A stretch of 64,000 nucleotides of DNA from Frankiaceae bacterium (GTDB lineage Bacteria > Actinomycetota > Actinomycetes > BP-191). Both the position numbers and the translations under genes were made by a program. Position 1 is the first letter of the stretch. Every line of letters begins with the position of its first letter. The stretch spans positions 1-64,000 of the forward strand of contig DATMES010000033.1 in the NCBI GenBank assembly GCA_035556555.1. Direction: 5' to 3'. This document shows, piece after piece, positions 1 through 64,000 of the stretch. Below the pieces are notes generated by a model. It was not told the DNA's origin, searched no databases, and saw only the letters and a list, made by a program, of their open reading frames with translations.

Positions 1-155
1 CGCTTGCCCTCGTCGATGTCGGCCTGCGCCATCCACCGGCGCAGCCCGGACTCGGCGATCCCGAGGTCCTTGGCGATCTGCGCGATCGGCTTCTCCCGCA
101 GCCGTGCGAGCTCGACCGCTCGACGGCGGAACTCAGGCGACCTGGGTGCCGGCAT
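1..155 (-). CDS. IS3-family transposase OrfA, partial (runs off the left edge)
   Basis: Read on the minus strand from the ATG at 155, the protein begins MPAPRSPEFRRRAVELARLR and continues into IAKDLGIAESGLRRWMAQAD. This is the N-terminal helix-turn-helix of IS3-type OrfA proteins (HTH_Tnp_1 / InsE-like), which bind the terminal repeats. The family is about 100 residues long and is followed by an OrfB DDE integrase reached by frameshift; both would lie left of this window. A purine-rich GAGAGGAG precedes the start. Only 51 residues are visible, so I cannot tell whether the element is intact. Confidence 0.8.
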   Translation of the reverse strand, partial: MPAPRSPEFRRRAVELARLREKPIAQIAKDLGIAESGLRRWMAQADIDEGK

Positions 156-222
156 ACGGACTCCTCTCAGGCGACCATCGTCGCCACAAGATCAGTGTCC
201 GGGGAAGCGGGGGCACTCCAGC
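1..222 (-). mobile_element. Right end of an IS3-type insertion sequence
   Basis: The OrfA start at 155 is preceded by about 65 bases running up to the string GTGTCCGGGGAAGCGGGGGC at 195-214. A C/G-rich terminus of this kind ahead of OrfA is typical of IS3-family left ends. The exact boundary near 214-222 is inferred, because the matching inverted repeat is outside the window and no target duplication can be checked. Confidence 0.5.
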
Positions 223-232
223 TGGACCTGTG

Positions 233-496
233 ATGGCCACCTACTTCAGCGCCCACGTCGCGCGCGGGCTCCTGCTCGCCCGCGCCCGGGAGGCGCAGAT
301 CCCGCTCAGCGAGCTCGCGCTCGCCATCGGATTGCCTAAGCGGACGCTGCACCGCGTCCTCGCCTCGCGCTGGCTCCGGTGGGACATCGCCGACCGCGTC
401 TCCATTGCGCTCGGCCACCACCCCTGCGAACTCTGGCCCGACTGGTTCGACCTCGAAGCCGATGTCGACCTCGATGTGAAGGAGCAAGCGTCATGA
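233..496 (+). CDS. Small helix-turn-helix DNA-binding protein
   Basis: A protein of 87 residues. Residues 20-45 (IPLSELALAIGLPKRTLHRV) have the shape of a lambda-repressor/XRE helix-turn-helix with an arginine-rich second helix, followed by an acidic tail (DLEADVDLD). The ATG at 233 was chosen over longer in-frame starts because residues before it look non-coding and overlap the IS end. The stop overlaps the next gene by ATGA, so the two are probably cotranslated. The likely job is regulating element genes or contributing to excision; no specific family is recognised. Confidence 0.6.
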   Translation: MATYFSAHVARGLLLARAREAQIPLSELALAIGLPKRTLHRVLASRWLRWDIADRVSIALGHHPCELWPDWFDLEADVDLDVKEQAS

Positions 497-687
497 CGCT
501 CGACGACGACCTCCCGCCGATCCTCACCGTCGAGCAGACCGCCACGCTGCTTGGCATCAGCCGCGGTCTCGCGTTCGCCGCGGTTCGCACTGGCGAGATC
601 CCGCACGTCCGTATCGGGCGGCGGATCATCGTGCCGCGCGACGCGCTCAGAAACCTCCTTGAGCAGCCGCGCCGTCAGTCCGCGTGA
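493..687 (+). CDS. Excisionase-like MerR-type DNA-binding protein
   Basis: A protein of 64 residues containing TVEQTATLLGISRGLAFAAV and EIPHVRIGRRIIVPRDAL. That is the winged-helix pattern of the excisionase/HTH_17 family: LTVEEAA-LG-S--T-Y-lv--G-lP--riGr---i---L-. Such proteins bend attachment-site DNA for excision or act as small regulators. It overlaps the upstream HTH gene by four bases. The tyrosine integrase lies 5 kb away on the opposite strand, so Xis function is plausible but not proven; a replication regulator of an integrative plasmid is an alternative. Confidence 0.75.
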   Translation: MTLDDDLPPILTVEQTATLLGISRGLAFAAVRTGEIPHVRIGRRIIVPRDALRNLLEQPRRQSA

Positions 688-694
688 CCCGCGG

Positions 695-1263
695 TCACCT
701 CGTGAGCGTCGGCAACGCAGCGGCGCTCACGAGGTCCGCGCGGTCGGATTCCGGGCGCCCTCGCTCCGAGCCTTCATCCTCCAGGCGCCGGAGGCACAGC
801 CAGCCGAAGTCGGTGATGCTTCCACTCGCGGTCCGCGAAGTGCGCAGCGCCCTTCGCGAAGACCAGCCTTCGAGTTCGAGCACCGCCATGCTCGGGTCGA
901 GCACCGCGACCGCACCGGGCTGGCACTCCTCCAGCATCTTTAACGAGTAGATCGGCAGCGCGCGAACCCCGCCGACGATCCGGGCTGCGGGTGGCTCAGC
1001 CTGGCCAGCACCTGGACGTGAGGAGGCTCCAGCGCGATGAGCGCCCGTGCGACGACAGCGTCGACCTCGACGACGTCTCCGTCGGCGATGCCGTTCGCGA
1101 CGGTTCGCGCCAACGCCCGCCGTCGCTCGTCCTCCGCTATCCGCGCCGACTCTTCCAGCACCCGCCCGCCGAGCTGAAGCAGACGCACGTCATCCACGAC
1201 CCGGTCCCGCACCCTCATCGACCGAGAGAAGCCACCCACCTTGCTGACGGCGAACGCGTACAT
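695..1263 (-). pseudogene. Conserved-looking ORF broken by one frameshift
   Basis: From ATG 1263 the minus strand encodes MYAFAVSKVGGFSRSMRVRD and onward to about position 980. The sense then continues in a different frame as RIVGGVRALPIYSLKMLEEC down to the stop at 695. The two parts join naturally and have protein-like composition, so I read them as one gene of about 190 codons with a single-base indel near 960-990. The function is unrecognised. It sits between the excisionase-like gene and the cargo genes and is oriented toward the element edge. The alternative is two unrelated spurious ORFs. Confidence 0.45.
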
Positions 1264-1498
1264 CGTTGAGCTCGACCGCGACCGGGGCGTGCTTCGAGAC
1301 ACGGCACGTCAGAACAACGCGGTTCTGCGCGCAACCCCCTTCTTCTGATCGCGACGGACGCGATGAACACGCTCCTGCCGGGTGAGCCTTGGACCGCAGC
1401 CATTGCCGAACTCGGCGGACAGTTCACGTCGGCGTTCGCAGCGAACTAGCCGCGACCATCAGCGGCGCGGACGCGGCGGCAGCAGGGACAATCGCACG
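1264..1498. other. Non-coding or decayed stretch inside the integrated element
   Basis: No complete gene is visible here. On the plus strand 1361-1449 encodes a short protein-like tail (TDAMNTLLPGEPWTAAIAEL then a TAG at 1447) without a convincing start, which may be the 3' remnant of a decayed gene. The last 30 bases would contain the ribosome-binding region of the gene starting at 1499. Confidence 0.35.
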
Positions 1499-2290
1499 AT
1501 GGCCGCGCAGCGTATCGACCTGGCACATCCGGCGAGCTGGCCGGACCGGCTGCGCGAGGTGACGACCGCGCTCGCAGCGCAGGTCGAAACGCTGCTCGAC
1601 GGTACGGGTGTCCACGCGAGCGAACTCGCCGCGGTAAACCGCAGCTTCGCCGCCGCCGCCGAGGCGCAGACGCGGGCGGCGATCGGCACCCACCTGATCG
1701 GCGCGATGCACGCCACCCGCCTGCTGCCACACGAGGCCACGAGCATCCGCCGCGACGGGCTGTCGATGCTCACCGACGAGATGCGCGACGGCAAACTTGC
1801 TGCGGCGGCTACCGCATATCCGCATCTGCTCGACGACGCGGGGGCGGACCTGCTGCGCCGATCGAGCCCGCTGGTCTGGCAGGGCGGCGGCGTCCGCCGC
1901 GGCCTGCTGTGGGTGGTCGTGCCGTTCGACGTCGAAGACGGCGACGTGTCCGGGCTGACGCCGCTGATGGACCGCTGGGGTGGCGAGGTCATCAACTGGA
2001 CGCATCACCCCAGCGACGGCGACCGCGCCGCGGGCCTCGTCGAGGCGCTGTCGGCGGTGAGCCGGCCCACGCTGGTCGAGCTCGGCGTCACGGTCGACCA
2101 GATTCCCGAGTTCGGGTGCGTGTGGTGGGTGGCGGTGGGACGGCTGCTCGGCCTGCCCGGCGCGGGTACCGAGTGGGGGCTGACGAGCGCAGTGCCTGGC
2201 GCGAACATCGGCGAGTTCGTCACCCCGGACCATCCGCGCTGGCCCGCGGTGATCGACCGAGACGACGTCGGCGGTGATCCCGGGTCGTGA
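1499..2290 (+). CDS. Uncharacterised element cargo protein (263 aa)
   Basis: Start ATG 1499 gives MAAQRIDLAHPASWPDRLRE; longer in-frame starts run into the gene-poor stretch upstream. There is no signal peptide or membrane segment. Residues 1-80 look helical and alanine-rich, and the middle contains tryptophan-rich stretches (GLLWVVVPFDVEDGD, FGCVWWVAVGRLLG). It is the first of four consecutive plus-strand genes of unknown function (to 4431) spaced 34-75 bases apart, probably one transcript. I recognise no family. Its place in an integrated element suggests accessory, possibly defence or maintenance, but nothing in the sequence shows this. Confidence 0.65.
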   Translation: MAAQRIDLAHPASWPDRLREVTTALAAQVETLLDGTGVHASELAAVNRSFAAAAEAQTRAAIGTHLIGAMHATRLLPHEATSIRRDGLSMLTDEMRDGKLAAAATAYPHLLDDAGADLLRRSSPLVWQGGGVRRGLLWVVVPFDVEDGDVSGLTPLMDRWGGEVINWTHHPSDGDRAAGLVEALSAVSRPTLVELGVTVDQIPEFGCVWWVAVGRLLGLPGAGTEWGLTSAVPGANIGEFVTPDHPRWPAVIDRDDVGGDPGS

Positions 2291-2324
2291 CGCGGTGCGC
2301 GGAAGTCGGCGTAGCGTGCGACGC

Positions 2325-3059
2325 ATGTTCGAAGTCCCGCCGACGTATGCCGCGTTCTACGTGCCAGCCGGGCATCCGGTCGCTGACGCGATCGCGCTCG
2401 GCGTGCGCTGGGTCACCACCACCGCCGAGCCGGGGACGCCGCTGGTGCTGCTGCACGCGAAGTCGGTGCTCGGCAAGAACCGGACGCTCTCCGACGCGGT
2501 TCGCCGCCACGGCCTGGCCGTGTCCGCGCCGGCGACGGTGCACAAAGACGGCTGGTCGGGCGGGCCGGTGCTCGCCCCGTGGGCGACGTCGAAGGTGCTG
2601 ACCGCGCTCGACGACGAGCTGGCCGAGATGGTGTCGGCGGCGTGCGTGATCGCCGGGTCGGCGGGTGCCGAAGCGGTGTGGGTCCGTGCCCACCAGGCGA
2701 CGGACCTGGTCAGCGGCGCGCAGGCCCCGTCGCCGCAGATCGCCGACCCGGTGGTCGCCGTGGCGATGGGGCATGTGACCGACTCGATCAACCACAACAA
2801 CGGCCTGGTGCAGGACGACGACCGCGCCTACGCGGTGCGCACGTTGCAGGTTCTGCACGGTGCGGGCTACCGCCTCGACGTCGACGAGCTCGCCGCGTGG
2901 GCGCTCGCTGCGGGATGGCCCGGCGGTGAGGTCGCCGAACTGCGCGACATCGCCGGCCGGGTCCTCGCCGGTCGCACCTTCCAGCTCCGCGGCGGCTGGG
3001 GGCCGGGCCCGGATTCGCTGCCGCGGTGGGTCAAGGAAGCGGCCGGGCAGCAGCCGTAG
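2325..3059 (+). CDS. Uncharacterised element cargo protein (244 aa)
   Basis: Start ATG 2325 (MFEVPPTYAAFYVPAGHPVA). It is a soluble protein with an alternating hydrophobic core (GTPLVLLHAKSVLGKN, VVAVAMGHVTDSINHNNG) and a C-terminal helical part. The N-terminal half has the look of an alpha/beta fold, but no catalytic motif is recognised. It follows the previous gene by 34 bases and precedes the next by 75. The GGW-rich C-terminus (FQLRGGWGPGPDS) is odd. No function is assigned. Confidence 0.65.
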   Translation: MFEVPPTYAAFYVPAGHPVADAIALGVRWVTTTAEPGTPLVLLHAKSVLGKNRTLSDAVRRHGLAVSAPATVHKDGWSGGPVLAPWATSKVLTALDDELAEMVSAACVIAGSAGAEAVWVRAHQATDLVSGAQAPSPQIADPVVAVAMGHVTDSINHNNGLVQDDDRAYAVRTLQVLHGAGYRLDVDELAAWALAAGWPGGEVAELRDIAGRVLAGRTFQLRGGWGPGPDSLPRWVKEAAGQQP

Positions 3060-3134
3060 GCGAACCGGACACAGGCCGGTCGAGGATCGGCGCGCCCCGC
3101 GTGCGCGCGTGCCCACGGCGGCGATGATGGGCCG

Positions 3135-3752
3135 ATGGGCACTGCCGACGTCGTGATCACCGCGGTAGCGACGCTCACCGCAGCGCTGGGCACGCAGTTG
3201 TTCGCGGCCCGCGCCGATCGGCAGCGCCGCGCGGACGAGCGGGCGCTACGGGCGGCCGACCGGGCACACGAGCTGCGGCTGGCGCTGCGTGAGGACCGCC
3301 TCGCCGCGTACCGGGCGGTGAAGGTCGCGATCCGTGAGCAGGTGGCCTCCCACGACGAGTTCGCTGCCCGCCGGGCGACCCGGTTGCTTCTCACCGACGC
3401 GATGCGGCGGCCGGCCGCGGAGCAGCCGCAGGATCTGATCGCCGAGCTCGACGCGAACAACGCGGAGCTGCGCGCCGCAGCAGTCCGCGCAACCGCGGCG
3501 GACCGCGCCGTGCAGGCTGCGCTCGACGCCGCCGAGATCGTCGCGTCGGCACCTGTCGCCGACGCGATCCGGCACCTGTCCACGCTCGTCATGCAGTTGC
3601 GCAGCGCCCGCAACACGTTCGCCGGCACGGGCATGGACGACCCGTCGTCGGTCGATGCGTGGACGGCCGTCCTGGCCGCCGAACGCGCCCTCGACGAAGG
3701 CCGCGCCGCCGTCGACGCCGCGATCCGGACCGAGCTCGGCCTGGACGGCTGA
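3135..3752 (+). CDS. Membrane-anchored coiled-coil protein, unknown function
   Basis: A protein of 205 residues. Residues 4-24 (ADVVITAVATLTAALGTQLF) form one hydrophobic N-terminal helix. A long charged helical region (residues 25-130, rich in R/E/A: RADRQRRADERALRAADRAH) follows, consistent with a coiled coil. The layout of one membrane helix plus coiled coil recalls small phage/mobile-element membrane proteins, but there is no diagnostic domain. It is third in the cargo group 1499-4431. Confidence 0.6.
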   Translation: MGTADVVITAVATLTAALGTQLFAARADRQRRADERALRAADRAHELRLALREDRLAAYRAVKVAIREQVASHDEFAARRATRLLLTDAMRRPAAEQPQDLIAELDANNAELRAAAVRATAADRAVQAALDAAEIVASAPVADAIRHLSTLVMQLRSARNTFAGTGMDDPSSVDAWTAVLAAERALDEGRAAVDAAIRTELGLDG

Positions 3753-3804
3753 CACCGACCACCGCCTGGGCGGCGCATCCCGGCACCCGACCTATCGTGG
3801 ACCG

Positions 3805-4431
3805 ATGTCGGCGGTTGAGGACGTGTTCTGCGTCGAGTGCGGGTTCCGTTTCCCGGAGGGTGTGTTAGCGACTCAGATCGGCCCCGGCCGGTATCCGTGC
3901 CCGCGCTGCGGTGCCCTGGGCCGCCGCGCAGACGTGCGGGAGGCCGTCACGATGGGCCTGAGCGTGTCGGTGACCGGGAAGGCGACGTTCGACCGGTCCT
4001 GGCGGGCGCAGCACCGGCGGATGATTCGCGCGTTCGGCTGGCTGCACGGGATCGCGCCGCCCACGCCGACGTTCGTCGTCGCCGACATCGAGGACGGCTT
4101 CATCACCTTCTTCATGCACGCCTGGCATTTGAAGGACTGGCTGCGGCATGACGGGCTGGGGAGGCGGGTCGAGCGTCTGGTGCAGCGATATCCGGCGCTG
4201 CTACTCGCCGCGGATCTGGCGAACGGCGTGAAGCATCTGCGGCTGACGAGCACCCGCACCGGCGATGTGAACACGGCGATGACGTCACTGACGTTCGACG
4301 GCGACCCCACGGACGGGTTGTCGGCGTCGGTGCGGATCAGCTCCGGGTCGATGAAACTCGATGCGGTCGAGGTTGCGCGCGACGTGCTGTCGGCGTGGGA
4401 GGACCTGCTGCACCGAGCGGGGTTGCAGTAG
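3805..4431 (+). CDS. Zinc-ribbon protein of the integrated element, unknown function
   Basis: A protein of 208 residues. The N-terminus carries CVECGFRFPEGV followed by YPCPRCGALGRR, two CxxC pairs forming a zinc ribbon (about residues 8-36). The remaining 170 residues contain aromatic-rich helices (FFMHAWHLKDWLRHDGLG) and a beta-like C-terminal half with no recognised motif. It is the last gene of the four-gene cargo group, and its 3' end converges on the secreted M23-like gene. The ATG at 3805 was chosen because the upstream extension is arginine-rich, shadow-like sequence. Confidence 0.65.
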   Translation: MSAVEDVFCVECGFRFPEGVLATQIGPGRYPCPRCGALGRRADVREAVTMGLSVSVTGKATFDRSWRAQHRRMIRAFGWLHGIAPPTPTFVVADIEDGFITFFMHAWHLKDWLRHDGLGRRVERLVQRYPALLLAADLANGVKHLRLTSTRTGDVNTAMTSLTFDGDPTDGLSASVRISSGSMKLDAVEVARDVLSAWEDLLHRAGLQ

Positions 4432-4540
4432 GTGGGTCGCCATGGGCGACCGCACGCCGACCGGGCGTGGGAACGGCGGTCGCGGCGGAGTCGCCTCCGC
4501 CACCACCGCCGTGTTCCGCTGACCTCAGTGCCGGGTGATG

Positions 4541-5311
4541 CTACGGGCAGCCCTGCCGCGGCGAGGAGGCGAAGCTGCCGCCGAGGTAGCCGATGAAGTT
4601 GGTGCGGTACATCTGCTGCCCCTGCTTCCACGACTTGTTGTAGCAGGCGTAATTGGAGTCGTTGTACAGCTCGACGTGCAGGTGCCGGCCGGTCCAGCAG
4701 CTGTTGGACGTGTAGGTGCCGACCGTGCCGACGTACCCACCCCAGCGGCTGATCGTCTGCCCGTTGGAGACGGCGGCGTTGATGTGGACGTAGGTGACGG
4801 TGCCGACGCGGGTGCTGCCGTGGTAAATGCCGACCTTGACGTGATGCCCGCCGCGGCGCCGCGCCGACTCGTAGCTCTCCCCGGACCGCACCGAGCAGGC
4901 GAGGCCGACCCGCTCGACCCGCGCGGTGATCTGCCCGCCGAGGCGGGAGTCCTGCGGCGCGGCGTAGACGTAGACGGCGGCGCCGGAGGCGATGTTCTGC
5001 TGGTCCCAGCCGACATCGCCGCGGTAGGGGTTGCCCCAGGTGAACGTGTGGTGCGCGTAGGGCAGCGAGCAGCTCGCCGACGGGTAGTACGCGCCGGAGC
5101 AGCCGACGCTGTTCGGCCAGGTGCTCACGACCGGCGAGCCGATCCACACCGGGGTGCGCGGGACGCCGGCGTCCGCCGGGGCGGCGGTGATGACCGCGAC
5201 GGGGGCGGCGACGGCGAGCGCGGCGAGACCGCGCGACCACGGCCGGCGCACCGCCCGCCCCGCCGCCGAGCTGAGCTGGGTGAGCATCGTGCTGATCCGG
5301 TTGTCGAACAC
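4541..5311 (-). CDS. Secreted M23/LytM-like peptidase-fold protein
   Basis: GTG 5311 is preceded by GGAGG six bases upstream, which fixes the start over the longer frame. Of 256 residues, 1-57 make a long signal peptide with twin arginines (VRRPWSRGLAALAVAAPVAV, cleavage after APADA). The C-terminal half has LytM features: VTYVHINAAVSNGQTISRWG and TGRHLHVELYND, the HxH metal site. The usual first ligand pair (HxxxD) is not evident; the corresponding stretch reads RGDVGWDQQNIASG. It may be a degenerate or variant M23 domain that binds rather than cuts peptidoglycan. It sits between cargo genes and the integrase and could help the element through the cell wall. Confidence 0.7.
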   Translation of the reverse strand: MFDNRISTMLTQLSSAAGRAVRRPWSRGLAALAVAAPVAVITAAPADAGVPRTPVWIGSPVVSTWPNSVGCSGAYYPSASCSLPYAHHTFTWGNPYRGDVGWDQQNIASGAAVYVYAAPQDSRLGGQITARVERVGLACSVRSGESYESARRRGGHHVKVGIYHGSTRVGTVTYVHINAAVSNGQTISRWGGYVGTVGTYTSNSCWTGRHLHVELYNDSNYACYNKSWKQGQQMYRTNFIGYLGGSFASSPRQGCP

Positions 5312-5545
5312 GGCGAACCTCCACAGTGGTGGTGTGCGGCCCTTCCCCGAGCCGTTCGCCACCTCCGACCGCGGCCACCGATGCCCGTTACAGTTTGGTG
5401 ACGACGGAAATAGGTTGCGCCGGAAACTGCTCACCGGAACGCGCGATGAGCAGCCATGCGCGAACTCGGCCCCGCGCGGTAGGGATCAGCCGGCGGGTGT
5501 GGCCCGGACAGGACGCGGCTGGTATCACGGGGTCGGGCGTCCGCG
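5312..5545. other. Intergenic stretch upstream of the M23-like gene
   Basis: These 234 bases separate the M23-like start from the integrase stop, both on the minus strand. They include a relatively AT-rich patch around 5385-5415 (GTTACAGTTTGGTGACGACGG) where a promoter could sit. No repeat or RNA is identified. C-di-AMP riboswitches precede many actinobacterial cell-wall hydrolase genes, but I could not match that consensus here. Confidence 0.4.
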
Positions 5546-6715
5546 TCAGCGGATCAGCCGCAAGTGCCTGCCGGATGTTTGATCTGCCCGTCCGACGCGG
5601 TCGCTCGGATACGGCCTGATGCTCGCTGCTTCGAGTGCGTCGCCGAAGCTGTCGCGGATCGCGGTAAGGCGCCCTGGGACGAGGTGTCCGTAGATGTCGA
5701 CCGTGTGGGCGATCTGGCTGTGACCCAGGATCACCTTGAGCTCGGCGAGGGAAGCGTTCGCGTGTGCCAGCAGTAGCGACGCCGCCGTGTGGCGCAACTC
5801 ATGGAAAACCATCGTGGGGTGTCCGGCGGCTGCCCGCGTCGGGTACCAGCAGTCCCGGTAGAAGTTGTGGGAGTCGAGGAAGCGGCCCACGCCGTTCGCG
5901 AACACGACTCCCTCCTCGGTCGGCCCGAGCCGCGCTAGGTGGTCGGCGAGCATGTAGGCGACAAGAGGGACCAGCGGCACGTCGCGCACGCCGGCGTCGC
6001 TCTTCGGCGGCTCTCGGCGTAGCCGGGGCCGGCGGTTGGGGACCTGCGTCAGCGTTGCGTTGACCGTCAGCATCCCGCGCGCCAGGTCGACGTCGTCGCG
6101 GGTCAGCGCGAGCAGCTCTCCGAGACGAAGCCCGGTGAAGACGGCCGTCGCGATCGCCGTCCGCCACTGCTCGGGCGCTGCCTCGACGAGGTCGAGCGCT
6201 TCGCGGAGCGACAGCACCCGGGCGCGGCGCCGCCCGGCGCGCGGTAGCCGCAGCCCGGACGTCGGCAGCGCCGAGATGTGCCCGTCAGTCTGAGCGGCAC
6301 GCAGGCAGCTGCGCAGGACGGCCGCGTGTTGACGGACCGACGACGCGGACAAGTCCGTGGCGGTCTGCTCGGCCAGCCACGCGCGGACCAGCTGCGGGTG
6401 GATCTTTGGCAGCGCGAGCGGCCCGAACGCCGGGATCAGGTGGGTGTGCACGATCGACTGGTACCGCTGCCGCGTCTGCGGCTTGAGCGGCGCTACCTCG
6501 ACCCACTGCGCGGCGTAGTCGGCGAACTTCGTGCGGCTGTTCGCCTGGAACGTGCCCATGAGCCGCTCGGCGTCGATCCGCGTCTTGTAGGCGATCGCCT
6601 CGTCGAGGGTGTTGCCTGCCTTGCGCGAGAACTGCTGCCCCCGCGCGTCGCGCCACGTGTAGGTGAAGCCGGTGCCCCGGCGGCGGACGCCGGGCGGCAG
6701 ACGGCGCGCGCTCAT
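5546..6715 (-). CDS. Tyrosine recombinase (phage-type integrase)
   Basis: From ATG 6715 the protein is 389 residues. An N-terminal arm/AP2-like region (FTYTWRDARGQQFSRKAG) leads into a SAM-like core-binding domain (about 60-150, KFADYAAQWVEV) and the catalytic domain with Arg197 (TGLRLGELLAL), His305-x-x-Arg308 (HELRHTAASLLL), His332 (LGHSQIAHT) and the nucleophile Tyr342 (DIYGH). It catalyses site-specific integration and excision. The gene start faces two tRNA genes 260 bases away, the usual layout for elements inserted in a tRNA 3' end. GGAG lies 8 bases before the ATG; a start 25 codons upstream is possible but less likely. Confidence 0.92.
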   Translation of the reverse strand: MSARRLPPGVRRRGTGFTYTWRDARGQQFSRKAGNTLDEAIAYKTRIDAERLMGTFQANSRTKFADYAAQWVEVAPLKPQTRQRYQSIVHTHLIPAFGPLALPKIHPQLVRAWLAEQTATDLSASSVRQHAAVLRSCLRAAQTDGHISALPTSGLRLPRAGRRRARVLSLREALDLVEAAPEQWRTAIATAVFTGLRLGELLALTRDDVDLARGMLTVNATLTQVPNRRPRLRREPPKSDAGVRDVPLVPLVAYMLADHLARLGPTEEGVVFANGVGRFLDSHNFYRDCWYPTRAAAGHPTMVFHELRHTAASLLLAHANASLAELKVILGHSQIAHTVDIYGHLVPGRLTAIRDSFGDALEAASIRPYPSDRVGRADQTSGRHLRLIR

Positions 6716-6905
6716 CGCGTCGCTCCGCGCTGCCCGCTCGGCCAGACCCATGCTCGCCAGGATGAGCACGACCGATGCCACAAGCGGCATTTGCGAACGA
6801 TGCCCGCCGACTCCGGCCGGCCCGCCGTCCCATCTAGACCCGGCGACTCACGGCGCGTCCCGCGTCGTGACGCGGGGTGGACTGTGAGCAATGTGTGAGC
6901 ATCGG

Positions 6906-6941
6906 CCCTCCGGCGGTCCGCGGCGCGGAGCCGCCGGAGGG
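6906..6941 (-). terminator. Hairpin downstream of the tRNA genes
   Basis: A perfect 11-bp inverted repeat, CCCTCCGGCGG at 6906-6916 and CCGCCGGAGGG at 6931-6941, with a 14-base loop. It lies 33 bases past the 3' end of tRNA-Met in the direction of tRNA transcription. There is no clear U tract, which is common for actinobacterial terminators. It could alternatively belong to the integrated element's attachment region. Confidence 0.6.
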
Positions 6942-6974
6942 TCTGATCTGCCGTCTGACCTGCGCGAACGAGAG

Positions 6975-7048
6975 TGGGGCAGGCAGGGCTCGAACCTGCG
7001 ACCCAGGGATTATGAGTCCCCTGCTCTGACCAGCTGAGCTACTGCCCC
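6975..7048 (-). tRNA. tRNA-Met (CAU anticodon)
   Basis: 74 nucleotides fold as a complete cloverleaf: acceptor GGGGCAG/CTGCCCC with discriminator A, D stem GCTC/GAGC, anticodon stem GGGGA/TCCCT around loop CTCATAA, and T arm GCAGG-TTCGAGC-CCTGC. CCA is not encoded. The anticodon CAU means elongator Met most likely; the Ile2 (lysidine) type cannot be excluded by eye. Its 3' end points at the integrase, so it is the likely attachment site. Confidence 0.93.
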
Positions 7049-7063
7049 GGGGAGGTCGAGGAG

Positions 7064-7136
7064 CTCCCGCGGATGGACTCGAACCATCAACCACCCACTT
7101 AACAGGCGGGTGCTCTGCCAATTGAGCTACGCGGGA
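7064..7136 (-). tRNA. tRNA-Asn (GUU anticodon)
   Basis: 73 nucleotides: acceptor TCCCGCG/CGCGGGA with discriminator G, D arm GCTC-AATTGGCA-GAGC, anticodon stem CCCGC/GTGGG with loop CTGTTAA, and T arm GATGG-TTCGAGT-CCATC. CCA is not encoded. It lies 15 bases upstream of tRNA-Met and both are probably on one transcript. The last codons of the frameshifted gene at 7127-7620 overlap its 5' end. Confidence 0.94.
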
Positions 7137-7620
7137 TCGGCAGGCCGAAACGATAGCAGGAGATCGGCCAGCGCCATGACCCTACTGTGCGTCCACGAGC
7201 AGGCGTAGCGGACGGTCAGGCAGCCGTGCTCGTGCCGTCGCGCCCTGCGCGTCGGTTCCACCACGGCGCGGTACGGCTTCGTGTACTGCGCCTCACGTAC
7301 GCCCGTCACGGCGCTCAACACCGCCACGGCGGCGTCGTGGTCCAGGTCGGCGTGCAGGTAGAGCCGGCAACGCAGCCGTGTCTCGTCGACCTCGAAGTAG
7401 CGCCGCAGCCACGCGCAGAAGAAGGCCACCATGCGCGGGTCGGTGTTGGCGAAGATCACCGCGCCGTCGCGCTTGGCCCCCTCGGCCGCGTACAGCCCTG
7501 GCCCGCCGCCAGGAAGCCGTCCGTCCGCAGCGCATCCGAGCGATCGCGAGCCCACACGCGCGTCGCCTCGAGCTCGGCATGCCGGGCGTCGCGGAGGCGG
7601 TGCGGGCGGAGCGCGGTCAT
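7127..7620 (-). pseudogene. Frameshifted LAGLIDADG-like conserved actinobacterial protein
   Basis: From ATG 7620 one frame reads MTALRPHRLRDARHAELEAT to DGFLAAGQG near 7500. The sense continues in another frame as GLYAAEGAKRDGAVIFANTD, then MVAFFCAWLRRYFEVDETRL down to HEHGCLTVRYACSWTHSRVM. The pattern Y-AEG-K, then N-DP-M--FF--WL and a histidine-containing C-terminus, is shared by a family of actinobacterial proteins related to homing-endonuclease/WhiA-type LAGLIDADG folds. One base missing or added near 7495-7505 breaks the gene. The stop at 7127 falls inside tRNA-Asn. It is either real decay or an assembly error. Confidence 0.6.
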
Positions 7621-7745
7621 ACGACCCAGCATCGCGTCCGGGTGTGACAACAGCGGTTGCCGCGCGCGCCAGCCGGGTAGGCCAGAGCTCGAACGACAGC
7701 ACCCGATCCCGGCGCGCCCGCCGGCACCGCACCTGGAGGCACCCG

Positions 7746-8015
7746 ATGATCCGCAAGGCGACGTTGTTGACCGGCTTCGCGGCCGGCTATGTCCTCGGCG
7801 CCAAGGCTGGGCGCGCCCGCTACGAGCTGATCATGAAGCAGTGGCGCGGCCTGCTCGGCAAGCCCGAGGTCCAGCAGGCGACCGAGACGGTCAAGCAGGA
7901 GACGAGCGACCTCCTCGGCACGGCGAAGCGCGTCGTCACCGACACGTTCGCCGGCAAGGACGTGACCGACAAGGTCCACACGACCACCACGCCGGACGTC
8001 ACCGTCCGCGTCTGA
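7746..8015 (+). CDS. YtxH-like small membrane-associated protein
   Basis: An 89-residue protein. Residues 7-19 (LLTGFAAGYVLGAKAGRARY) give the short glycine-rich hydrophobic segment and AGR motif of YtxH/GvpP-type proteins, followed by an amphipathic helix (EVQQATETVKQETSDLLGTA). Such proteins are generally stress-linked and peripheral to the membrane. It lies 14 bases before the DUF5709 gene, a pairing suggesting one operon. The biochemical role is unknown. Confidence 0.65.
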   Translation: MIRKATLLTGFAAGYVLGAKAGRARYELIMKQWRGLLGKPEVQQATETVKQETSDLLGTAKRVVTDTFAGKDVTDKVHTTTTPDVTVRV

Positions 8016-8029
8016 CGCAGGAGGCGCGC

Positions 8030-8437
8030 ATGCGTGACGACAGCACCCCTGTCTCGACCCAGGCCGACACCGGGGTCAGCGGCATCGACATCGACGTCGA
8101 CGAGTCCATGACGGCCGGCGAGATCCTCGACCGCGAGCACAGCCCGGTCGAACGCCCCGTGGCCGTCAACGACTTCGGCACGACGGCCGAGGAGAGCCGC
8201 GCCGGCGAGCCGCTGGACGGCCGCCTCGCGCGTGAGCTGCCCGACCCCGCCCTCGAGGTGGAGGTGCCGTACCTCTCCGAGGCCGAGGGCATCGGCGACG
8301 CCCCCGCGGGCCGGATCGTCGACCTCGACGAGGGCGTCCGCGAGGACACCGTCAAGGAGAACGTCGCCATCGACGTGGGCCGCGACGAAGGCATGCGCAG
8401 CGCCGAGGAAGCGGCGATGCACACGTTCGAGGCGTAA
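8030..8437 (+). CDS. DUF5709 family protein
   Basis: A 135-residue, strongly acidic protein with the family signatures ESMTAGEILDREHSPVERPV, GTTAEESRAGEPLDGRLARE and the C-terminal RDEGMRSAEEAAMHTFEA. DUF5709 proteins are restricted to actinobacteria and have no known function. GGAGGCGC precedes the ATG at 8030. It is followed eight bases later by topoisomerase IB, so 7746-9488 probably forms one transcript. Confidence 0.85.
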   Translation: MRDDSTPVSTQADTGVSGIDIDVDESMTAGEILDREHSPVERPVAVNDFGTTAEESRAGEPLDGRLARELPDPALEVEVPYLSEAEGIGDAPAGRIVDLDEGVREDTVKENVAIDVGRDEGMRSAEEAAMHTFEA

Positions 8438-8444
8438 CGACGCC

Positions 8445-9488
8445 ATGCCCCGCCTCCGCCGCGTCGACTGCTCGACGCCAGGGCTGCGACGCCGGCGGGC
8501 GGGGCGGGGCTTCGTCTACCTCGACCAGAACGGCAACCGCGTCACCGACGCCGACACGCTGCGCCGCATCGACGCGCTGGTGATACCTCCCGCGTGGAAC
8601 GACGTCTGGATCTGCCCCCTCCCGAACGGTCACATCCAGGCCACCGGCATCGACGCCGCGGGACGCACGCAGTACCGCTACCACGACGCGTGGCGCCTGC
8701 AGCGCGACCGCGCGAAGTTCGACCACATGGTGGAGTTCGGCCGCGCGCTGCCGACTCTCCGCGAGCGCATCGCGGCCGACCTCGACCAGCCGGGCCTCCC
8801 CCGCGAACGCGTCCTCGCCTGCGCGACGCGGCTGCTCGACCTCGGCTTCTTCCGCATCGGCACGGAGGGCTACGCCGAGCAGAACCAGACGTACGGCCTC
8901 GCCACGATGCGCAAGGACCACGTGAGCATCAACGGCGACGTGATCGAGTTCGACTACGTCGCGAAGTCCGGCAAGCAGCGCATCCAGTCGATCGTCGACC
9001 CGACGGTCGTGGAGGTCGTGAAAGCGCTGAAGCGACGGCGTTCCGGCGGCGACGAGCTGCTCGCGTACCAGCGCGACAAGGTCTGGTGCGACGTGAGGTC
9101 GGCCGACATCAACGCCTACATCAAGGACGTCACGGGGGGCGACTACAGCGCGAAGGACTTCCGTACGTGGGCCGCGACGGTGCTCGCCGCGGTGGCGCTC
9201 GCGGTGTCGAGCAACGCCAAGTCGCCGACCGCGCGGAAGAAGGCCGTGGCGCGGGCGTACCAGGAGGTCGCGCACTACCTGGGCAACACCCCCGCGGTCT
9301 GCCGGTCGTCGTACGTCGACCCGCGCATCGTCGACCGCTACCTCGCCGGGGTCACGGTCGCGAAGTCGCTGGAACGCCTGGGCGACAACGCGCAGGAGGG
9401 TCACCTCGGCACCCAGGGCGAGATCGAGTGGGCCGTCCTCGACCTGCTCGCCGACGCGCCCGCGCCGAGCCTGCCGATCGCGGTGTAG
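8445..9488 (+). CDS. DNA topoisomerase IB (poxvirus-like)
   Basis: 347 residues. It relaxes supercoils by transient 3'-phosphotyrosyl nicking of one strand. The N-terminal domain shows GFVYLDQNGNRVTDADTLRR and LVIPPAWNDVWICPLPNGHI; the catalytic domain has RIGTEGYAEQNQTYGLATMR, then DFRTWAATVLAAVAL, and the nucleophile Tyr290 in RSSYVDPRIV. Length matches the bacterial type IB family of about 330-360 residues. It follows the DUF5709 gene by seven bases. Bacterial type IB enzymes are non-essential and patchily distributed. Confidence 0.93.
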   Translation: MPRLRRVDCSTPGLRRRRAGRGFVYLDQNGNRVTDADTLRRIDALVIPPAWNDVWICPLPNGHIQATGIDAAGRTQYRYHDAWRLQRDRAKFDHMVEFGRALPTLRERIAADLDQPGLPRERVLACATRLLDLGFFRIGTEGYAEQNQTYGLATMRKDHVSINGDVIEFDYVAKSGKQRIQSIVDPTVVEVVKALKRRRSGGDELLAYQRDKVWCDVRSADINAYIKDVTGGDYSAKDFRTWAATVLAAVALAVSSNAKSPTARKKAVARAYQEVAHYLGNTPAVCRSSYVDPRIVDRYLAGVTVAKSLERLGDNAQEGHLGTQGEIEWAVLDLLADAPAPSLPIAV

Positions 9489-9516
9489 CGCCCGCCGGTA
9501 CGGGCAGGAACCACGC

Positions 9517-9870
9517 ATGCCGACGACACCGGACAACGCCACCGACGCCACCCCGATGGGCGAGGCGCTGAAGAGGTTCGAGAACGACGGGTACACCGCG
9601 CAGTTCGCGGCCCAGGAGGGCGCCAACGTCGTCTGCTACGCCTGTCACACGACGAGCCCCGCGCGCGACGTCGAGCTCACCGCGCTGATCCGTACGGAGG
9701 GCGCGTCCGACCCCGACGACATGACCGCCGTCGCCGCCGTGACCTGCCCGAGCTGCGGCGCGAAGGGCACGCTCGTCGTGCACTTCGGCGCGATGGCGCC
9801 GGTGGAGCACGACGAGGTCCTCGCCGCGCTGGAGGACAAGCGCGAGGCGAGCGGCGTCGACGCGAGCTAG
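9517..9870 (+). CDS. Small protein with two CxxC pairs, unknown function
   Basis: A 117-residue protein. The pairs CYACHTTSPARDVELTALIR and CPSCGAKGTLVVHFGAMAPV form a probable zinc ribbon, and the N-terminus (MGEALKRFENDGYTAQFAAQ) resembles phosphoribosylpyrophosphate-independent stress-type proteins only loosely. Its TAG stop shares a base with the GTG of the downstream subtilase. The family is known in actinobacteria as hypothetical; function is not assigned. Confidence 0.7.
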   Translation: MPTTPDNATDATPMGEALKRFENDGYTAQFAAQEGANVVCYACHTTSPARDVELTALIRTEGASDPDDMTAVAAVTCPSCGAKGTLVVHFGAMAPVEHDEVLAALEDKREASGVDAS

Positions 9871-11114
9871 TGCTCCGGCTCGCCGCGGTGCTCGTGGCGG
9901 CCGCGGTCGGAGCACCGCTGGTCGCCGACGCGCAGGCGCAGCCCGCGACGTGGAACTTCGCGCAGATCAGGATCGGCCGCGCGCAGGCCGCCGGCCGCTA
10001 CGGCGCGGGCGTCACCGTCGCCGTCCTCGACACGTGGATCGACAGGACCCACCCCGACTTCGGCGGCCGCGTGCTGACCGGCGCCGACTGCGTCGGCGGC
10101 ACCTGCAAGAGAGGCAACGTCCCGCCCGACCGCTGCGAGGCGCACGGCACCCACGTCGCGGGCACGGTCGCGTCGCGGACGTACGGCGTCGCGCCGGCCG
10201 CGCGCATCCTCCCCATACGCATCCTGCGCTGGGACGGCGCCGAGTGCACGGGCACCTCGCGCGACCTCGCCGCGGCCGTGCGCTACGCCACCGCCAACGG
10301 CGCGCGCGTCGTCAACATCTCCGCCGGCGCGGCCGTACCGCTGGCCGGGAGCGACACGCGCCTCGACGCCGCCGTCGCCGACGCCGCGAACAAGGGCGTG
10401 CTCGTCGTCTTCGCCGCGGGCAACTCCGGGCTCTCCGTCAGCGACTCGTACGGCGGCAACGCGCTCATCGTCGCGGCGACGTCGCGCGGCGGGCGGCTGG
10501 CGTCGTACTCGCAGCGCGGCAGCGGCGTCGACCTCGCGGCGCCCGGCGGCGCCGCGAGCGGAGACACCTGCACGCAGTCGGGCTGCGTCGTCTCGACGTG
10601 GAGCGACGGCACCAGGCACCAGTACGCCGCGCTGGCCGGCACGTCGATGGCCGCGCCGCACGTGAGCGGTGTCGCGGCGCTGCTCTTCGCGCAGCGGACG
10701 CGGTCGCGCAACCAGGTCGTCGCGCGGCTGCGCGACACCGCCCGCCCGCTGGCCGAGGCGGGCGACGGGCTCGTCGACGCGTCCGCCGCGCTGGCCGTCT
10801 CGTCGTCGCCACCGGCCACCGCGAGCAGCCCCGCGGCGACGCCGAGCGTCATCCCGCTGCGGCCGCGCCCGAAGCCGCAGGCGCGCCCCACCGCGACGCC
10901 GACCCCGAAGCCCACTCCGAAGCCGACGCGCACGCCGACCCCGACACCCGCGCCGGTCACCACTCCCCCGGCACCGTCGGCGACCCCGCCCGTCGGGGCG
11001 CCCGCCGACCCCAGCAGGGACAGCCGCGGCGCGCCCATCGGAGTCGCCGTCGCGATGCTGCTCGCGGCCGCCGCCGGCACGGCGGCGCAGCTGCGCAGGC
11101 CTCGCTCCCGGTGA
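9870..11114 (+). CDS. Secreted, membrane-anchored subtilase (S8 family)
   Basis: 414 residues. Signal peptide residues 1-24; catalytic triad Asp54 (VAVLDTWIDRTHPDF), His92 (AHGTHVAGT) and Ser259 (GTSMAAPHVSG), with oxyanion Asn185 (AAGNSG). After residue 310 there is a proline/threonine linker (PTATPTPKPTPKPT) and a C-terminal membrane helix (GVAVAMLLAAAAGTA) followed by RRPRSR. That layout is mycosin-like, but no ESX genes are nearby. No I9 propeptide is seen, unlike the neighbouring convergent subtilase. The GTG start overlaps the previous stop by one base. Confidence 0.88.
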   Translation: MLRLAAVLVAAAVGAPLVADAQAQPATWNFAQIRIGRAQAAGRYGAGVTVAVLDTWIDRTHPDFGGRVLTGADCVGGTCKRGNVPPDRCEAHGTHVAGTVASRTYGVAPAARILPIRILRWDGAECTGTSRDLAAAVRYATANGARVVNISAGAAVPLAGSDTRLDAAVADAANKGVLVVFAAGNSGLSVSDSYGGNALIVAATSRGGRLASYSQRGSGVDLAAPGGAASGDTCTQSGCVVSTWSDGTRHQYAALAGTSMAAPHVSGVAALLFAQRTRSRNQVVARLRDTARPLAEAGDGLVDASAALAVSSSPPATASSPAATPSVIPLRPRPKPQARPTATPTPKPTPKPTRTPTPTPAPVTTPPAPSATPPVGAPADPSRDSRGAPIGVAVAMLLAAAAGTAAQLRRPRSR

Positions 11115-11171
11115 TCTTGGAAAACGGGTGGGCTGGCGCGCGACCGCGGCCGCGGCCGCGGCGGAACCCTC
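11115..11171. repeat. Short gap between convergent subtilases with a (CGCGGC) tract
   Basis: These 57 bases hold GTGATCTTGGAAAACGGGTG at 11113-11132, which loosely matches the dispersed GTGATCTTCRAAGAACG repeat found at 29749, 42297 and 60428. A pure G/C tract of CGCGGC hexamers follows at about 11142-11162. The tract could act as a bidirectional transcription block between the two converging genes. Confidence 0.4.
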
Positions 11172-12371
11172 CTAGAGGGCGAGCGCGCGGGCGGCGTTGA
11201 TGCGGCCCGCGCCATAGAAGTCGTCCCGGCCCTTGGCACCCTTGTCGTCGGCGGTCTGCACGATCGCGTCGCTGACCTGCTGCGGCGTCCAGTCCGGGTG
11301 CTTCGAACGCACCAGCGCGGCCAGCCCGGCGACGTGCGGCGCTGCCATCGACGTGCCGCTCATCTCGCCGTAGCCGTACGTCCGCTTCTTCGGGTTGACC
11401 GTGGTCGACACGATGTCGACGCCGGGCGCTGAGACGTCCACCGCGGCGCCGAACGTCGAGAACGTCGCCGGCAGGTCCTTGCTGTCGGTGGCCCCGACGC
11501 CGAGCACGCCGGTGCAGTTGGCGGGGGCGGACGTCGGCCCGCCCTGCGCGGCGTCGTTGCCAGAGGACGCGACCACGAGGGACTTCTGCTGCGCCGCGTA
11601 CTCGGTCGCGAGCCGGTACGCCACCGGGCACACCGAGGCGAAGCCGAGGCTGAGGTTGAGCACGTCCGCGCCGCGCTTCACCGCCTCGACCATGCCGGCG
11701 AGGACGTCGCAGCTGGTCCCGGAACCGTTGGCGCCCAGCACCTTCACGGGCAGCACCTTGGCTCCCCACGCGACGCCGGAGACGCCGCGGCGGTTGTTGG
11801 TGGCGGCGGCGACGGTGCCGGCGACGTGCGTCCCGTGGCCGTGGTCGTCGTCCGCGTCCTCGTCGCCGTTGACGACGTCGATGCCGGCCAGCACCTTGCC
11901 CTTGAGGTCGGGGTGAGCGGCGGCGACGCCGGTGTCGATCACCGCGACGGTCACCGCGGCAGTGCCGGTCGTGACGTCCCACGCGCGCGACAGGCCGGTC
12001 TTGCCGATGGCCCACTGGCTGCGGGCGTACGGGTCGTTCGGCTTGCGGTGCGCGGTCACGACGGCGTCGGGCTCCGCGGCGACCACGCCGGGGACCGTAC
12101 GCAGCCTGGGCAGCAGCGCGTCCCGTACGCCCGCGGAAGGCAGCTCCACGGCGCGTACGCCGAGCGGCTCGAGGCGCGCGCCGACCCGTCCGCCGGCGGC
12201 GCGGACGAGCGCCAGGACGTCGCGTTCGGCGCTGGGCGCCAGCGAGATCAGCGCGCGGCGTGAGACACCGTCGACCGCCGGGAAGCAGGCCTCGGGGTAC
12301 TGAGCCGACGCGCCGGGCACGGCCACGGCGGACGACGTGAGGGCACAGAGCAGCAGCGCACGCAGTCGCAT
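11172..12371 (-). CDS. Secreted thermitase-like subtilase (S8 family)
   Basis: 399 residues. Signal peptide 1-23 (cleavage after ASA), an I9-type propeptide about 38-105 (ALISLAPSAERDVLALVRAA, VPGVVAAEPDAVV), then the peptidase with Asp146 (VAVIDTGVAAAHPDL), His179 (HGHGTHVAGTV), Asn272 (ASSGND) and Ser341 (SGTSMAAPHVAG). The enzyme ends soon after the catalytic domain, so it is freely secreted rather than anchored. It converges on the anchored subtilase at 9870 and is divergent from the large vWA gene at 12500. Confidence 0.92.
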   Translation of the reverse strand: MRLRALLLCALTSSAVAVPGASAQYPEACFPAVDGVSRRALISLAPSAERDVLALVRAAGGRVGARLEPLGVRAVELPSAGVRDALLPRLRTVPGVVAAEPDAVVTAHRKPNDPYARSQWAIGKTGLSRAWDVTTGTAAVTVAVIDTGVAAAHPDLKGKVLAGIDVVNGDEDADDDHGHGTHVAGTVAAATNNRRGVSGVAWGAKVLPVKVLGANGSGTSCDVLAGMVEAVKRGADVLNLSLGFASVCPVAYRLATEYAAQQKSLVVASSGNDAAQGGPTSAPANCTGVLGVGATDSKDLPATFSTFGAAVDVSAPGVDIVSTTVNPKKRTYGYGEMSGTSMAAPHVAGLAALVRSKHPDWTPQQVSDAIVQTADDKGAKGRDDFYGAGRINAARALAL

Positions 12372-12499
12372 GGGACGACCTCCCTACGCGACTCAAGAGC
12401 CTCCGGCACGCCGCGAGGTTCGCGCCCGATTTCGTCCGAACCCGTTGCCGCCCAGGGGGCTCTCAGGCCCAGCAACTCCACCCCCCAGCGGGAGTACGC

Positions 12500-15121
12500 A
12501 TGCGCACACGTCTGGTCCGGGCCGCCGTCGCCACCGCCGCGCTCGCCACCGCCCTGTCGCCGCTCGGCACCACCGCCGCTCCGGTCTGCGCCGACGAGGG
12601 GCGGCGTGCCAGACCGGACGGCTGGGTGTCGCTGAACCGTCCGGCGTGGAGCATCGGCGACCACAAGGTCACGGCGTGGGCGGCGTCGCCGTACGTCGAC
12701 GGGTACCTCCTCGCGACGAACGGCAGCACGATCGCGCGCTCGACCGACGGCGGCTGCGGCTGGGAAGAGGTCTACACGCCGGGCATCAACGTCGGCGAGA
12801 ACCGCCTCATCGGGGTCGGCGACAGCATCTACGACGTGGCGATGCCGCCGTCGCCTCCCGGCCGCGTGCCGTACATCTCGTACGCCGTCGTCAGCGACCT
12901 CGACAGCACGGTCGTCGCGACGTCGAGCAACCTCGGCGAGACGTGGATCGAGCAGCCGAGCATCGGCCTCCCGCCCCTCGTCGCGCTGCACTCGATCCAC
13001 GTCGCCGCTGACCCGCGGACGGCGTACGTCCTCGTCGACGCGCAGACGTCGCTGACGTCAGTGATCGAGACGACGCTGTACGTCACGCGCGACGCCGGGC
13101 TCACGTTCACGCCGGTGAAGCGCGGGCTCGACGCCTCGCAGTACACCGAGATCGCCGTGGACCCGGTCATCCCGACGGAGATCTGGGCGTGGGACGCCGC
13201 GAAGCTCTACCACTCGAAGGACAGCGGGCTGACGTTCACCGAGGTGCGCGGCATCGGCGGGCCGATCAGCACCGTCGACATCACGCACTTCCCCGCGTTC
13301 ACGCCGGCGAAGGTCACGGCGTACCGGTCCGACGCGCCGCTGGCCCGCCGGTCGGAGGACGGCGGGGTGACCTGGAAGACCGTGCCGACGAAGGGTCGCG
13401 TCACCGGCACCACCAACCTCTACACGCTCGACGCCCTCGCGACGACGAGCCGCACCGGCGTGTTCGTCGACGTGGGGCTGTTCAAGATCCGGGGCCTGGA
13501 CGTGACGCCGCGCAACCTCGTCCTCCACGACCTCGCGTTCCAGCTCGGCGGGGGCCTGACGACGTTGTACGGCAGCAGCGGCAAGGACCTGTACCTGCGC
13601 CGCTTCACGCCGAAGCTCGATCCGCTCCCGCCCATCAACCTGCGGGCGCCGAAGGTCCTCAAGCAGGGCCCGACGGCGCTGCTGCCCGCCAACGAGGTCG
13701 TCAAGCTGGTGCCCGGCCAGCGCCGGACCATCGACTACCGGCTCGACCTCTCGCCGGTGCCGACGAAGCTCGACGTGTTCTTCGCGATGGACAGCACCGG
13801 CTCGATGAGCCCGGTCATCGCCAGCCTGCGCAAGGACCTCCAGGACATCATCGACGACCTCGGCAAGTCCGGGATCAACGTGTGGTTCGGCGTCGGCGAC
13901 TTCAAGGACTACCCGCACTTCGGGGCCGGCGCGGACCACCCGTACAAGCGGTTCCGCGAGGTCGGGCCGATCGACGACGAGCTCGAGGAGGCCATCAACC
14001 GCATCACGACCGGTGGCGGCAACGGCCTCGACTCCGCGCTCACGGCTACGTACCAGGCCGCGACGGGCGAGGGACAGCGGCGGTCCGACCTGCTGGGCGA
14101 CAAGGGCGGCTGGTGGGTCGAGCCGAACCAGGGGGCCGAGTGGCGCGAGGACGCGCTCAAGGTGCTCGTCATCGCCTCGGACGTCCGCAGCCGCGACCCG
14201 CAGAACGACGCCGGCTACCCGGGCCCGACGTACCGCCAGGTCATCAACGCGCTCAACCACCTCGGCATCGAGCACGTCGGCCTCGCCGTCGGTGACTACC
14301 CGGAGGAGCCGTACCAGTCGCTGAGGCGCGTCAGCAGCGGGACGAGCACGCTCGCGCCGGCCGACGGCACCGACTGCAACGACGACGGCAAGGTCGACGT
14401 CCTGCCGTTCCAGCCGATGGTCTGCAAGCTGCCGCTGGGCAGCTCCGGCGCCACGAACATCGCGCCCGCCATGGTCGGCCTGCTGCAGTCGCTGGAGGAC
14501 CGGCAGACGGTGTCGTTCGACCTGCGGGGCGACCGCCGCGTGGCGGCCGTGGAGGGGCTCTCGTCGGCGATGGGCGTCAACGTCAAGACGTACAACTCCC
14601 TCGACTTCGCGGTCGAGGTCCGCTGCGACCTCGCGACGTCGGGGCAGACGTACCGCTACGGCATCGAGGCGAAGGTCGCCAACGAGACCGTCGCCGCCAC
14701 GGGGCTCACCGTCGAGTGCGCGGGCGTTGCCGCGGCCGCGCGGCGCCAGCGGCCCGAGGTCCGCGAGTTCGCGGCGCCGCCGGTCGTCCGCGCGCTCGTC
14801 GCGGCCGCCGCGCCGCCGCCGCCCGCTCCGCCCGCGCCGGTCCCCCAGCCGCAGCCGCAGAGCAACCCCAACCCGAACCCGCAGCCCGGCGTCCAGGCGC
14901 AGGCCGGCATGGCGCACCAGGAGCAGGCGGAGGTCCAGCTGGCGCTGGCCGAGATCGACGTCCACGAGGACGAGGAGCTCGCGATGGTGGGCGTCGCGGA
15001 CACCGACGCGGCCAGGGCCGGAGCGGTGCTCTGCACCGGACTCGCGATGAGCGCGGGCTTCGCGGTGGCGATGCGGCGGCGTACGCGGACCTCGGTCGCC
15101 CGCGTCAGGAGTAGCGGGTGA
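12500..15121 (+). CDS. Large secreted vWA-domain protein with beta-propeller-like N-terminus
   Basis: 873 residues. Signal peptide 1-33; residues about 45-370 carry BNR/sialidase-like repeats (STDGGCGWEEVY, TSSNLGETWIEQPS, SKDSGLTFTEVR, SEDGGVTWKTVP). A von Willebrand A domain follows with the MIDAS motif DSTGS at 431-435 and features of integrin-beta-type vWA (WFGVGDFKDYPHF, ITTGGGNGLDSALT). A proline-rich linker (QPQPQSNPNPNPQPG) and a C-terminal hydrophobic helix (VLCTGLAMSAGFAVAM) with a basic end suggest surface anchoring. The likely role is adhesion or a cell-envelope scaffold. Its 3' end overlaps the ABC permease gene by 17 bases. Confidence 0.82.
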   Translation: MRTRLVRAAVATAALATALSPLGTTAAPVCADEGRRARPDGWVSLNRPAWSIGDHKVTAWAASPYVDGYLLATNGSTIARSTDGGCGWEEVYTPGINVGENRLIGVGDSIYDVAMPPSPPGRVPYISYAVVSDLDSTVVATSSNLGETWIEQPSIGLPPLVALHSIHVAADPRTAYVLVDAQTSLTSVIETTLYVTRDAGLTFTPVKRGLDASQYTEIAVDPVIPTEIWAWDAAKLYHSKDSGLTFTEVRGIGGPISTVDITHFPAFTPAKVTAYRSDAPLARRSEDGGVTWKTVPTKGRVTGTTNLYTLDALATTSRTGVFVDVGLFKIRGLDVTPRNLVLHDLAFQLGGGLTTLYGSSGKDLYLRRFTPKLDPLPPINLRAPKVLKQGPTALLPANEVVKLVPGQRRTIDYRLDLSPVPTKLDVFFAMDSTGSMSPVIASLRKDLQDIIDDLGKSGINVWFGVGDFKDYPHFGAGADHPYKRFREVGPIDDELEEAINRITTGGGNGLDSALTATYQAATGEGQRRSDLLGDKGGWWVEPNQGAEWREDALKVLVIASDVRSRDPQNDAGYPGPTYRQVINALNHLGIEHVGLAVGDYPEEPYQSLRRVSSGTSTLAPADGTDCNDDGKVDVLPFQPMVCKLPLGSSGATNIAPAMVGLLQSLEDRQTVSFDLRGDRRVAAVEGLSSAMGVNVKTYNSLDFAVEVRCDLATSGQTYRYGIEAKVANETVAATGLTVECAGVAAAARRQRPEVREFAAPPVVRALVAAAAPPPPAPPAPVPQPQPQSNPNPNPQPGVQAQAGMAHQEQAEVQLALAEIDVHEDEELAMVGVADTDAARAGAVLCTGLAMSAGFAVAMRRRTRTSVARVRSSG

Positions 15122-15892
15122 TGTAGCCGCGGCGGCGGAACGTCGAGAGCATCGCCTTGACGAACGCCGTCGCGGCGGCGAGCGCGACGAACGTCGACAC
15201 GCCCGCCCAGCCGAGAGTGCCCCACGGGATGCCGTCGCCGTCGATGACGGTACGGGCGGCGGCGAACGCGTGGGTCGTCGGCAGCAGCCTGGCGATCGGC
15301 TGGAGGCCGCCGGGCAGCGACTCGATCGGGTAGAACACGCCCGACAGCGGCATGACGACGAAGAGGATGCCCCACGCCAGCGCCTCGGCGCCGGTGCCGA
15401 AGCGCAGCACCATGCCGATGACGAACATCGCCACGGCCCAGCCCGCCGCGAGCAGCACGGCGATGATCGGCAGCAGCGCGATGCCGAGCGACGTGACGTC
15501 GAACGCGTACAGCAGCGCCACCATGACGGCCACCGCGCCGACGCCGAGGAACAGCTTGACGAGCCCGAACGCCACGACGCCCGCGACCCACTCGGCCTCC
15601 GACATCGGCGTGACCATCATCGAGAGCAGGTTGCGCGACCACGTCTCCTCGAGGAAGCCGGTCGCGAGCGCGATCTGCGACTGGTAGACGACGTGCCAGA
15701 GAAGCACGCCGGCGATGAGGTAGCCGGCACCGGCCGCGCCGCCCGCGCCGCCCTCCCGCGCGAAGAACACCGCGAGCGAGCCGAACAGCAGCGTGTCGAC
15801 GATCGGCCAGATCGTCACGTCGAAGAACCGGTGCGGGCTGCGCTTGAGGACGAGCGCCTGGCGCATCGCCACGGCACGGACGGGACGCCACC

Positions 15893-15896
<4 letters not shown>
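15105..15896 (-). CDS. ABC-2 type exporter permease
   Basis: From ATG 15896, 263 residues with about six membrane helices (FDVTIWPIVDTLLFGSLAVF, LIAGVLLWHVVYQSQIALAT, FGLVKLFLGVGAVAVMVALL, LLPIIAVLLAAGWAVAMFVI, ALAWGILFVVMPLSGVFYPI, STFVALAAATAFVKAML). GVFYPIESLPGGLQPIARLLPTTHAF is the ABC-2 permease signature. It overlaps the ATPase stop by ATGA, so both are translationally coupled. The longer reading frame upstream is antisense shadow and was not used. The substrate is unknown. Confidence 0.9.
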
Positions 15897-16627
<731 letters not shown>

Positions 16628-16679
16628 GACCGGTCACTCTCCCACCGGCGGGGGGTGACCGCACGCGAATTGGCGCAGG

Positions 16680-17618
16680 TCAGCGGCGGAGGTCGAGCGC
16701 CTCGGTGGCGGCGAGGTAGCCGGCGTCGCCGGCGCCGGAGAACACGAGGAAGCGCGAGCCGAGTGCCACGCCGCCGAAGCCGGTGCGGCCTGGCGCGAGG
16801 CGCGGCAGCCGGAGACGGCGCCCGGTGCGGGTGTCGTACGCCTCCACGCTGTCGAACACGCCGCCCGCGTGCTCCCCGCCCGCGCTGACGAGGAAGCCGG
16901 TCGAGGTCAGCGCGCTGACGTGGCCGCTGCGGGTCTGCAGCAGCCCGGGGACGCGGTACCAGCGGCCCGTAGGGACGTCGAGGCGCTCGACGAGGGCGGT
17001 GTTGGTGTCGGGCGAGCCGTTGCGGCCGCCGAGGGCCCAGACGCTCCTGCCGTCGGTGACGGCGGTGAGGTGCTCGCGCGGCGTCGGCAGCCCCTGGCCG
17101 GTCGACCACAGGCCGGTCTTCGGGTCGTACACGAGCGCCGTCGTCGCGAGGACGCCCTGCTGGGTGAAGCCGCCGTATATCCAGAGCTTGCCGCCGTACG
17201 CCACCATCGCGCCCGCCGCGCGGGTCTCCGGCATCGGCGCGATGGGCAGCCAGGTGCCGTCGCGGAGGACGAACGCCGTGTTGACCGCGCCGAAGACCAC
17301 GGCGGAGTAGCCGCCGGCGACGTAGACGTCGTCGCCGAGCGCGGCGGACATGGCGTGGTTGACGGCCGAAGGGATGGGCGGCCCTGCCGACCAGCGGTCG
17401 GCCTTGGGGTCGTAGACGTCGACGCTGACCGAGTTGGTGAGCGAGACGACGAACCCGCCGACGGCGTAGACCTTGCCGCCGGCGACGGCGTACGCCCCCT
17501 CGTGCCGCGGCTCGGTCATGGCCGCGAGCGTCTTCCAGCGCGGCGCGGGACGGCTCCCCGCGAACGCGGGCGTGACGAGGACGAGTGCCGCGACGACGAT
17601 CGCGGCGACGCGGCGCAC
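16680..17618 (-). CDS. Secreted Kelch-repeat beta-propeller protein
   Basis: 312 residues from GTG 17618. Signal peptide 1-20 (AAIVVAALVLVTPAFA). About six Kelch blades follow, each with the GG doublet and a tryptophan (GGKVYAVGGFVVSL, GDDVYVAGGYSAV, GGKLWIYGGFTQQ, DGRSVWALGGRNG, GFLVSAGGEHAGG, GSRFLVFSGAGDAG). A six-bladed propeller would close at this length. Role unknown; carbohydrate or protein binding is typical. It lies only four bases downstream of sigA, so it may be transcribed by read-through. Confidence 0.85.
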   Translation of the reverse strand: MRRVAAIVVAALVLVTPAFAGSRPAPRWKTLAAMTEPRHEGAYAVAGGKVYAVGGFVVSLTNSVSVDVYDPKADRWSAGPPIPSAVNHAMSAALGDDVYVAGGYSAVVFGAVNTAFVLRDGTWLPIAPMPETRAAGAMVAYGGKLWIYGGFTQQGVLATTALVYDPKTGLWSTGQGLPTPREHLTAVTDGRSVWALGGRNGSPDTNTALVERLDVPTGRWYRVPGLLQTRSGHVSALTSTGFLVSAGGEHAGGVFDSVEAYDTRTGRRLRLPRLAPGRTGFGGVALGSRFLVFSGAGDAGYLAATEALDLRR

Positions 17619-17622
17619 CGGC

Positions 17623-18792
<1,170 letters not shown>

Positions 18793-18838
18793 CTCTCGTC
18801 CTTCTGTCGTGGTGCCGGGCCGTGGATCTCGACTCCGG

Positions 18839-20713
18839 CTACGTCGTCCCGTGTCCCGGGTCGATCGCCTGCTCGCGCAGGGCGCGCTGTCTCGCCTGCA
18901 TGTCGACCAGCTCGCTGAACAGCGCGTTGTACTTCTCCGGCGCCTCCACGGGGTTCAACCGTTGGAGGCGCGATTTCGTTTCCGTGATTCGGCGCGTGAG
19001 ACCCATCTCCTGTAGCCGGGCCACCTGCTGTCGTACGTACGCCGGGCGGCTGGCGTCGTCGCTCCGGAGTGGTTCGACGGCCAGCTCCGTGAGGAGCGAG
19101 CGTACGTCGTCGTCCGGCGCTGCTTGTCGTACCCGCGTGACGAAGCCTTGCACGCCCCCGTTGCTCGCGCCGAACGACCGTACGCCACCGGCGTCCTTGA
19201 TGGCGTCGTGGCACGCCCGGTAGGCGGGGTGCGTGAACAGCTCCGGGTCGAGCGTGTCCCACACCGGGCCGACGAGCCCGGGGCTCTGGATGACCGACTT
19301 GAGCGACTCCCGCTGCGCCTTCAGCTCGGGATCCCGGGCGTCGGGGCGTACGGGCGCCTGCTGGGGCGCCTGCTGCGCGACAGCGCCGCGGGCGGCGATC
19401 TCGGACACCCGGGCGAGGACGTCGTCGACGGGCAGGCCGAGCCAGCCGGCCAGCCGGCGGGCGTACTCGGGGCGCAGGGAGCGGTCGCGGATGCCGGCCA
19501 CGATGGGCGCGCACGTGGCCAGCGCGTGGACCCGGCCCTCGGCGGTCTCGAGGTCGTGCTTGGCCAGCTCGGCCTTGAGCTTGAACTCGAACAGCGGCAC
19601 GCGGCGTGCCACGAGGTCGCGTACGGCGGCGTCGCCCTTGGCCAGGCGCAGCTCGCACGGGTCCATGCCGGACGGCTCGACCGCGACGAACGTCTGCGTG
19701 ACGAACCGCGCGTCCTCCTCGAACACCTTGAGCGCGGCGCGCTGCCCGGCGTTGTCGCCGTCGAACGTGAACACGACCTCGCCGCGGAACTCGTCCTGGT
19801 CCATGAGCAGGCGGCGCAGCATGGAGATGTGGTCGCCGGTGAGGCTGGTGCCGCAGGTGGCGACGGCCGTGGGGACGCCGGCCAGGTGGCAGGCCATGAC
19901 GTCGGTGTAGCCCTCGACGACGACGGCCTGGGCGCGGCGGCCGATCTCGAGACGGGCCTTGTCGAGGCCGTACAGGACGTGCGACTTTTTGTAGATCGCC
20001 GTCTCTGGCGTGTTGAGGTACTTGGGCTCGTCGCCGTCCTTGAGCGCGCGGGCGCCGAAGCCGATCGGGTCGCCGGTGTTGTCGCGGATGGGGAACATCA
20101 GCCGGCCGCGGAAGCGGTCGATGACGCCGCGCTGGCCCTGCGAGCACAGGCCCGCGGCGACGCACTCCTCGCGGCTGAAGCCCGCGCTCGCGAGGTGCTT
20201 GGTGAGGGAGTCCCAGGTGTCGGGGGCGTAGCCGACGCCGTACGCCCTGGCGGCGTCGTCGTCGAAGCCGCGCTCGGCGAGGAACACCCGCGCGGGCTTG
20301 GCGGCCGGGTCGTCGGCCAGGCGGGCGGCGTAGAACTCGACGGCGGCGCGGTGCGCCTGCACGAGGCGGGTGCGCTGGCCCGCGTGCGCGCCGCGGGTCG
20401 ACGAGCCGCCCTGCGCGTACTTGATCTCGATGCCGGCCCGCTGGGCGAGGCGCTCGACGGACTCGGCGAAGCTGAGGTGCTCGATCCGCATGACGAAGTC
20501 GATGGTGTCGCCGCCGACGCCGCAGCCGAAGCAGTGGTACAGCCCGCGCGCCGGGGTCAGGTGGAACGACGGGCTCTTCTCCTCGTGGAACGGGCAGAGG
20601 CCCTTGAGCTCGCCGCCGCCGGCCGACCGGAGCTGGACGTAGTCGCCGACCACGGACTCGATCGGGGACGCCTCGCGGATGCGGGCGATGTCCTCGTCGG
20701 GGATCCTGGCCAT
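18839..20713 (-). CDS. dnaG: DNA primase
   Basis: 624 residues. It makes RNA primers at the replication fork. N-terminal zinc finger Cys40-x2-His43...Cys61-x2-Cys64 ([24 protein letters not shown]), then the TOPRIM domain with [20 protein letters not shown] and [14 protein letters not shown], and a C-terminal DnaB-binding helical domain ([20 protein letters not shown]). Length is normal for the family. A good -35/-10 pair (20833-20860) lies upstream, and sigA follows, likely cotranscribed. Confidence 0.97.
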
Positions 20714-20832
20714 ACGGGGCGGTGCACCTCCTCGGTCCCGGGTCGTCGCGTCTGAGAGCGTCGCGTACTGCCGCCGGCGGGACGGGGTGACACGGCTCGG
20801 CCCGCCGCGTCTACGGGCGGGCCTTGCCTATA

Positions 20833-20860
20833 ATTGTAATTTTCCTGCGTGTTCTGTCAA
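20833..20860 (-). promoter_or_regulatory. Sigma-70-type promoter for dnaG-sigA
   Basis: On the minus strand TTGACA (20860-20855) is followed after 16 bases by TACAAT (20838-20833), in the only clearly AT-rich patch nearby. The first transcribed base would be near 20826, giving a leader of roughly 110 bases before dnaG. The -35 box overlaps the TGA stop of the dgt gene (20857-20859), so dnaG-sigA can be initiated independently of dgt. Confidence 0.75.
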
Positions 20861-21936
20861 GACACCCCTCTCGGCAGGCGGTCCTTCTCCCATCCCAGCA
20901 CCGCCACCGCGGTGTCGAACGCGAAGCGGTCGGTCATGCCCCCGACGTACGCCACCGCGCTGCGTACCGGGTCCTCGGCGTCGCTCTCGGCGGCGTAGTG
21001 CTCGACCAGCGCCCTGAGCACGGCGATCACGGCGTCGGCCTGGCCGACGGAGGCCGGGCGGGTGTAGATGCGCTCGTAGCAGAACGCTCGCAGCGCCGCG
21101 AGCGCGGCCGCCGGCTCGGGACGCATGCCGACGACGCCGGTGTCGCGGACGCAGTCGATGAGGGCGTTGACGAACGTCCTCAGCTGCTCCTTGCGAGTGC
21201 GCCCCGCGACGGCCGCGACGTCGGCGGGCACGTCGTCGAGCGCCACGATGCCGGCGCGGACGGCGTCCTCGAGGTCGTGCGCGGTGTACGCGCAGCGGTC
21301 GGCCCACGACACGACGAGCGCCTCGGGCGTCGAGGGCGCGGGACGGGACCAGGAGTGGTTGCGGATGCCGTCGAGCGTCTCGGCACAGAGGTTGAGCGGG
21401 GCGAGCGTGACGTCGGCGCCCCAGGGGGCGTGGTCGTAGCCCTCGGGGAGGAACGCCGCGAACGCGTCCTCGCTCGCGTGCCCGCCGGGCCCGTGGCCGC
21501 AGTCGTGACCGAGCGCGATGGCCTCGGTGAGGGGGACGTTGAGACCGGTGGCCCGGGCGACGCTGGTGGCGACCTGCGTGACCTCCAGCGCGTGCGTGAG
21601 GCGGGTACGCGCGTGGTCGGCGGGGTGCACGAAGACCTGCGTCTTGCCGGCAAGTCGGCGGAACGCGCTGGCGTGCAGGATCCGGTCGCGGTCGCGCTCG
21701 AAGCAGGTGCGCTCGGGGTCGGGCTCCTCCTCGCGGGCGCGGTGGCCGGCGCCGTGCGCGCGGGTGGCGCCGGGCGCGAGGAGCCGCGCCTCCAGGTCCT
21801 CGCGGGCGCGGCGGTCGTGGGGCGGCGTGCCGGCGAGGACGCGCGGGCCGGCGTCCCCGTGCGCCAGCACGACGCCGTCGGCACCGGGGGTGCGGTGCGT
21901 CGTGGCGGCCCAGGCGAGCGCGCGTTCGGTGGTCAT
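20857..21936 (-). CDS. dgt: Deoxyguanosinetriphosphate triphosphohydrolase-like protein
   Basis: 359 residues from ATG 21936. HD-domain metal ligands are visible: RDRDRILHASAFRRLAGKTQ, RTRLTHALEVTQVA (His), GHDCGHGPGGHASED (His-Asp) and a later Asp in VVSWADRCAYTAHDLEDAV. The family cleaves dNTPs to nucleoside plus triphosphate. The N-terminal 60 residues (HRTPGADGVVLAHGDAGPRV) are an extra segment compared with short Dgt proteins. It sits directly upstream of dnaG, as in many actinomycetes. Confidence 0.93.
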   Translation of the reverse strand: MTTERALAWAATTHRTPGADGVVLAHGDAGPRVLAGTPPHDRRAREDLEARLLAPGATRAHGAGHRAREEEPDPERTCFERDRDRILHASAFRRLAGKTQVFVHPADHARTRLTHALEVTQVATSVARATGLNVPLTEAIALGHDCGHGPGGHASEDAFAAFLPEGYDHAPWGADVTLAPLNLCAETLDGIRNHSWSRPAPSTPEALVVSWADRCAYTAHDLEDAVRAGIVALDDVPADVAAVAGRTRKEQLRTFVNALIDCVRDTGVVGMRPEPAAALAALRAFCYERIYTRPASVGQADAVIAVLRALVEHYAAESDAEDPVRSAVAYVGGMTDRFAFDTAVAVLGWEKDRLPRGVS

Positions 21937-22045
21937 GGCGTCAGCCTGACAGAGCGGTGTGACAGGAATCCGTACGCGCGGCGCAGAAGGACGCGCGCAG
22001 GCTGTCCCGGCTGGGTGCCGCCAACCCCCTACAAGGAGAGATCCC

Positions 22046-22315
22046 ATGCGCTCGAAGCACGTGCTCGCCGCCGCCCTCGCCGTCGGGGCGTTCGCCATCC
22101 CGGTCTCGCCGTCGCACGCCGACCCGGGCGGCTGCGTGACGACGTACGCCGAGAACCGCCAGGAGTACTACTTCACCGGCGTCCCCGGCGTCGACTACCA
22201 GATCAAGCCCGAGCCGGAGGTCCACCTCTACCCGACCGCGCCGGTCGCCGTCGCCGTGTACATCGCCAGCACCGAGGCCGCCCAGGCGGGCGCGCTCGTC
22301 ACCTGCATCGTCTGA
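22046..22315 (+). CDS. Small secreted protein of unknown function
   Basis: 89 residues with a signal peptide (KHVLAAALAVGAFAIPVSPS, cleavage after SHA). The mature part of about 64 residues has two cysteines near its ends (GGCVTTYAENRQEYYF ... LVTCIV). AAGGAGA precedes the ATG by six bases, a strong site. It resembles the ten-gene peptide array 4 kb away in size and secretion but not in its cysteine pattern, so it is a distinct protein. Function unknown. Confidence 0.75.
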   Translation: MRSKHVLAAALAVGAFAIPVSPSHADPGGCVTTYAENRQEYYFTGVPGVDYQIKPEPEVHLYPTAPVAVAVYIASTEAAQAGALVTCIV

Positions 22316-22331
22316 CCTGACGCGCTCCTTC

Positions 22332-22365
22332 CTCCGTCCCTCGGGCTCCGGCCCGGGGGACGGAG
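22332..22365. terminator. Bidirectional hairpin terminator
   Basis: CTCCGTCCC (22332-22340) pairs with GGGACGGAG (22357-22365), extended by further G/C pairs in the centre. It lies between the converging small secreted gene (stop 22315) and mazF-like gene (stop 22371), where a shared terminator is expected. Confidence 0.75.
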
Positions 22366-22370
22366 TCGTG

Positions 22371-22712
22371 TCAGAGCGCGAGTACGCGCCGCAGCCCGTC
22401 GTCGACCTCCCGCATCAGCGCGAGCGGGACCTGGCCGACGGGACCGTCGAGGTCGTCGCGAGGTACGGCCGACAGCTGCGAGACGTTGACGACCGAGTCC
22501 TTCGGCAGGCCGGTCGCCGACGCCGGCACGAAGACGTTGCCGGGGATCTGCCCGAGCTGGGTGTTGGACGTGAGGCTCGCGACGACGACCGAGCCGATCG
22601 CCGACCGGTTGACGTCGTCCGACTGAACGACCACCGCGGGCCGTCGCTTCGCCGGGGCGCTGCCGACCGCCGGCCCGAAATCGACCCAGAAGACTCCCCC
22701 GCGTTCGATCAC
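22371..22712 (-). CDS. mazF: MazF/PemK-family mRNA interferase toxin
   Basis: 113 residues from GTG 22712. Family signatures are IERGGVFWVDFGPAVGSAPA-KRRPAVVVQSD, ASLTSNTQ, GNVFVPASATGLPKDSVVN and VSQLSAVPRDDL. MazF-type toxins are ribosome-independent endoribonucleases. The toxin overlaps the antitoxin gene by four bases (GTGA), so production is coupled and the antitoxin is made first. Active-site Arg and Ser/Thr candidates are present (KRRP, ASLTSN). Confidence 0.92.
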   Translation of the reverse strand: MIERGGVFWVDFGPAVGSAPAKRRPAVVVQSDDVNRSAIGSVVVASLTSNTQLGQIPGNVFVPASATGLPKDSVVNVSQLSAVPRDDLDGPVGQVPLALMREVDDGLRRVLAL

Positions 22713-22954
22713 CAGTCCTCCGTGTCCTCGGCGAGGCGCCGCATGTTGTAGTCCAGAACGTCCGGCAGCGTGCCGTCACTGCCGATGCGTTCGAGTGCCT
22801 CGTCGATCTCGCGCGTCAGCGACTCGGCCTCCAGCCGCTGGACGTACGCCTCCGCCGCGCGCTGGAAGAACGCCGACCGGCCCACGCCGAGGACGGACGT
22901 CCACTTGGTCACCTGCTCGAACAGCTCGTCGGGCACGGAGATCGCGGTCTTCAT
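22709..22954 (-). CDS. Ribbon-helix-helix antitoxin partner of MazF
   Basis: 81 residues. The N-terminus KTAISVPDELFEQVTKWTSV and LGVGRSAFFQRAAEAYVQRL is a typical MetJ/Arc/CopG ribbon-helix-helix domain that would bind the operator just upstream. The acidic C-terminal tail (NMRRLAEDTEDW) is suited to wrap the toxin. It is first in the operon, with the toxin overlapping its stop. Autoregulation is inferred from the direct repeats at 22962-22979. Confidence 0.9.
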   Translation of the reverse strand: MKTAISVPDELFEQVTKWTSVLGVGRSAFFQRAAEAYVQRLEAESLTREIDEALERIGSDGTLPDVLDYNMRRLAEDTEDW

Positions 22955-22961
22955 GGCAGGA

Positions 22962-22979
22962 GTATAACTTGGTATAACT
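22962..22979 (-). promoter_or_regulatory. Direct-repeat operator/promoter of the toxin-antitoxin pair
   Basis: The octamer GTATAACT occurs twice, at 22962-22969 and 22972-22979, exactly one helical turn (10 bp) apart, seven bases before the antitoxin ATG. In the minus direction it provides TATACT/TATACC-like -10 sequences. Repeats on one DNA face suit dimers of the ribbon-helix-helix antitoxin. The second repeat overlaps the stop codon of the upstream DUF218 gene. Confidence 0.65.
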
Positions 22980-23607
22980 ACACGGCGCTAGGGCCGCGGC
23001 CGCCCGACGACGTGCCCAGGACCTTGTAGTACAGGTACGCCGCGGTCTCCCGCAGGATGTACCGCAGCTCCCGCCCGCGGCCCTGCACGACGGGCCCCGT
23101 ACGCGCCGGTGAGGTGCGCGCCGACAGCCCGACCTCACCCGCCATCGAACGGGCGCGGTACGAGTGCCACGGGTCGGTGACGAGGAGGACGTTCTCCCAG
23201 GAACGCTCCTCCGCGAGCACGGCGACGGCTTCGAGGCTGGACAGCGTGTCGCTCCCCTTGCCCACCTCGGCCACGGCGTCGGCGGGCACGCCGGACGACC
23301 GCAGGTAGCGCGCGCCGGCGGCCGCCTCGGTGAACCGGTCGCCCTCGCGGTTGCCGCCGACGGTGACGACGACGGGGCCGACCCGGTCGTCGTACAGCGT
23401 CTTGGCGTGGTCGAGGCGCGCCTTGAAGATGGCCGAGGGCCGCCCGTCGAACTGCGACGCCCCCAGCACGACGATGGCGTCGACGCGGTCCCGGGAGTCG
23501 AGCCGCGCGACCTGCCAGACGCGGACGGCCGTGAAGCCGACGACGAGCACGACCAGCACGACCACCGCCGCGGTGGCGCGGAGCAGCCACCGCAGCACCC
23601 TTCTCAC
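22978..23607 (-). CDS. SanA/YdcF-like DUF218 membrane protein
   Basis: 209 residues from GTG 23607, which overlaps the PPDK stop by four bases. One N-terminal membrane helix (LLRATAAVVVLVVLVVGFTA), then the DUF218 fold: DAIVVLGASQFDGRPSAIFK, VVTVGGNREGDRFTEAAAGA, SDTLSSLEAVAVLAEE and VTDPWHSYRARSMAGEVG. The family includes SanA/YdcF proteins linked to envelope integrity. The longer open frame upstream is the antisense/shifted shadow of PPDK and was rejected as the start. Confidence 0.9.
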   Translation of the reverse strand: MRRVLRWLLRATAAVVVLVVLVVGFTAVRVWQVARLDSRDRVDAIVVLGASQFDGRPSAIFKARLDHAKTLYDDRVGPVVVTVGGNREGDRFTEAAAGARYLRSSGVPADAVAEVGKGSDTLSSLEAVAVLAEERSWENVLLVTDPWHSYRARSMAGEVGLSARTSPARTGPVVQGRGRELRYILRETAAYLYYKVLGTSSGGRGPSAV

Positions 23608-26273
23608 CGCGTGTCGCTGCCCGACGTCTCCACGGCCGCGCGGCCGGCCTCCAGCCGCGCCACGGGCACGCGGAACGGCGAGCACGACACGTAGTCGAGC
23701 CCGACCTCGTGGCAGAAGTGGACGGAGTCGGGGTCGCCGCCGTGCTCGCCGCAGATGCCGAGCTTGAGGTCGGGCCTCGTGGCACGGCCTTCCTCGCAGG
23801 CGATCCGGACGAGCCGCCCGATGCCGTCGCGGTCGAGCGTCTCGAACGGCGAGACACCGAAGATGCCGAGGTCGAGGTACCGCGAGAAGAACGCCGCCTC
23901 GACGTCGTCGCGCGAGAAGCCCCAGCCCATCTGCGTGAGGTCGTTGGTGCCGAACGAGAAGAAGTCGGCCGCCTCCGCGATCTGGCCGGCCGTGAGCGCC
24001 GCGCGCGGCACCTCGATCATCGTGCCGATGAGGAGGTCGTCGACGCCGACCTCGGCGAGCACGCGTTCGGTCTCCTCGCGGATGACCTCGAGCTCCTGAA
24101 CGGCGCCCACGAGCGGCACCATGATCTCCGCGACCGGGTTGCCGCCGGCGTCGCGGCGGATCTTCACGGCCTCCGCGATCGCGCGGACCTGCAGCGCGAA
24201 GAGGCCGGGGATGACGAGCCCGAGGCGCACGCCGCGCAGGCCGAGCATCGGGTTCGGCTCGTGCAGCCGGCGTACGGCGGCGAGCAGCACCTCCTCCTTC
24301 TCCGCCTTCTCGCCCTTCGCCTCGGCCACCGCGACCTTGACCGCCAGCTCCTCCATCGAAGGGAGGAACTCGTGCAGCGGCGGGTCGAGCAGCCGGACGG
24401 TGACGGGCAGGCCGTCCATCGCCTCGAAGATCCCGACGAAGTCCTCGCGCTGCATCGGCAGCAGCGCCTGCAGAGCGGCCTCGCGCGCGGCGTCGTCGTC
24501 GCCCGCGAGGATCAGGTCCTCGACCAGCTGGCGGCGGTCGCCGAGGAACATGTGCTCCGTACGGCACAGGCCGATGCCCTGCGCGCCGAACCGCCTGCCG
24601 CGCTCGGCGTCCTCGGGGGTGTCGGCGTTGGCGCGGACCTTCATCCGGCGCTTGGAGTCGGCGTGCGTGAGGAGCCGGTGCACGGCCGCGACGAGCGGGT
24701 CGGCGTCGGGCGCGAGGTTGCCCTCGAAGTACTCGACGACCGGCGAGGGGACGACCTCCACCTCGCCGAGGTAGACGGCGCCGTTGGTGCCGTCGATGGA
24801 GATGAGGTCGCCCTCGTTGACGACGATGCCGCCGGGTGCGGTGAACCGGTTCTCGCGCAGGTCGACCTCGAGCTCCTCCGCGCCGCAGACGCAGGTCTTG
24901 CCCATGCCGCGCGCGACCACGGCGGCGTGCGAGGTCTTGCCGCCGCGGGACGTGAGGATGCCCTGCGCGGCGATCATGCCGTTGAGGTCGTCGGGGTTGG
25001 TCTCGCGGCGGACGAGGATGACCGGCTCGGTCTTGGCCCGCTCCTCGGCGCGGTCGGAGTCGAACACCGCGACGCCGACGGCGGCACCGGGCGAGGCGTT
25101 CATGCCCTTGCCGATGCGCGGGGAGTCGGTGTCGCCGAAGCGCGGGAACATCAGCTGCGCGAGCTGCGCGCCGTTGACCCTGGTCAGCGCCTCGTCGAGG
25201 TCGATCATGCCCTCGTCGACGAGCGTGTTGGCGATGATGAACGCCGCCGCCGCCGTCCGCTTCCCGACGCGCGTCTGGAGCATCCAGAGCTTGTTCTTCT
25301 GGACCGTGAACTCGATGTCGCAGAGGTCGCGGTAGTGGTTCTCGAGCTGGCTCATGTTCTGGAGCAGGCGCTCGTACGCCGCCGCGTCGATGTCGGCGAG
25401 CTCCTCCAGCGAGCGCGTGTTGCGGATGCCCGCGACGACGTCCTCGCCCTGGGCGTTCTCGAGGTAGTCGCCGTAGACGCCGGTCGCGCCGGTGCCCGGG
25501 TCGCGGGTGAACGCCACGCCGGTCCCCGAGTCCATGCCGAGGTTGCCGAAGACCATGGTCTGCACGTTGACCGCGGTGCCGAGGTCGGCGGGGATGCGCT
25601 CCTGGCGGCGGTAGAGGCGCGCGCGCTCGCCGTTCCACGAGTCGAAGACCGCGCGGACGGCGAGGTCCATCTGCTCGCGCGGGTCGGTCGGGAAGTCGCG
25701 GCCGGTGTGCTCCTTGACGATGCCCTTGAACGTCGCCACGAGGGCCCGCAGGTCGCCCGCGTCGAGGTCGAGGTCGTTCTTGACCCCGCGCTCCTTCTTC
25801 ACCGCGTCGATCGCGTGCTCGAACAGGTCGCCCTCGACGCCGAGCACGGTCTTGCCGAACATCTGGACGAGCCTGCGGTAGGAGTCCCAGGCGAAGCGCT
25901 CGTTGCCGGTCTGCTTCGTGAGGCCGTCGACGGAGGCGTCGTTGAGGCCGATGTTGAGGACGGTGTCCATCATCCCCGGCATCGAGAACTTCGCTCCCGA
26001 CCGCACGGACACCAGCAGCGGGTCCTCGGGGTCGCCGAGCCGCTTGCCCATGGCCTGCTCCAGCGCGGCGAGGTGCTCGCTGACCTCGGCGGAGAGCTCC
26101 GGCGGCTCGGAGCCGGAGTTGAGGTAGACCTTGCAGGCCTCGGTCGTGATCGTGAAGCCGGGCGGCACGGGCAGCCCGATCTTGGTCATCTCGGCGAGGT
26201 TGGCACCCTTGCCGCCGAGCAGGTCCTTGAGGTCCCTGTTGCCCTCGGAGAAGGCGTAGACGTACTTCGGCAC
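23604..26273 (-). CDS. ppdK: Pyruvate, phosphate dikinase
   Basis: 889 residues from GTG 26273 (VPKYVYAFSEGNRDLKDLLG), with GGAG five bases upstream; a 22-codon longer start is less likely. It interconverts pyruvate + ATP + Pi and phosphoenolpyruvate + AMP + PPi. N-terminal ATP-grasp domain (GGKGANLAEMTKIGLPVPPG), swivelling phosphohistidine domain (GGKTSHAAVVARGMGKTCVC, catalytic His) and C-terminal PEP-binding TIM barrel (GLRGVRLGLVIPGLF, FGTNDLTQMGWGFSRDD, CGEHGGDPDSVHFCHEVGLD). Length is standard. No PPDK regulatory protein is nearby. Confidence 0.97.
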   Translation of the reverse strand: MPKYVYAFSEGNRDLKDLLGGKGANLAEMTKIGLPVPPGFTITTEACKVYLNSGSEPPELSAEVSEHLAALEQAMGKRLGDPEDPLLVSVRSGAKFSMPGMMDTVLNIGLNDASVDGLTKQTGNERFAWDSYRRLVQMFGKTVLGVEGDLFEHAIDAVKKERGVKNDLDLDAGDLRALVATFKGIVKEHTGRDFPTDPREQMDLAVRAVFDSWNGERARLYRRQERIPADLGTAVNVQTMVFGNLGMDSGTGVAFTRDPGTGATGVYGDYLENAQGEDVVAGIRNTRSLEELADIDAAAYERLLQNMSQLENHYRDLCDIEFTVQKNKLWMLQTRVGKRTAAAAFIIANTLVDEGMIDLDEALTRVNGAQLAQLMFPRFGDTDSPRIGKGMNASPGAAVGVAVFDSDRAEERAKTEPVILVRRETNPDDLNGMIAAQGILTSRGGKTSHAAVVARGMGKTCVCGAEELEVDLRENRFTAPGGIVVNEGDLISIDGTNGAVYLGEVEVVPSPVVEYFEGNLAPDADPLVAAVHRLLTHADSKRRMKVRANADTPEDAERGRRFGAQGIGLCRTEHMFLGDRRQLVEDLILAGDDDAAREAALQALLPMQREDFVGIFEAMDGLPVTVRLLDPPLHEFLPSMEELAVKVAVAEAKGEKAEKEEVLLAAVRRLHEPNPMLGLRGVRLGLVIPGLFALQVRAIAEAVKIRRDAGGNPVAEIMVPLVGAVQELEVIREETERVLAEVGVDDLLIGTMIEVPRAALTAGQIAEAADFFSFGTNDLTQMGWGFSRDDVEAAFFSRYLDLGIFGVSPFETLDRDGIGRLVRIACEEGRATRPDLKLGICGEHGGDPDSVHFCHEVGLDYVSCSPFRVPVARLEAGRAAVETSGSDTR

Positions 26274-26344
26274 GTGGGCTCCTCGGCTCGCTGCGGTTTC
26301 CGCTCCTGAACCTATCCCCAGGAACGCCGGTGCAGTCACCGCCG

Positions 26345-26364
26345 CCTGCCGGGCGCCCGGCAGG
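26345..26364. promoter_or_regulatory. Perfect 20-bp palindrome in the ppdK/peptide-array divergent gap
   Basis: CCTGCCGGGCGCCCGGCAGG is its own reverse complement. It lies 72 bases from the PPDK start and 104 bases from the first peptide gene, in the only long non-coding space before the array. It could be an operator for either direction or a cruciform/hairpin; there is no T run for a terminator. Confidence 0.5.
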
Positions 26365-26467
26365 GATGGGCGCGCCCGTGTCGAACGATGCCACGCTAGG
26401 CAGAGCGGTCAGTTTGTCCTACTCTGCGCGCCACCCCTTACGTTCCTTACCCCTCGAGGAGCCCCCC

Positions 26468-26683
26468 TTGCGCAGGACCCTCGCTCTCGCCGTGTCCGGC
26501 CTCGCCCTGGCGGCGTTCGTCGCCCCCGTCCAGTCCGCCTCCGCCGTCTGCATGGCGGACCTCTCGTCGGTCGGCGGCCCCAGCTGCTTCAACCCGTGCT
26601 ACGCGGTCTTCGGGACGTACGAGACCGCGGACCGGGCGGCGAAGGACTGGCTGCCCGAGCACTCCATCTACTGCCTGCACTAA
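26468..26683 (+). CDS. Tandem secreted four-Cys peptide 1
   Basis: 71 residues from TTG 26468, with GAGGAG upstream. Signal peptide RRTLALAVSGLALAAFVAPV ending SASA, then a mature peptide starting VC with the pattern C-x11-C-x2-C-x23-C-x2-end (AVCMADLSS, GPSCFNPCYAVF, IYCLH). It is the first of ten paralogous genes transcribed together. The long upstream in-frame extension overlaps the promoter region and is not used. The stop codon lies within a 20-bp tandem duplication. Function unknown; see the array finding. Confidence 0.8.
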   Translation: MRRTLALAVSGLALAAFVAPVQSASAVCMADLSSVGGPSCFNPCYAVFGTYETADRAAKDWLPEHSIYCLH

Positions 26684-26732
26684 CCACCTACTGCCTGCAC
26701 TAACCCCCACCCCTCGCAGAAGGAGCCCCCCT

Positions 26733-26936
26733 GTGCGCAGAACCCTCGCCGTCGCCGCCCTCGGCCTCGCCACGGCTGCCGTCGCCCTCCCGGTGCAGTC
26801 CGCGTCCGCGGTCTGCATCACGCCGTACTACGCCGTCACCGGCCACTGCAGCCCCTGCACCACCGTCGACAACGTCACGCGCTACCTGCACGACAAGCTC
26901 GGGACCCCCGAGACCGTCACGAACTGCGTGGCGTAG
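26733..26936 (+). CDS. Tandem secreted four-Cys peptide 2
   Basis: 67 residues from GTG 26733, with AAGGAGCCCCCC just upstream. Signal peptide RRTLAVAALGLATAAVALPV-QSASA is nearly the same as in peptide 1. Mature part: VCITPYYAVTGHCSPCTTVD ... VTNCVA, pattern C-x10-C-x2-C-x22-C-x2. Its GHCSPC centre and NCVA/QCVA-type C-terminus closely match peptide 5, suggesting a more recent duplication between these two. Confidence 0.85.
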   Translation: MRRTLAVAALGLATAAVALPVQSASAVCITPYYAVTGHCSPCTTVDNVTRYLHDKLGTPETVTNCVA

Positions 26937-26964
26937 CCACCCCCTCCCCGAACGGAGCCCCCCG

Positions 26965-27159
26965 TTGCGCAAGCACCTCGCCGTCGCCGTCCTCGGCCTC
27001 GGCCTCGCCGCGTCGTTCGCCCCGCTCAGCCCCGCCTCGGCGGTGTGCACCAACCAGATCCAGGACGTCGTCGACACGTGCCGGACCCACTGCGCACCCG
27101 TCGACGTCGTGAACCGCCACGTGCTGATCCCGCGCGGCCAGCACATCGACTGCTGGTAA
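26965..27159 (+). CDS. Tandem secreted four-Cys peptide 3
   Basis: 64 residues from TTG 26965, preceded by ACGGAGCCCCCCG, a block repeated before peptide 4. Signal peptide RKHLAVAVLGLGLAASFAPL ending SPASA. Mature part: VCTNQIQDVVDTCRTHCAPV ... HIDCW, pattern C-x9-C-x3-C-x20-C-x1. The middle pair is separated by three residues (CRTHC), a variant also seen in peptide 6. Confidence 0.83.
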   Translation: MRKHLAVAVLGLGLAASFAPLSPASAVCTNQIQDVVDTCRTHCAPVDVVNRHVLIPRGQHIDCW

Positions 27160-27184
27160 GCCCCTCGAAGAACGGAGCCCCCCG

Positions 27185-27358
27185 TTGCGCAAGAAGATCG
27201 CCCTCGCGGCCCTCGGCCTCGGCCTCGCCGCGTCGTTCGTCCCCCTCAGCCCCGCCAGCGCGTACTGCAGTGAAGGCTGGCGCGCCCTCACGGGTGACTG
27301 CAACCCCTGCAACACCATCGCCCGGGTCAGCAACCGGCCGATGGTCTGCCTCGACTAG
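27185..27358 (+). CDS. Tandem secreted four-Cys peptide 4 (short)
   Basis: 57 residues from TTG 27185, easily missed because of its length. Signal peptide RKKIALAALGLGLAASFVPL ending SPASA, almost identical at DNA level to peptides 3 and 5. Mature part of only about 30 residues: YCSEGWRALTGDCNPCNTIA ... MVCLD, pattern C-x10-C-x2-C-x12-C-x2. The last spacer is about half the usual length, so a loop is deleted while all four cysteines are kept. Confidence 0.8.
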   Translation: MRKKIALAALGLGLAASFVPLSPASAYCSEGWRALTGDCNPCNTIARVSNRPMVCLD

Positions 27359-27371
27359 AAGGACTCCCCTC

Positions 27372-27575
27372 ATGCGCAAGAAGATCGCCCTCGCCGGCCT
27401 GGGCCTCGGCCTCGCCGCGACGTTCCTCCCCGTCTCCTCCGCCTCGGCGGCCTGCGTCCCCGTGTGGTGGGAGACCATCACCGGCGACTGCAGCCCGTGT
27501 CAGACGATCGGCCCGGCGTGGCGTGCCCTGCACGACGCCGGCGCTCCGACCGACTACGTCCAGTGCGTCGCGTAG
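27372..27575 (+). CDS. Tandem secreted four-Cys peptide 5
   Basis: 67 residues from ATG 27372 with AAGGAC upstream. Signal peptide RKKIALAGLGLGLAATFLPV ending SSASA. Mature part: ACVPVWWETITGDCSPCQTI ... YVQCVA, pattern C-x10-C-x2-C-x22-C-x2, most like peptide 2. Its TAG stop shares one base with the GTG of peptide 6, so the two are translationally coupled. Confidence 0.86.
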   Translation: MRKKIALAGLGLGLAATFLPVSSASAACVPVWWETITGDCSPCQTIGPAWRALHDAGAPTDYVQCVA

Positions 27576-27775
27576 TGCGGCTCACCCTGCTCGCGCTCGG
27601 CGTGGCCGCCGCGGGGCTCGTCCCCGCGGCGCCCGCGTCGGCGTCCTGCAACACGGCGCTCTACGTCACCACCGGGCGCTGCGAGAACCACTGCACCATC
27701 GCGGCCGCCGCGTACTCCGAGGTCCGTACGGCCTCCGGCGACGCGCCGCCCCCGTTCGGCCCGTGTGCCGCCTGA
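27575..27775 (+). CDS. Tandem secreted four-Cys peptide 6
   Basis: 66 residues from GTG 27575, overlapping the previous stop by one base. Signal peptide RLTLLALGVAAAGLVPAAPA-SA. Mature part: SCNTALYVTTGRCENHCTIA ... PPPFGPCAA, pattern C-x9-C-x3-C-x25-C-x2. It has no separate ribosome-binding block of the GGAGCCCCCC type; translation probably depends on peptide 5. Confidence 0.8.
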   Translation: MRLTLLALGVAAAGLVPAAPASASCNTALYVTTGRCENHCTIAAAAYSEVRTASGDAPPPFGPCAA

Positions 27776-27797
27776 CACCCCTACCCACGGAGAAGCC

Positions 27798-28016
27798 ATG
27801 CGCAAGAAGCTCGCCCTCGCCGGCCTCGTGGCCGGCATCGCCGCCGCGGTCCTGCCGACCGCGCCCGCCTCGGCCCAGTGCTCGTACACGATCGAGGGTG
27901 TCCAGGACTGCGGCAACTGCGCCGAGCTGTTCTACCGCGTCGACGCGGTCACCGTGGGCGTCCGCGAGAAGCTCGGCGTCGGCAGCATCGGCGACATGTT
28001 CGTCTGCACCCAGTGA
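27798..28016 (+). CDS. Tandem secreted four-Cys peptide 7
   Basis: 72 residues from ATG 27798 with ACGGAGAAG upstream. Signal peptide RKKLALAGLVAGIAAAVLPT ending APASA. Mature part: QCSYTIEGVQDCGNCAELFY ... DMFVCTQ, pattern C-x9-C-x2-C-x27-C-x2. The TGA stop shares a base with the ATG of peptide 8, giving a second coupled pair like peptides 5/6. Confidence 0.84.
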   Translation: MRKKLALAGLVAGIAAAVLPTAPASAQCSYTIEGVQDCGNCAELFYRVDAVTVGVREKLGVGSIGDMFVCTQ

Positions 28017-28228
28017 TGCCCGCGCGGCGTACGGTCGCGCTCGCCGGCCTGGGGATCGTCGCGGCGCTGTCCGCGCACGCGTCGCCGGCGTCGGCCTGCG
28101 ACCCCGGGCGCTTCCCGTATTGCATGACGCCGTGCCGCGCCGCCGTCCACCACTACGACGAGGTCCGGGCGAGCACGAGCGTCGAGCTGCCCGCTGTCCC
28201 GAGCACCGGCCTGGCCGGCTGCCCCTAG
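28016..28228 (+). CDS. Tandem secreted four-Cys peptide 8
   Basis: 70 residues from ATG 28016, overlapping peptide 7 by one base. Signal peptide ARRTVALAGLGIVAALSAHA ending SPASA. Mature part: CDPGRFPYCMTPCRAAVHHY ... GLAGCP, pattern C-x7-C-x3-C-x31-C-x1, the longest final loop of the set. No independent ribosome-binding site is evident. Confidence 0.8.
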   Translation: MPARRTVALAGLGIVAALSAHASPASACDPGRFPYCMTPCRAAVHHYDEVRASTSVELPAVPSTGLAGCP

Positions 28229-28247
28229 ACCGAACGGAGTCCCCTTC

Positions 28248-28460
28248 ATGCGCCGTCCCCTCGCCGCGTCCGTCCTCGCGGCCGGCCTCGCCCTGTCGTT
28301 CGTGCCCGCCGCGCAGGCCACCGGCCCGCTGCCCTGCGACCCGTACATCACGAAGGTCTGCGTCCCGCACGCCTGCTTCACCGCCGCGCTCGTGGTCTCG
28401 ACGGTCAACGAGGCCGCCGGCGAGCCGCTCCCGCCCGGCTTCCCGCACTGCATCGACTAA
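28248..28460 (+). CDS. Tandem secreted four-Cys peptide 9
   Basis: 70 residues from ATG 28248, preceded by ACGGAGTCCCC. Signal peptide RRPLAASVLAAGLALSFVPA ending AQA. Mature part: PCDPYITKVCVPHACFTAAL ... FPHCID, pattern C-x7-C-x4-C-x26-C-x2. The middle spacer of four residues is the widest seen. The spacing to the next gene is 11 bases. Confidence 0.82.
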   Translation: MRRPLAASVLAAGLALSFVPAAQATGPLPCDPYITKVCVPHACFTAALVVSTVNEAAGEPLPPGFPHCID

Positions 28461-28471
28461 GGAGAACCCCT

Positions 28472-28642
28472 ATGCGCCGCATCCTCGCGGCCGGGCTCGT
28501 CGTCGCCGCGGCGGCGTTCGGCCCGGTCCAGAGCGCGTCGGCCCTCTGCTGGACCGAGGTGGCGGGCATCTGCGTGTCGCCCTGCGACCTCGGCAACCTC
28601 GCCTACCGCACCGTCACCGGCGGAGACCTGACGTCCTGCTGA
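28472..28642 (+). CDS. Tandem secreted four-Cys peptide 10 (short, last of array)
   Basis: 56 residues from ATG 28472, with AAGGAGAACCCC upstream; too short for many gene callers. Signal peptide RRILAAGLVVAAAAFGPVQS ending ASA. Mature part: LCWTEVAGICVSPCDLGNLA ... DLTSC, pattern C-x7-C-x3-C-x17-C with the last cysteine as the C-terminal residue. A strong hairpin begins 20 bases after its stop and probably ends the transcript. Confidence 0.8.
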   Translation: MRRILAAGLVVAAAAFGPVQSASALCWTEVAGICVSPCDLGNLAYRTVTGGDLTSC

Positions 28643-28662
28643 CGTACGCCACGCCCGCCTGT

Positions 28663-28721
28663 TGATCACCTGTGTCCCCGCCCGTGCGGCGTCAAGGCCG
28701 CTCAGGGGACACAGGTGATCA
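28663..28721. terminator. 17-bp perfect hairpin, dispersed repeat copy 1
   Basis: TGATCACCTGTGTCCCC (28663-28679) and its exact reverse complement (28705-28721) flank a 25-base loop. It begins 20 bases after the last peptide gene and probably terminates the array transcript. A near-copy with one mismatch lies at 60232-60310, so this is a mobile or conserved repeat rather than a gene-specific terminator. Confidence 0.7.
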
Positions 28722-28847
28722 CTTTCCAGGGGCGATGCGGGCGGCCGGGCGCGGGCCGGGCCGCCCTAGTAGCGCTTGGCGAAACGGCCTGATGGCGGCC
28801 GAGCGTGACCGGCCGCGTCCCAGGTGAGCGCCTTCGCTCTGATCGGG

Positions 28848-28890
28848 GTGCGATCTGCGCTTTTTCCCCGCACGGCCCGCAACCCGGTTG
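28848..28890. repeat. Dispersed GCGCTTTTT repeat, copy 1
   Basis: The sequence GGGTGCGATCTGCGCTTTTT then CCCCGCACGGCCCGCAACCC matches 60343-60388 at most positions over about 42 bases. Both copies follow the GATCACC hairpin on the same side. In the reverse direction both encode similar nonsense ORF fragments (CGPCGEKAQ), a by-product of the repeat and not evidence of a gene. Confidence 0.6.
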
Positions 28891-28951
28891 CGGAGCCGAC
28901 CCGAGCACCGTCACCGCACGTGATCATGCGCGGCGTTTCGACGAACTCTCC

Positions 28952-29015
28952 TAGGGCGTGTCTCGCACCGTCCCGGACGCACTCGCGACGATCACGGGTC
29001 GCGAGACACGCCCTA
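28952..29015. repeat. MITE-like 64-bp inverted repeat, copy 1
   Basis: The arms TAGGGCGTGTCTCGC (28952-28966) and GCGAGACACGCCCTA (29001-29015) are perfect 15-bp inverted repeats. The right end CTA is, on the minus strand, the TAG stop codon of the cupredoxin gene. A diverged copy occurs at 40387-40443, also supplying a TAG stop. The size and ends fit a miniature inverted-repeat transposable element or a mobile terminator. Confidence 0.6.
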
Positions 29016-29699
29016 CGCGCCGCGGCCTCGCAGCAGCAGCCACGCCGCGCCGCCGAGCGCGCCCGCGGCGACGACGAGCCCCAGCCCGATGGCGAGGCCG
29101 GTCTTCGGCTTCGCCGGGGCGGGGTCGATGTCCGCGACGGTCGTGGCGCTGGGGGAGGGCGCGTTCGTCGTGGCCGGCGGCTCGGTCGTCGCGGGCGCGG
29201 TGGTGGGCGCTGCCGTCGTAGGAGGCGCCGTGGTGGCTTGCGGGCTGGTCGGGATGACGGCCGGCGTGGTGGACGCCTGTGCCCTCGGCACCGGCGACGT
29301 CGTCCGTGCGGGCGTCGCCGGAGGCGTGGTCGCCGGCCTGGTGCTCGGCTTCACCGACGGCGACATCGACACCGGCGGGGTGGTCGCGGCGGCCTGCTTC
29401 ACGACGATCTGGCCGGTCATCGAGCCATGGACCGAGCAGACGTACGAGAACGTCCCGGCCGTCGCGAACGTGTGCGTGAACGTCGCGTCCTTCGCTCGCA
29501 CCCCCGAGTCGGCGAACGTCCCCGTCACCGAGTGGTTGCCCTCCGCCCAGCACCACGTGACGGTGCCGCCCCGGGCGACGTCGTGCGACGCGGGCGCGTA
29601 CCCCGTGATCCGTACGGTCACGTCACACGCCGCGGCGGCCGGCGAGGCCGGCAGCACCACGGCACCGAGGAGCATGAGAACGGCGAGCGAGTGCTTCAC
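29013..29699 (-). CDS. Secreted, membrane-anchored cupredoxin (blue copper protein)
   Basis: 228 residues from GTG 29699. Signal peptide 1-24; a plastocyanin-like domain (about 25-102) with a full type-1 copper site: His56 (EGNHSV), Cys88 (YVCSVHGSM), His91 and Met94. A long threonine/proline linker follows (TTAPPTTAAPTTAPATTEPP region, 105-195) and then a C-terminal membrane helix ([20 protein letters not shown]) with RGRGA. It would carry electrons at the cell surface. No copper oxidase is adjacent, so its partner is unknown. Its stop codon lies inside the MITE-like repeat. Confidence 0.88.
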   Translation of the reverse strand: MKHSLAVLMLLGAVVLPASPAAAACDVTVRITGYAPASHDVARGGTVTWCWAEGNHSVTGTFADSGVRAKDATFTHTFATAGTFSYVCSVHGSMTGQIVVKQAAATTPPVSMSPSVKPSTRPATTPPATPARTTSPVPRAQASTTPAVIPTSPQATTAPPTTAAPTTAPATTEPPATTNAPSPSATTVADIDPAPAKPKTGLAIGLGLVVAAGALGGAAWLLLRGRGA

Positions 29700-29748
29700 G
29701 CCTAGACCGTACGGCGTCCCGCCCCGCGGGGATTGCTCCGCCCTCGCT

Positions 29749-29806
29749 CGTTCTCTGACGTTCAGGTGCCGGTCTCACGCATGGTGATCATCAAAGAACG
29801 CGTGCG
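29749..29806. repeat. Dispersed GTGATC-TC-AAGAACG repeat, copy 1
   Basis: The segment CGTTCTCTGACGTTCAGGTG, followed by CCGGTCTCACGCATGGTGAT and CATCAAAGAACGCG, aligns with 42297-42354 at about four-fifths of positions and with the reverse strand of 60428-60476. It sits between the universal stress gene's stop and the cupredoxin start. No coding potential is seen; the role is unknown. Confidence 0.6.
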
Positions 29807-29816
29807 GGGCGCGCGC

Positions 29817-30269
29817 TCAGACGCGCTCGACCTTCACGCCGGGGGCGTTGGAGTCGAGCGAGAAGTAGTCGGTGATCTCCGGCGCGTCGAGGTCGTTGGG
29901 CAGCAGCACGAGGTCGGCCTGCTGCTGCGCCGCGTACTGCGCCAGCGCGTCGCCGCCGGCGTTGTCGGGCAGCCAGCCGTACGCGTCGATGCCGCGCTTG
30001 CGGGCGCCCTGCACCTGCAGCGCGAGCGTGTGCCGGCCGAGCTTCTCGAGCGCGACCGGGTCGAGCGGCCGGTCGTACTCCTCCTTCTCGCCCTCGCCCG
30101 CCCACTCGTTCGGGCGCGGGTCGGAGAACGCGGAGCCGGGCGCGGTGACGTCGTACAGGATCACCTTCGCGCTCTGGTCCGCGGCGATGTCGAGTGCCTT
30201 CGTGACCGAGGCGTCGTAGCGCCCCGTCTCGTCGGTGCAGACCACCAAGCACCGCGTCGTCTCGTCCAC
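29817..30269 (-). CDS. Universal stress protein-like (Usp fold)
   Basis: 150 residues from GTG 30269. The start CLVVCTDETGRYDASVTKAL and KVILYDVTAPGSAFSDPRP match the first beta-strand/helix of the UspA fold, and the C-terminal half has ADLVLLPNDLDAPEITDYFS. The ATP-binding glycine loop (G-2x-G-9x-GS) is not evident, so it is probably of the non-nucleotide-binding type. It is followed by the dispersed repeat at 29749 and then the cupredoxin gene. Confidence 0.75.
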   Translation of the reverse strand: MDETTRCLVVCTDETGRYDASVTKALDIAADQSAKVILYDVTAPGSAFSDPRPNEWAGEGEKEEYDRPLDPVALEKLGRHTLALQVQGARKRGIDAYGWLPDNAGGDALAQYAAQQQADLVLLPNDLDAPEITDYFSLDSNAPGVKVERV

Positions 30270-30336
30270 GGACCACCTCCGGCGTTACGTTGCGTCTCAC
30301 CTGCACAGTGCCCGCGAGAGGTGCGCGCCAACCGCG

Positions 30337-31223
30337 ATGACGGAAGTCCCCGACGACCTGCGCCGGACGATCGGGTCGTGGGCGGGGAGCGGGGTCAGGC
30401 GTGGCTGGCGTCGCTGCCGCGACTCGTGGCGGAGTGCGCCGGGCAGTGGTCGCTCACTCTCCGGGAGCCGTGCCAGCCGAGCGGCTACACGTCGCTGACG
30501 TTGCGCGCGACCCGCGCCGACGGGACGCCGTGCGTGCTCAAGCTGCGCTGCCCCGACGAGTGGTCGCAGCCGGAAGGCGCGGCGCTGCGTCACTACGGCG
30601 GCGTGGCCGCGATCGCGCTGCTGGCGGAGGACGCCGGGCGCGACGCCCTCCTCCTCGAACGCTGCACCCCCGGCACGTCGCTGCTGACCGAGCCGGACGA
30701 CGTGGCGACCCGGGTCGTCGCGGAGACCGTACGGGAGCTCTGGTCGCCGCCCGCCGAAGGGCATCCGTTCCGGCTGCTGGTGGACAACGCCGCGCCCTGG
30801 ATGGCGGGCATCGCCGCCTCGGCCGCGGTGGAGCCGCGGCTGCGCGACGAGACGCTCGAACTGCTGACCTGGCTGGCCGCGTTGCCGCCGCCCGGCGACG
30901 TCGTCCTCCACTGCGACCTGCACCCCGCCAACGTCCTCCGCGCCGAACGCCGTCCGTGGCTCGCGATCGACCCGATCCCCGCCGTGGGCGAGCGCGCGTA
31001 CGACCTCGCTCCCGTCCTGCGCGACCGCGCGACGCCCGAGGTGATCCACCGGAGGTTCGCGATCGTGCGCGACGTCACCGGCCTCGACCCCGTACGGCTG
31101 CGCGGCTGGGCGCTGGTGCAGGCCGTCGAGGGAGCGGCGTGGTCGTACGACGTCGGCGACGTCACGAGCGGCGAGGAGTTCGTGACCGCGGCGAACGCCA
31201 TCGCGGCCGTTCCCGCGCCCTGA
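30337..31223 (+). pseudogene. Streptomycin 6-kinase-like aminoglycoside phosphotransferase with frameshift
   Basis: ATG 30337 begins MTEVPDDLRRTIGSW in one frame; the rest (GERGQAWLASLPRLVAECAG, CVLKLRCPDEW, LLLERCTPGTSLL, VLHCDLHPANVLRAERRPWL, AIDPIPAVGERAYDLAP) runs in another. The kinase catalytic loop HCDLHPANVL and IDP metal motif are intact, matching the APH(6)/hydroxyurea phosphotransferase family. One missing G in the run at 30384-30387 would restore the frame. Either it is a pseudogene or a homopolymer error hides a normal 295-residue gene. Confidence 0.75.
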
Positions 31224-31287
31224 CAACGTCGTCGACTGGGTCCGCGGGTTGCGCCACGCTGGACGCCAGGGAGCCGCGGACGGGGGT

Positions 31288-31431
31288 GTGATCGTGACAG
31301 CGAACCACTCGACGTCGTCCCCTCGCGTCCCTGAGGACGACAGCGTGACGGCACTGGGCGACGACCTCACGTTCCACTGCCACGGCTCGCATGTCGCTCG
31401 CGCTGTCCGGACGAGCGCTGCGCGCGGGTGA
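31288..31431 (+). CDS. Possible very small protein (47 aa), weakly supported
   Basis: GTG 31288 with GGACGGGGG upstream opens a frame reading VIVTANHSTSSPRVPEDDSV and DDLTFHCHGSHVARAVRTSA. Codon third positions are G/C-rich but the protein resembles nothing I know. It lies in the 230-base space before the quinone oxidoreductase gene. It may be spurious. Confidence 0.25.
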   Translation: MIVTANHSTSSPRVPEDDSVTALGDDLTFHCHGSHVARAVRTSAARG

Positions 31432-31456
31432 CCCCGGCGTTCCCTAGGGTCCGGAC

Positions 31457-32413
31457 ATGCGCGCGATCACGTACGACGGCTCCGGCGACCTCGACGTCGT
31501 CAGGCTGACCGAGCTGCCCGACCCCGTACCGGCGCCCGGCGAGGTCGCCCTCGACGTCACCGCGACGGCCGTCAACAGAGCCGACCTGCTGCAGCGCCAG
31601 GGCTTCTACCCACCACCGCCCGGCGCGTCGGACGTCCCTGGTCTGGAGTGCTCCGGCGTCGTGAGCGCGGTCGGCGACGGCGTCGCAGGATGGCGCGTGG
31701 GCGACGAGGTCTGCGCGCTGCTGGCCGGCGGCGGCTACGCCACCAAGGTCGCCGTCCCCGCCGTCCAGTGCCTGCCTGTCCCACGGGGGATCGACCTCGT
31801 GATGGCGGCCGCGCTGCCGGAGGCCGCGTGCACGGTCTGGTCGAACGTCGTCACCGCCGGCCGCCTCACGAAGGGCGAGACGCTGCTGGTGCACGGCGGC
31901 GCGAGTGGCATCGGGACGTTCGCGATCCAGGTCGGCAAGGCGCTCGGCGCGCGGGTCGTCGTGACGGCCAGCGAGGCCAAGCTGCAACGCTGCCTCGACC
32001 TCGGCGCCGACGAGGCGTACGACTACGCCGCCGGAGACTTCAGCGACTCCGTCCAGGCCGAGGTGATCCTCGACATCATGGGAGCGAAGTACCTCGAACG
32101 GAACCTGAAGGCGTTGCGCCCCAACGGTCGCCTGGTCGTCATCGGCCTCCAGGGCGGCATCAAGGCCGAGCTGAACCTCGGCGCGATGCTCGCCAAGCGC
32201 GCCACGATCGCGGCGACCTCGCTGCGCGCGCGGCCGGTCGAGGAGAAGGGCGCGATCGTCGACGACGTCAGGTCGTACGTCTGGCCGCTGCTCGAGAGCG
32301 GCGCCGTACGGCCTGTGGTCGACCGGGTGCTGCCCCTCGCCGAGGCGGCGGAGGCGCAGCGTGTCATGGCCGCGGGCGAGCACGTCGGCAAGATCGTGCT
32401 CAGCTGCGCGTGA
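31457..32413 (+). CDS. NADPH:quinone oxidoreductase (zinc-free MDR family, PIG3-like)
   Basis: 318 residues. N-terminal GroES-like domain (VALDVTATAVNRADLLQRQG, YPPPPGASDVPGLECSGVVS) and C-terminal Rossmann domain with TLLVHGGASGIGTFAIQVGK and VVVTASEAKLQRCLDLGADE. Catalytic zinc ligands are absent, as in the PIG3/QOR group, which reduces quinones or related enones with NADPH. Length is typical. The 3' end overlaps the converging GNAT gene by 14 bases. Confidence 0.92.
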   Translation: MRAITYDGSGDLDVVRLTELPDPVPAPGEVALDVTATAVNRADLLQRQGFYPPPPGASDVPGLECSGVVSAVGDGVAGWRVGDEVCALLAGGGYATKVAVPAVQCLPVPRGIDLVMAAALPEAACTVWSNVVTAGRLTKGETLLVHGGASGIGTFAIQVGKALGARVVVTASEAKLQRCLDLGADEAYDYAAGDFSDSVQAEVILDIMGAKYLERNLKALRPNGRLVVIGLQGGIKAELNLGAMLAKRATIAATSLRARPVEEKGAIVDDVRSYVWPLLESGAVRPVVDRVLPLAEAAEAQRVMAAGEHVGKIVLSCA

Positions 32414-33332
32414 CGACCAGCTCGTAGCAGTCGTAGCGCTGCTCGGCGCGCATGCCGATGCGCTCGTACAGGCCCATCGCGCCGGTCGAGTTGTCGGAGT
32501 CGACGCCGAGGCCGACGCGGGGCACGCCCTCGGCCTGCCACGCCTGGAACGCCGTCAGCAGCAGCGCCGTACCGACCCCTCGGCCGCGCGCGGAGGGGAG
32601 CGTGCCGAGCGACTTCACCCAGCCGTTCTCGTCGTGCCGCTGCCCGACGAGGACGCCGACGGGTACGCCGTCCGCCTCGGCCAGCCACCAGCAGTCCGGC
32701 CGGTACGAGTCGGAGCCGACCATGCGGGCGTGCCACGCGTCGTACGGCTCGGGCACGTAGTCGAAGTGCTCGGCGAACGACTCGCGCAGCAGCTCCCACA
32801 CGAGCCGGTGGTCGTCGGAGGTGGCTCGCCGGACGACGACACCCGGACCCGGCGAGGGCGGCTGCGGCGGACCGTCGAAGTCGATGACCATGCGCCGGAA
32901 CACCCGGCACACGGCGAAGCCGGCGGCGCGCAGGGCGGCCGCGCGGCGGGCGTTGGGCTCGCTGTTGTAGACGTGGACGGTCGTGCTGCCTGCCACCTCG
33001 GCGTGCTCGGTCGCGCGCGCGACGATGCGTCCCACCAGCCAGGGGTACAGGTCAGGCCCCTCGGGATGCGCGAACGCGTCGCCGACGACGAGCGTGTGTG
33101 GGCTCTTGTCCCACGCCAGCCCGAACCCGTGCAGCGCGCCGTCGGGCGCGTACGCGAGCCACGAGTCGCGGGTCAGGTCGAAGCGCTCGCGCGAGAGGTC
33201 GTCCCGCACGTCCGACTCGTCCCAGTCGGGCTCGCCGTACTCCTCGACGTCCACCGCGATGCCGATCGCGAGGCAGGCGCGTACGTCGTCGAGCGTCGCC
33301 GGCCGCGTCGTGTACCCCTCGGGAAGATCCAT
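32400..33332 (-). CDS. Tandem-domain GNAT acetyltransferase
   Basis: 310 residues from ATG 33332. Two GNAT domains: the N-terminal (YTTRPATLDDVRACLAIGIA to VHVYNSEPNARRAAALRAAG) looks degenerate, while the C-terminal (VVVRRATSDDHRLVWELLRE, VKSLGTLPSARGRGVGTALL, VDSDNSTGAMGLYERIGMRA) has the acetyl-CoA loop RGRGVG. The arrangement resembles mycothiol synthase MshD (about 310 residues). It could be MshD or a paralogue; no other mycothiol genes are in the window, so I leave the symbol blank. Confidence 0.85.
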   Translation of the reverse strand: MDLPEGYTTRPATLDDVRACLAIGIAVDVEEYGEPDWDESDVRDDLSRERFDLTRDSWLAYAPDGALHGFGLAWDKSPHTLVVGDAFAHPEGPDLYPWLVGRIVARATEHAEVAGSTTVHVYNSEPNARRAAALRAAGFAVCRVFRRMVIDFDGPPQPPSPGPGVVVRRATSDDHRLVWELLRESFAEHFDYVPEPYDAWHARMVGSDSYRPDCWWLAEADGVPVGVLVGQRHDENGWVKSLGTLPSARGRGVGTALLLTAFQAWQAEGVPRVGLGVDSDNSTGAMGLYERIGMRAEQRYDCYELVVTRS

Positions 33333-33392
33333 GGCTCCCAGCCTCGCTACCCCGTCGGGCCCGGGCAACGCCTTATCGGCGAGAATGCGCCC

Positions 33393-33878
33393 ATGACCGA
33401 CCAGAGCCCCGACATCGTCGTCATCCAGCAGGACGCCTCACCCGCGTCGCCGGATGACACGCAGCGCATGAGCGACCTCGTCGAGCAGCCGGCGAAGGTC
33501 ATGCGCATCGGGACGATGGTCAAGCAGCTGCTGGACGAGGTTCGGGCGGCGCCGCTCGACGACGCGAGCCGCGTGCGGCTGCGCGACATCCACCAGCGTT
33601 CGGTGAAGGAGCTCGAGGACGGCCTGGCGCCGGAGCTGCGTGAGGAGCTCGAACGCCTCTCGCTGCCGTTCACCGGCGACGGCGTGCCGAGCGACGCCGA
33701 GCTGCGCATCGCGCAGGCGCAGCTGGTGGGGTGGCTGGAGGGGCTGTTCCACGGGATCCAGACGGCGCTGTTCGCGCAGCAGATGGCGGCGCGGGCGCAG
33801 CTGGAGGAGATGCGCCGTCGCGCGCTGCCGGCGGCCGACGGCCAGATGCCGCCGGGCGTCAGCGGGCCTTACCTGTAG
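33393..33878 (+). CDS. bpa: Bacterial proteasome activator Bpa/PafE
   Basis: 161 residues. Family signatures MSDLVEQPAKVMRIGTMVKQ, LLDEVRAAPLDDASRVRLRD, HQRSVKELEDGLAPELREEL and WLEGLFHGIQTALFAQQMAA. Bpa rings dock ATP-independently on the 20S proteasome gate through a C-terminal GQYL tail. Here the tail reads VSGPYL, with Pro in place of Gln, which may weaken docking. The gene overlaps the converging SH3-like gene by 20 bases. Its presence implies a proteasome elsewhere in the genome. Confidence 0.93.
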   Translation: MTDQSPDIVVIQQDASPASPDDTQRMSDLVEQPAKVMRIGTMVKQLLDEVRAAPLDDASRVRLRDIHQRSVKELEDGLAPELREELERLSLPFTGDGVPSDAELRIAQAQLVGWLEGLFHGIQTALFAQQMAARAQLEEMRRRALPAADGQMPPGVSGPYL

Positions 33879-34281
33879 GCGGCTTCGGCTCGACGAGTCG
33901 TACGCCGGCGTCGCTCACCCAGCCGGTCTCGGTGCCGCGGACGCGGACGAGGTACCACGGCGGCTCGTAGCCGAGGACGACGAGCGGTCCCTTGACGACG
34001 TGCGTCTCGTCGCGTTGCAGCGAGCGCCGTACGACGACATCCTCGCCGGCCGCCGGCATGAGCGAGCGCGCGACGTCGGCACCGGGGACGGCCACCTTCT
34101 CGCCGCAGCGCGGGCAGTTGTTCGTACGGCCGCACCGCGCGCGAAGCCTTGCGGCGCACCGAGGACAGCGCACGTCGAGCGTCGAGCCGTCGTCGAGCGG
34201 CTTCGTCTTCGTACGGGCTTTGCGGCCGAGCAGCCGGTCGCGGAACGACGCCAGCGGCGACACGAACTCCGGCTCGGTCAC
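33859..34281 (-). CDS. Zinc-ribbon protein with SH3-like C-terminus
   Basis: 140 residues from GTG 34281, overlapping the serS stop by four bases. It has [31 protein letters not shown], a CxxC...CxxC zinc ribbon (about 38-63), and a C-terminal beta segment ([31 protein letters not shown]) that resembles a bacterial SH3 domain. Coupling to serS suggests cotranscription. Function unknown. Confidence 0.75.
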
Positions 34282-35531
34282 AACGTCTCGCGGCCGCCCA
34301 GGTACGGGCGCAGCGCCGCCGGCACGGTGACGGAGCCGTCGGCCTGCTGGTGGTTCTCCAGCAGCGCGACGATGGTCCGCGCGACCGCGACGAGGGTGCC
34401 GTTCAGCGTGTGCAGCAGCGTCGGCTTGCCGTCGACGCGGGTGCGGACGGCGAGGCGCCGGGCCTGGAAGTCGGTGCAGTTCGACGTCGACGTGAGCTCG
34501 AGCCAGCGCTGCTGCGACGGCAGCCACGCCTCGCAGTCGAACTTCCGCGCGGCCGACGTCCCGAGGTCGCCGCCGGCGATGTCGACGACGCGGTACGGCA
34601 GTTCCAGCGCCTGCAGCATCTCCTCCTCCCAGGCGAGGAGGCGGCGGTGCTCGTCGTACGACTGCTCCGCCGGGCAGAACGAGAACATCTCGACCTTGTC
34701 GAACCAGTGCACGCGGATGATGCCGCGGGTGTCCTTGCCGTACGACCCCGCCTCGCGCCGGAAGCACGACGAGAAGCCGGCGTAACGCCGCGGGGTGTCG
34801 CCGACGTCGAGGACCTCGTTCATGTGCATGGCGGCGAGCGCGACCTCGCTGGTGCCGACGAGGTAGAGGTCGTCGTTCTCCAGCTTGTAGACCTCGGCTG
34901 AGTGCTCGCCGAGGAAGCCGGTGCCCTCCATGGCCTCGGGGCGTACGAGCGCCGGCGCGATGACCGGGATGAACCCCGCGGCCGTGGCGCGCTCCATCGC
35001 GAGGTTGACGAGCGCGAGCTCGAGCAGCGCGCCGACGCCGGTCAGGTAGTAGAAGCGCGCGCCGGAGACCTTGGCGCCGCGCTCGGTGTCGATGGCGCCG
35101 AGGCGTTCGCCGATGGCGAGGTGGTCCTGGACCTCGAAGTCGAACGTCCGCGGCGTGCCGACCTCACGGAGCACGACGAAGTCGTCCTCGCCGCCGGCGG
35201 GCACGCCCTCCTCGACGACGTTGGCGATGCGGCGCATGGTGCCGTCGAAGATGTTCTGGTTGGCCGTCTCCTCGGCCTCCGCGAGCTTCACCTGGGTGGC
35301 GAGGTCGGAGAGCTTCGCGAGCAGCGCGTCGCGCTCGGCCCCCTGTGCCGACGCGACGCCCTTGCCGAGCGACTTCTGCTCGGCGCGCAGGGTCTCGGCG
35401 CGGCCGATGGCCTCGCGGCGGGCGGCGTCGGCGGCCAGCGCCGCGTCGACGAGCGACTCGTCGTCGCCGCGGGTGCGCTGGGACGCGCGGACACGGTCTG
35501 GGTCGTCGCGCAGGAGCCTCGGGTCGATCAC
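34278..35531 (-). CDS. serS: Seryl-tRNA synthetase
   Basis: 417 residues from GTG 35531 ([20 protein letters not shown]). An N-terminal coiled-coil tRNA-binding arm (about 30-100) precedes the class II core: motif 2 [20 protein letters not shown] and motif 3 [34 protein letters not shown] lies between them. It charges tRNA-Ser and tRNA-Sec. Length is standard. The downstream zinc-ribbon gene overlaps by four bases. Confidence 0.97.
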
Positions 35532-35552
35532 CCGGCGATGCTACCGGCGTCG

Positions 35553-36356
35553 TTACGAGGCGGGCGCCTGGATAACGACGAGGCGGGCCGGATGCGCGGC
35601 GACACCGGCGGACGCGCCCTCGAACACCCACTCGGTGCTGCCCGGCGATGCCGCCGCCGGCGGGTACGAGTCGGCGCACGTCGCGACGGCGTCCTTCGTG
35701 CCGCCGGTGAGCGTGGCCGCGCCGGCGCCCGCGCCGACGACGAAGTTCTCGCACGGCAGGCTGCCGATCGCGACGCTGCCGCCGACAGCACCCGGTGCGG
35801 ACGCGGAACCGAACACACCGGCCCCGCGCCCCATCGCGCTGCCGGCGGAGGCCATGTCGGCGTCGGTGACGACGCGCGTCGAGCCGGTCCAGCGGCTCAC
35901 CCGCCAGCCGGGGCTGCCGTCCTCGCCGAGGTCCATGCTCTTGCCGACGCCGCGCAGGACCAGAAACGCGCGGTTGAACGCCGGCTCGTCCCACCACACG
36001 ACGAACGCGATGCCGCCGCCGGTGATCGACCCGGCGCAGACACCGGACACGACGGGGACGTCCTTGCACTCGACGTCGGCGGCGGGCGTACGCGCACTGA
36101 GCTCGCTGTCCGGCGCGAGGCCGAAGAACAGCGCGCCCTCGGCGGCGACGAGGCGACCGCCGCGTGACGTCGCGCTCGCGACGGCGGCGAACGTGTACTC
36201 CCCGTCGTGCGCGCCCGCGCCGCCGCGGATCGTCAACGGCGCGGGGGCGGACGTCGTGCGCTCGACGACGTACGTCGTGAGCAGCGGGTCGGCCGCGGAC
36301 GCGGGCGCCAGCGGCAACGCGGTGAGCATCAGGGCGAGGGCGGCGAGTCGTCTCAT
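35553..36356 (-). CDS. Secreted protein of unknown function
   Basis: 267 residues from ATG 36356. Signal peptide 1-21 (RRLAALALMLTALPLAPASA). The mature part is beta-rich with glycine/alanine loops (GGGIAFVVWWDEPAFNRAFL, SVAIGSLPCENFVVGAGAGA) and four cysteines (two near VECKDVPVVSGVCAG, two near LPCENF and VATCADS), suggesting two disulfides. No family recognised. It lies between serS and pheA on the same strand. Confidence 0.75.
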   Translation of the reverse strand: MRRLAALALMLTALPLAPASAADPLLTTYVVERTTSAPAPLTIRGGAGAHDGEYTFAAVASATSRGGRLVAAEGALFFGLAPDSELSARTPAADVECKDVPVVSGVCAGSITGGGIAFVVWWDEPAFNRAFLVLRGVGKSMDLGEDGSPGWRVSRWTGSTRVVTDADMASAGSAMGRGAGVFGSASAPGAVGGSVAIGSLPCENFVVGAGAGAATLTGGTKDAVATCADSYPPAAASPGSTEWVFEGASAGVAAHPARLVVIQAPAS

Positions 36357-36387
36357 GGCAGAGAGACTCACGAGGAGGTCGTTCGGT

Positions 36388-37323
36388 TCAGACGTTTCCC
36401 GCGCGTATAGCGGCGAGCCACGCGGCGGCGTCGGAGAAGTCGGTGTCCTCGACCCCGCGCCGCAGCGCCGGAGCGGAGCCGTCGGCGCGCGGGTACGAGC
36501 CGAGGAACCGTACGTCCGCGCAGATCCGTCGCAGCGCCGACAGCGCCTCGCCGACCCGCGCGTCCGCCACATGCCCCTCGCAGTCGATGGAGAAGCAGTA
36601 CCGACCCAGACCCGCGCCGGTGGGGCGCGACTCGATACGCGTGAGGTTGACGCCGCGTACCGCGAACTCCGTGAGCAGCTCGAGCAGCGCGCCCGGATGA
36701 TCGTCGGCGATGAACGCCACGACGGTCGTACGGTCCGCGCCCGTCGCCGGCGCGGGGGCGGCGGGCCGCGCCGCGAGGACGAAGCGGGTCACCGCGGACG
36801 ACGCGTCACCGACACCGCTCGCGGCGGCCACGAGGCCGTAGCGGTCGGCGGCGAGGGGGGAGGCGATGGCGGCGTCGTACGCGCCCTCGGCGACTCGCGC
36901 GGCCGCGTCCGCGGTGGACGGCGCCGGGTGCACGACGGCCGACGGCAGCGTCGTACGCAGCCACGCCCTGCACTGCGCCTCGGCGTGCGGATGCGTCGCC
37001 ACGGACGACACCGTTGCGAGGTACGTCCCGGGCCGCACCAGCAGGTCGAACGTCACCGGCAGCAGCACCTCCGCCGTCACGTGCAGCGGGTCGCCGGTCG
37101 CGAGCTCGTCGAGCGTCGTGGAGACGGACCCCTCGACGGAGTTCTCGAACGGCACCAGCGCCGCCGCCACGTCACCGCGGCGTACGGCGTCGAGGGCGTC
37201 GGGGACGGAGACGTACGGCTCGAGCTCGGCCCGCGCGGCGTTCGGCAGGGTGCGCAGCGCCGCCTCACAGAACGTGCCAGGAGGGCCGAGGTAGCCCAAG
37301 CGGCCGGGCGGGATCCCGGGCAT
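36388..37323 (-). CDS. pheA: Prephenate dehydratase
   Basis: 311 residues. It converts prephenate to phenylpyruvate in phenylalanine biosynthesis. The catalytic domain shows LGYLGPPGTFCEAALRTLPN, AALVPFENSVEGSVSTTLDE and TRFVLAARPAAP (the TRF motif); the C-terminal ACT regulatory domain has HPGALLELLTEFAVRGVNLT-RIESRPTGAGLGRYCF, including the ESRP Phe-binding motif. It is monofunctional (no chorismate mutase). It follows DUF4446 with no gap. Confidence 0.96.
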   Translation of the reverse strand: MPGIPPGRLGYLGPPGTFCEAALRTLPNAARAELEPYVSVPDALDAVRRGDVAAALVPFENSVEGSVSTTLDELATGDPLHVTAEVLLPVTFDLLVRPGTYLATVSSVATHPHAEAQCRAWLRTTLPSAVVHPAPSTADAAARVAEGAYDAAIASPLAADRYGLVAAASGVGDASSAVTRFVLAARPAAPAPATGADRTTVVAFIADDHPGALLELLTEFAVRGVNLTRIESRPTGAGLGRYCFSIDCEGHVADARVGEALSALRRICADVRFLGSYPRADGSAPALRRGVEDTDFSDAAAWLAAIRAGNV

Positions 37324-37821
37324 CTACGCCCGCGCCGCCGCGCGCGTCGCGAAGGAGATCGCCTGCTCCTCCTCGGGCGAGAGCTGGTGCTCGCTCGCGC
37401 CCGCCTTGACGCCCTTGGCGTACGTGCGCGTCTCCGACCTGCCGTTGATGCTCGTCAGCACCAGTCCGTCCCCGGCGTCGTCGAGCAGCGCCGCGGAGAA
37501 CGACAGCCGCCCGCCCATGTCGGGGAACGCGTCGTACCGCACGACCGCGATGTGCCGCAGCGCGTCGGTGACGTCGGCGCGGACCTGCGCGAGACCCTGC
37601 TGCAACGACGCCACCTCGCCCCGCAGACCGTCGACCGCGCCGATCTGGCGGTTGACCGCGCCGAGGAAGTCCTCGCGCTTCCCCTTGCCCTGGAGAACGC
37701 TGTACGCCTTGCGCATCTTGACGAGCTGGAGGCAGGCGACGGTGCCGAGCCCGACGCCGAGCGCGCCGAGTGCCGCGCCCGCCAGGGCGACGGTGTCGGC
37801 GGTTGACCGGTCGAGGAGCAT
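37324..37821 (-). CDS. DUF4446 family membrane-anchored protein
   Basis: 165 residues. One N-terminal helix (TVALAGAALGALGVGLGTVA), a coiled-coil segment (GAVNRQIGAVDGLRGEVASL), then the conserved DUF4446 block HIAVVRYDAFPDMGGRLSFS-AALLDDAGDGLVLTSINGRS-ETRTYAKGV. The family is widespread in Gram-positives with unknown function. It is immediately upstream of pheA and divergent from larB. Confidence 0.92.
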   Translation of the reverse strand: MLLDRSTADTVALAGAALGALGVGLGTVACLQLVKMRKAYSVLQGKGKREDFLGAVNRQIGAVDGLRGEVASLQQGLAQVRADVTDALRHIAVVRYDAFPDMGGRLSFSAALLDDAGDGLVLTSINGRSETRTYAKGVKAGASEHQLSPEEEQAISFATRAAARA

Positions 37822-37847
37822 CGCCGGAGCGTATAACTGAGCGAGCC

Positions 37848-38615
37848 ATGGACAGGAACGAGCTGCGCGCGCTGCTGACCGCGGTCGCGGCGGGCGAGGC
37901 GCCCGTCGACGACGCCGTCAGCCGCATCGCCGCGCTCCCCGCCAGCGGCTTCACCGACCTCGGCTTCGCGCGGGTGGACCAGCACCGGGGCGTACGGACC
38001 GGCGACCCTGAGGTCGTGTACGGCGCCGGCAAGACCCCCGAGCAGGTCGTGGCGATCCTGCGTTCGCTGACGGGCACACGCCCCGCGCTGGTGACGAGAG
38101 CGACCGACGAGACCGTCCGCGCCGTGACGGACGAGTGGCCCGACGCGCTGCACGAGAGCGGCTGCGTCGCGGTCGGCGCGCTGCCGCGTCCCGTCGGCAC
38201 CGTCACGGTCGTCACGGCGGGCACGAGCGACGAGCGCGTGGCGGGGGAGGCGGCGTTCGTGGCGCGGGTCTTCGGGGCCGGGGTCGAGCGGGTCAACGAC
38301 GTCGGCGTCGCCGGCATCCACCGGCTGCTCGCCGCGCAGGCGCAGCTCGACCGGGCCGACTGCCTCGTCGTCGTGGCCGGGATGGAGGGCGCGCTGCCGT
38401 CGGCGGTCGGCGGGCTGGTCGGTGTGCCCGTCGTCGCGGTGCCGACGAGCGTGGGCTACGGCGCGTCGTTCGAGGGACTCGCGGCGCTGCTCGCGATGCT
38501 CAACTCCTGCGCCCCCGGCGTGGCCGTCTGCAACATCGACAACGGCTTCGGCGCGGGCGTCTTCGCCTCGCGCGTGGCCCGTCGCGCCGGTGCTCAGCGC
38601 GAGGCCAGCGCATGA
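37848..38615 (+). CDS. larB: Nickel-pincer cofactor biosynthesis protein LarB
   Basis: 255 residues from ATG 37848. LarB carboxylates and hydrolyses nicotinic acid adenine dinucleotide to start nickel-pincer nucleotide synthesis. Signatures: FARVDQHRGVRTGDPEVVYG-AGKTPEQVVAIL and the PurE-like C-terminal half with VTAGTSDERVAGEAAFVARV, DCLVVVAGMEGALPSAVGGL and PTSVGYGASFEGLAALLAML. It overlaps larC by four bases. LarE and the LarA racemase are not in the window. Confidence 0.95.
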   Translation: MDRNELRALLTAVAAGEAPVDDAVSRIAALPASGFTDLGFARVDQHRGVRTGDPEVVYGAGKTPEQVVAILRSLTGTRPALVTRATDETVRAVTDEWPDALHESGCVAVGALPRPVGTVTVVTAGTSDERVAGEAAFVARVFGAGVERVNDVGVAGIHRLLAAQAQLDRADCLVVVAGMEGALPSAVGGLVGVPVVAVPTSVGYGASFEGLAALLAMLNSCAPGVAVCNIDNGFGAGVFASRVARRAGAQREASA

Positions 38616-39796
38616 CGCGAGTCGGCTGGTTCCACTGTCTCGCAGGCGCTTCCGGCGACATGATGCTCGGCGCGCTGGTCGATGCCGGCGTGCCCGTCGA
38701 AGTCATCCAGGACGCCGTCGACTCCCTCGGCGTCGAGCGCGTCGAGATCACCGTCGGCGAGGTCACCCGCCACGGGCTCGGTGCCACGAAGGTCGACGTC
38801 CGCGTGACGCGCTCGACCGTCATCCGTACGTGGCCGCACGTGAAGCAGCTCCTCGAAGGGGCGTCCCTCGCGCTGCCCGTACGGCAGCGGGCGCTGCAGG
38901 TGTTCGAACGCCTCGCGCTCGCCGAGGCGCGCATCCACCGGACGTCGCCGGACCTCGTGCACTTCCACGAGATCGGCGGGCTCGACGCGTTCGCCGACAT
39001 CGTCGGCACCGCCGCGGGGCTGCACCACCTCGGCCTCGACGCGGTGCACGCCTCGCCGGTCGCGACCGGCATGGGCATGACGCGCGGCGAGCACGGCCTC
39101 ATCCCGGTGCCGACGCCCGCGGTGCTGGAGCTGCTGCGCGGGGCTCCCGTCTACAGCGGCGGCGTGCCGTTCGAGCTCTGCACGCCGACGGGCGCGGCGC
39201 TGCTCGCCGGCGTCGTGACGACGTGGGGCGACATGCCGGAGATGGTCGTCACGGCCGTCGGCTCGGGCGCGGGCGACCGTGACCTCGAAGAGGTCCCCAA
39301 CGTCCTCCGCCTCGTCGTCGGCGACGCCGTCGCCGCCTCGAGCCAGGGCGACGCGGCGGTCGTCCTGGAGGCCAACGTCGACGACCTCGACCCGCGGCTG
39401 TGGCCCGGCGTCATCAGCGCGCTGCTCGACGCGGGCGCGTCCGACGCGTGGCTCACCCCGATCCACATGAAGAAGGGCCGCCCCGCCGTCACGGTGTCGG
39501 TGCTGACGCCGGTCGCGCACGTGGAGGCGCTGCGGCGCGTGCTGTTCCGCGAGACGTCGACCATCGGCCTGCGCGAGCGCGAGGTGACCAAGCGCTCGCT
39601 CGAACGCAGCGTCGAGACCGTCACGCTCGCCGACGGCGCGGAGATCCGCGTCAAGGTCGCGCGGCTCGACGGCGAGGTCGTCAACGCCGTGCCGGAGTTC
39701 GACGACGTCGCGGAGCTCGCCGCCAAGCTCGACCGTCCGGTCAAGGCCGTGCTCGCCGAGGCGAACGCCGCCGCCGCGGCGCTGATGTCGCCGTGA
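38612..39796 (+). CDS. larC: Nickel insertion protein LarC
   Basis: 394 residues. LarC is a CTP-dependent nickel insertase completing the pincer cofactor. Signatures: RVGWFHCLAGASGDMMLGAL, HFHEIGGLDAFADIVGTAAG, TGAALLAGVVTTWGDMPEMV and the C-terminal EANVDDLDPRLWPGVISALL with AWLTPIHMKKGRPAVTVSVL. It is a single uninterrupted ORF, whereas some species encode LarC1/LarC2 with a programmed frameshift. It is coupled to larB and to the following gene (GTGA). Confidence 0.95.
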   Translation: MTRVGWFHCLAGASGDMMLGALVDAGVPVEVIQDAVDSLGVERVEITVGEVTRHGLGATKVDVRVTRSTVIRTWPHVKQLLEGASLALPVRQRALQVFERLALAEARIHRTSPDLVHFHEIGGLDAFADIVGTAAGLHHLGLDAVHASPVATGMGMTRGEHGLIPVPTPAVLELLRGAPVYSGGVPFELCTPTGAALLAGVVTTWGDMPEMVVTAVGSGAGDRDLEEVPNVLRLVVGDAVAASSQGDAAVVLEANVDDLDPRLWPGVISALLDAGASDAWLTPIHMKKGRPAVTVSVLTPVAHVEALRRVLFRETSTIGLREREVTKRSLERSVETVTLADGAEIRVKVARLDGEVVNAVPEFDDVAELAAKLDRPVKAVLAEANAAAAALMSP

Positions 39797-40389
39797 ACCC
39801 CGCCTGGCTCACGACGGCCGTCACCGCGGCGCTGTCCGCGGTGCTGTCCTCCGGCGTCACGGCGGCGTACCTGCGCGCCGGCGAGCCCGACGTCCTCGCG
39901 GTGGACCCGCCGCGAGCGGTGACGCCGGAGCAGCAGAGCCTGGCGGCGCTGCTCGTCGCGCCGGCCGCGCCGTACCGCCCGGTCAACGCCGGCGCCCCTG
40001 TCGACGCGAAGGAGCTCGGTGCCGACGGGCTGGAGTCGCTGGGGTTCCGGCGCGGGTGGTCGCGGACGTGGCGTACGGCCGACAAGGACCGCGTGGACTC
40101 GTTCGTGCTGGAGTTCGAGGCGGAGTCGGGCGCGCGGTCGTACGCGCAGGGCATCGGCCGGGTCGCGCGGCTGCTGGCCGAGCCGGAGCCGTTCACCGTG
40201 ACGGGTGTCCCTGGCAGCAGCGGCCTCGCCGACACCGTGAAGGACCGCGACGGCAACTACGCGCAGGTCGTCGTCATGCACAGCGGCGCGCGGGCCGTGC
40301 TGCTCGTCTTCGCGAACGACTCCGCAAGGCCCGGCTCCGACGTCCTCACGCTCGCGCAGCGGCAGTGGGCCGCGCTGTCCGCGACGTAG
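39793..40389 (+). CDS. Membrane-anchored protein of unknown function
   Basis: 198 residues from GTG 39793, overlapping the larC stop. One N-terminal hydrophobic segment (LTTAVTAALSAVLSSGVTAA), a proline-containing stretch, and a soluble domain (GFRRGWSRTWRTADKDRVDS-FVLEFEAESGARSYAQGIGR) ending in a beta-rich part (YAQVVVMHSGARAVLLVFAN). The position after larBC could be incidental. Its TAG stop is formed by the left end of the MITE-like repeat copy 2. Confidence 0.7.
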   Translation: MNPAWLTTAVTAALSAVLSSGVTAAYLRAGEPDVLAVDPPRAVTPEQQSLAALLVAPAAPYRPVNAGAPVDAKELGADGLESLGFRRGWSRTWRTADKDRVDSFVLEFEAESGARSYAQGIGRVARLLAEPEPFTVTGVPGSSGLADTVKDRDGNYAQVVVMHSGARAVLLVFANDSARPGSDVLTLAQRQWAALSAT

Positions 40390-40443
40390 GGCCTGTCTCT
40401 CGAATCGGATCGCCTGCTGCGCGCGGCCGAGACGCACGCCCTA
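40387..40443. repeat. MITE-like inverted repeat, copy 2
   Basis: The left arm TAGGGCCTGTCTCTCG (40387-40402) and right arm CGAGACGCACGCCCTA (40428-40443) form an imperfect inverted repeat related to 28952-29015. The first three bases are the stop codon of the upstream gene. It lies between two plus-strand genes, 12 bases before the M23 lipoprotein start. Confidence 0.55.
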
Positions 40444-40454
40444 GGCTTCGACGC

Positions 40455-41180
40455 GTGCGCCTGCTCGCCGTGGGACTGCTGCTGATGGCGGGCTGCACCG
40501 AGCCCGCGCCGCGCGCCACGCCGACGCCCGCGCCGCCCTCGCCGACGACCGTCGCGCCCACGACGGCGGCGCCGACGACACCTCCGCCGACGACACGCCC
40601 GCCGCTCACGCCGTCGCCCAGGTTCGGCACGAAGAAGCCGCCGCCGCCCCCGAGCTTCGACTACGTGTTCCCTGTCGCGGGCTGCACGGCGACGTACGGC
40701 CGCGCGCACCACGACTACCCGGCGACCGACATCTTCGCCAGGGCCGGCTGCGCGTACGTCTCGCCGGTCACTGGGCGGGTCGACGAGGTGTCGTACCGCG
40801 ACGACTGGAACGCCACCACCAACAGAGGCGCGCAGCGCGGCGGGCTGTTCGTGTCGGTCGTCGGCGTGGACGGCGTGCGCTACTACGGGTCCCACCTGAA
40901 GCGCGTCGCGCCCGGCATCAGGCCCGGCGTGCGCGTCGAGGCGGGCACCCGGCTCGGCGACCTCGGCACGTCGGGCTCCGCGCGCGGCACCGCGCCGCAC
41001 CTGCACTTCGGCATCTCGTGGCCGACCCGCGCGGGCGTGTGGTGGGTACGCCGCGGCGAGGTCCACCCGTGGCCGTACCTCGACTCGTGGCGGGCGGGAG
41101 GTAACAAGTCGCCGGGCGCCGAGGTACGCGGGCAGCGGTACAGGGAGGGCACCGTGCCGCCGTGCCCGGCGTACTGCTGA
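40455..41180 (+). CDS. M23-family peptidase lipoprotein
   Basis: 241 residues from GTG 40455. Lipobox LLMAGC with Cys14, a threonine/proline linker (TTVAPTTAAPTTPPPTTRPP region), then a LytM domain with HHDYPATDIFAR (first zinc ligands), YYGSHLKRVAPGIRPGVRVE and APHLHFGIS (HxH). It would cut peptide cross-links in peptidoglycan from the outer face of the membrane. All zinc ligands are present, unlike the M23-like protein at 4541-5311. The stop overlaps the next start (TGATG). Confidence 0.9.
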   Translation: MRLLAVGLLLMAGCTEPAPRATPTPAPPSPTTVAPTTAAPTTPPPTTRPPLTPSPRFGTKKPPPPPSFDYVFPVAGCTATYGRAHHDYPATDIFARAGCAYVSPVTGRVDEVSYRDDWNATTNRGAQRGGLFVSVVGVDGVRYYGSHLKRVAPGIRPGVRVEAGTRLGDLGTSGSARGTAPHLHFGISWPTRAGVWWVRRGEVHPWPYLDSWRAGGNKSPGAEVRGQRYREGTVPPCPAYC

Positions 41181-42277
41181 TGCGCCCGGCGGAGTTCGTC
41201 CTCGGGCTGGTCCTCGTGCTGGCGACGTGGCTGAGCGTCCTGCGCACCCTCGTCGTCCCGCGCGGGCTCGCCTCGCGCCTGACGGCGGCGGTCACGTGGC
41301 TGGTGCGGGTGGCGTTCGACGGGGTGGCGTCGCGCTTCTCGTCGTACGAGCGCAAGGACGCGATCCTCGTCGGCGCGGGACCCATGACGCTCGTGGCGCT
41401 GCTGGCGGCGTGGGTGGTGCTGTTCCTCGGCGGCTTCTCGCTGATGTTCCTCGGCGCCAACGCCCAGGGGTACACGCAGGCGCTGCGCGAGGCCGGCGCG
41501 TCGCTGTTCACCCTCGGGAACGTCTCGACGCCGCGACTGCTGCCCACGGTCGTCGGCTTCTTCGCGGCGGGGACGGGCCTCGTCGTCGTCGCGCTGCAGA
41601 TCGCGTACCTGCCGACGCTGTACGCGGCGTTCAACCGCCGCGAGACGCTCGTCACGACGCTGCAGAGCAGGGCGGGCTCCCCCGCGTGGGGACCCGAGGT
41701 GCTCGCCAGGCACCAGATCGTGCAGACGCTCGACAACCTGCCGGCGTTCTACGCCGAGTGGGAGCGGTGGGCCGCCGACGTCGCCGAGAGCCACGTCAAC
41801 TACCCGGTGCTCATGTCGTTCCGCTCGCCCGACCCGTTGCGGTCGTGGATCGTCGGCCTGCTCGCGGTGCTCGACTCGGCCGCGCTGCACCTCGCGCTGA
41901 ACCCGTCGTCGCGGCAGAGCGAGGCGCGCCTGTGCCTGCGGATGGGGTTCACCAGCCTGCGGCACCTCTGCGGCGCCGTCGGCATCCGCTACGACGACGA
42001 CCCGCGTCCCGACGCGCCGCTGCGGCTGACGTACGAGGACTTCCTCGTCGGCATCGCGCGGCTGGAGACCGCCGGCTACCCGATGGAGCGCACGCCCGAC
42101 GAGGCGTGGCCGCACTTCCGCGGCTGGCGGGTCAACTACGAGGAACAGGCGTACGCGCTCGCGCGCTTCGTGGAGGCCGTGCCCGCGATCTGGGCGGGGC
42201 CGCGCCGTGGCTCACCCGAGGCGATGCTGCCCGTCCGCCCGCCCAACAGGCAGCCCGAGACACCGGACGTGAGCTGA
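41180..42277 (+). CDS. Ion-channel-like integral membrane protein
   Basis: 365 residues from ATG 41180. Three hydrophobic segments near the N-terminus: FVLGLVLVLATWLSVLRTLV, LVALLAAWVVLFLGGFSLMF and VVGFFAAGTGLVVVALQIAY, with a pore-like segment ASLFTLGNVSTPRL before the last. A large soluble part follows (LARHQIVQTLDNLPAFYAEW, DSAALHLALNPSSRQSEARL). The fold recalls two-helix potassium channels, but the filter TxGYG is replaced by TLGN, so selectivity is doubtful. Confidence 0.7.
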   Translation: MRPAEFVLGLVLVLATWLSVLRTLVVPRGLASRLTAAVTWLVRVAFDGVASRFSSYERKDAILVGAGPMTLVALLAAWVVLFLGGFSLMFLGANAQGYTQALREAGASLFTLGNVSTPRLLPTVVGFFAAGTGLVVVALQIAYLPTLYAAFNRRETLVTTLQSRAGSPAWGPEVLARHQIVQTLDNLPAFYAEWERWAADVAESHVNYPVLMSFRSPDPLRSWIVGLLAVLDSAALHLALNPSSRQSEARLCLRMGFTSLRHLCGAVGIRYDDDPRPDAPLRLTYEDFLVGIARLETAGYPMERTPDEAWPHFRGWRVNYEEQAYALARFVEAVPAIWAGPRRGSPEAMLPVRPPNRQPETPDVS

Positions 42278-42296
42278 CGCCTGCGCGTCACCCACC

Positions 42297-42354
42297 CGTT
42301 CTCTGCAGCTCAGGCGCCGGTCTCGCGCGTGGTGATCTTCGAAGAAGGGCGCGG
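42297..42354. repeat. Dispersed GTGATC-TC-AAGAACG repeat, copy 2
   Basis: CGTTCTCTGCAGCTCAGGCG, then CCGGTCTCGCGCGTGGTGAT and CTTCGAAGAAGGGCGC, matches 29749-29806 in the same orientation. It sits between the channel-like gene and the converging PAS gene and may serve as a terminator, as G/C arms flank a CTTCGAAG palindrome. Confidence 0.6.
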
Positions 42355-42365
42355 AGCCGGGCAGG

Positions 42366-42872
42366 CTAGACCGAGGCGAGGAACGACACGGCGCCGATGG
42401 GGCGGCGGTCGTTGTCGTGGATCGGCGCGGCGACGGCGTCGAGCATCCGGCGCCCGCCGTCGGGGAGGCGGACGCGCATCATGCCGCGGCTCAACGAGTT
42501 CTCGCGGACCGCGATGAGCGGCGGGATGCGCCGCGCCGCGCCGCGCGCCTCCTGCGCGCCGTCGGTGAAGTCGATGAGGTTGAGAACGTCGTCGAGCGGC
42601 CTGCCGATGAGGCCGGTCGCCGCGGTGCCGAGCAGCTCGGCGGCCGTGGGGGAGAGGCCGGCGACCGTACCCCCGGCGTCCACGACGAGGCAGGCGTCGA
42701 GCGACGCGCGCGCGGCGGACACCCAGTGCGCGAGCGCGTCGATGCCGTCGTCGTCGCCGTTCAGCGGCGCGTTCGACACCACGTCGTCGGGCACACCGCA
42801 GACCGCGTGCTCGGCAGACGGGAGCGCACGGACCGGCACCAGGATGTAACGCAAGGAGTGGACTTCCCCCAC
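42366..42872 (-). CDS. PAS-domain signalling protein
   Basis: 168 residues from GTG 42872 (VGEVHSLRYILVPVRALPSA). A single PAS domain at about 50-168: ASLDACLVVDAGGTVAGLSP, TAAELLGTAATGLIGRPLDD and the C-terminal RVRLPDGGRRMLDAVAAPIH. There is no kinase, GGDEF or HTH output domain, so it must act through a partner. The start is uncertain; an in-frame extension to 43013 exists but crosses a hairpin-rich stretch. It is divergent from the phosphoesterase gene. Confidence 0.8.
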   Translation of the reverse strand: MGEVHSLRYILVPVRALPSAEHAVCGVPDDVVSNAPLNGDDDGIDALAHWVSAARASLDACLVVDAGGTVAGLSPTAAELLGTAATGLIGRPLDDVLNLIDFTDGAQEARGAARRIPPLIAVRENSLSRGMMRVRLPDGGRRMLDAVAAPIHDNDRRPIGAVSFLASV

Positions 42873-43033
42873 CAGTAAAGGGACCGGCCTCCCGGGATGG
42901 CCGGGAGGGGAGGTAGCAAGAACAGACTTCGCGGCTACTCCCGCGACTCCTCCCAGCAGGGGACAACGCGCGTCCGACGAATCCCTCTCGCAACCGTTCC
43001 GTCCGGCCCTCACCAGCGACGAAGGGGTCTGCC

Positions 43034-45544
43034 TTGCGCCCAGGCGCTCGCCGCGCCGTGGCCGCGCTCGCCTGCGCCGCCGCGCTCGCCGCCGCCCTCG
43101 GCGTGGACGCCGCCCCCGCGGATCGCCGCGTCGGCCGCCGTCCCGACGGCTCCGTCGTGCTGCCCACGAACCAGGAGATCCACCCGGCCGGCGTGCAGGT
43201 CGAGTTCCCCGGGCGGGCCAACGCCGTCGCGATCAGGCCCGACGGACGCACCGCCACTGTGCTCACCGACAAGGACACGGCGCTCACCGTCGTGGACCTC
43301 GCGGCGGGGACCGTGCTGCAACGGCTCGACCCCGAGCAGGGCCTCGCGGCGTACACCGGGATCGTCTACGCGCCCGACGGACGCAAGCTCTACGCGTCCA
43401 CCAAGCGCGGCGTCGTCGTCGCCGGCGTGGCGCCCGACGGGACGCTGACGTTCGCCGGGCTCGTCGCGACGCGCTCGACGCCGGGCGGGCTGGCGTTGTC
43501 CCGCGACGGGCGGCTCCTCTACGCCACGCTGACCGAGGAGAACGCGCTCGCGGTCATCAACCCCGCGACGCGCAAGGTCCGCACGACGGTCGCGGTGGGC
43601 AACGCGCCGCACTCCGTCGTGATCGCCGGCGCGTACGCCGTCGTCTCCAACCGCGGCGGCCGCCGCGCCCGCCCCGGCGACCCCACGAACATCAGCGCCG
43701 GCACCGCGATCGTCGCCGACAGGTCGTCGGGTGCCGCGACCACGGGCACGGTCTCGCTCGTCAGCCTGCGCGCGCTGCGTACGGTCGCGTCGGTCCGGGT
43801 GGGGCTCAGCCCCGCGGGCATGGCGGTGCGCGGCACGCGGGTCTTCGTCGCCAACGCCAACAGCGACACCGTCTCCGTGGTCGACGTACGCCGTCGCGCG
43901 CTGGAGGCCAACCTGCCGGTGCGGCCGTTCGCGGGGGCGCCGTTCGGGTCGTCGCCGAACGCCGTGGCCGTGCTCGACAGCCGGCGCATCGCGGTCACGC
44001 TCGGCCGCAACAACGCCGTCGCCGTCCTGCGCTGGCACCGGCGCGGTGCACCCGCCGTGGTCGAGGGGCTGCTGCCGACCGGCTGGTACCCGTCGGACGT
44101 CGTCGTCGAGCCGCTCGGCCGGCGGCTCGTCGTCGCCAACGACAAGGGCGTCGGCGCGGTCACGTCCGACGCGAGCCAGGCGCTGGTCGGCATCGGCGCC
44201 GGCGGCGTCAACGTCAAGGACACCCGCGGCAGCCTGTCGGTCATGCCGTGGCCGACGCCGGAGGCGCTGACGGCGGGCACCGCGGCGGTGCGCACCGCCA
44301 ACCACTGGGACACGCTGCCGCGCCCTCAGAAGCCGAACCCCAGCGCCCCGCCGAAGGCCGTGCCGTACGTCGCCGGCGAGCCGAGCCTCATCAAGCACGT
44401 GTTCCTCGTCATCAAGGAGAACAGGACGTACGACCAGCTCCTCGGCGACGACCCGCGCGGCAACGGCGACCCGACCAAGGTCCACTTCGGCGCGAACGTC
44501 TCGCCCAACCACCACAAGCTCGCCACCGAGTACCCGCTGCTCGACAACTTCTACGTCAACGGCAGCGTCTCCGCGGACGGCCACCAGTGGCTGGTGCAGT
44601 CGTTCGTGACGGACTACCTCGAGGAGTCGTACGGCGACTGGAGCCGCGGCTACCCGTACGACGGCGGCGACGCGCTGGCGTACGCGCCGACGCCGTTCCT
44701 CTGGGAGCACGCCAAGCGCTACGGCAGGACGGTCAAGGTCTACGGCGAGTTCGCGAACGCGACGGACAAGTCCGGCACGCGCTCCGACATCCCGTCACTG
44801 GACCGGGTGCTCGTCCGGAAGTACCCGCGCTTCGACCTGCGGATCAGGGACTCGGTGCGCGCCGACGTCTTCGCCGCCGAGTTCGCGAAGCAGGTCGCGA
44901 CCAACACGGTCCCCAACCTGTCGATCATCCAGCTGCCGATGGACCACACCCACGGCCTCAAGCCGGGCGCGCCCGACCCCAGGGGTGACGTCGCCGACAA
45001 CGACCTCGCGTTCGGCCGGATCGTCGAGACGATCAGCAAGTCGCCGATCTGGGACAAGAGCGCGGTCTTCGCCGTCGAGGACGACGCGCAGTCCGGGCTC
45101 GACCACGTCGACGGGCACCGGACGGCGGCGTTCGTCGTCAGCCCGTACGCCCGCCGCGGGCTCGTCGACAGCACGTACTACACGCAGGTCGACATGGTCC
45201 GCACCATCGAGCAGATCCTCGGCCTGCCGCCGATGAACCAGGTGGACCTGCTCGCGACCCCGATGCGCAACGTGTTCACCGACAACCCGATGACGACGGA
45301 GTACGACCCGGTGCAGCCGGTCGTGCCACCGGCGGTCAACCCGCCGCTGTCCGCGCTGTCGGGGCTGCCGCTGCTGTGGGCGAAGGCGTGCGACGAGATC
45401 GACTTCTCGGTCCCCGACTCCGCGCCCGACCAGCTGCTCAACCGCGCGATCTGGTACGGCGTGCACGGCTTCGTGCCGTACCCCGGCGACCCGCGCGTCC
45501 TCACGCCCGACGAGGCGCTGGCGCTCGAGGTGGACGAGGACTAG
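43034..45544 (+). CDS. Secreted beta-propeller / phosphoesterase fusion protein
   Basis: 836 residues from TTG 43034, preceded by GAAGGGG. Signal peptide 1-27. Residues about 50-400 form a YVTN-type seven-bladed propeller (YAPDGRKLYASTKRGVVVAG, LSRDGRLLYATLTEENALAV, VRGTRVFVANANSDTVSVVD). Residues about 450-760 are a phospholipase C/acid phosphatase-type phosphoesterase (HVFLVIKENRTYDQLLGDDP, SADGHQWLVQSFVTDYLEES, QLPMDHTHGLKPGAPDPRGD, AVFAVEDDAQSGLDHVDGHR). The likely role is scavenging phosphate from esters outside the cell. Its stop overlaps the converging PPA1309 gene by four bases. Confidence 0.9.
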   Translation: MRPGARRAVAALACAAALAAALGVDAAPADRRVGRRPDGSVVLPTNQEIHPAGVQVEFPGRANAVAIRPDGRTATVLTDKDTALTVVDLAAGTVLQRLDPEQGLAAYTGIVYAPDGRKLYASTKRGVVVAGVAPDGTLTFAGLVATRSTPGGLALSRDGRLLYATLTEENALAVINPATRKVRTTVAVGNAPHSVVIAGAYAVVSNRGGRRARPGDPTNISAGTAIVADRSSGAATTGTVSLVSLRALRTVASVRVGLSPAGMAVRGTRVFVANANSDTVSVVDVRRRALEANLPVRPFAGAPFGSSPNAVAVLDSRRIAVTLGRNNAVAVLRWHRRGAPAVVEGLLPTGWYPSDVVVEPLGRRLVVANDKGVGAVTSDASQALVGIGAGGVNVKDTRGSLSVMPWPTPEALTAGTAAVRTANHWDTLPRPQKPNPSAPPKAVPYVAGEPSLIKHVFLVIKENRTYDQLLGDDPRGNGDPTKVHFGANVSPNHHKLATEYPLLDNFYVNGSVSADGHQWLVQSFVTDYLEESYGDWSRGYPYDGGDALAYAPTPFLWEHAKRYGRTVKVYGEFANATDKSGTRSDIPSLDRVLVRKYPRFDLRIRDSVRADVFAAEFAKQVATNTVPNLSIIQLPMDHTHGLKPGAPDPRGDVADNDLAFGRIVETISKSPIWDKSAVFAVEDDAQSGLDHVDGHRTAAFVVSPYARRGLVDSTYYTQVDMVRTIEQILGLPPMNQVDLLATPMRNVFTDNPMTTEYDPVQPVVPPAVNPPLSALSGLPLLWAKACDEIDFSVPDSAPDQLLNRAIWYGVHGFVPYPGDPRVLTPDEALALEVDED

Positions 45545-46062
45545 GCCGGCTCGGGGGGCGTCTCGCCGAGCGTCGCGAGCAGCGCGATCGCGAGGTTGGG
45601 CACGAGGTCCGGCGCGGCCAGCAGGTCGTCCTCCGCGCCCTCGCGGCCGCGGATGCGCAGCACCGACGCGCGCTCGCCGCCGCGCAGCACGCCGACGACG
45701 AGGCGTACGTCGCGCGCGTCCGGATGCGCTGTCGCCCACGCCTCCTCGTCGACCTCGGCGGGGCGCTCCTGGGCGGCGCCGTCGGGGAGCATGACGACCT
45801 CGTTGACGAGCGCGCAGCCGGCCACCGACTCGGGCCACTCGATGCCGGAGAGGAACTCCGCCACGTCGGTCTCGATCGGCTCCTGCTCGACCGGCGTCAG
45901 ACCCTCGGGGTCGCTGTCCTCGAGCAGGTCGGCGAGCGCGGGCTCGTTGGCCTGGAGGTGGCCGGTCTCGACGAGCGCGTACAGCTTCGGCGGCTGGTCC
46001 CAGCCGCTCTCGGCGAGCTGGCGTTCGATCTCGGTCACGGTCGCTGGCAGGTCGTACGGCAT
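45541..46062 (-). CDS. PPA1309-family protein
   Basis: 173 residues. The sequence ATVTEIERQLAESGWDQPPK-LYALVETGHL and ESVAGCALVNEVVMLP, ARDVRLVVGVLRGGERASVL-RIRGREG matches an actinobacterial family named PPA1309, of unknown function. No signal peptide or membrane helix. It converges on the phosphoesterase gene and diverges from the GDT1-like transporter gene 30 bases away. Confidence 0.85.
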   Translation of the reverse strand: MPYDLPATVTEIERQLAESGWDQPPKLYALVETGHLQANEPALADLLEDSDPEGLTPVEQEPIETDVAEFLSGIEWPESVAGCALVNEVVMLPDGAAQERPAEVDEEAWATAHPDARDVRLVVGVLRGGERASVLRIRGREGAEDDLLAAPDLVPNLAIALLATLGETPPEPA

Positions 46063-46092
46063 GCGCCCATCCTGCCCGGGGAGGATGGGGGG

Positions 46093-46683
46093 ATGCGCGT
46101 TGGTGTGTCGCTCGCGACGTTCGCCGTCGTCTTCCCGGCCGAGCTGCCGGACAAGACGACGCTCGCGTCGCTGGTGCTCGCCGCGCGGTACCGGCCGGGT
46201 CCGGTGTGGGCGGGCGCGGCGGCGGCGTTCTTCGTGCAGTGCGCGCTGGCCGTGACGGTCGGCGGCTTCCTCGCGCTGCTGCCGGATCGTGTGGTGTCGG
46301 GAGTGGCGGCGCTGCTCTTCTTCGTCGGTGCGTGGCTCGCCTTTCGCGGCGCGGGCGACGAGCCGGAGGCGGTCGGGGAGACGGGTGTCGCGACGTCGGC
46401 GAGGCGGATCGCGGCGGTGGCGTTCGGGGCGCTGTTCCTCGCGGAGTTCGGCGACTTCACGCAGCTCGCGACGGCATCGCTCGCGGGGCGCTACGAGGCG
46501 CCGCTGGAGGTCTTCGTCGGCGCCTGGCTGGCGCTCGTGTGCGTGTCGGGGCTGGCGGCGTTCACCGGGCGCGGGCTGCTGCGCGTGGTGCCGTTGCGCG
46601 CGGTGCGGCTCGTCGCGGCGGCGCTGTTCGCGGCGGTCGCGGTGCTATCGGTCGTGGACGTGCTCCGCGACCCAGGCGCGTAG
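46093..46683 (+). CDS. GDT1/TMEM165 (UPF0016) family cation transporter
   Basis: 196 residues, six membrane helices in two repeats. The signature E-x-G-D-(KR)-T appears as FPAELPDKTTLASLVLA (residues 15-31) and LAEFGDFTQLATASLAGRY in the second half; the second has Phe-Thr in place of Lys/Arg-Thr. The family exports Mn2+/Ca2+ (MneA/GDT1). The 3' end overlaps the converging kinase gene by 39 bases. No riboswitch such as yybP-ykoY is evident upstream, since the start is only 30 bases from the divergent gene. Confidence 0.88.
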   Translation: MRVGVSLATFAVVFPAELPDKTTLASLVLAARYRPGPVWAGAAAAFFVQCALAVTVGGFLALLPDRVVSGVAALLFFVGAWLAFRGAGDEPEAVGETGVATSARRIAAVAFGALFLAEFGDFTQLATASLAGRYEAPLEVFVGAWLALVCVSGLAAFTGRGLLRVVPLRAVRLVAAALFAAVAVLSVVDVLRDPGA

Positions 46684-47373
46684 CGCGGCGGAACGCTCCT
46701 CGCCGCCGTTGCGCCACATCTCGGTGAAGCCGGGATGCCCCTCGCCGATCTTCGCCTGGATCAGCGTCGTGCCCCACTCGTTGCGCCGCAGCATCGCTGC
46801 GCCCAGCCCCTCGACGGGGTACGCCTCGCGCACCAGCCGCAGCCGTGCGTCGTGGTCACCGGGCATCCGTACGACCCAGTGGGCGACGACGTTCGCGAGC
46901 TCCCACACCGGCGTCGTCGTCGTGGTCCAGTCGAAGTCGATGAACGCCACCGCGCGCCCTTCGCGGAACACGACGTTGTCGCGGCAGTAGTCGTTGTGGC
47001 CGACGAGGTCGCTCCGGTGCTCCGGTGCTGCCGGCCACCCCCACTCGGCGTCGTCCGGCGGGACGAAGCCGCGCGCGGCCTCGTGCAGCTCGCGCACCAG
47101 CGCGACGACCGACAGCAGCGCCTCGTCCGTGGCCGCCCAGGGCTCGTCGCTGCCGGGCACGTCGCCGGGGAGGTACGTCAGCACCTCGCGGCCCTGCTCG
47201 TCGAAGCCGAGCACGCGCGGCGCGCCCGCGAACCCGGTGCGTTCGAGGTGCCGCAGGAACGCGTGCACCGCGGGCGTGTGCGGCCCGACCGGGCGGCGCA
47301 CGGTGTCGCCCACGCGTACGACGTGGCCGTTGTTGCCGACGCTGTGCGGCAGCGCCTGTTCGTAGAACGACAT
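46645..47373 (-). CDS. Aminoglycoside phosphotransferase-family kinase
   Basis: 242 residues. APH-fold signatures: nucleotide-lobe GNNGHVVRVGDTVRRPVGPH, GREVLTYLPGDVPG, the catalytic loop LVGHNDYCRDNVVFREGRAV (Asp and Asn intact, His shifted from HGDLH to GHNDY) and the metal motif AFIDFDWTTTTTPVWELANV. Many members of this small-kinase family do not act on antibiotics. Its substrate is unknown. It is divergent from the transglycosylase gene. Confidence 0.88.
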   Translation of the reverse strand: MSFYEQALPHSVGNNGHVVRVGDTVRRPVGPHTPAVHAFLRHLERTGFAGAPRVLGFDEQGREVLTYLPGDVPGSDEPWAATDEALLSVVALVRELHEAARGFVPPDDAEWGWPAAPEHRSDLVGHNDYCRDNVVFREGRAVAFIDFDWTTTTTPVWELANVVAHWVVRMPGDHDARLRLVREAYPVEGLGAAMLRRNEWGTTLIQAKIGEGHPGFTEMWRNGGEERSAALRAWVAEHVHDR

Positions 47374-47421
47374 TCGGGTAGTTTGCAGGACCCCCGGCGT
47401 CAGGGGAGAAGACCGGGACTC

Positions 47422-49116
47422 ATGCGCCTACGGCTGACTGTGGCGGTTTCGCTCGTTCTGTCCGGTTTCCTGGCCCTCCCCTCGCAGGCCGCATGCGCGG
47501 GCGGCGGCGCCCGCGGCACCGACCCCGGCATGGCGGCGATCAACGCGGAGATCGACCGCGCGGCCGCCCGACGGCAGGTCCCGCCGTACGTCCTCAAGGC
47601 CATCGCGTGGCACGAGTCGCGCTGGCGGCAGTTCTACTCGGACGGCCGCGTGGTCGTCTCCGGCATGTGCGCGCTCGGCGTCATGCAGGTGCTCGCGTCG
47701 GGCGGTTTCGACGCCGACAGGCTCGCCACCGACTACCGCTACAACATCGACGCCGGCGCCCAGGTGCTCGCCGCGAAGATGTCCGCGTCGAGCGCCAACG
47801 TGCCGTCGTCGCTGGGCGCCGACGACCGGCGCGTCGGCGAGAACTGGTACCGCGCCGTCTACCGCTACATCGGCTCCGGCTACTACGCGATGACGTACGC
47901 CGACAAGGTCTTCGCGTCGATCGTCACGCCGCCGTCCGAGACGCGGCCGTGGGTCGTGCCGGTCGCCGTCGCCAACCCGCGCAACGTCGTCCGCGGCTAC
48001 TCGCCGCAGAGCGGGCACTCGTACGTCGCGCGCACCGACGGCACGTGGGTCTCGACGCTGGGCCGCTTCACGCACGCCGTGACGCGCGCCGACTGGCTCG
48101 CGGGAGCCTCGCGGATGTCGGCGGGGCGCGCGCTCGAGGGCGACCAGATCGCGTCCGCCGTCTTCTACGCGCGCAACCTCGGCTGGCAGACGTGGGGGTC
48201 GCGCGTCTCGCTGTCGACCTACCCCGTCGGCCGCGGCTCGCGGCTCTACCACCCGTCGTGGCGTACGTCCTCGCGACCGAACATCCTCTCCGCCACGACG
48301 CCGACCGGCGCGGTGGGGAAGTTCACGTTCGCGGTGAAGGCGCGCAACCCCTCGTCGACCGTGGAGACGTACGAGCGCTTCGTGCCTGTGGTGGACGGCG
48401 CCACGTCTCTCGGCGGCCGTGCCTCCTCGACGTGGACGCTGCACCCCGCGAAGGCGCCGACCGCGCGCATCACGTCCGCGCCGGAGTACGTCACCGACGC
48501 CTCCACCGACCGTACGGCGGTCGTAGGCATGTCGTTCGCCGACCCGTCGCCGGGCTCCGGCGTGGCGTACGCGCAGATCTCCCGTCTCGCGCCCGGCGCG
48601 ACGTCGTGGTCCACGCCCGCGAAGGTCTCCTCGACGCGGCTGTCGTTCAGCGGCGCGGGCGCGCACCAGGTGAAGGTCCGCGCGGTGGACCGCGCCGGCC
48701 ACGTCGGCGCGTGGACGACGCCGCGGCGCATCGTCGTGCCGCGCGACGACACCGACGTGTCGCTGTCGTTCTCCGGCACGTGGTCGTCCGACTCCGTGGC
48801 CGGGTCTTGGCTCGGGTCGGTCGCGTCCGCGTCGGAGGGCGCGTCGGTGACGCTGCCGGTGACGGGGACGTCGTACGCGCTCATCGGCACCCGCGGCCCC
48901 GACCTCGCGCCGCTGACCGTCTACCTCGACGGCGTGCTCGTCGCCGTGGTGGACACGTACGCCGAGACGACGGCGCAGCGGCGGGTGCTGTACGAGGGCA
49001 CGATGAGCGCGGGCGAGCACGTGCTGCGGGTCGTGGTGGGCGACGACACGCTGGCGCGCAAGGCGTTCGAGGGCCCGTCGGCGACGGCGTACCTCGACGC
49101 GATCGCGGTCTCCTAG
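47422..49116 (+). CDS. Secreted SLT-type transglycosylase with Ig-like C-terminal domains
   Basis: 564 residues. Signal peptide 1-24; SLT lysozyme-like domain about 35-170 with catalytic Glu65 (LKAIAWHESRWRQF), MCALGVMQVLASGG and NWYRAVYRYIGSGYYAM. The middle (about 190-300) may bind the wall. The C-terminal parts carry Ig/FN3-like sequences (VGMSFADPSPGSGVAYAQIS, HQVKVRAVDRAGHVGAWTTP) and a final beta-sandwich of carbohydrate-binding type (WSSDSVAGSWLGSVASASEG, YLDGVLVAVVDTYAE). It probably cleaves peptidoglycan. The stop overlaps the converging SDR gene by four bases. Confidence 0.88.
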   Translation: MRLRLTVAVSLVLSGFLALPSQAACAGGGARGTDPGMAAINAEIDRAAARRQVPPYVLKAIAWHESRWRQFYSDGRVVVSGMCALGVMQVLASGGFDADRLATDYRYNIDAGAQVLAAKMSASSANVPSSLGADDRRVGENWYRAVYRYIGSGYYAMTYADKVFASIVTPPSETRPWVVPVAVANPRNVVRGYSPQSGHSYVARTDGTWVSTLGRFTHAVTRADWLAGASRMSAGRALEGDQIASAVFYARNLGWQTWGSRVSLSTYPVGRGSRLYHPSWRTSSRPNILSATTPTGAVGKFTFAVKARNPSSTVETYERFVPVVDGATSLGGRASSTWTLHPAKAPTARITSAPEYVTDASTDRTAVVGMSFADPSPGSGVAYAQISRLAPGATSWSTPAKVSSTRLSFSGAGAHQVKVRAVDRAGHVGAWTTPRRIVVPRDDTDVSLSFSGTWSSDSVAGSWLGSVASASEGASVTLPVTGTSYALIGTRGPDLAPLTVYLDGVLVAVVDTYAETTAQRRVLYEGTMSAGEHVLRVVVGDDTLARKAFEGPSATAYLDAIAVS

Positions 49117-50006
49117 GACCGCTGCGTCATCGTGTAGCGCAGCCGCGCCATGCCGTTCGTGGCCTCCTTGGCGATGGGGAAGCCGTCGAACAGGCCGTCC
49201 ACCTTGTCGACGAGGTCCGCCGGCTCCCAGCGCCCGGACTCGTTGACGATCTCGCCGAACGACGTCCACGGCTGGTAGAGCTCGACGACGTTGCCCTGCA
49301 CGCCGAACACCTTGCCGCTGATGTGGCTCGACGCGTCGCTGCAGAGGTAGACGACCATCGGCGCGACGTTGTCGGGGTGCCAGAAGTCGAAGTCGCCGCC
49401 GGTCTCGATGGCGCCGTACGCGCCCTCCGTCATGCGGGTGCGCGCGGCGGGGGCGATGGCGTTGACGGTGACGTTGTAGCGCCACATCTCCATCGCCCCG
49501 ATCGTGGCGAACGCCGCGATGCCGGCCTTCGCGGCGCCGTAGTTGGCCTGCCCGAAGTTGCCGAGCAGGCCCGACGTGCTCGCGGTGCAGACGACGTGGC
49601 CCGGCTTGCCGTTGTCCTTCCACCAGCCGAACGCGTGGTGCGTCGGCGCGTAGTGACCGCGCAGGTGCACCTTGACGACGGCGTCCCACTCGTCGGGCGT
49701 CATCTTGGCGATCGTGCGGTCGCGCAGGATGCCGGCGTTGTTGACCAGCGCGTCGAGGCCGCCGTACGTGTCGATCGCCTGCTGCACCAGTGCTTTCGCG
49801 CCGTCGTAGTCGGAGCAGTCGTCGGTGCTGAGCGCCGCCTCGCCGCCCGCCTTCGCGATGTCGTCGACGACGGCCTGGCCTGCCTCGGCGTCGAGCTCGT
49901 TGACGACGACGCGGGCGCCTTCCTGTGCGAGGAGGAGCGCCTCGCCGCGGCCGATGCCGCGCCCCGCGCCGGTGACGATCGCGACCTTGCCGTCCATGAG
50001 TCCCAT
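49113..50006 (-). CDS. Short-chain dehydrogenase/reductase
   Basis: 297 residues from ATG 50006 (MGLMDGKVAIVTGAGRGIGR). Rossmann TGAGRGIG, NNAG (ALVNNAGILRDRT), catalytic Ser in CTASTSGLLGNFGQANYGAA with Tyr and Lys (NYGAAKAG). The length and the C-terminal extension (YQPWTSFGEIVNESGRWEPA) match 3-hydroxyacyl-CoA/HSD17B4-like SDRs of actinomycetes. The substrate is probably an acyl-CoA or steroid-like compound; not determinable here. Confidence 0.92.
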   Translation of the reverse strand: MGLMDGKVAIVTGAGRGIGRGEALLLAQEGARVVVNELDAEAGQAVVDDIAKAGGEAALSTDDCSDYDGAKALVQQAIDTYGGLDALVNNAGILRDRTIAKMTPDEWDAVVKVHLRGHYAPTHHAFGWWKDNGKPGHVVCTASTSGLLGNFGQANYGAAKAGIAAFATIGAMEMWRYNVTVNAIAPAARTRMTEGAYGAIETGGDFDFWHPDNVAPMVVYLCSDASSHISGKVFGVQGNVVELYQPWTSFGEIVNESGRWEPADLVDKVDGLFDGFPIAKEATNGMARLRYTMTQRS

Positions 50007-50059
50007 GGGGCGGAACCCTACGTCGTTTCGTTCTGAGGTTGCTCGGGCAACTAGTGAGC

Positions 50060-50980
50060 ATGGCTTCACTTGCCGAGCGCCTTGACCGTGCGCTCACCAC
50101 GGGGTGTCTCGCCGGCCTGTCCGCCGATCCGCTCGACCGTCGCGACCGCTTCCTCACGCTGCTGCGCATCTACGACCTGCGCCTCGGCGCGGTGTCGGAC
50201 TCCTCGCGCCATGGCGAGCATCCGATGATCGCGACGTTGAAGTGGGCGCTGGAGTCGGAGTGGCTCGCTGAGCTCTCTGGTCTCTCGGACCCGCTTGTCT
50301 CCGGTGACGTCGTGGCCGGCATGCGCGCGCTGGCCGCGCGCGACCGGCTGCCCGAGGCGTACGAGTGGGTGGCGCGCTCCGCGTCGTGGCCGGAGGTCGT
50401 ACGGTTCCTCGCCCTCGAGGGCGGGCCCGACGGCGGCTTCGACGACCTCGTCGCGATGTGCCAGGTCGGCCTCACCGGTCGCGCCAAGCTCGAGCTCGGG
50501 CAGAACTACTGGGACGAGATGGGCAACGGCTCGCTGGAGGCCGTGCACACGGCGTTGCACGACAGGCTCGTGGCGGCCATCGACATGCCGCGGATTCCCT
50601 TGTCGTCCCAGCCAGAGGCCGCGCTGGAGCGCGCCGCGCTCGGCGGCCTGCTGTCCACGAACCACTGGCTGCAGCCGGAGATGCTCGGCGCGCTCGGGCT
50701 CATCGAGCTGCAGGCCGGGCCGCGGTGCCGCAAGGTGCTGGCGGCGTTCGACAGGCTGGGGGCGCCGGAGGAGGCGTACCCGTTCTACGTCGAGCACGCC
50801 GAGGTCGACCCGCGGCACGGCAAGGACTGGCTCGACAACGCGATCGAGCCGGTGGTGTCGGAGCGGCCCGAGTGGGCCGAGCGGATCCTGCGGGGCGCGC
50901 TGTGGCGTTCGTCGGTCAACGCGGCGTTCTTCGACGCGATCTGGCGCGAGCTGTCCGGAGCCTCGACCGCCGCGGCGTAG
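50060..50980 (+). CDS. Iron-containing redox enzyme family (haem-oxygenase-like fold)
   Basis: 306 residues from ATG 50060. The helical fold is seen with candidate diiron ligands in LELGQNYWDEMGNGSLEAVH (Glu153, His163) and FYVEHAEVDPRHGKDWLDNA (Glu245, His246, Asp250, His253), the spacing of haem-oxygenase-like diiron oxidases (HDOs). These enzymes perform varied N-oxygenation or C-C cleavage reactions. It is not in an obvious biosynthetic cluster, so the substrate is unknown. A terminator hairpin follows. Confidence 0.85.
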   Translation: MASLAERLDRALTTGCLAGLSADPLDRRDRFLTLLRIYDLRLGAVSDSSRHGEHPMIATLKWALESEWLAELSGLSDPLVSGDVVAGMRALAARDRLPEAYEWVARSASWPEVVRFLALEGGPDGGFDDLVAMCQVGLTGRAKLELGQNYWDEMGNGSLEAVHTALHDRLVAAIDMPRIPLSSQPEAALERAALGGLLSTNHWLQPEMLGALGLIELQAGPRCRKVLAAFDRLGAPEEAYPFYVEHAEVDPRHGKDWLDNAIEPVVSERPEWAERILRGALWRSSVNAAFFDAIWRELSGASTAAA

Positions 50981-50993
50981 CGCACTCCCAGCC

Positions 50994-51034
50994 TGGGATG
51001 CCGCTGAGCACCGCAGGGATCGCCACGCATCCCA
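50994..51034. terminator. Hairpin between converging genes
   Basis: TGGGATGC (50994-51001) pairs with GCATCCCA (51027-51034) around a 25-base loop that carries a further small stem; a TCCCAGCCTGGGA near-palindrome overlaps its left side. It separates the diiron enzyme gene and the end of the fatty-acid operon. Confidence 0.6.
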
Positions 51035-51056
51035 AGTTCGGGACCTGACGGGCGAA

Positions 51057-52490
51057 CTACAGCGGGATGTTGCCGTGCGCGCCTCTCCGCGCCGGGGCGT
51101 GGGCGATCTCCGTCGCCAGCACCCGGCGCGTCGTGGCGCGCGGGATCACCGCGTCGATGACGCCGTACGCCCCCGCGTTGCCCACGCCCGCCGCGATCGA
51201 CCGGTGCTCGGCCGCGAGCTGCGCGGTGAGCACGCCGCGCTGACCCTCCGGCGCCGCCGCCAGCGCCCGCTTGTGCAGGATGCCGACGGCCGCCTCGGGT
51301 CCCATGACCGCGAGCTCCGCGTCGGGCCACGCGTAGACCGCGGTCGCGCCCAGCGACCGTGAGTTCATCGCGATGTACGCCCCGCCGTACGCCTTCCGCG
51401 TCACCACCGTCACCCGGGGCACGACCGCCTCCGCGAACGCGTGCAGCAGCTTCGCCCCCCGCCGTACGACGCCGTCCCACTCCTGGTCCACGCCCGGCAG
51501 GTAGCCGGGCACGTCCACGAGCACGGCCAGCGGCACGCCGAACGCGTCGCACATCCGTACGAACCGCGCCGCCTTCTCCGCCGACACCGTGTCGAGGCAG
51601 CCGCCGAGCCGCAGCGGGTTGTTCGCCAGCACGCCCACGGTCCGCCCGCCGAGCCGGCCGAGCGTCGTCGTGATGTTGGCCGCCCAGCCCGCGTGCAGCT
51701 CCAAAGCGGAGCCCGCGTCGAGCAGCCGCGAGACGACGGGCCGGACGTCGTACGCCCGCCGCGCCGACTCGGGCAGCAGGTCGTCCAGGTCCACGTCGTC
51801 CGAGCACGACGGCAGATCCACGGATCCCTGCGAACCCAGCAACGTCACCAGGTCCCGCGCGCACGTCAGCGCGTGCGCCTCCGAGTCCGCCACCACCGCG
51901 ACCACGCCGGAACGCCGCCCGTGCGGGTCGGGCCCGCCGAGCCGCACCATGTCCACGGACTCGCCGGTCACCTGCTTGATGACGTCGGGCCCGGTCACGA
52001 AGACCCGCCCCTCCGGCGCCATGACGACGACGTCGGTCAGCGCGGGCCCGTACGCCGCCCCGCCCGCGCACGGCCCCAGCACGACCGACACCTGCGGCAC
52101 CTTGCCCGACGCACGGGTCATCGCCGCGAACACGTACCCCACGCCGTCCAGCGACGCCACGCCCTCCTGCAGCCGCGCGCCGCCGCTGTGCCACAGCCCC
52201 ACGACCGGCACACCACGCCGTACGGCCTCGTCGATGAGCGCCGCGATGCCCAGGCACCCAGCGGCTCCGAGCGCGCCGCCCATGACGGCCGCGTCCGTGC
52301 AGAACGCCGCCACCGGCACGCCGCCGATCGTGCCCAGCCCCGCGACGACCCCGTCGCCGGAGACCTTCGACGCGATGCCCGTCTTCAACGACTGCCGCGA
52401 GACGAACGACCCCTCGTCCAGCAGCGCCGTCAGCCGCGAGACGGCGGAGGCGGGCTTCGGCTTCACAGCGGGAGCGGCGGTCACCGTCAT
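51057..52490 (-). CDS. accD: Acyl-CoA carboxylase carboxyltransferase subunit (AccD/PccB-like)
   Basis: 477 residues from ATG 52490. Carboxyltransferase signatures: GGVPVAAFCTDAAVMGGALG, GGARLQEGVASLDGVGYVFA, VLGPCAGGAAYGPALTDVVV, DVPGYLPGVDQEWDGVVRRG and RKAYGGAYIAMNSRSLGATA, in the usual N- and C-half crotonase pair. It transfers carboxyl from biotin to acetyl- or propionyl-CoA. It is the last gene of the fab operon, overlapping the reductase by four bases, so it presumably supplies malonyl-CoA. The biotin carboxylase/BCCP subunit is not in the window. Confidence 0.92.
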   Translation of the reverse strand: MTVTAAPAVKPKPASAVSRLTALLDEGSFVSRQSLKTGIASKVSGDGVVAGLGTIGGVPVAAFCTDAAVMGGALGAAGCLGIAALIDEAVRRGVPVVGLWHSGGARLQEGVASLDGVGYVFAAMTRASGKVPQVSVVLGPCAGGAAYGPALTDVVVMAPEGRVFVTGPDVIKQVTGESVDMVRLGGPDPHGRRSGVVAVVADSEAHALTCARDLVTLLGSQGSVDLPSCSDDVDLDDLLPESARRAYDVRPVVSRLLDAGSALELHAGWAANITTTLGRLGGRTVGVLANNPLRLGGCLDTVSAEKAARFVRMCDAFGVPLAVLVDVPGYLPGVDQEWDGVVRRGAKLLHAFAEAVVPRVTVVTRKAYGGAYIAMNSRSLGATAVYAWPDAELAVMGPEAAVGILHKRALAAAPEGQRGVLTAQLAAEHRSIAAGVGNAGAYGVIDAVIPRATTRRVLATEIAHAPARRGAHGNIPL

Positions 52491-53194
52491 GCCGTCAGGC
52501 TCCATCCGCCGTCGAGCACGAGCGTGTGGCCCGTGACCATCGACGCCTGGTCCGACACCAGCCACGCGACCGACGCGGCCACGTCGTCGGGCGTCACGAG
52601 CCGTCCCGCGGGAGTCCGCGCAGCGGCGTCGGCCAGCATCGCCTCGCGGTCGGGGAAGTGCGTCAGCGCGCGCGTGTCCACGACGCCGGCGGAGATCGCG
52701 TTGACCCGCGTCGCGGGCGCCAGCTCGACGGCGAGGTAGCGCACGAGCGCCTCCAGCGCCGCCTTGGACGCGCCCACCGCGGCGTACGCCGGCAGCACCC
52801 GCGTCGACCCCGGCGACGACATCGCGACGGCGGCCCTCGGTCGCAGCCGCGACACCAAGGTGAGCAGCGGGCGCGCGTTGACGCCCATCGACCAGTCGAA
52901 CGCCCGCTCGTCCAGCTCGCCCACGGGCTTCAGCACGCCCGAGGCGGCGTTGGAGATGAGCACGTCCACGGGACCGCACTCCTCGGCCAGGGTCTCGGCT
53001 GCGCCCGAACGACCGAGGTGACAGCGCAGCACGCGCGCCTCGCGTCCCTCGGCGCGGACCTTCTCCGCGACCTCCTCGGCCGCCTCGACGGCGCGGAACG
53101 TCGTCAGCGCGACGTCGTACCCCTCGCGCGCCAGTCGCAGGCAGACCGCGCGGCCGATGTCCCCGGATCCCCCGGTGACGAGTGCCCAAGCCAT
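52487..53194 (-). CDS. Enoyl-[acyl-carrier-protein] reductase-like SDR (FabL/FabI type)
   Basis: 235 residues. Rossmann VTGGSGDIGRAVCLRLAREG, LISNAASGVLKPVGELDERA, and a catalytic pair Tyr137-x6-Lys144 (LPAYAAVGASKAALEALVRY). The Y-x6-K spacing is that of enoyl reductases (FabL/FabI), not the Y-x3-K of ketoreductases. It lies directly after fabF (one base apart) and overlaps accD. The operon already has fabG, which fits an enoyl reductase role completing the cycle. Confidence 0.82.
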   Translation of the reverse strand: MAWALVTGGSGDIGRAVCLRLAREGYDVALTTFRAVEAAEEVAEKVRAEGREARVLRCHLGRSGAAETLAEECGPVDVLISNAASGVLKPVGELDERAFDWSMGVNARPLLTLVSRLRPRAAVAMSSPGSTRVLPAYAAVGASKAALEALVRYLAVELAPATRVNAISAGVVDTRALTHFPDREAMLADAAARTPAGRLVTPDDVAASVAWLVSDQASMVTGHTLVLDGGWSLTA

Positions 53195-53195
53195 G

Positions 53196-54389
53196 TCAGA
53201 CCTTCCTGAACGCGAGCGAGACGTTGTGCCCGCCGAAGCCGAACGAGTTCGACAGCGCGGCCTCGACGGCGACGCGGCGCGCGCCCTCGGGAACGCAGTC
53301 GACGTCGCACTGCTCGTCGGGCTTCTCGTAGTTGCGGGTCGGGTGGATGACGCCGTCGCGGATCGTCAGCGCCGTGACGATCGCCTCGACGGCACCGGCC
53401 GCGCCGAGCAGGTGCCCGGTCATCGACTTCGTCGCGGACACCGGTACGGCGCCGCAGACCGTACGGATCGCGGACGCCTCGGCCACGTCGCCGACGGGGG
53501 TGGAGGTGGCGTGCGCGTTGACGTAGCCGACCTCGGCGAGACCGGCGGACGCCAGCGCGAGGCGCATCGCCCGCGCGGCCCCCGCGCCGGTCGGTTCGGG
53601 CGCGGTGATGTGGTGGCTGTCGGCCGTGACGCCGACGCCGGCCAGCTCCGCGTAGACGTGCGCGCGCCGCGCCGCGGCGTGCGTCTCGGACTCCAGCACG
53701 ACGATGCCGGCGCCCTCGCCCATGACGAACCCGTCGCGGTCCGCGTCGAACGGCCGCGAGGCGGCCTGTGGGTCGTCGTGCCGCGTCGACAGCGCGCGCA
53801 TCTGCGCGAAGCCCGCGAGCGGCAGCGGGTGGATGCACGCCTCCGTGCCGCCCGCCACGACGACGTCGGCCTGGCCCGACCGGATCGTGTCGTACGCCAG
53901 CGCGATCGCGTCGGCACCGCTCGCGCAGGCCGACACCGTGGAGCGCACAGCGCCCTGCGCGCCGAGCTCCAGGCCGATCAGGCCGGCTGGGCCGTTGGGC
54001 ATGAGCATCGGCACGGTGAACGGCGAGACCCGCCGGGAACCCTTCTCCCGCAACGTGTCCCACTGGTCGAGCAGCGTGATCGCGCCGCCGATGCCGGTGC
54101 CCACGACGACCGCGAGCCGGGTCGGCTCGACGTCAGGGGAGCCCGCGTCGGCCCACGCCTCACGCGCGGCCAGCAGGGCCACGCGCTGCGACCGGTCGAG
54201 GTTGCGGCCCTCGACGCGGTCGAGGCGTTCGGCGGGGTCGGTCTTGAGGACGGCGCCGAGGCGTACCGGCAGGTCGGGGTAGTCGAGCAACCCGACCCCC
54301 GACTCGCCGGCGAGCAGCGCCGCCCAGGTCTCGGCAGCGGTGTCGCCGAGCGGCGTCACCGCCCCGACACCGGTGATGAGCACTCTCAC
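53196..54389 (-). CDS. fabF: 3-oxoacyl-ACP synthase II
   Basis: 397 residues from GTG 54389, overlapping the acpP stop. It elongates acyl-ACP with malonyl-ACP. Catalytic Cys155 in STVSACASGADAIALAYDTI, the first His in VNAHATSTPVGD, and the second His in SMTGHLLGAAGAVEAI; the C-terminal NSFGFGGHNVSLAF is intact. Length is slightly short of the usual 410. Confidence 0.97.
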   Translation of the reverse strand: MRVLITGVGAVTPLGDTAAETWAALLAGESGVGLLDYPDLPVRLGAVLKTDPAERLDRVEGRNLDRSQRVALLAAREAWADAGSPDVEPTRLAVVVGTGIGGAITLLDQWDTLREKGSRRVSPFTVPMLMPNGPAGLIGLELGAQGAVRSTVSACASGADAIALAYDTIRSGQADVVVAGGTEACIHPLPLAGFAQMRALSTRHDDPQAASRPFDADRDGFVMGEGAGIVVLESETHAAARRAHVYAELAGVGVTADSHHITAPEPTGAGAARAMRLALASAGLAEVGYVNAHATSTPVGDVAEASAIRTVCGAVPVSATKSMTGHLLGAAGAVEAIVTALTIRDGVIHPTRNYEKPDEQCDVDCVPEGARRVAVEAALSNSFGFGGHNVSLAFRKV

Positions 54390-54637
54390 GCAGGCACGCT
54401 CGTGGCCTTGGAGATGAACGACACCGCGTCGCCCACGGTCTTCAGCTTCGCGAGCGACTCGTCGGGGATGCGGACGCCGAACTTCTCCTCGGCCGCCACC
54501 GCGACCTCGACCATGGACAGCGAGTCGATGTCGAGGTCGTCGACGAACGACGCGCCGGGCTGGATCTGCTCCGTCCTGATGCCGGTGATGTCGTTCACGA
54601 TCTCGGCGAGGCCGGTGAGGATGTCGTTCTCGGGCAT
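54386..54637 (-). CDS. acpP: Acyl carrier protein
   Basis: 83 residues from ATG 54637, with AAGGAGA six bases upstream, preferred over an ATG five codons earlier that overlaps fabG. The phosphopantetheine attachment Ser39 lies in DDLDIDSLSMVEVAVAAEEK. The acidic helix II that docks Fab enzymes is intact. It sits between fabG and fabF. Confidence 0.97.
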   Translation of the reverse strand: MPENDILTGLAEIVNDITGIRTEQIQPGASFVDDLDIDSLSMVEVAVAAEEKFGVRIPDESLAKLKTVGDAVSFISKATSVPA

Positions 54638-54648
54638 GGGGGTCTCCT

Positions 54649-55365
54649 TCATCGCATGGCCAGGCCGCCGTCGACGGCCAGGGTCGAACCAGTGACGTAC
54701 GACGCCGCGTCGCTCGCGAGGAACGCGACAGCAGCCGCGACCTCGTCCGCCGTACCGCGGCGCTTCATCGGGATGGACGCGTCGAGCGCGCCCTCGGGCA
54801 GGTCTCCGGCGAGGCCGCCGTCGAGGACGCCGGGGGCGACGACGTTGACGGTGATGCCGCGCGGCGCCACCTCGCGGGCCATCGCGCGGGCAAGCCCGCC
54901 GAGGCCGGCCTTGGCGGCGGAGTAGTTGGCCTGGCCCGCGTTGCCGAGCAGCCCCGCGACGCTGGACACGAAGACCACCCGGCCCGAACGACGCCGCAGC
55001 ATCGGCCGCAGCACGGCCCGCGCGCAGCGGAACGCGGAGCCGAGGTTCGCGTCGAGCACCGAGTCGAACGCCTCGTCGCTCATGAGCATCGAGAGGCCGT
55101 CGGCGGTGGAGCCGGCGTTGCAGACGAGGACGTCGGGGGTGTCGCCGCAAGCCTCGAGCAGCGTCGTAGGCGCCTCGCGGGACGTGAGGTCGGCCTGGAC
55201 GAGCGTCGTCGTCGCGCCGCGCTCCTGCGCGGCCGCGGCGGCCTTCTCGGCGCCCGCGAGGTCGCTCCGGTAGTGGCAGACGACGTGCGTGTCGGGGCCT
55301 GCGAGCGCGGCGACGATCGCCTGCCCGAGGTAGCCGGACGAGCCGGTGACCAGGATCGTTCTCAT
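54649..55365 (-). CDS. fabG: 3-oxoacyl-ACP reductase
   Basis: 238 residues from ATG 55365, overlapping the fabH stop by four bases. SDR signatures: VTGSSGYLGQAIVAALAG (Gly-rich loop, slightly atypical TGSSGYLG instead of TGASRGIG), NAGSTADGLSMLMSDEAF, and Ser-Tyr-Lys in VFVSSVAGLLGNAGQANYSA-AKAG. The Y-x3-K spacing marks it as the ketoreductase of the cycle. Confidence 0.93.
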   Translation of the reverse strand: MRTILVTGSSGYLGQAIVAALAGPDTHVVCHYRSDLAGAEKAAAAAQERGATTTLVQADLTSREAPTTLLEACGDTPDVLVCNAGSTADGLSMLMSDEAFDSVLDANLGSAFRCARAVLRPMLRRRSGRVVFVSSVAGLLGNAGQANYSAAKAGLGGLARAMAREVAPRGITVNVVAPGVLDGGLAGDLPEGALDASIPMKRRGTADEVAAAVAFLASDAASYVTGSTLAVDGGLAMR

Positions 55366-56369
55366 GGGGCTGTCACCACCTGGGCGGCGTAGGTGAGCCC
55401 GGCGCCGAACGCGACGAGCAGCATCGGGTCGCCGGATGCCACGCGGCCCTCGTCGAGCAGCCTGCAGACGGCGAGCGGGATGGAGGCGCCGGACGTGTTG
55501 CCCATGTCGACGATGTCGCGCGCGACCCGGTCGTCGGCGATGCCGAGCTGCCGTGCGAGCGAGTCGACGATGCGCAGGTTGGCCTGGTGCGGCACGAACC
55601 ACGCCACGTCCGACGGTGCCAGACCCGCTGCGGCGCAGGCCTTTCGCGCTACGTCGGCGACCCGCGTGGTGGCCCAGCGGAACACGCCGGGCCCGTCCAT
55701 CGTCAGCGCGTCGCCGTCCTCGGGGATGCGGATCGCGTCGGCCTTCGTGCCGTCGCTGCCCCACACGACGGGGCCGATGCCCTGCTCGTCCGACGGCCCG
55801 ACGACCGCCGCCCCGGCGCCGTCGCCGAAGATGATCGCGGTGCCGCGGTCCAGCGGGTCGAGCCACGTGGTGAGGCGTTCGGAGCCGACGACGAGGACGT
55901 GCCGCGCGCTGCCCGCGCGGATCGCGTCGGAGGCCCAGGAGATGGCGTAGCAGAAGCCGGCGCAGGCGGCGTTGACGTCGACCGCGCCGGCCGTCGTACC
56001 GAGGGCGGAGGCGACGGACGCGGCACCGCCGGGGACCGGCGTCGTCAGCGAGCACGACGCGAGCAGGACGAGGTCCGGCTCGACGCCCGCGGTCGCGAGC
56101 GCCTTGGCGCCGGCCGCGACCGCCATGGACACGACGGTGTCGGAGTCGCTCGCGTAGCGGCGGGTCACGATGCCGGTGCGCTCGCGTACCCAGGCGTCGT
56201 TCGTGTCCGCGACGAGGTCGTCGTTGGTGACGATCCGCGATGGTCTGTAGTCCCCGAACGCCAGCAGGCGCGCGCCTAAGGGGGTGGCACGCGGGCCACT
56301 CGCCTGCTGCGCGACGCCCTGCACGGCGACTCGCTGCGTTGTCGGACGAGGCGATAGCGCTGCTATCAC
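55362..56369 (-). CDS. fabH: 3-oxoacyl-ACP synthase III
   Basis: 335 residues from GTG 56369, with GGAGG five bases before it. It starts fatty-acid synthesis by condensing acyl-CoA with malonyl-ACP. Triad Cys136 (NAACAGFCYA), His261 (VPHQANLRI) and Asn291 (GNTSGAS). The family fold begins at about residue 33 (GARLLAFGDYRPSRIV); the first 30 residues are an extension encoded by the 160-bp inverted-repeat element at 56280-56439, which also provides the ribosome-binding site. A shorter native start is not available in frame. Confidence 0.93.
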   Translation of the reverse strand: MIAALSPRPTTQRVAVQGVAQQASGPRATPLGARLLAFGDYRPSRIVTNDDLVADTNDAWVRERTGIVTRRYASDSDTVVSMAVAAGAKALATAGVEPDLVLLASCSLTTPVPGGAASVASALGTTAGAVDVNAACAGFCYAISWASDAIRAGSARHVLVVGSERLTTWLDPLDRGTAIIFGDGAGAAVVGPSDEQGIGPVVWGSDGTKADAIRIPEDGDALTMDGPGVFRWATTRVADVARKACAAAGLAPSDVAWFVPHQANLRIVDSLARQLGIADDRVARDIVDMGNTSGASIPLAVCRLLDEGRVASGDPMLLVAFGAGLTYAAQVVTAP

Positions 56370-56439
56370 CTCCTCCTCCGCCTTGCGATCCACCGCGCCG
56401 GACGCCGCTCGCGACGGCGCTGGCCCGCGTGCCACCCCC
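56280..56439. repeat. 160-bp element with 19-bp terminal inverted repeats, between fabD and fabH
   Basis: GGGGGTGGCACGCGGGCCA (56280-56298) is exactly repeated in reverse complement at 56421-56439. The interior has smaller stems such as GATAGC-GCT-GCTATC (56353-56367). One end abuts the fabD stop (one base between), and the other lies inside the fabH frame without breaking it. It looks like a MITE or palindromic coding repeat that inserted and became the start region of fabH. No target duplication is obvious. Confidence 0.7.
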
Positions 56440-56440
56440 G

Positions 56441-57607
56441 TCACGCGGCACCGAGGGGGTGGAGGCGGACGAGCGGCTGGCCCGGCTTCACCGGGTCGCC
56501 GGCGAGCGCGAGCCACTCGACGACGACGCCGCCGTACGGCGCCACGACCTCGGTGGTCTCGCGGCGTCCGGTGACGGTGCCCAGCGGCGCACCGGCCGCG
56601 AAGCGCTCGGCGGTGCTCGGGATGAACGTCCCCGCGCCCGGCGCCACGACGACCCGCCAGGCGGGCTCGTGCCCGACGTACGTCTCGGCGTGCTCGGCGA
56701 CCGCGCGGCGCGCGGCGGGCAGGTCGTCCGGCGTGCGCAGCGCGACCGCCGTGGCCTCGCGCAGTTCGCGCTTGACGAGACCCGTGAGCGTGCCCGCGGG
56801 CGGCAGCTCGATCACGGCGGTGACGCCTGACTCGTGCAACGACGCCATGCAGAGGTCCCACCGTACGGGCGAGGTGACCTGGCGTACGAAGCGCGCCAGG
56901 AAGTCCGCGCCGGTGGCGACGAGCGCGCCGTCGGCGTTGGACACCAGACGCCCAGCGGGGTCGGCCGGGGGAGCCGAACCCGCCAGCGCGGCCAGGCGCT
57001 CCTGCGCGGACGCCATGGCCGACGTGTGAAAGGCCCCCGCGACCTTCAACGGCAGCACGCGAGCGATGCCGTCGAGCCGCGCGGGCAGGGTGGCGAGGGC
57101 TTCGAGGTCGCCGGCGGCGACGACCTGGCCCGCACCGTTGTGGTTCGCGATCTCGAGACCGGCCTCGGCGACCGCGGCCTCGACCTTCTCGATCGCGCCG
57201 CCGAGGACCGCGCTCATGCCGGTGGGGCGTTCGGCGGCGGCGGTCGCCATCGCGGCGCCGCGCTCCCGCGCGAGGACCAGCGCGGTCTCGTCGGTGATGG
57301 CGCCGGCCAGCGCGGCGGCGGTCAGCTCGCCGACGGAGTGGCCCGCGTACCAGGGGGCGACGGCCTCGTCGCCGAGCAGCTCGCGGCCGACGGCGATGCC
57401 GGTCGCGACGAGCAGCGGCTGGCAGGCCGCGGTGTCGCGGATCTCGTCCTCGGTGCCGGTCGTGCCGAGCGCGACGAGGTCGCGGCCGACGACGGCGGAC
57501 GCCCAGCGCAGCCGCCGGGCGACCTCGGGGAGGTCGAGCCACGGAGCGAGGAAGCCGGGAGTCTGCGCGCCCTGTCCGGGCGCCGCGATGGCGAGCACGT
57601 TCTCCAC
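56441..57607 (-). CDS. fabD: Malonyl-CoA:ACP transacylase with C-terminal lipoyl-like domain
   Basis: 388 residues from GTG 57607 (VENVLAIAAPGQGAQTPGFL); a GTG 17 codons upstream is less likely because family proteins begin at the LAIxAPGQG strand. Catalytic Ser91 (YAGHSVGELTAAAL) and His194 (VAGAFHTSAM). The canonical enzyme ends at about 310. Residues 318-388 (WRVVVAPGAGTFIP, GAPLGTVTGRRETTEVVAPY, GGVVVEWLALAGDPVKPGQP) form a biotinyl/lipoyl-like barrel in which the modified lysine turn (MKM) is replaced by RRETTEV. The extra domain may be structural. It is the first fab gene after fasR. Confidence 0.93.
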   Translation of the reverse strand: MENVLAIAAPGQGAQTPGFLAPWLDLPEVARRLRWASAVVGRDLVALGTTGTEDEIRDTAACQPLLVATGIAVGRELLGDEAVAPWYAGHSVGELTAAALAGAITDETALVLARERGAAMATAAAERPTGMSAVLGGAIEKVEAAVAEAGLEIANHNGAGQVVAAGDLEALATLPARLDGIARVLPLKVAGAFHTSAMASAQERLAALAGSAPPADPAGRLVSNADGALVATGADFLARFVRQVTSPVRWDLCMASLHESGVTAVIELPPAGTLTGLVKRELREATAVALRTPDDLPAARRAVAEHAETYVGHEPAWRVVVAPGAGTFIPSTAERFAAGAPLGTVTGRRETTEVVAPYGGVVVEWLALAGDPVKPGQPLVRLHPLGAA

Positions 57608-57697
57608 CCTTGCCTGCGGGACCCACCCGGGGCGACGGGGGACACGCACCAACCTCACGGACGAGGTTTGTCGGGTTCCTACAAGTAACCGGCTGGG

Positions 57698-58834
57698 TCA
57701 GCCGGAGTCCCCGAGGCGCCCGAGCGCGGCCGCGACCTGCATGACGAACGCCCCGCGCGGCTCCGTCACCGGCACGCCCGACGTCTCGACGGCCTTGCGC
57801 AGCCGGTACCGCACGGTGTTGGCGTGCAGGAACATCGCCCGCGCCGTCGCCTCGATCGACCCGCCCGCGCCGAGGTACGTCGTCACGGTGTCGCGCAGCG
57901 TTCCGTCGAGGGTGTTGTAGATGTCCGCCAGCGCGACGCACGCTGCGGCGTCGCCGTCGAGGGCGCGCTCGGGCAGCAGGGCGTCGGCGTCGACGGGTCG
58001 CGGGGCGTCGGGCCAGGCGTTCGCGACGCGCAGGCCGGCGAGCGCGGCGGCGGCGGAGTCACGGGCCGCGCCGATGTCCGAGCAGACAGGTCCCACGACG
58101 ACGGGACCCTTGCCGAACGCCACGACGACGCCCGCCACCCGCGCGAGGTCGTCGGCCGTGACGACGAGCACGAGGCGGTCGCCCTGGAGCCCCGCGAGGG
58201 CTTCCAGGCCGGCGCCGCGGGCGTGGCGTTCGGCGTCGTCGAGGACGTGCTCCGGGTCGCCGTCAGGGGCGGCGCCGACGACGACGGTGACCTCCGTACG
58301 GTCGGTCCAGCCGAGCGCGGAAGCCCTGGCGCGCAACGCATCCGACTCGTCCCCGCGCAGCAGCGCGTCGATGAGGAGGGCGCGGAGGCGGGCGTGCCAG
58401 GCACCGCGTTCCTCGGCGGCGGTGGCGTAGACATGGGCCGCCGCGAACGCCACCTCTCGCGAGAACCGCAGCACCGCGTCGTGCAGCGCGCGCTCCTCGC
58501 CGGGGGCGGCGAGGTCGGGGACATTCGACTCGACGGTGTCGACCGTGATGCGGACCAGCTCGACGGTCTGCTGCAACGACACCACGCGGGCCAGCTCGCG
58601 CGGCGCGACGCCGAAGACCGCGCCGGTGAGCTGCGTGTCGGGGCGCTTCAGCCACGCGACGAACGCCGCGATGCCGGCCTGCGCGACCATGCCGACGGCC
58701 GCGCGGTGCTCGGCCGGCAGCTCGGGGAACCACGCCAGCTCGTTGCCCATGCGGGCGACGGCCGCGGTGGAGAGGCGGCCGGTGGCGCGTTCGAGGCGGC
58801 GGGTGCTGGCGAGGCCCCGGCGACGCTCTGGCAT
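57698..58834 (-). CDS. fasR: PucR-type transcriptional regulator (FasR-like)
   Basis: 378 residues. A GGDEF-like central domain (about 150-290) precedes the C-terminal HTH_30/PucR helix-turn-helix: [40 protein letters not shown]. In Streptomyces the orthologous FasR lies at the same place and activates the fab operon. The gene is 90 bases upstream of fabD on the same strand. It is divergent from arcA. The symbol rests on synteny plus domain type. Confidence 0.9.
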
Positions 58835-58860
58835 TCAGCGAAAGTACGCTGGGCGGCACC

Positions 58861-60063
58861 ATGACGTACACGCACAGCGTCACCACCGAGGTCGGTCGGC
58901 TGCGGACCGTTCTGCTGCACCGGCCTGGCAACGAGCTCAAGCGGCTCACGCCGCGCAACAACGCCGACCTGCTCTTCGACGGCATCCCGTGGGTGGGGCG
59001 CGCGCAGGAGGAGCACGACGCGTTCGCGCAGGCGCTGCGCGACCGGGACGTCGAGGTGCTGTACGTGCGCGACCTGCTCGTCGAGACGTTGGACGACGAG
59101 GACGCGCGCGAGGAGCTCATCTCCTCGGCGCTGCCGCCGTGGGACGTCGGCCCGACGCTGACCATGTGCCTCACCGACCACCTGCGCGGGCTGCACCCCG
59201 AGGACCTCGCGGACGTCGTCATCGGCGGCCTGGCGCACGAGGAGGTCACCGGCGGCATCGGCGTCGTGTACGGGCTGCTCGGCACGCACGACTTCGTCAT
59301 CCCGCCGTTGCCGAACCTCCTCTTCACCCGCGACTCGTCGGTCTGGGTCGACGGCGCCGTCGCGGTGACCCGGCCCTCGATGCGCGCGCGGCGGCGCGAG
59401 GTGTCGTTGACCGGCGCGATCTACAAGCACCACCCGCGCTTCGCCGGCACCCCGCTGCTGTACGGCGGCTCCCGGACCGAGGCGTGGTTCGAGGGCGGCG
59501 ACGTGCTGGCGCTCGCACCAGGCGTACTCGCCATCGGGGTCGGGCAGCGGACCAAGCCGGCGGGCGTGGAGGCGCTGGCGATGCGGGCGTTCGCGATGGG
59601 GGCCGCGGAGATCGTGCTCGCGGTGCCGATCCGGCAGGAGCGGGCGACCATGCACCTCGACACGATCTGCACGATGGTCGACGTCGACCAGGTCGTCATG
59701 TACCCGCCGATGGCGCACGAGCTCGAGGCGCTCGTCATCACGCCGGGGGAGGACGGCGCGCTGGAGGTCGGCGGGCCGGAGCCGTTCCTCGTGGCGGCGG
59801 CGAAGGCCATGGGCATCGACGCGCTGAACGTCATCGACACCGGCCTCGACCCCGTCACCGCCGAACGCGAGCAGTGGGACGACGGCAACAACACGCTCGC
59901 CATCGCGCCGCGGGTCTGCGTGGCGTACGAGCGCAACACCGAGACGAACGCCGTCCTCGAGGCGCAGGGCATCGAGGTCGTGGCGATCGCGGGGTCGGAG
60001 CTGGGCACGGGCCGCGGCGGCCCGCGCTGCATGTCCTGCCCGATCCTCCGCGACCCTGTCTGA
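58861..60063 (+). CDS. arcA: Arginine deiminase
   Basis: 400 residues. It hydrolyses arginine to citrulline and ammonia. Guanidine-modifying-fold signatures: [78 protein letters not shown] and the catalytic Cys390 in [19 protein letters not shown]. The terminal segment has CMSCPI where many ArcA have CMSMPL. arcB and arcC are not adjacent, so this is a stand-alone arginine deiminase. The start is only 27 bases from the divergent fasR. Confidence 0.96.
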
Positions 60064-60068
60064 GCACG

Positions 60069-60134
60069 AACGACAAGTTCTACCTTGTCAGTCGGGGGCT
60101 GAATGACAAGGTGCACCTTGTGGGGCGGTGCCTC
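60069..60134. repeat. Two 33-bp tandem repeats, each centred on an ACAAG...CTTGT palindrome
   Basis: 60069-60101 and 60102-60134 align at about two-thirds of positions. The second contains the perfect 16-bp palindrome ACAAGGTGCACCTTGT (60106-60121); the first has GACAAGTTCTACCTTGTC (60072-60089), imperfect at its centre. Centres are 33 bp apart, three helical turns. They follow the arcA stop by six bases. They could be operator sites or a repeat family. Confidence 0.6.
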
Positions 60135-60231
60135 CTGGCTGCTCTTCTCCGTGACGCTCGCGCGCCTGCTGTCCGTTCGGCTGGAACTCGGCGCGCGCGA
60201 GCACTCGCCGCCCGGTGACCCGTAAGGCCCA

Positions 60232-60310
60232 AACGATCACCCGTGTCCCCTCGTACGCACGGCGCTGGCCGTGCCAGGTGATGGCCGCTGAGCGGACACA
60301 GGTGATCGTT
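60232..60310. repeat. Dispersed GATCACC hairpin, copy 2
   Basis: AACGATCACCCGTGTCC (60232-60248) pairs with GGACACAGGTGATCGTT (60294-60310) with a single mismatch around a 45-base loop. The inner arm matches the hairpin at 28663-28721. The longer and different loop shows that only the arms are conserved. Confidence 0.65.
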
Positions 60311-60342
60311 CAGCCGGAGAGGCGGGGGCGCGCTGAGGCATT

Positions 60343-60388
60343 CGGGGTGCGTTTTGCGCTTTTTCGCCGCACGGGGCGCAACCGGGAG
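60343..60388. repeat. Dispersed GCGCTTTTT repeat, copy 2
   Basis: GGGGTGCGTTTTGCGCTTTT then TCGCCGCACGGGGCGCAACC corresponds to 28848-28890, in the same orientation and on the same side of the GATCACC hairpin. The spacing from hairpin to this repeat is about 35 bases here and about 125 bases in copy 1. Confidence 0.6.
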
Positions 60389-60427
60389 CCTTGTCCATCC
60401 TGACGGCGTGGTGGGCGCCGGCCTCAG

Positions 60428-60476
60428 CCGTTCTTTGAAGATCACTACGCGTGAGGCCGGCTGCTGGGCTGCAGGG
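60428..60476. repeat. Dispersed GTGATC-TC-AAGAACG repeat, copy 3 (inverted)
   Basis: Read on the minus strand, CAGCCGGCCTCACGCGTAGT then GATCTTCAAAGAACGGC matches the copies at 29749 and 42297. The inverted orientation relative to those copies argues for a dispersed element rather than a gene remnant. Confidence 0.55.
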
Positions 60477-60628
60477 TTGGGCCGGCGCGGGTGCGCGGGC
60501 GCCGCTCGTCCGGGGTTGACCGCCGTTCTTGTGGTGGTCCAGCGCCAAAGGGGCTCCTGCCCAGCACGATCCAGGCCCAGCGCGAGCCAGGATGGAAAAG
60601 GCTCCGGGTTGCGCAGATGACCCCTGAC

Positions 60629-61150
60629 CTACGCCGTGTTGGACTCGGCCTTCGGGCGCGGGAGCGGGAGCGCGGACAGGCAGAGGGAGGGCTCCTCGCG
60701 GTAGCGGGCGATGAGCTCGGTCGTCGCGGCCGACAGGCGGCGGTGCAGGGCCGCGCGGTACGCCGACAGCTGCGCCTCGGCCTTCGCCAGCTCCGCCATC
60801 AACGTCTCGTTGTGCGCCTCGTCGCCGGGACGCGGGTCGCGCGACCAGAGCGACTCCAGGTTGGGGAGCGGCGGGATGTCGTCGACGGGAACGATCTCGA
60901 GGAGGGCGTTGCGCGCCGCGCCGACGCGAGCCGCGCCGAGGACCGGCCGCAGCGCGTCGACGTCGGGTCCGGTGACCCCGCCGAGCGTCCGTACGACGTC
61001 CAGGCGCGCCTGGATGATCCGCCGCCAGTACGACACGCGGCTCTCCTCCTGGGTCAGCGCCTTGCGGTACTGGCGAAGCCCCAGGAGCGGCAGGTGCGCG
61101 AACTCCGCGCTCCGCTCGGGGACCCCGATGGCCCTGCGCTGCTTCTCCAC
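60629..61150 (-). CDS. rsiG: RsiG-type c-di-GMP-binding anti-sigma factor
   Basis: 173 residues from GTG 61150. RsiG binds c-di-GMP through the motif E-x3-S-x2-R-x3-Q-x3-D and then sequesters the WhiG-type sigma factor. Helix 1 here has a perfect motif: Glu36, Ser40, Arg43, Gln47, Asp51 in EESRVSYWRRIIQARLD. A second helix carries a degenerate copy, Glu125, Ser129, Arg132, His136, Ser140 (EAQLSAYRAALHRRLS). Streptomyces RsiG has two intact motifs. No whiG is in the window. Divergent from nth across an inverted-repeat region. Confidence 0.88.
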   Translation of the reverse strand: MEKQRRAIGVPERSAEFAHLPLLGLRQYRKALTQEESRVSYWRRIIQARLDVVRTLGGVTGPDVDALRPVLGAARVGAARNALLEIVPVDDIPPLPNLESLWSRDPRPGDEAHNETLMAELAKAEAQLSAYRAALHRRLSAATTELIARYREEPSLCLSALPLPRPKAESNTA

Positions 61151-61231
61151 GCACGCACCTCGTCGTCACTCTGAGTAACCGGATACGGAGGCCATCGTCA
61201 GGAACCCGCGATTGCTTGAGCCGCCCTCTCC

Positions 61232-61304
61232 TGGTTACTGGTGAGTAGCGACGGGCGCCACGCGGGAACTGGTGAGCCACGACGTCGCTACTCACCAGTA
61301 ACCA
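61232..61304. promoter_or_regulatory. 22-bp perfect inverted repeat with TTACTGGTGAGTAG half-sites
   Basis: The 22-base arm at 61232-61253 recurs exactly inverted at 61283-61304. Each arm holds TTACTGGTGAGTAG (61235-61248 and 61288-61301), itself a near palindrome, and the loop has a third partial match AACTGGTGAGCC (61267-61278). It lies in the divergent rsiG/nth gap, 70 bases before the nth start. It suits a set of operators for a dimeric regulator, for example of the TetR type. Confidence 0.55.
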
Positions 61305-61373
61305 CACCCGGCGGGGGTGGGCAGGCACGGGCCGGCGGGGCGGTGGGCGGGCGGCAGCCCGTAGGCTCTGCCC

Positions 61374-62033
61374 ATGCCGAGAACGGTCGCGGAGACGCCG
61401 CTGGCGCGCACCCGGCGCGCCCGCACGATCAACCGCGAGCTCGGCCGCATCTACCCCGACGCGCACTGCGAGCTGGACTTCTCGACCCCGCTGGAGCTGG
61501 CCGTCGCGACGATCCTCTCGGCCCAGTGCACGGACGCACGCGTCAACCTGGTCACGCCCACGCTCTTCGCGAAGTACCCGACCGCGAAGGACTACGCCGA
61601 GGCCGACCGCGCCGAGCTCGAGACGATCATCAAGTCCACCGGCTTCTTCCGGAACAAGGCCGCCTCCATCACGGGCCTGGGCCAGGCCCTGGTCGAACGC
61701 CACCACGGCGAGGTCCCGCGGAAGCTGGACGACCTGGTCAAGCTGCCCGGCATCGGCCGCAAGACCGCCAACGTCATCCTCGGCAACGCGTTCGGCGTCC
61801 CCGGCCTCACGGTCGACACCCACTTCGGCCGGCTCGTACGCCGCCTCGACTGGACCCAGGAGACCGACCCGGTCAAGGTCGAGTTCGCCGTCATGCCGCT
61901 CGTCCCCAAGAGCGAGTGGACGATCCTGTCGCACCGGCTGATCTGGCACGGCAGGCGCTGCTGCTACGCCCGCAAGCCCGACTGCGGCGCGTGCGGCATC
62001 GCCCGCTGGTGCCCGTCGAGGGGTACGGGATGA
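61374..62033 (+). CDS. nth: Endonuclease III (DNA glycosylase/AP lyase)
   Basis: 219 residues. It removes oxidised pyrimidines. Helix-hairpin-helix [20 protein letters not shown] with the catalytic Lys, catalytic Asp in [16 protein letters not shown], and the C-terminal 4Fe-4S cluster loop [17 protein letters not shown] (C-x6-C-x2-C-x5-C). Length is typical. It overlaps the TlpA-like gene by four bases. Confidence 0.97.
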
Positions 62034-62611
62034 GGCGCGCACTGCTCGCCGCCGCGGCGGCCGTACTCGCCCTGACCGCCTGCACCGACGGCGGCGGCAA
62101 GGAGCCGCCCGACGGCGACGACCCGTTGCCGATGATCGCCATCGACGCCTGCCCTGCCCCCGAGACGCTGCTCACCCGGGCAGAGGAGCCGACGAAGGGC
62201 AGGCGGCTGGCCGACGTCACGCTGCCCTGCCTCGGCCACGAGGGCGAGGTGCGGATGCGCGCGCTCGGCAAGGTGCCGACGGTCGTCAACCTCTGGGGCT
62301 CCTGGTGCTTCCCTTGCAGGACGGAGATGCCGGAGTTCCAGAAGGTGCACCGCGAGCTCGGCGACAAGGTGCGCTTCCTCGGGGTGGACACGAAGGACTT
62401 CGAACGCCCTGCCCGCGTCGCGATCCAGAACGCCGCCATCACCTACGCCAACGTCTTCGACAAGGACGAGCGCATCAAGCGCTCGGTCAACGCCCGCAGC
62501 CTCCCCACGACCGTCCTCGTCGGGGCCGACGGGCTGGTCAAGAACGTCCACGTCGGCGAGCTGACCGCGGCCGAGCTGCGCGCCCAGATCACGAAGCACC
62601 TCGGGGTCTGA
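62030..62611 (+). CDS. TlpA-like thioredoxin-fold lipoprotein
   Basis: 193 residues. Lipobox LTAC with Cys18 as the lipid anchor. Thioredoxin fold with redox motif [40 protein letters not shown] and cis-Pro segment [13 protein letters not shown]. It would reduce or oxidise disulfides outside the membrane, often for cytochrome c maturation. It is coupled to nth and overlaps the NUDIX start (TGATG), forming the operon nth-tlpA-nudix-peptidase. Confidence 0.92.
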
Positions 62612-63261
62612 TGGCGCTCCCGGACTGGCTCCAGCCGCTCGCCGACGCGGTGCCCGACGTGCCGGCCGAGTACTACTCGCGCTTCCTCCCGCCGGAGGGC
62701 GAGGAGTCGCGGATGAGCGCGGTGCTGGCGCTGTTCGGCGAGGGCGAGCACGGCCCCGACCTGCTCTTCATCGAACGCGCAGCGACCCTGCGCTCCCACG
62801 CCGGCCAGCCGGCGTTCCCCGGCGGGAAGGTCGACCCGGAGGACGACGGGCCGGTCGCCGCGGCGCTGCGCGAGGCCCGTGAAGAGGTTGGTGTAGACGC
62901 GAAATCGGTCGAGGTGTTCGACACGCTGCCGGCGCTGTACCTCCCGCCGAGCGGCTTCACGGTCGTCACCGTGCTGGCGTACTGGCACACCCCGCACCTC
63001 GTCCGCGCGGTCGACGTCGCCGAGGTCGCGAAGGTCGAGCGCGTCCCGATCAGCGAGCTCGCCGACCCGGCCAACCGCTGCCGCGTCGGCCTGCGCCACG
63101 GCTACGAGGGGCCCGGCTTCCGCGTGCGCGACCTGCTCATCTGGGGCTTCACCGCCGGCCTGGTCGACAAGCTGCTCGCGCTCGGCGGCTGGGAACGTCC
63201 CTGGCGCCCTGGACCGTTCGTGGAACGACCCGTCGTACAGGAGGCAGTCGGTGGCAGCTGA
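62611..63261 (+). CDS. NUDIX hydrolase (CoA pyrophosphatase-like)
   Basis: 216 residues. The NUDIX box is complete: GKVDPEDDGPVAAALREARE-EVGV. The preceding RAATLRSHAGQPAFPGGKVD matches the UPF0035 motif of CoA pyrophosphatases (LRxHxGQVAFPGGRxDxxD). It probably hydrolyses CoA or related dinucleotides. Start ATG 62611; the stop overlaps the next gene by 11 bases. Confidence 0.92.
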   Translation: MALPDWLQPLADAVPDVPAEYYSRFLPPEGEESRMSAVLALFGEGEHGPDLLFIERAATLRSHAGQPAFPGGKVDPEDDGPVAAALREAREEVGVDAKSVEVFDTLPALYLPPSGFTVVTVLAYWHTPHLVRAVDVAEVAKVERVPISELADPANRCRVGLRHGYEGPGFRVRDLLIWGFTAGLVDKLLALGGWERPWRPGPFVERPVVQEAVGGS

Positions 63262-64000
63262 CGAGACGGCCCGCGCTCTGGTGGAGCGCCTGACCGCGGA
63301 CCTCGCGCCCCTCGAGGCGGCGGTCAACGAAGCGTGGTGGCGTTCCAACGTCGCCTCCTCGCCCGAGACCGACGCCGAGCGGATCGCGCTCGAACAGCGG
63401 CTGTCGGACTACTACGCCGACGAGGCGGCGTACGCCGAGCTGAAGGCCGTCGGCGACGTGACCGACCCGGTGCTGGCGCGGGAGGTGGAGACGCTGCGGC
63501 TGGCGTTCGCGGCTGAGCAGACGCCGGCCGAGCTGCGTACGGAGCTGGTGCGCCTCAACGCCGAGTGCGACAGCGTCTACGCGACGTTCCGCGGCGAGGC
63601 GGGCGGGCGCCGGTGGAGCGACAACGACGTCGAGAAAGTGCTGGGGCACAGCGACGACAGCGACGAACGCCGCGCCGCCTGGGAGGCGAGCAAGCAGGTC
63701 GGCGCCGAGGTCGAGGGCCGCGTACGCCGCCTCGTCGAGGTCCGCAACGAGGCTGCCCGCAGGCTCGGGTACGAGCACTTCTACGCGATGTCGCTCGCGT
63801 TCGGCGAGCTGTCGGAGGAACGCCTCTTCGCGCTGCTGGACGAGCTCGACGCCCTGACCGCGCAGCCGTTCGCCGCGATGAAGGCGGGGCTCGACGCGAA
63901 ACTGCGCGACCGCTTCGGGGTCGAAGAGCTCATGCCGTGGCACTACGCCGACCCGTTCTTCCAGGACGCGCCGCGCGAGGCCGCGGTCGACCTCGACCCG
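63251..64000 (+). CDS. M2-family peptidase-like protein, partial (runs off the right edge)
   Basis: GTG 63251 opens a frame that is still open at 64000 (250 residues). It begins VAADETARALVERLTADLAP and continues DLAPLEAAVNEAWWRSNVAS, AAWEASKQVGAEVEGRVRRL, RNEAARRLGYEHFYAMSLAF and ELMPWHYADPFFQDAP. These match the N-terminal half of bacterial peptidyl-dipeptidase A (M2) relatives; the zinc motif HEXXH would lie beyond the edge. It overlaps the NUDIX gene, so it is coupled to it. Confidence 0.85.
   Translation, partial: MAADETARALVERLTADLAPLEAAVNEAWWRSNVASSPETDAERIALEQRLSDYYADEAAYAELKAVGDVTDPVLAREVETLRLAFAAEQTPAELRTELVRLNAECDSVYATFRGEAGGRRWSDNDVEKVLGHSDDSDERRAAWEASKQVGAEVEGRVRRLVEVRNEAARRLGYEHFYAMSLAFGELSEERLFALLDELDALTAQPFAAMKAGLDAKLRDRFGVEELMPWHYADPFFQDAPREAAVDLDP

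Follow-up and report, generated by a model that had tools for sequence, protein, structure and literature searches.

The window analysed here, a 64,000-nucleotide stretch of DNA from a Frankiaceae bacterium, carries at positions 26468-28642 an array of ten plus-strand genes whose precursors are 56 to 72 amino acids long. All ten reading frames that the original prediction had described as same-strand genes for secreted four-cysteine peptides are confirmed: each precursor runs from a basic start, mostly MRR or MRK, through a hydrophobic core to an A-x-A motif, and each mature part, of about 31 to 46 residues, holds exactly four cysteines. Relative to the predicted cleavage site the first cysteine is 0 to 5 residues on, and the last sits 0 to 2 residues before the end. 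The predicted spacing pattern holds too, except that the third gap reaches 28 residues and not 31, so that measured over the array it reads C-x7-11-C-x2-4-C-x12-28-C-x0-2. Start codons are TTG, GTG or ATG, most of them with GGAG and a C-rich spacer ahead of them. The frames are as expected of coding DNA, because codon GC is 95-97% at the third position versus 0.46-0.69 at the second.

The array and its surroundings

The first gene (26468-26683; 71 aa; TTG start; cysteine spacing 11-3-24, tail of 2 residues) is a profile match. Gene 2 (26733-26936; 67 aa; GTG start; 10-2-22, tail 2) has a TGHCSPC centre and resembles L035 10370-10528 of G002 and L034 9713-9922 of G001, these being the two other genomes of the order that were compared, both of the same genus as the source genome (G000). 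Gene 3 (26965-27159; 64 aa; TTG start; 10-3-19, tail 1) is followed by gene 4 (27185-27358; 57 aa; TTG start; 10-2-12, tail 2) with a TGDCNPC centre and gene 5 (27372-27575; 67 aa; ATG start; 11-2-21, tail 2) with a TGDCSPC centre. The GTG start of gene 6 (27575-27775; 66 aa; 10-3-23, tail 2) overlaps the gene 5 stop, and the stop of gene 7 (27798-28016; 72 aa; ATG start; 9-2-28, tail 2) is likewise overlapped by the ATG of gene 8 (28016-28228; 70 aa; 7-3-28, tail 1), which may instead start at a GTG at 28013 and whose mature part opens with CDP. The array closes with gene 9 (28248-28460; 70 aa; ATG start; 7-4-24, tail 2) and gene 10 (28472-28642; 56 aa; ATG start; 7-3-17), in which cysteine is the last residue.

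Successive genes are separated by 49, 28, 25, 13, -1, 22, -1, 19 and 11 nt. Given the gaps of 11 to 49 nt and the two overlapping stop/start pairs (genes 5/6 and 7/8), the ten genes probably form one operon. A promoter scan found none. A perfect inverted repeat of 17 bp with a 25-nt loop (28663-28721), 20 nt past the last gene, is a possible transcript end. Its arms are TGATCACCTGTGTCCCC ... GGGGACACAGGTGATCA, and since near-identical pairs occur elsewhere in the same genome (L131 17442-17517 and L141 15706-15764), it may represent a terminator or a repeat element specific to the genus. A direct tandem duplication of about 20 nt (CTACTGCCTGCACTAACC) lies at 26668-26708, across the stop codon of gene 1. 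Within the array a 109-nt unit recurs on the plus strand in six copies that are 61-100% identical (26444-27882). It comprises the GGAG leader with its C-rich spacer, the start codon and the signal peptide, and stops short of the mature region; the units of genes 3 and 4 share 84% identity. This leader and signal-peptide DNA, common to the copies, bears out the proposal that the array grew by tandem duplication.

The array is flanked by ppdK (minus strand, ending at 26339) on one side and by a minus-strand gene for a secreted protein (29013-29699) on the other; DUF218, MazF-like toxin, Usp-like and APH genes are also among its neighbours. The neighbourhood agrees with the earlier view that no immunity, modification, protease or processing gene adjoins the array. 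The protein encoded at 29013-29699 has a cupredoxin-like (azurin-like) segment, GTVTWCW...HSVTG...YVCSVHGSM, as well as a long Pro/Thr linker and, at the C-terminus, a membrane segment; a Pfam search at E 0.001 returned nothing for it. The toxin gene (22371-22954) is of the MazF/PemK type, with a short upstream partner on the minus strand. An outlying plus-strand gene (22046-22315) encodes a secreted peptide of 89 aa with two cysteines, C-x56-C-x2-end, near both ends of the mature part, and secreted two-cysteine peptides also occur in the matching dnaG-ppdK interval of both sister species. In each of the three species the same kind of array adjoins ppdK, numbering 10 copies here, 4 in G002 and 2 in G001; in the latter two genomes glyS lies on its other side. 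A mobile or phage origin was rejected, as the locus is syntenic and no relative was found in viral contigs or plasmids.

Relatives and the genome-wide repertoire

The array peptides have no match above a curated cut-off in Pfam, NCBIfam, PHROGs, PADLOC, PDB sequences or PDB folds. Pfam and NCBIfam yielded sub-threshold matches to unrelated families only, PADLOC and PDB sequences yielded none, and the weak PHROGs matches (one at E = 0.029) were not credible; we found no description of such a peptide family in the literature. The profile was run against the class (395 genomes) and the phylum (397 genomes), and matches that were credible came from this genus only, in a first look that scored at most 15-18 candidates per genome, so that weak distant relatives could be missed. 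Weak matches in other genomes of the phylum were rejected, as they lack a signal peptide and lie in unrelated frames. Six pattern matches in the GTDB collection, where genomes near the source genome may be left out, yielded no confirmed relative. The profile search suggested earlier recovers relatives in the sister species and gives no credible ones elsewhere in the class or the phylum. Taken together, these comparisons suggest that the array-type peptides are, as had been proposed, an undescribed family, with relatives found only in this genus.

The original prediction had pictured a single local array of an actinobacterial family. This did not hold: the profile was found in one genus only, and the genome holds many small clusters of secreted four-cysteine peptides, the array among them. 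The profile matches also pointed to other contigs, where more groups of small secreted peptides with cysteines were found. To guard against choosing places that favour the result, we scanned approximately 794 kb of this genome (a 20% sample) together with 298 kb from G002 and 35 kb from G001; the sampled stretches lie partly on contigs with profile matches, the matched regions themselves being left out. The scan accepted frames of 40-115 aa with a signal peptide, coding-like composition and a ribosome site, with the first cysteine at most 8 residues from the cleavage site, the last at most 10 from the end, and two or more cysteines allowed. Under these strict rules it returned 11 more genes in this genome and 3 in G002, and all 14 have exactly four cysteines. 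Of the controls, five other actinobacterial genomes (400 kb) and the ppdK loci of 80 species (1.07 Mb) gave none, so that the genus has 14 four-cysteine genes in 1.13 Mb whereas the 85 control genomes, all actinobacterial, have 0 in 1.47 Mb. With clusters counted once, the comparison is 10 loci versus 0 (p about 2e-4). Once the cysteine rules are lifted, at least two cysteines are present in 23 of 27 small secreted proteins of the genus versus 2 of 17 in the controls (Fisher p = 3e-6). A single scan applied to both finds 9 such genes in the array region and none in 300 dinucleotide shuffles of it, which, together with the empty 1.47 Mb, excludes a chance origin of the array. By extrapolation there would be about 55 such genes per genome (Poisson 28-99, treating clusters as independent, though they are not).

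Given that cysteine spacings differ between clusters, the repertoire probably comprises several families rather than one. A phmmer clustering of all genus peptides was discarded, as single links merged unlike patterns. A second tandem family with another pattern lies in G002 at L043 3018-3929, where four tandem secreted peptides carry a C-x22-C unit, duplicated in one of them.

Divergence of signal peptides and mature parts

Across 19 aligned members columns average 28% identity, while the cysteines are invariant in every one, with no stop codons and no cysteine losses. Likely orthologues of gene 7 (L034 9458-9688 and L035 10124-10336) retain the QC start, the CTQ end and all four cysteines, yet their mature identity across species is 29-62% versus 87-90% for ppdK. 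As simple proportions from short alignments, which for the mature parts are uncertain, pN and pS of likely orthologues are 0.25-0.50 and 0.29-0.42 in the mature parts, 0.06-0.26 and 0.21-0.46 in the signal peptides, and 0.07-0.08 and 0.25-0.26 in ppdK. The ratio is about 0.3 in ppdK and dnaG, clearly below 1 in most signal peptides and about 0.9-1.6 in the mature parts. Mature parts therefore change far faster than signal peptides or neighbouring genes, as expected from the earlier contrast between similar signal peptides and diverse mature sequences, for which this rate comparison had been proposed. Equality of pN and pS is not enough to tell diversifying selection from relaxed constraint, and saturation may contribute. 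Within the array, the signal-peptide DNA of genes 3-5 is nearly identical (pS 0.11-0.13, less than between species), whereas pS of their mature parts is 0.46-0.53. This contrast, and a 109-nt unit confined to leader and signal peptide, suggest that the leader/signal cassette was recently homogenised, or re-used with new mature parts.

Predicted fold and possible role

An AlphaFold2 model of gene 2, built on the 19-sequence mature alignment, predicts helices at residues 4-10 and 16-30 that meet at the CxxC turn, with pLDDT 84.6. Other gene 2 models reach 68-77 and gene 7 as query 63.8, with only the second helix recurring; the prediction is thus unstable across queries. A PDB fold search gave nothing better than E = 5. 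Pairing of the first with the last cysteine is plausible, as the secreted two-cysteine peptides of the genus have their cysteines near the two ends only. The genus is predicted to export many cysteine-bearing peptides although no VKOR homologue was found in any of the three genomes. No Thioredoxin_4 (DsbA-type) homologue was found in G000 or G002, and the two DSBA-family matches in this genome have no signal peptide and look cytosolic. Disulfides are accordingly neither backed nor excluded by these searches.

What would such peptides do? The best reading, which we hold tentatively and rate a little under an even chance, is that they are mini-proteins secreted together and closed by disulfides, which act outside the cell, as inhibitors, antagonists or decoys, on biotic targets that change. 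The operon would yield a mix of some ten exported mini-proteins, passed through Sec, cleaved by signal peptidase and released freely. Two disulfides would close the chain ends and confer protease resistance around a presumed two-helix core at the C-x2-4-C turn. The fixed parts, that is the export tag, the cysteines and the pinned ends, would then serve as a frame for delivery and stability and the variable parts as a binding surface. Members may bind different or changing extracellular partners such as rival or host enzymes, receptors, and phage or predator surfaces. Duplication and exchange of leader/signal cassettes would generate new variants, giving the genus its tens of such peptides with several cysteine patterns.

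Killing of related bacteria by membrane attack, with an immunity protein protecting the producer, is an alternative we regard as unlikely. Sec-dependent bacteriocins exist (for example PMC6700250), and the array peptides are likewise small, cysteine-containing, tandem and diversified, and all ten have a Sec signal peptide ahead of a short mature part, so that export is predicted. However, the array is neutral to acidic and not cationic as such bacteriocins are (net charge -3 to 0 in the nine members computed), the mean mature charge over 40 genus peptides is -2.2 (range -7 to +1), unlike typical cationic lytic peptides, and neither an immunity-sized nor a transporter gene lies beside the array or the other clusters examined. 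Acidic to neutral charge and missing immunity genes disfavour a membrane-lytic bacteriocin, and PADLOC, NCBIfam and Pfam hold no match. Enterocin P and enterocin Gr17, class II bacteriocins of this kind, share the Sec signal peptide, the short mature part and disulfide-forming cysteines (predicted here), whereas the array differs from them in its acidic charge, its four cysteines, its many paralogues per genome, and the absence of an immunity gene and of a family match. Envelope structural or surface proteins, corresponding to chaplins but specific to this lineage and maintained in many copies for the sake of dose, would also be secreted, multi-copy and cysteine-bearing, and the one genus concerned may have its own surface layer. 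Coat proteins are usually alike, whereas mature column identity here averages about 28%, and direct reading of the ten sequences reveals neither a wall anchor nor a lipobox (L/V/I at -3 with cysteine at +1), position -3 being A or S wherever a cysteine could be at +1. The array peptides share with Streptomyces chaplins their short length and actinobacterial origin but have four cysteines rather than two, are hypervariable rather than conserved and carry no anchor; no chaplin domain or other Pfam family matched at the curated cut-off, and we consider this reading quite unlikely.

The near equality of mature pN and pS, and copy numbers that differ strongly between species, would also fit real genes under relaxed constraint, cheap secreted by-products without a specific role that duplication maintains and whose cysteines just prevent degradation. 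Exactly four cysteines everywhere, no stop or cysteine loss among 19 aligned members, purifying selection on the signal peptides and presence in all three species make this decidedly improbable. Secretion and hypervariability suit kin recognition, and thus signalling or self-recognition peptides with dedicated receptors; yet the array has no gene for a receptor, histidine kinase or regulator beside it, and it would be uncommon for one operon to supply ten different ligands, so that such a role appears highly improbable. Binding of a metal such as zinc or copper by the four cysteines, in place of disulfides, could draw on the C-x2-C pairs in part of the family, on the failure to find VKOR or an exported DsbA-type protein in this genome, and on the azurin-like segment encoded downstream on the other strand (29013-29699). 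Given the wide variation in spacing (C-x2 to C-x4, and other patterns elsewhere), the normal oxidation of secreted thiols in aerobes, and no match to any metal-site family, we regard it as extremely improbable.

For the reading as mini-proteins with biotic targets, known systems offer partial parallels. Tendamistat-type alpha-amylase inhibitors of Streptomyces are small secreted proteins with two disulfides, as would be the actinobacterial peptides described here; the array peptides are shorter, differ in spacing, are predicted to be helical rather than beta sheet, and match no tendamistat-type family in Pfam or PDB sequences. Plants, fungi and venomous animals are well known for large sets of short secreted disulfide peptides that change fast, and the nodule-specific cysteine-rich (NCR) peptides of plants have four or six cysteines. 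With NCR and venom or effector families the array shares a conserved signal peptide, a divergent mature part, a few fixed cysteines and tandem lineage-specific expansion; unlike them it is bacterial, operon-encoded, differently spaced and without detected sequence relation. It is possible, if doubtful, that the genus holds the bacterial equivalent of a repertoire of venoms or effectors, in which tens of co-secreted disulfide-closed mini-proteins on several scaffolds are diversified by duplication and signal-cassette exchange in an arms race with other organisms. Given that annotation pipelines tend to miss such short GTG- or TTG-started genes, similar repertoires may be overlooked elsewhere. 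Tens of such peptides, carried by one bacterial genome in tandem operons and not found in the other bacteria searched, would extend that evolutionary pattern to a new case and offer stable mini-protein scaffolds that have yet to be studied.
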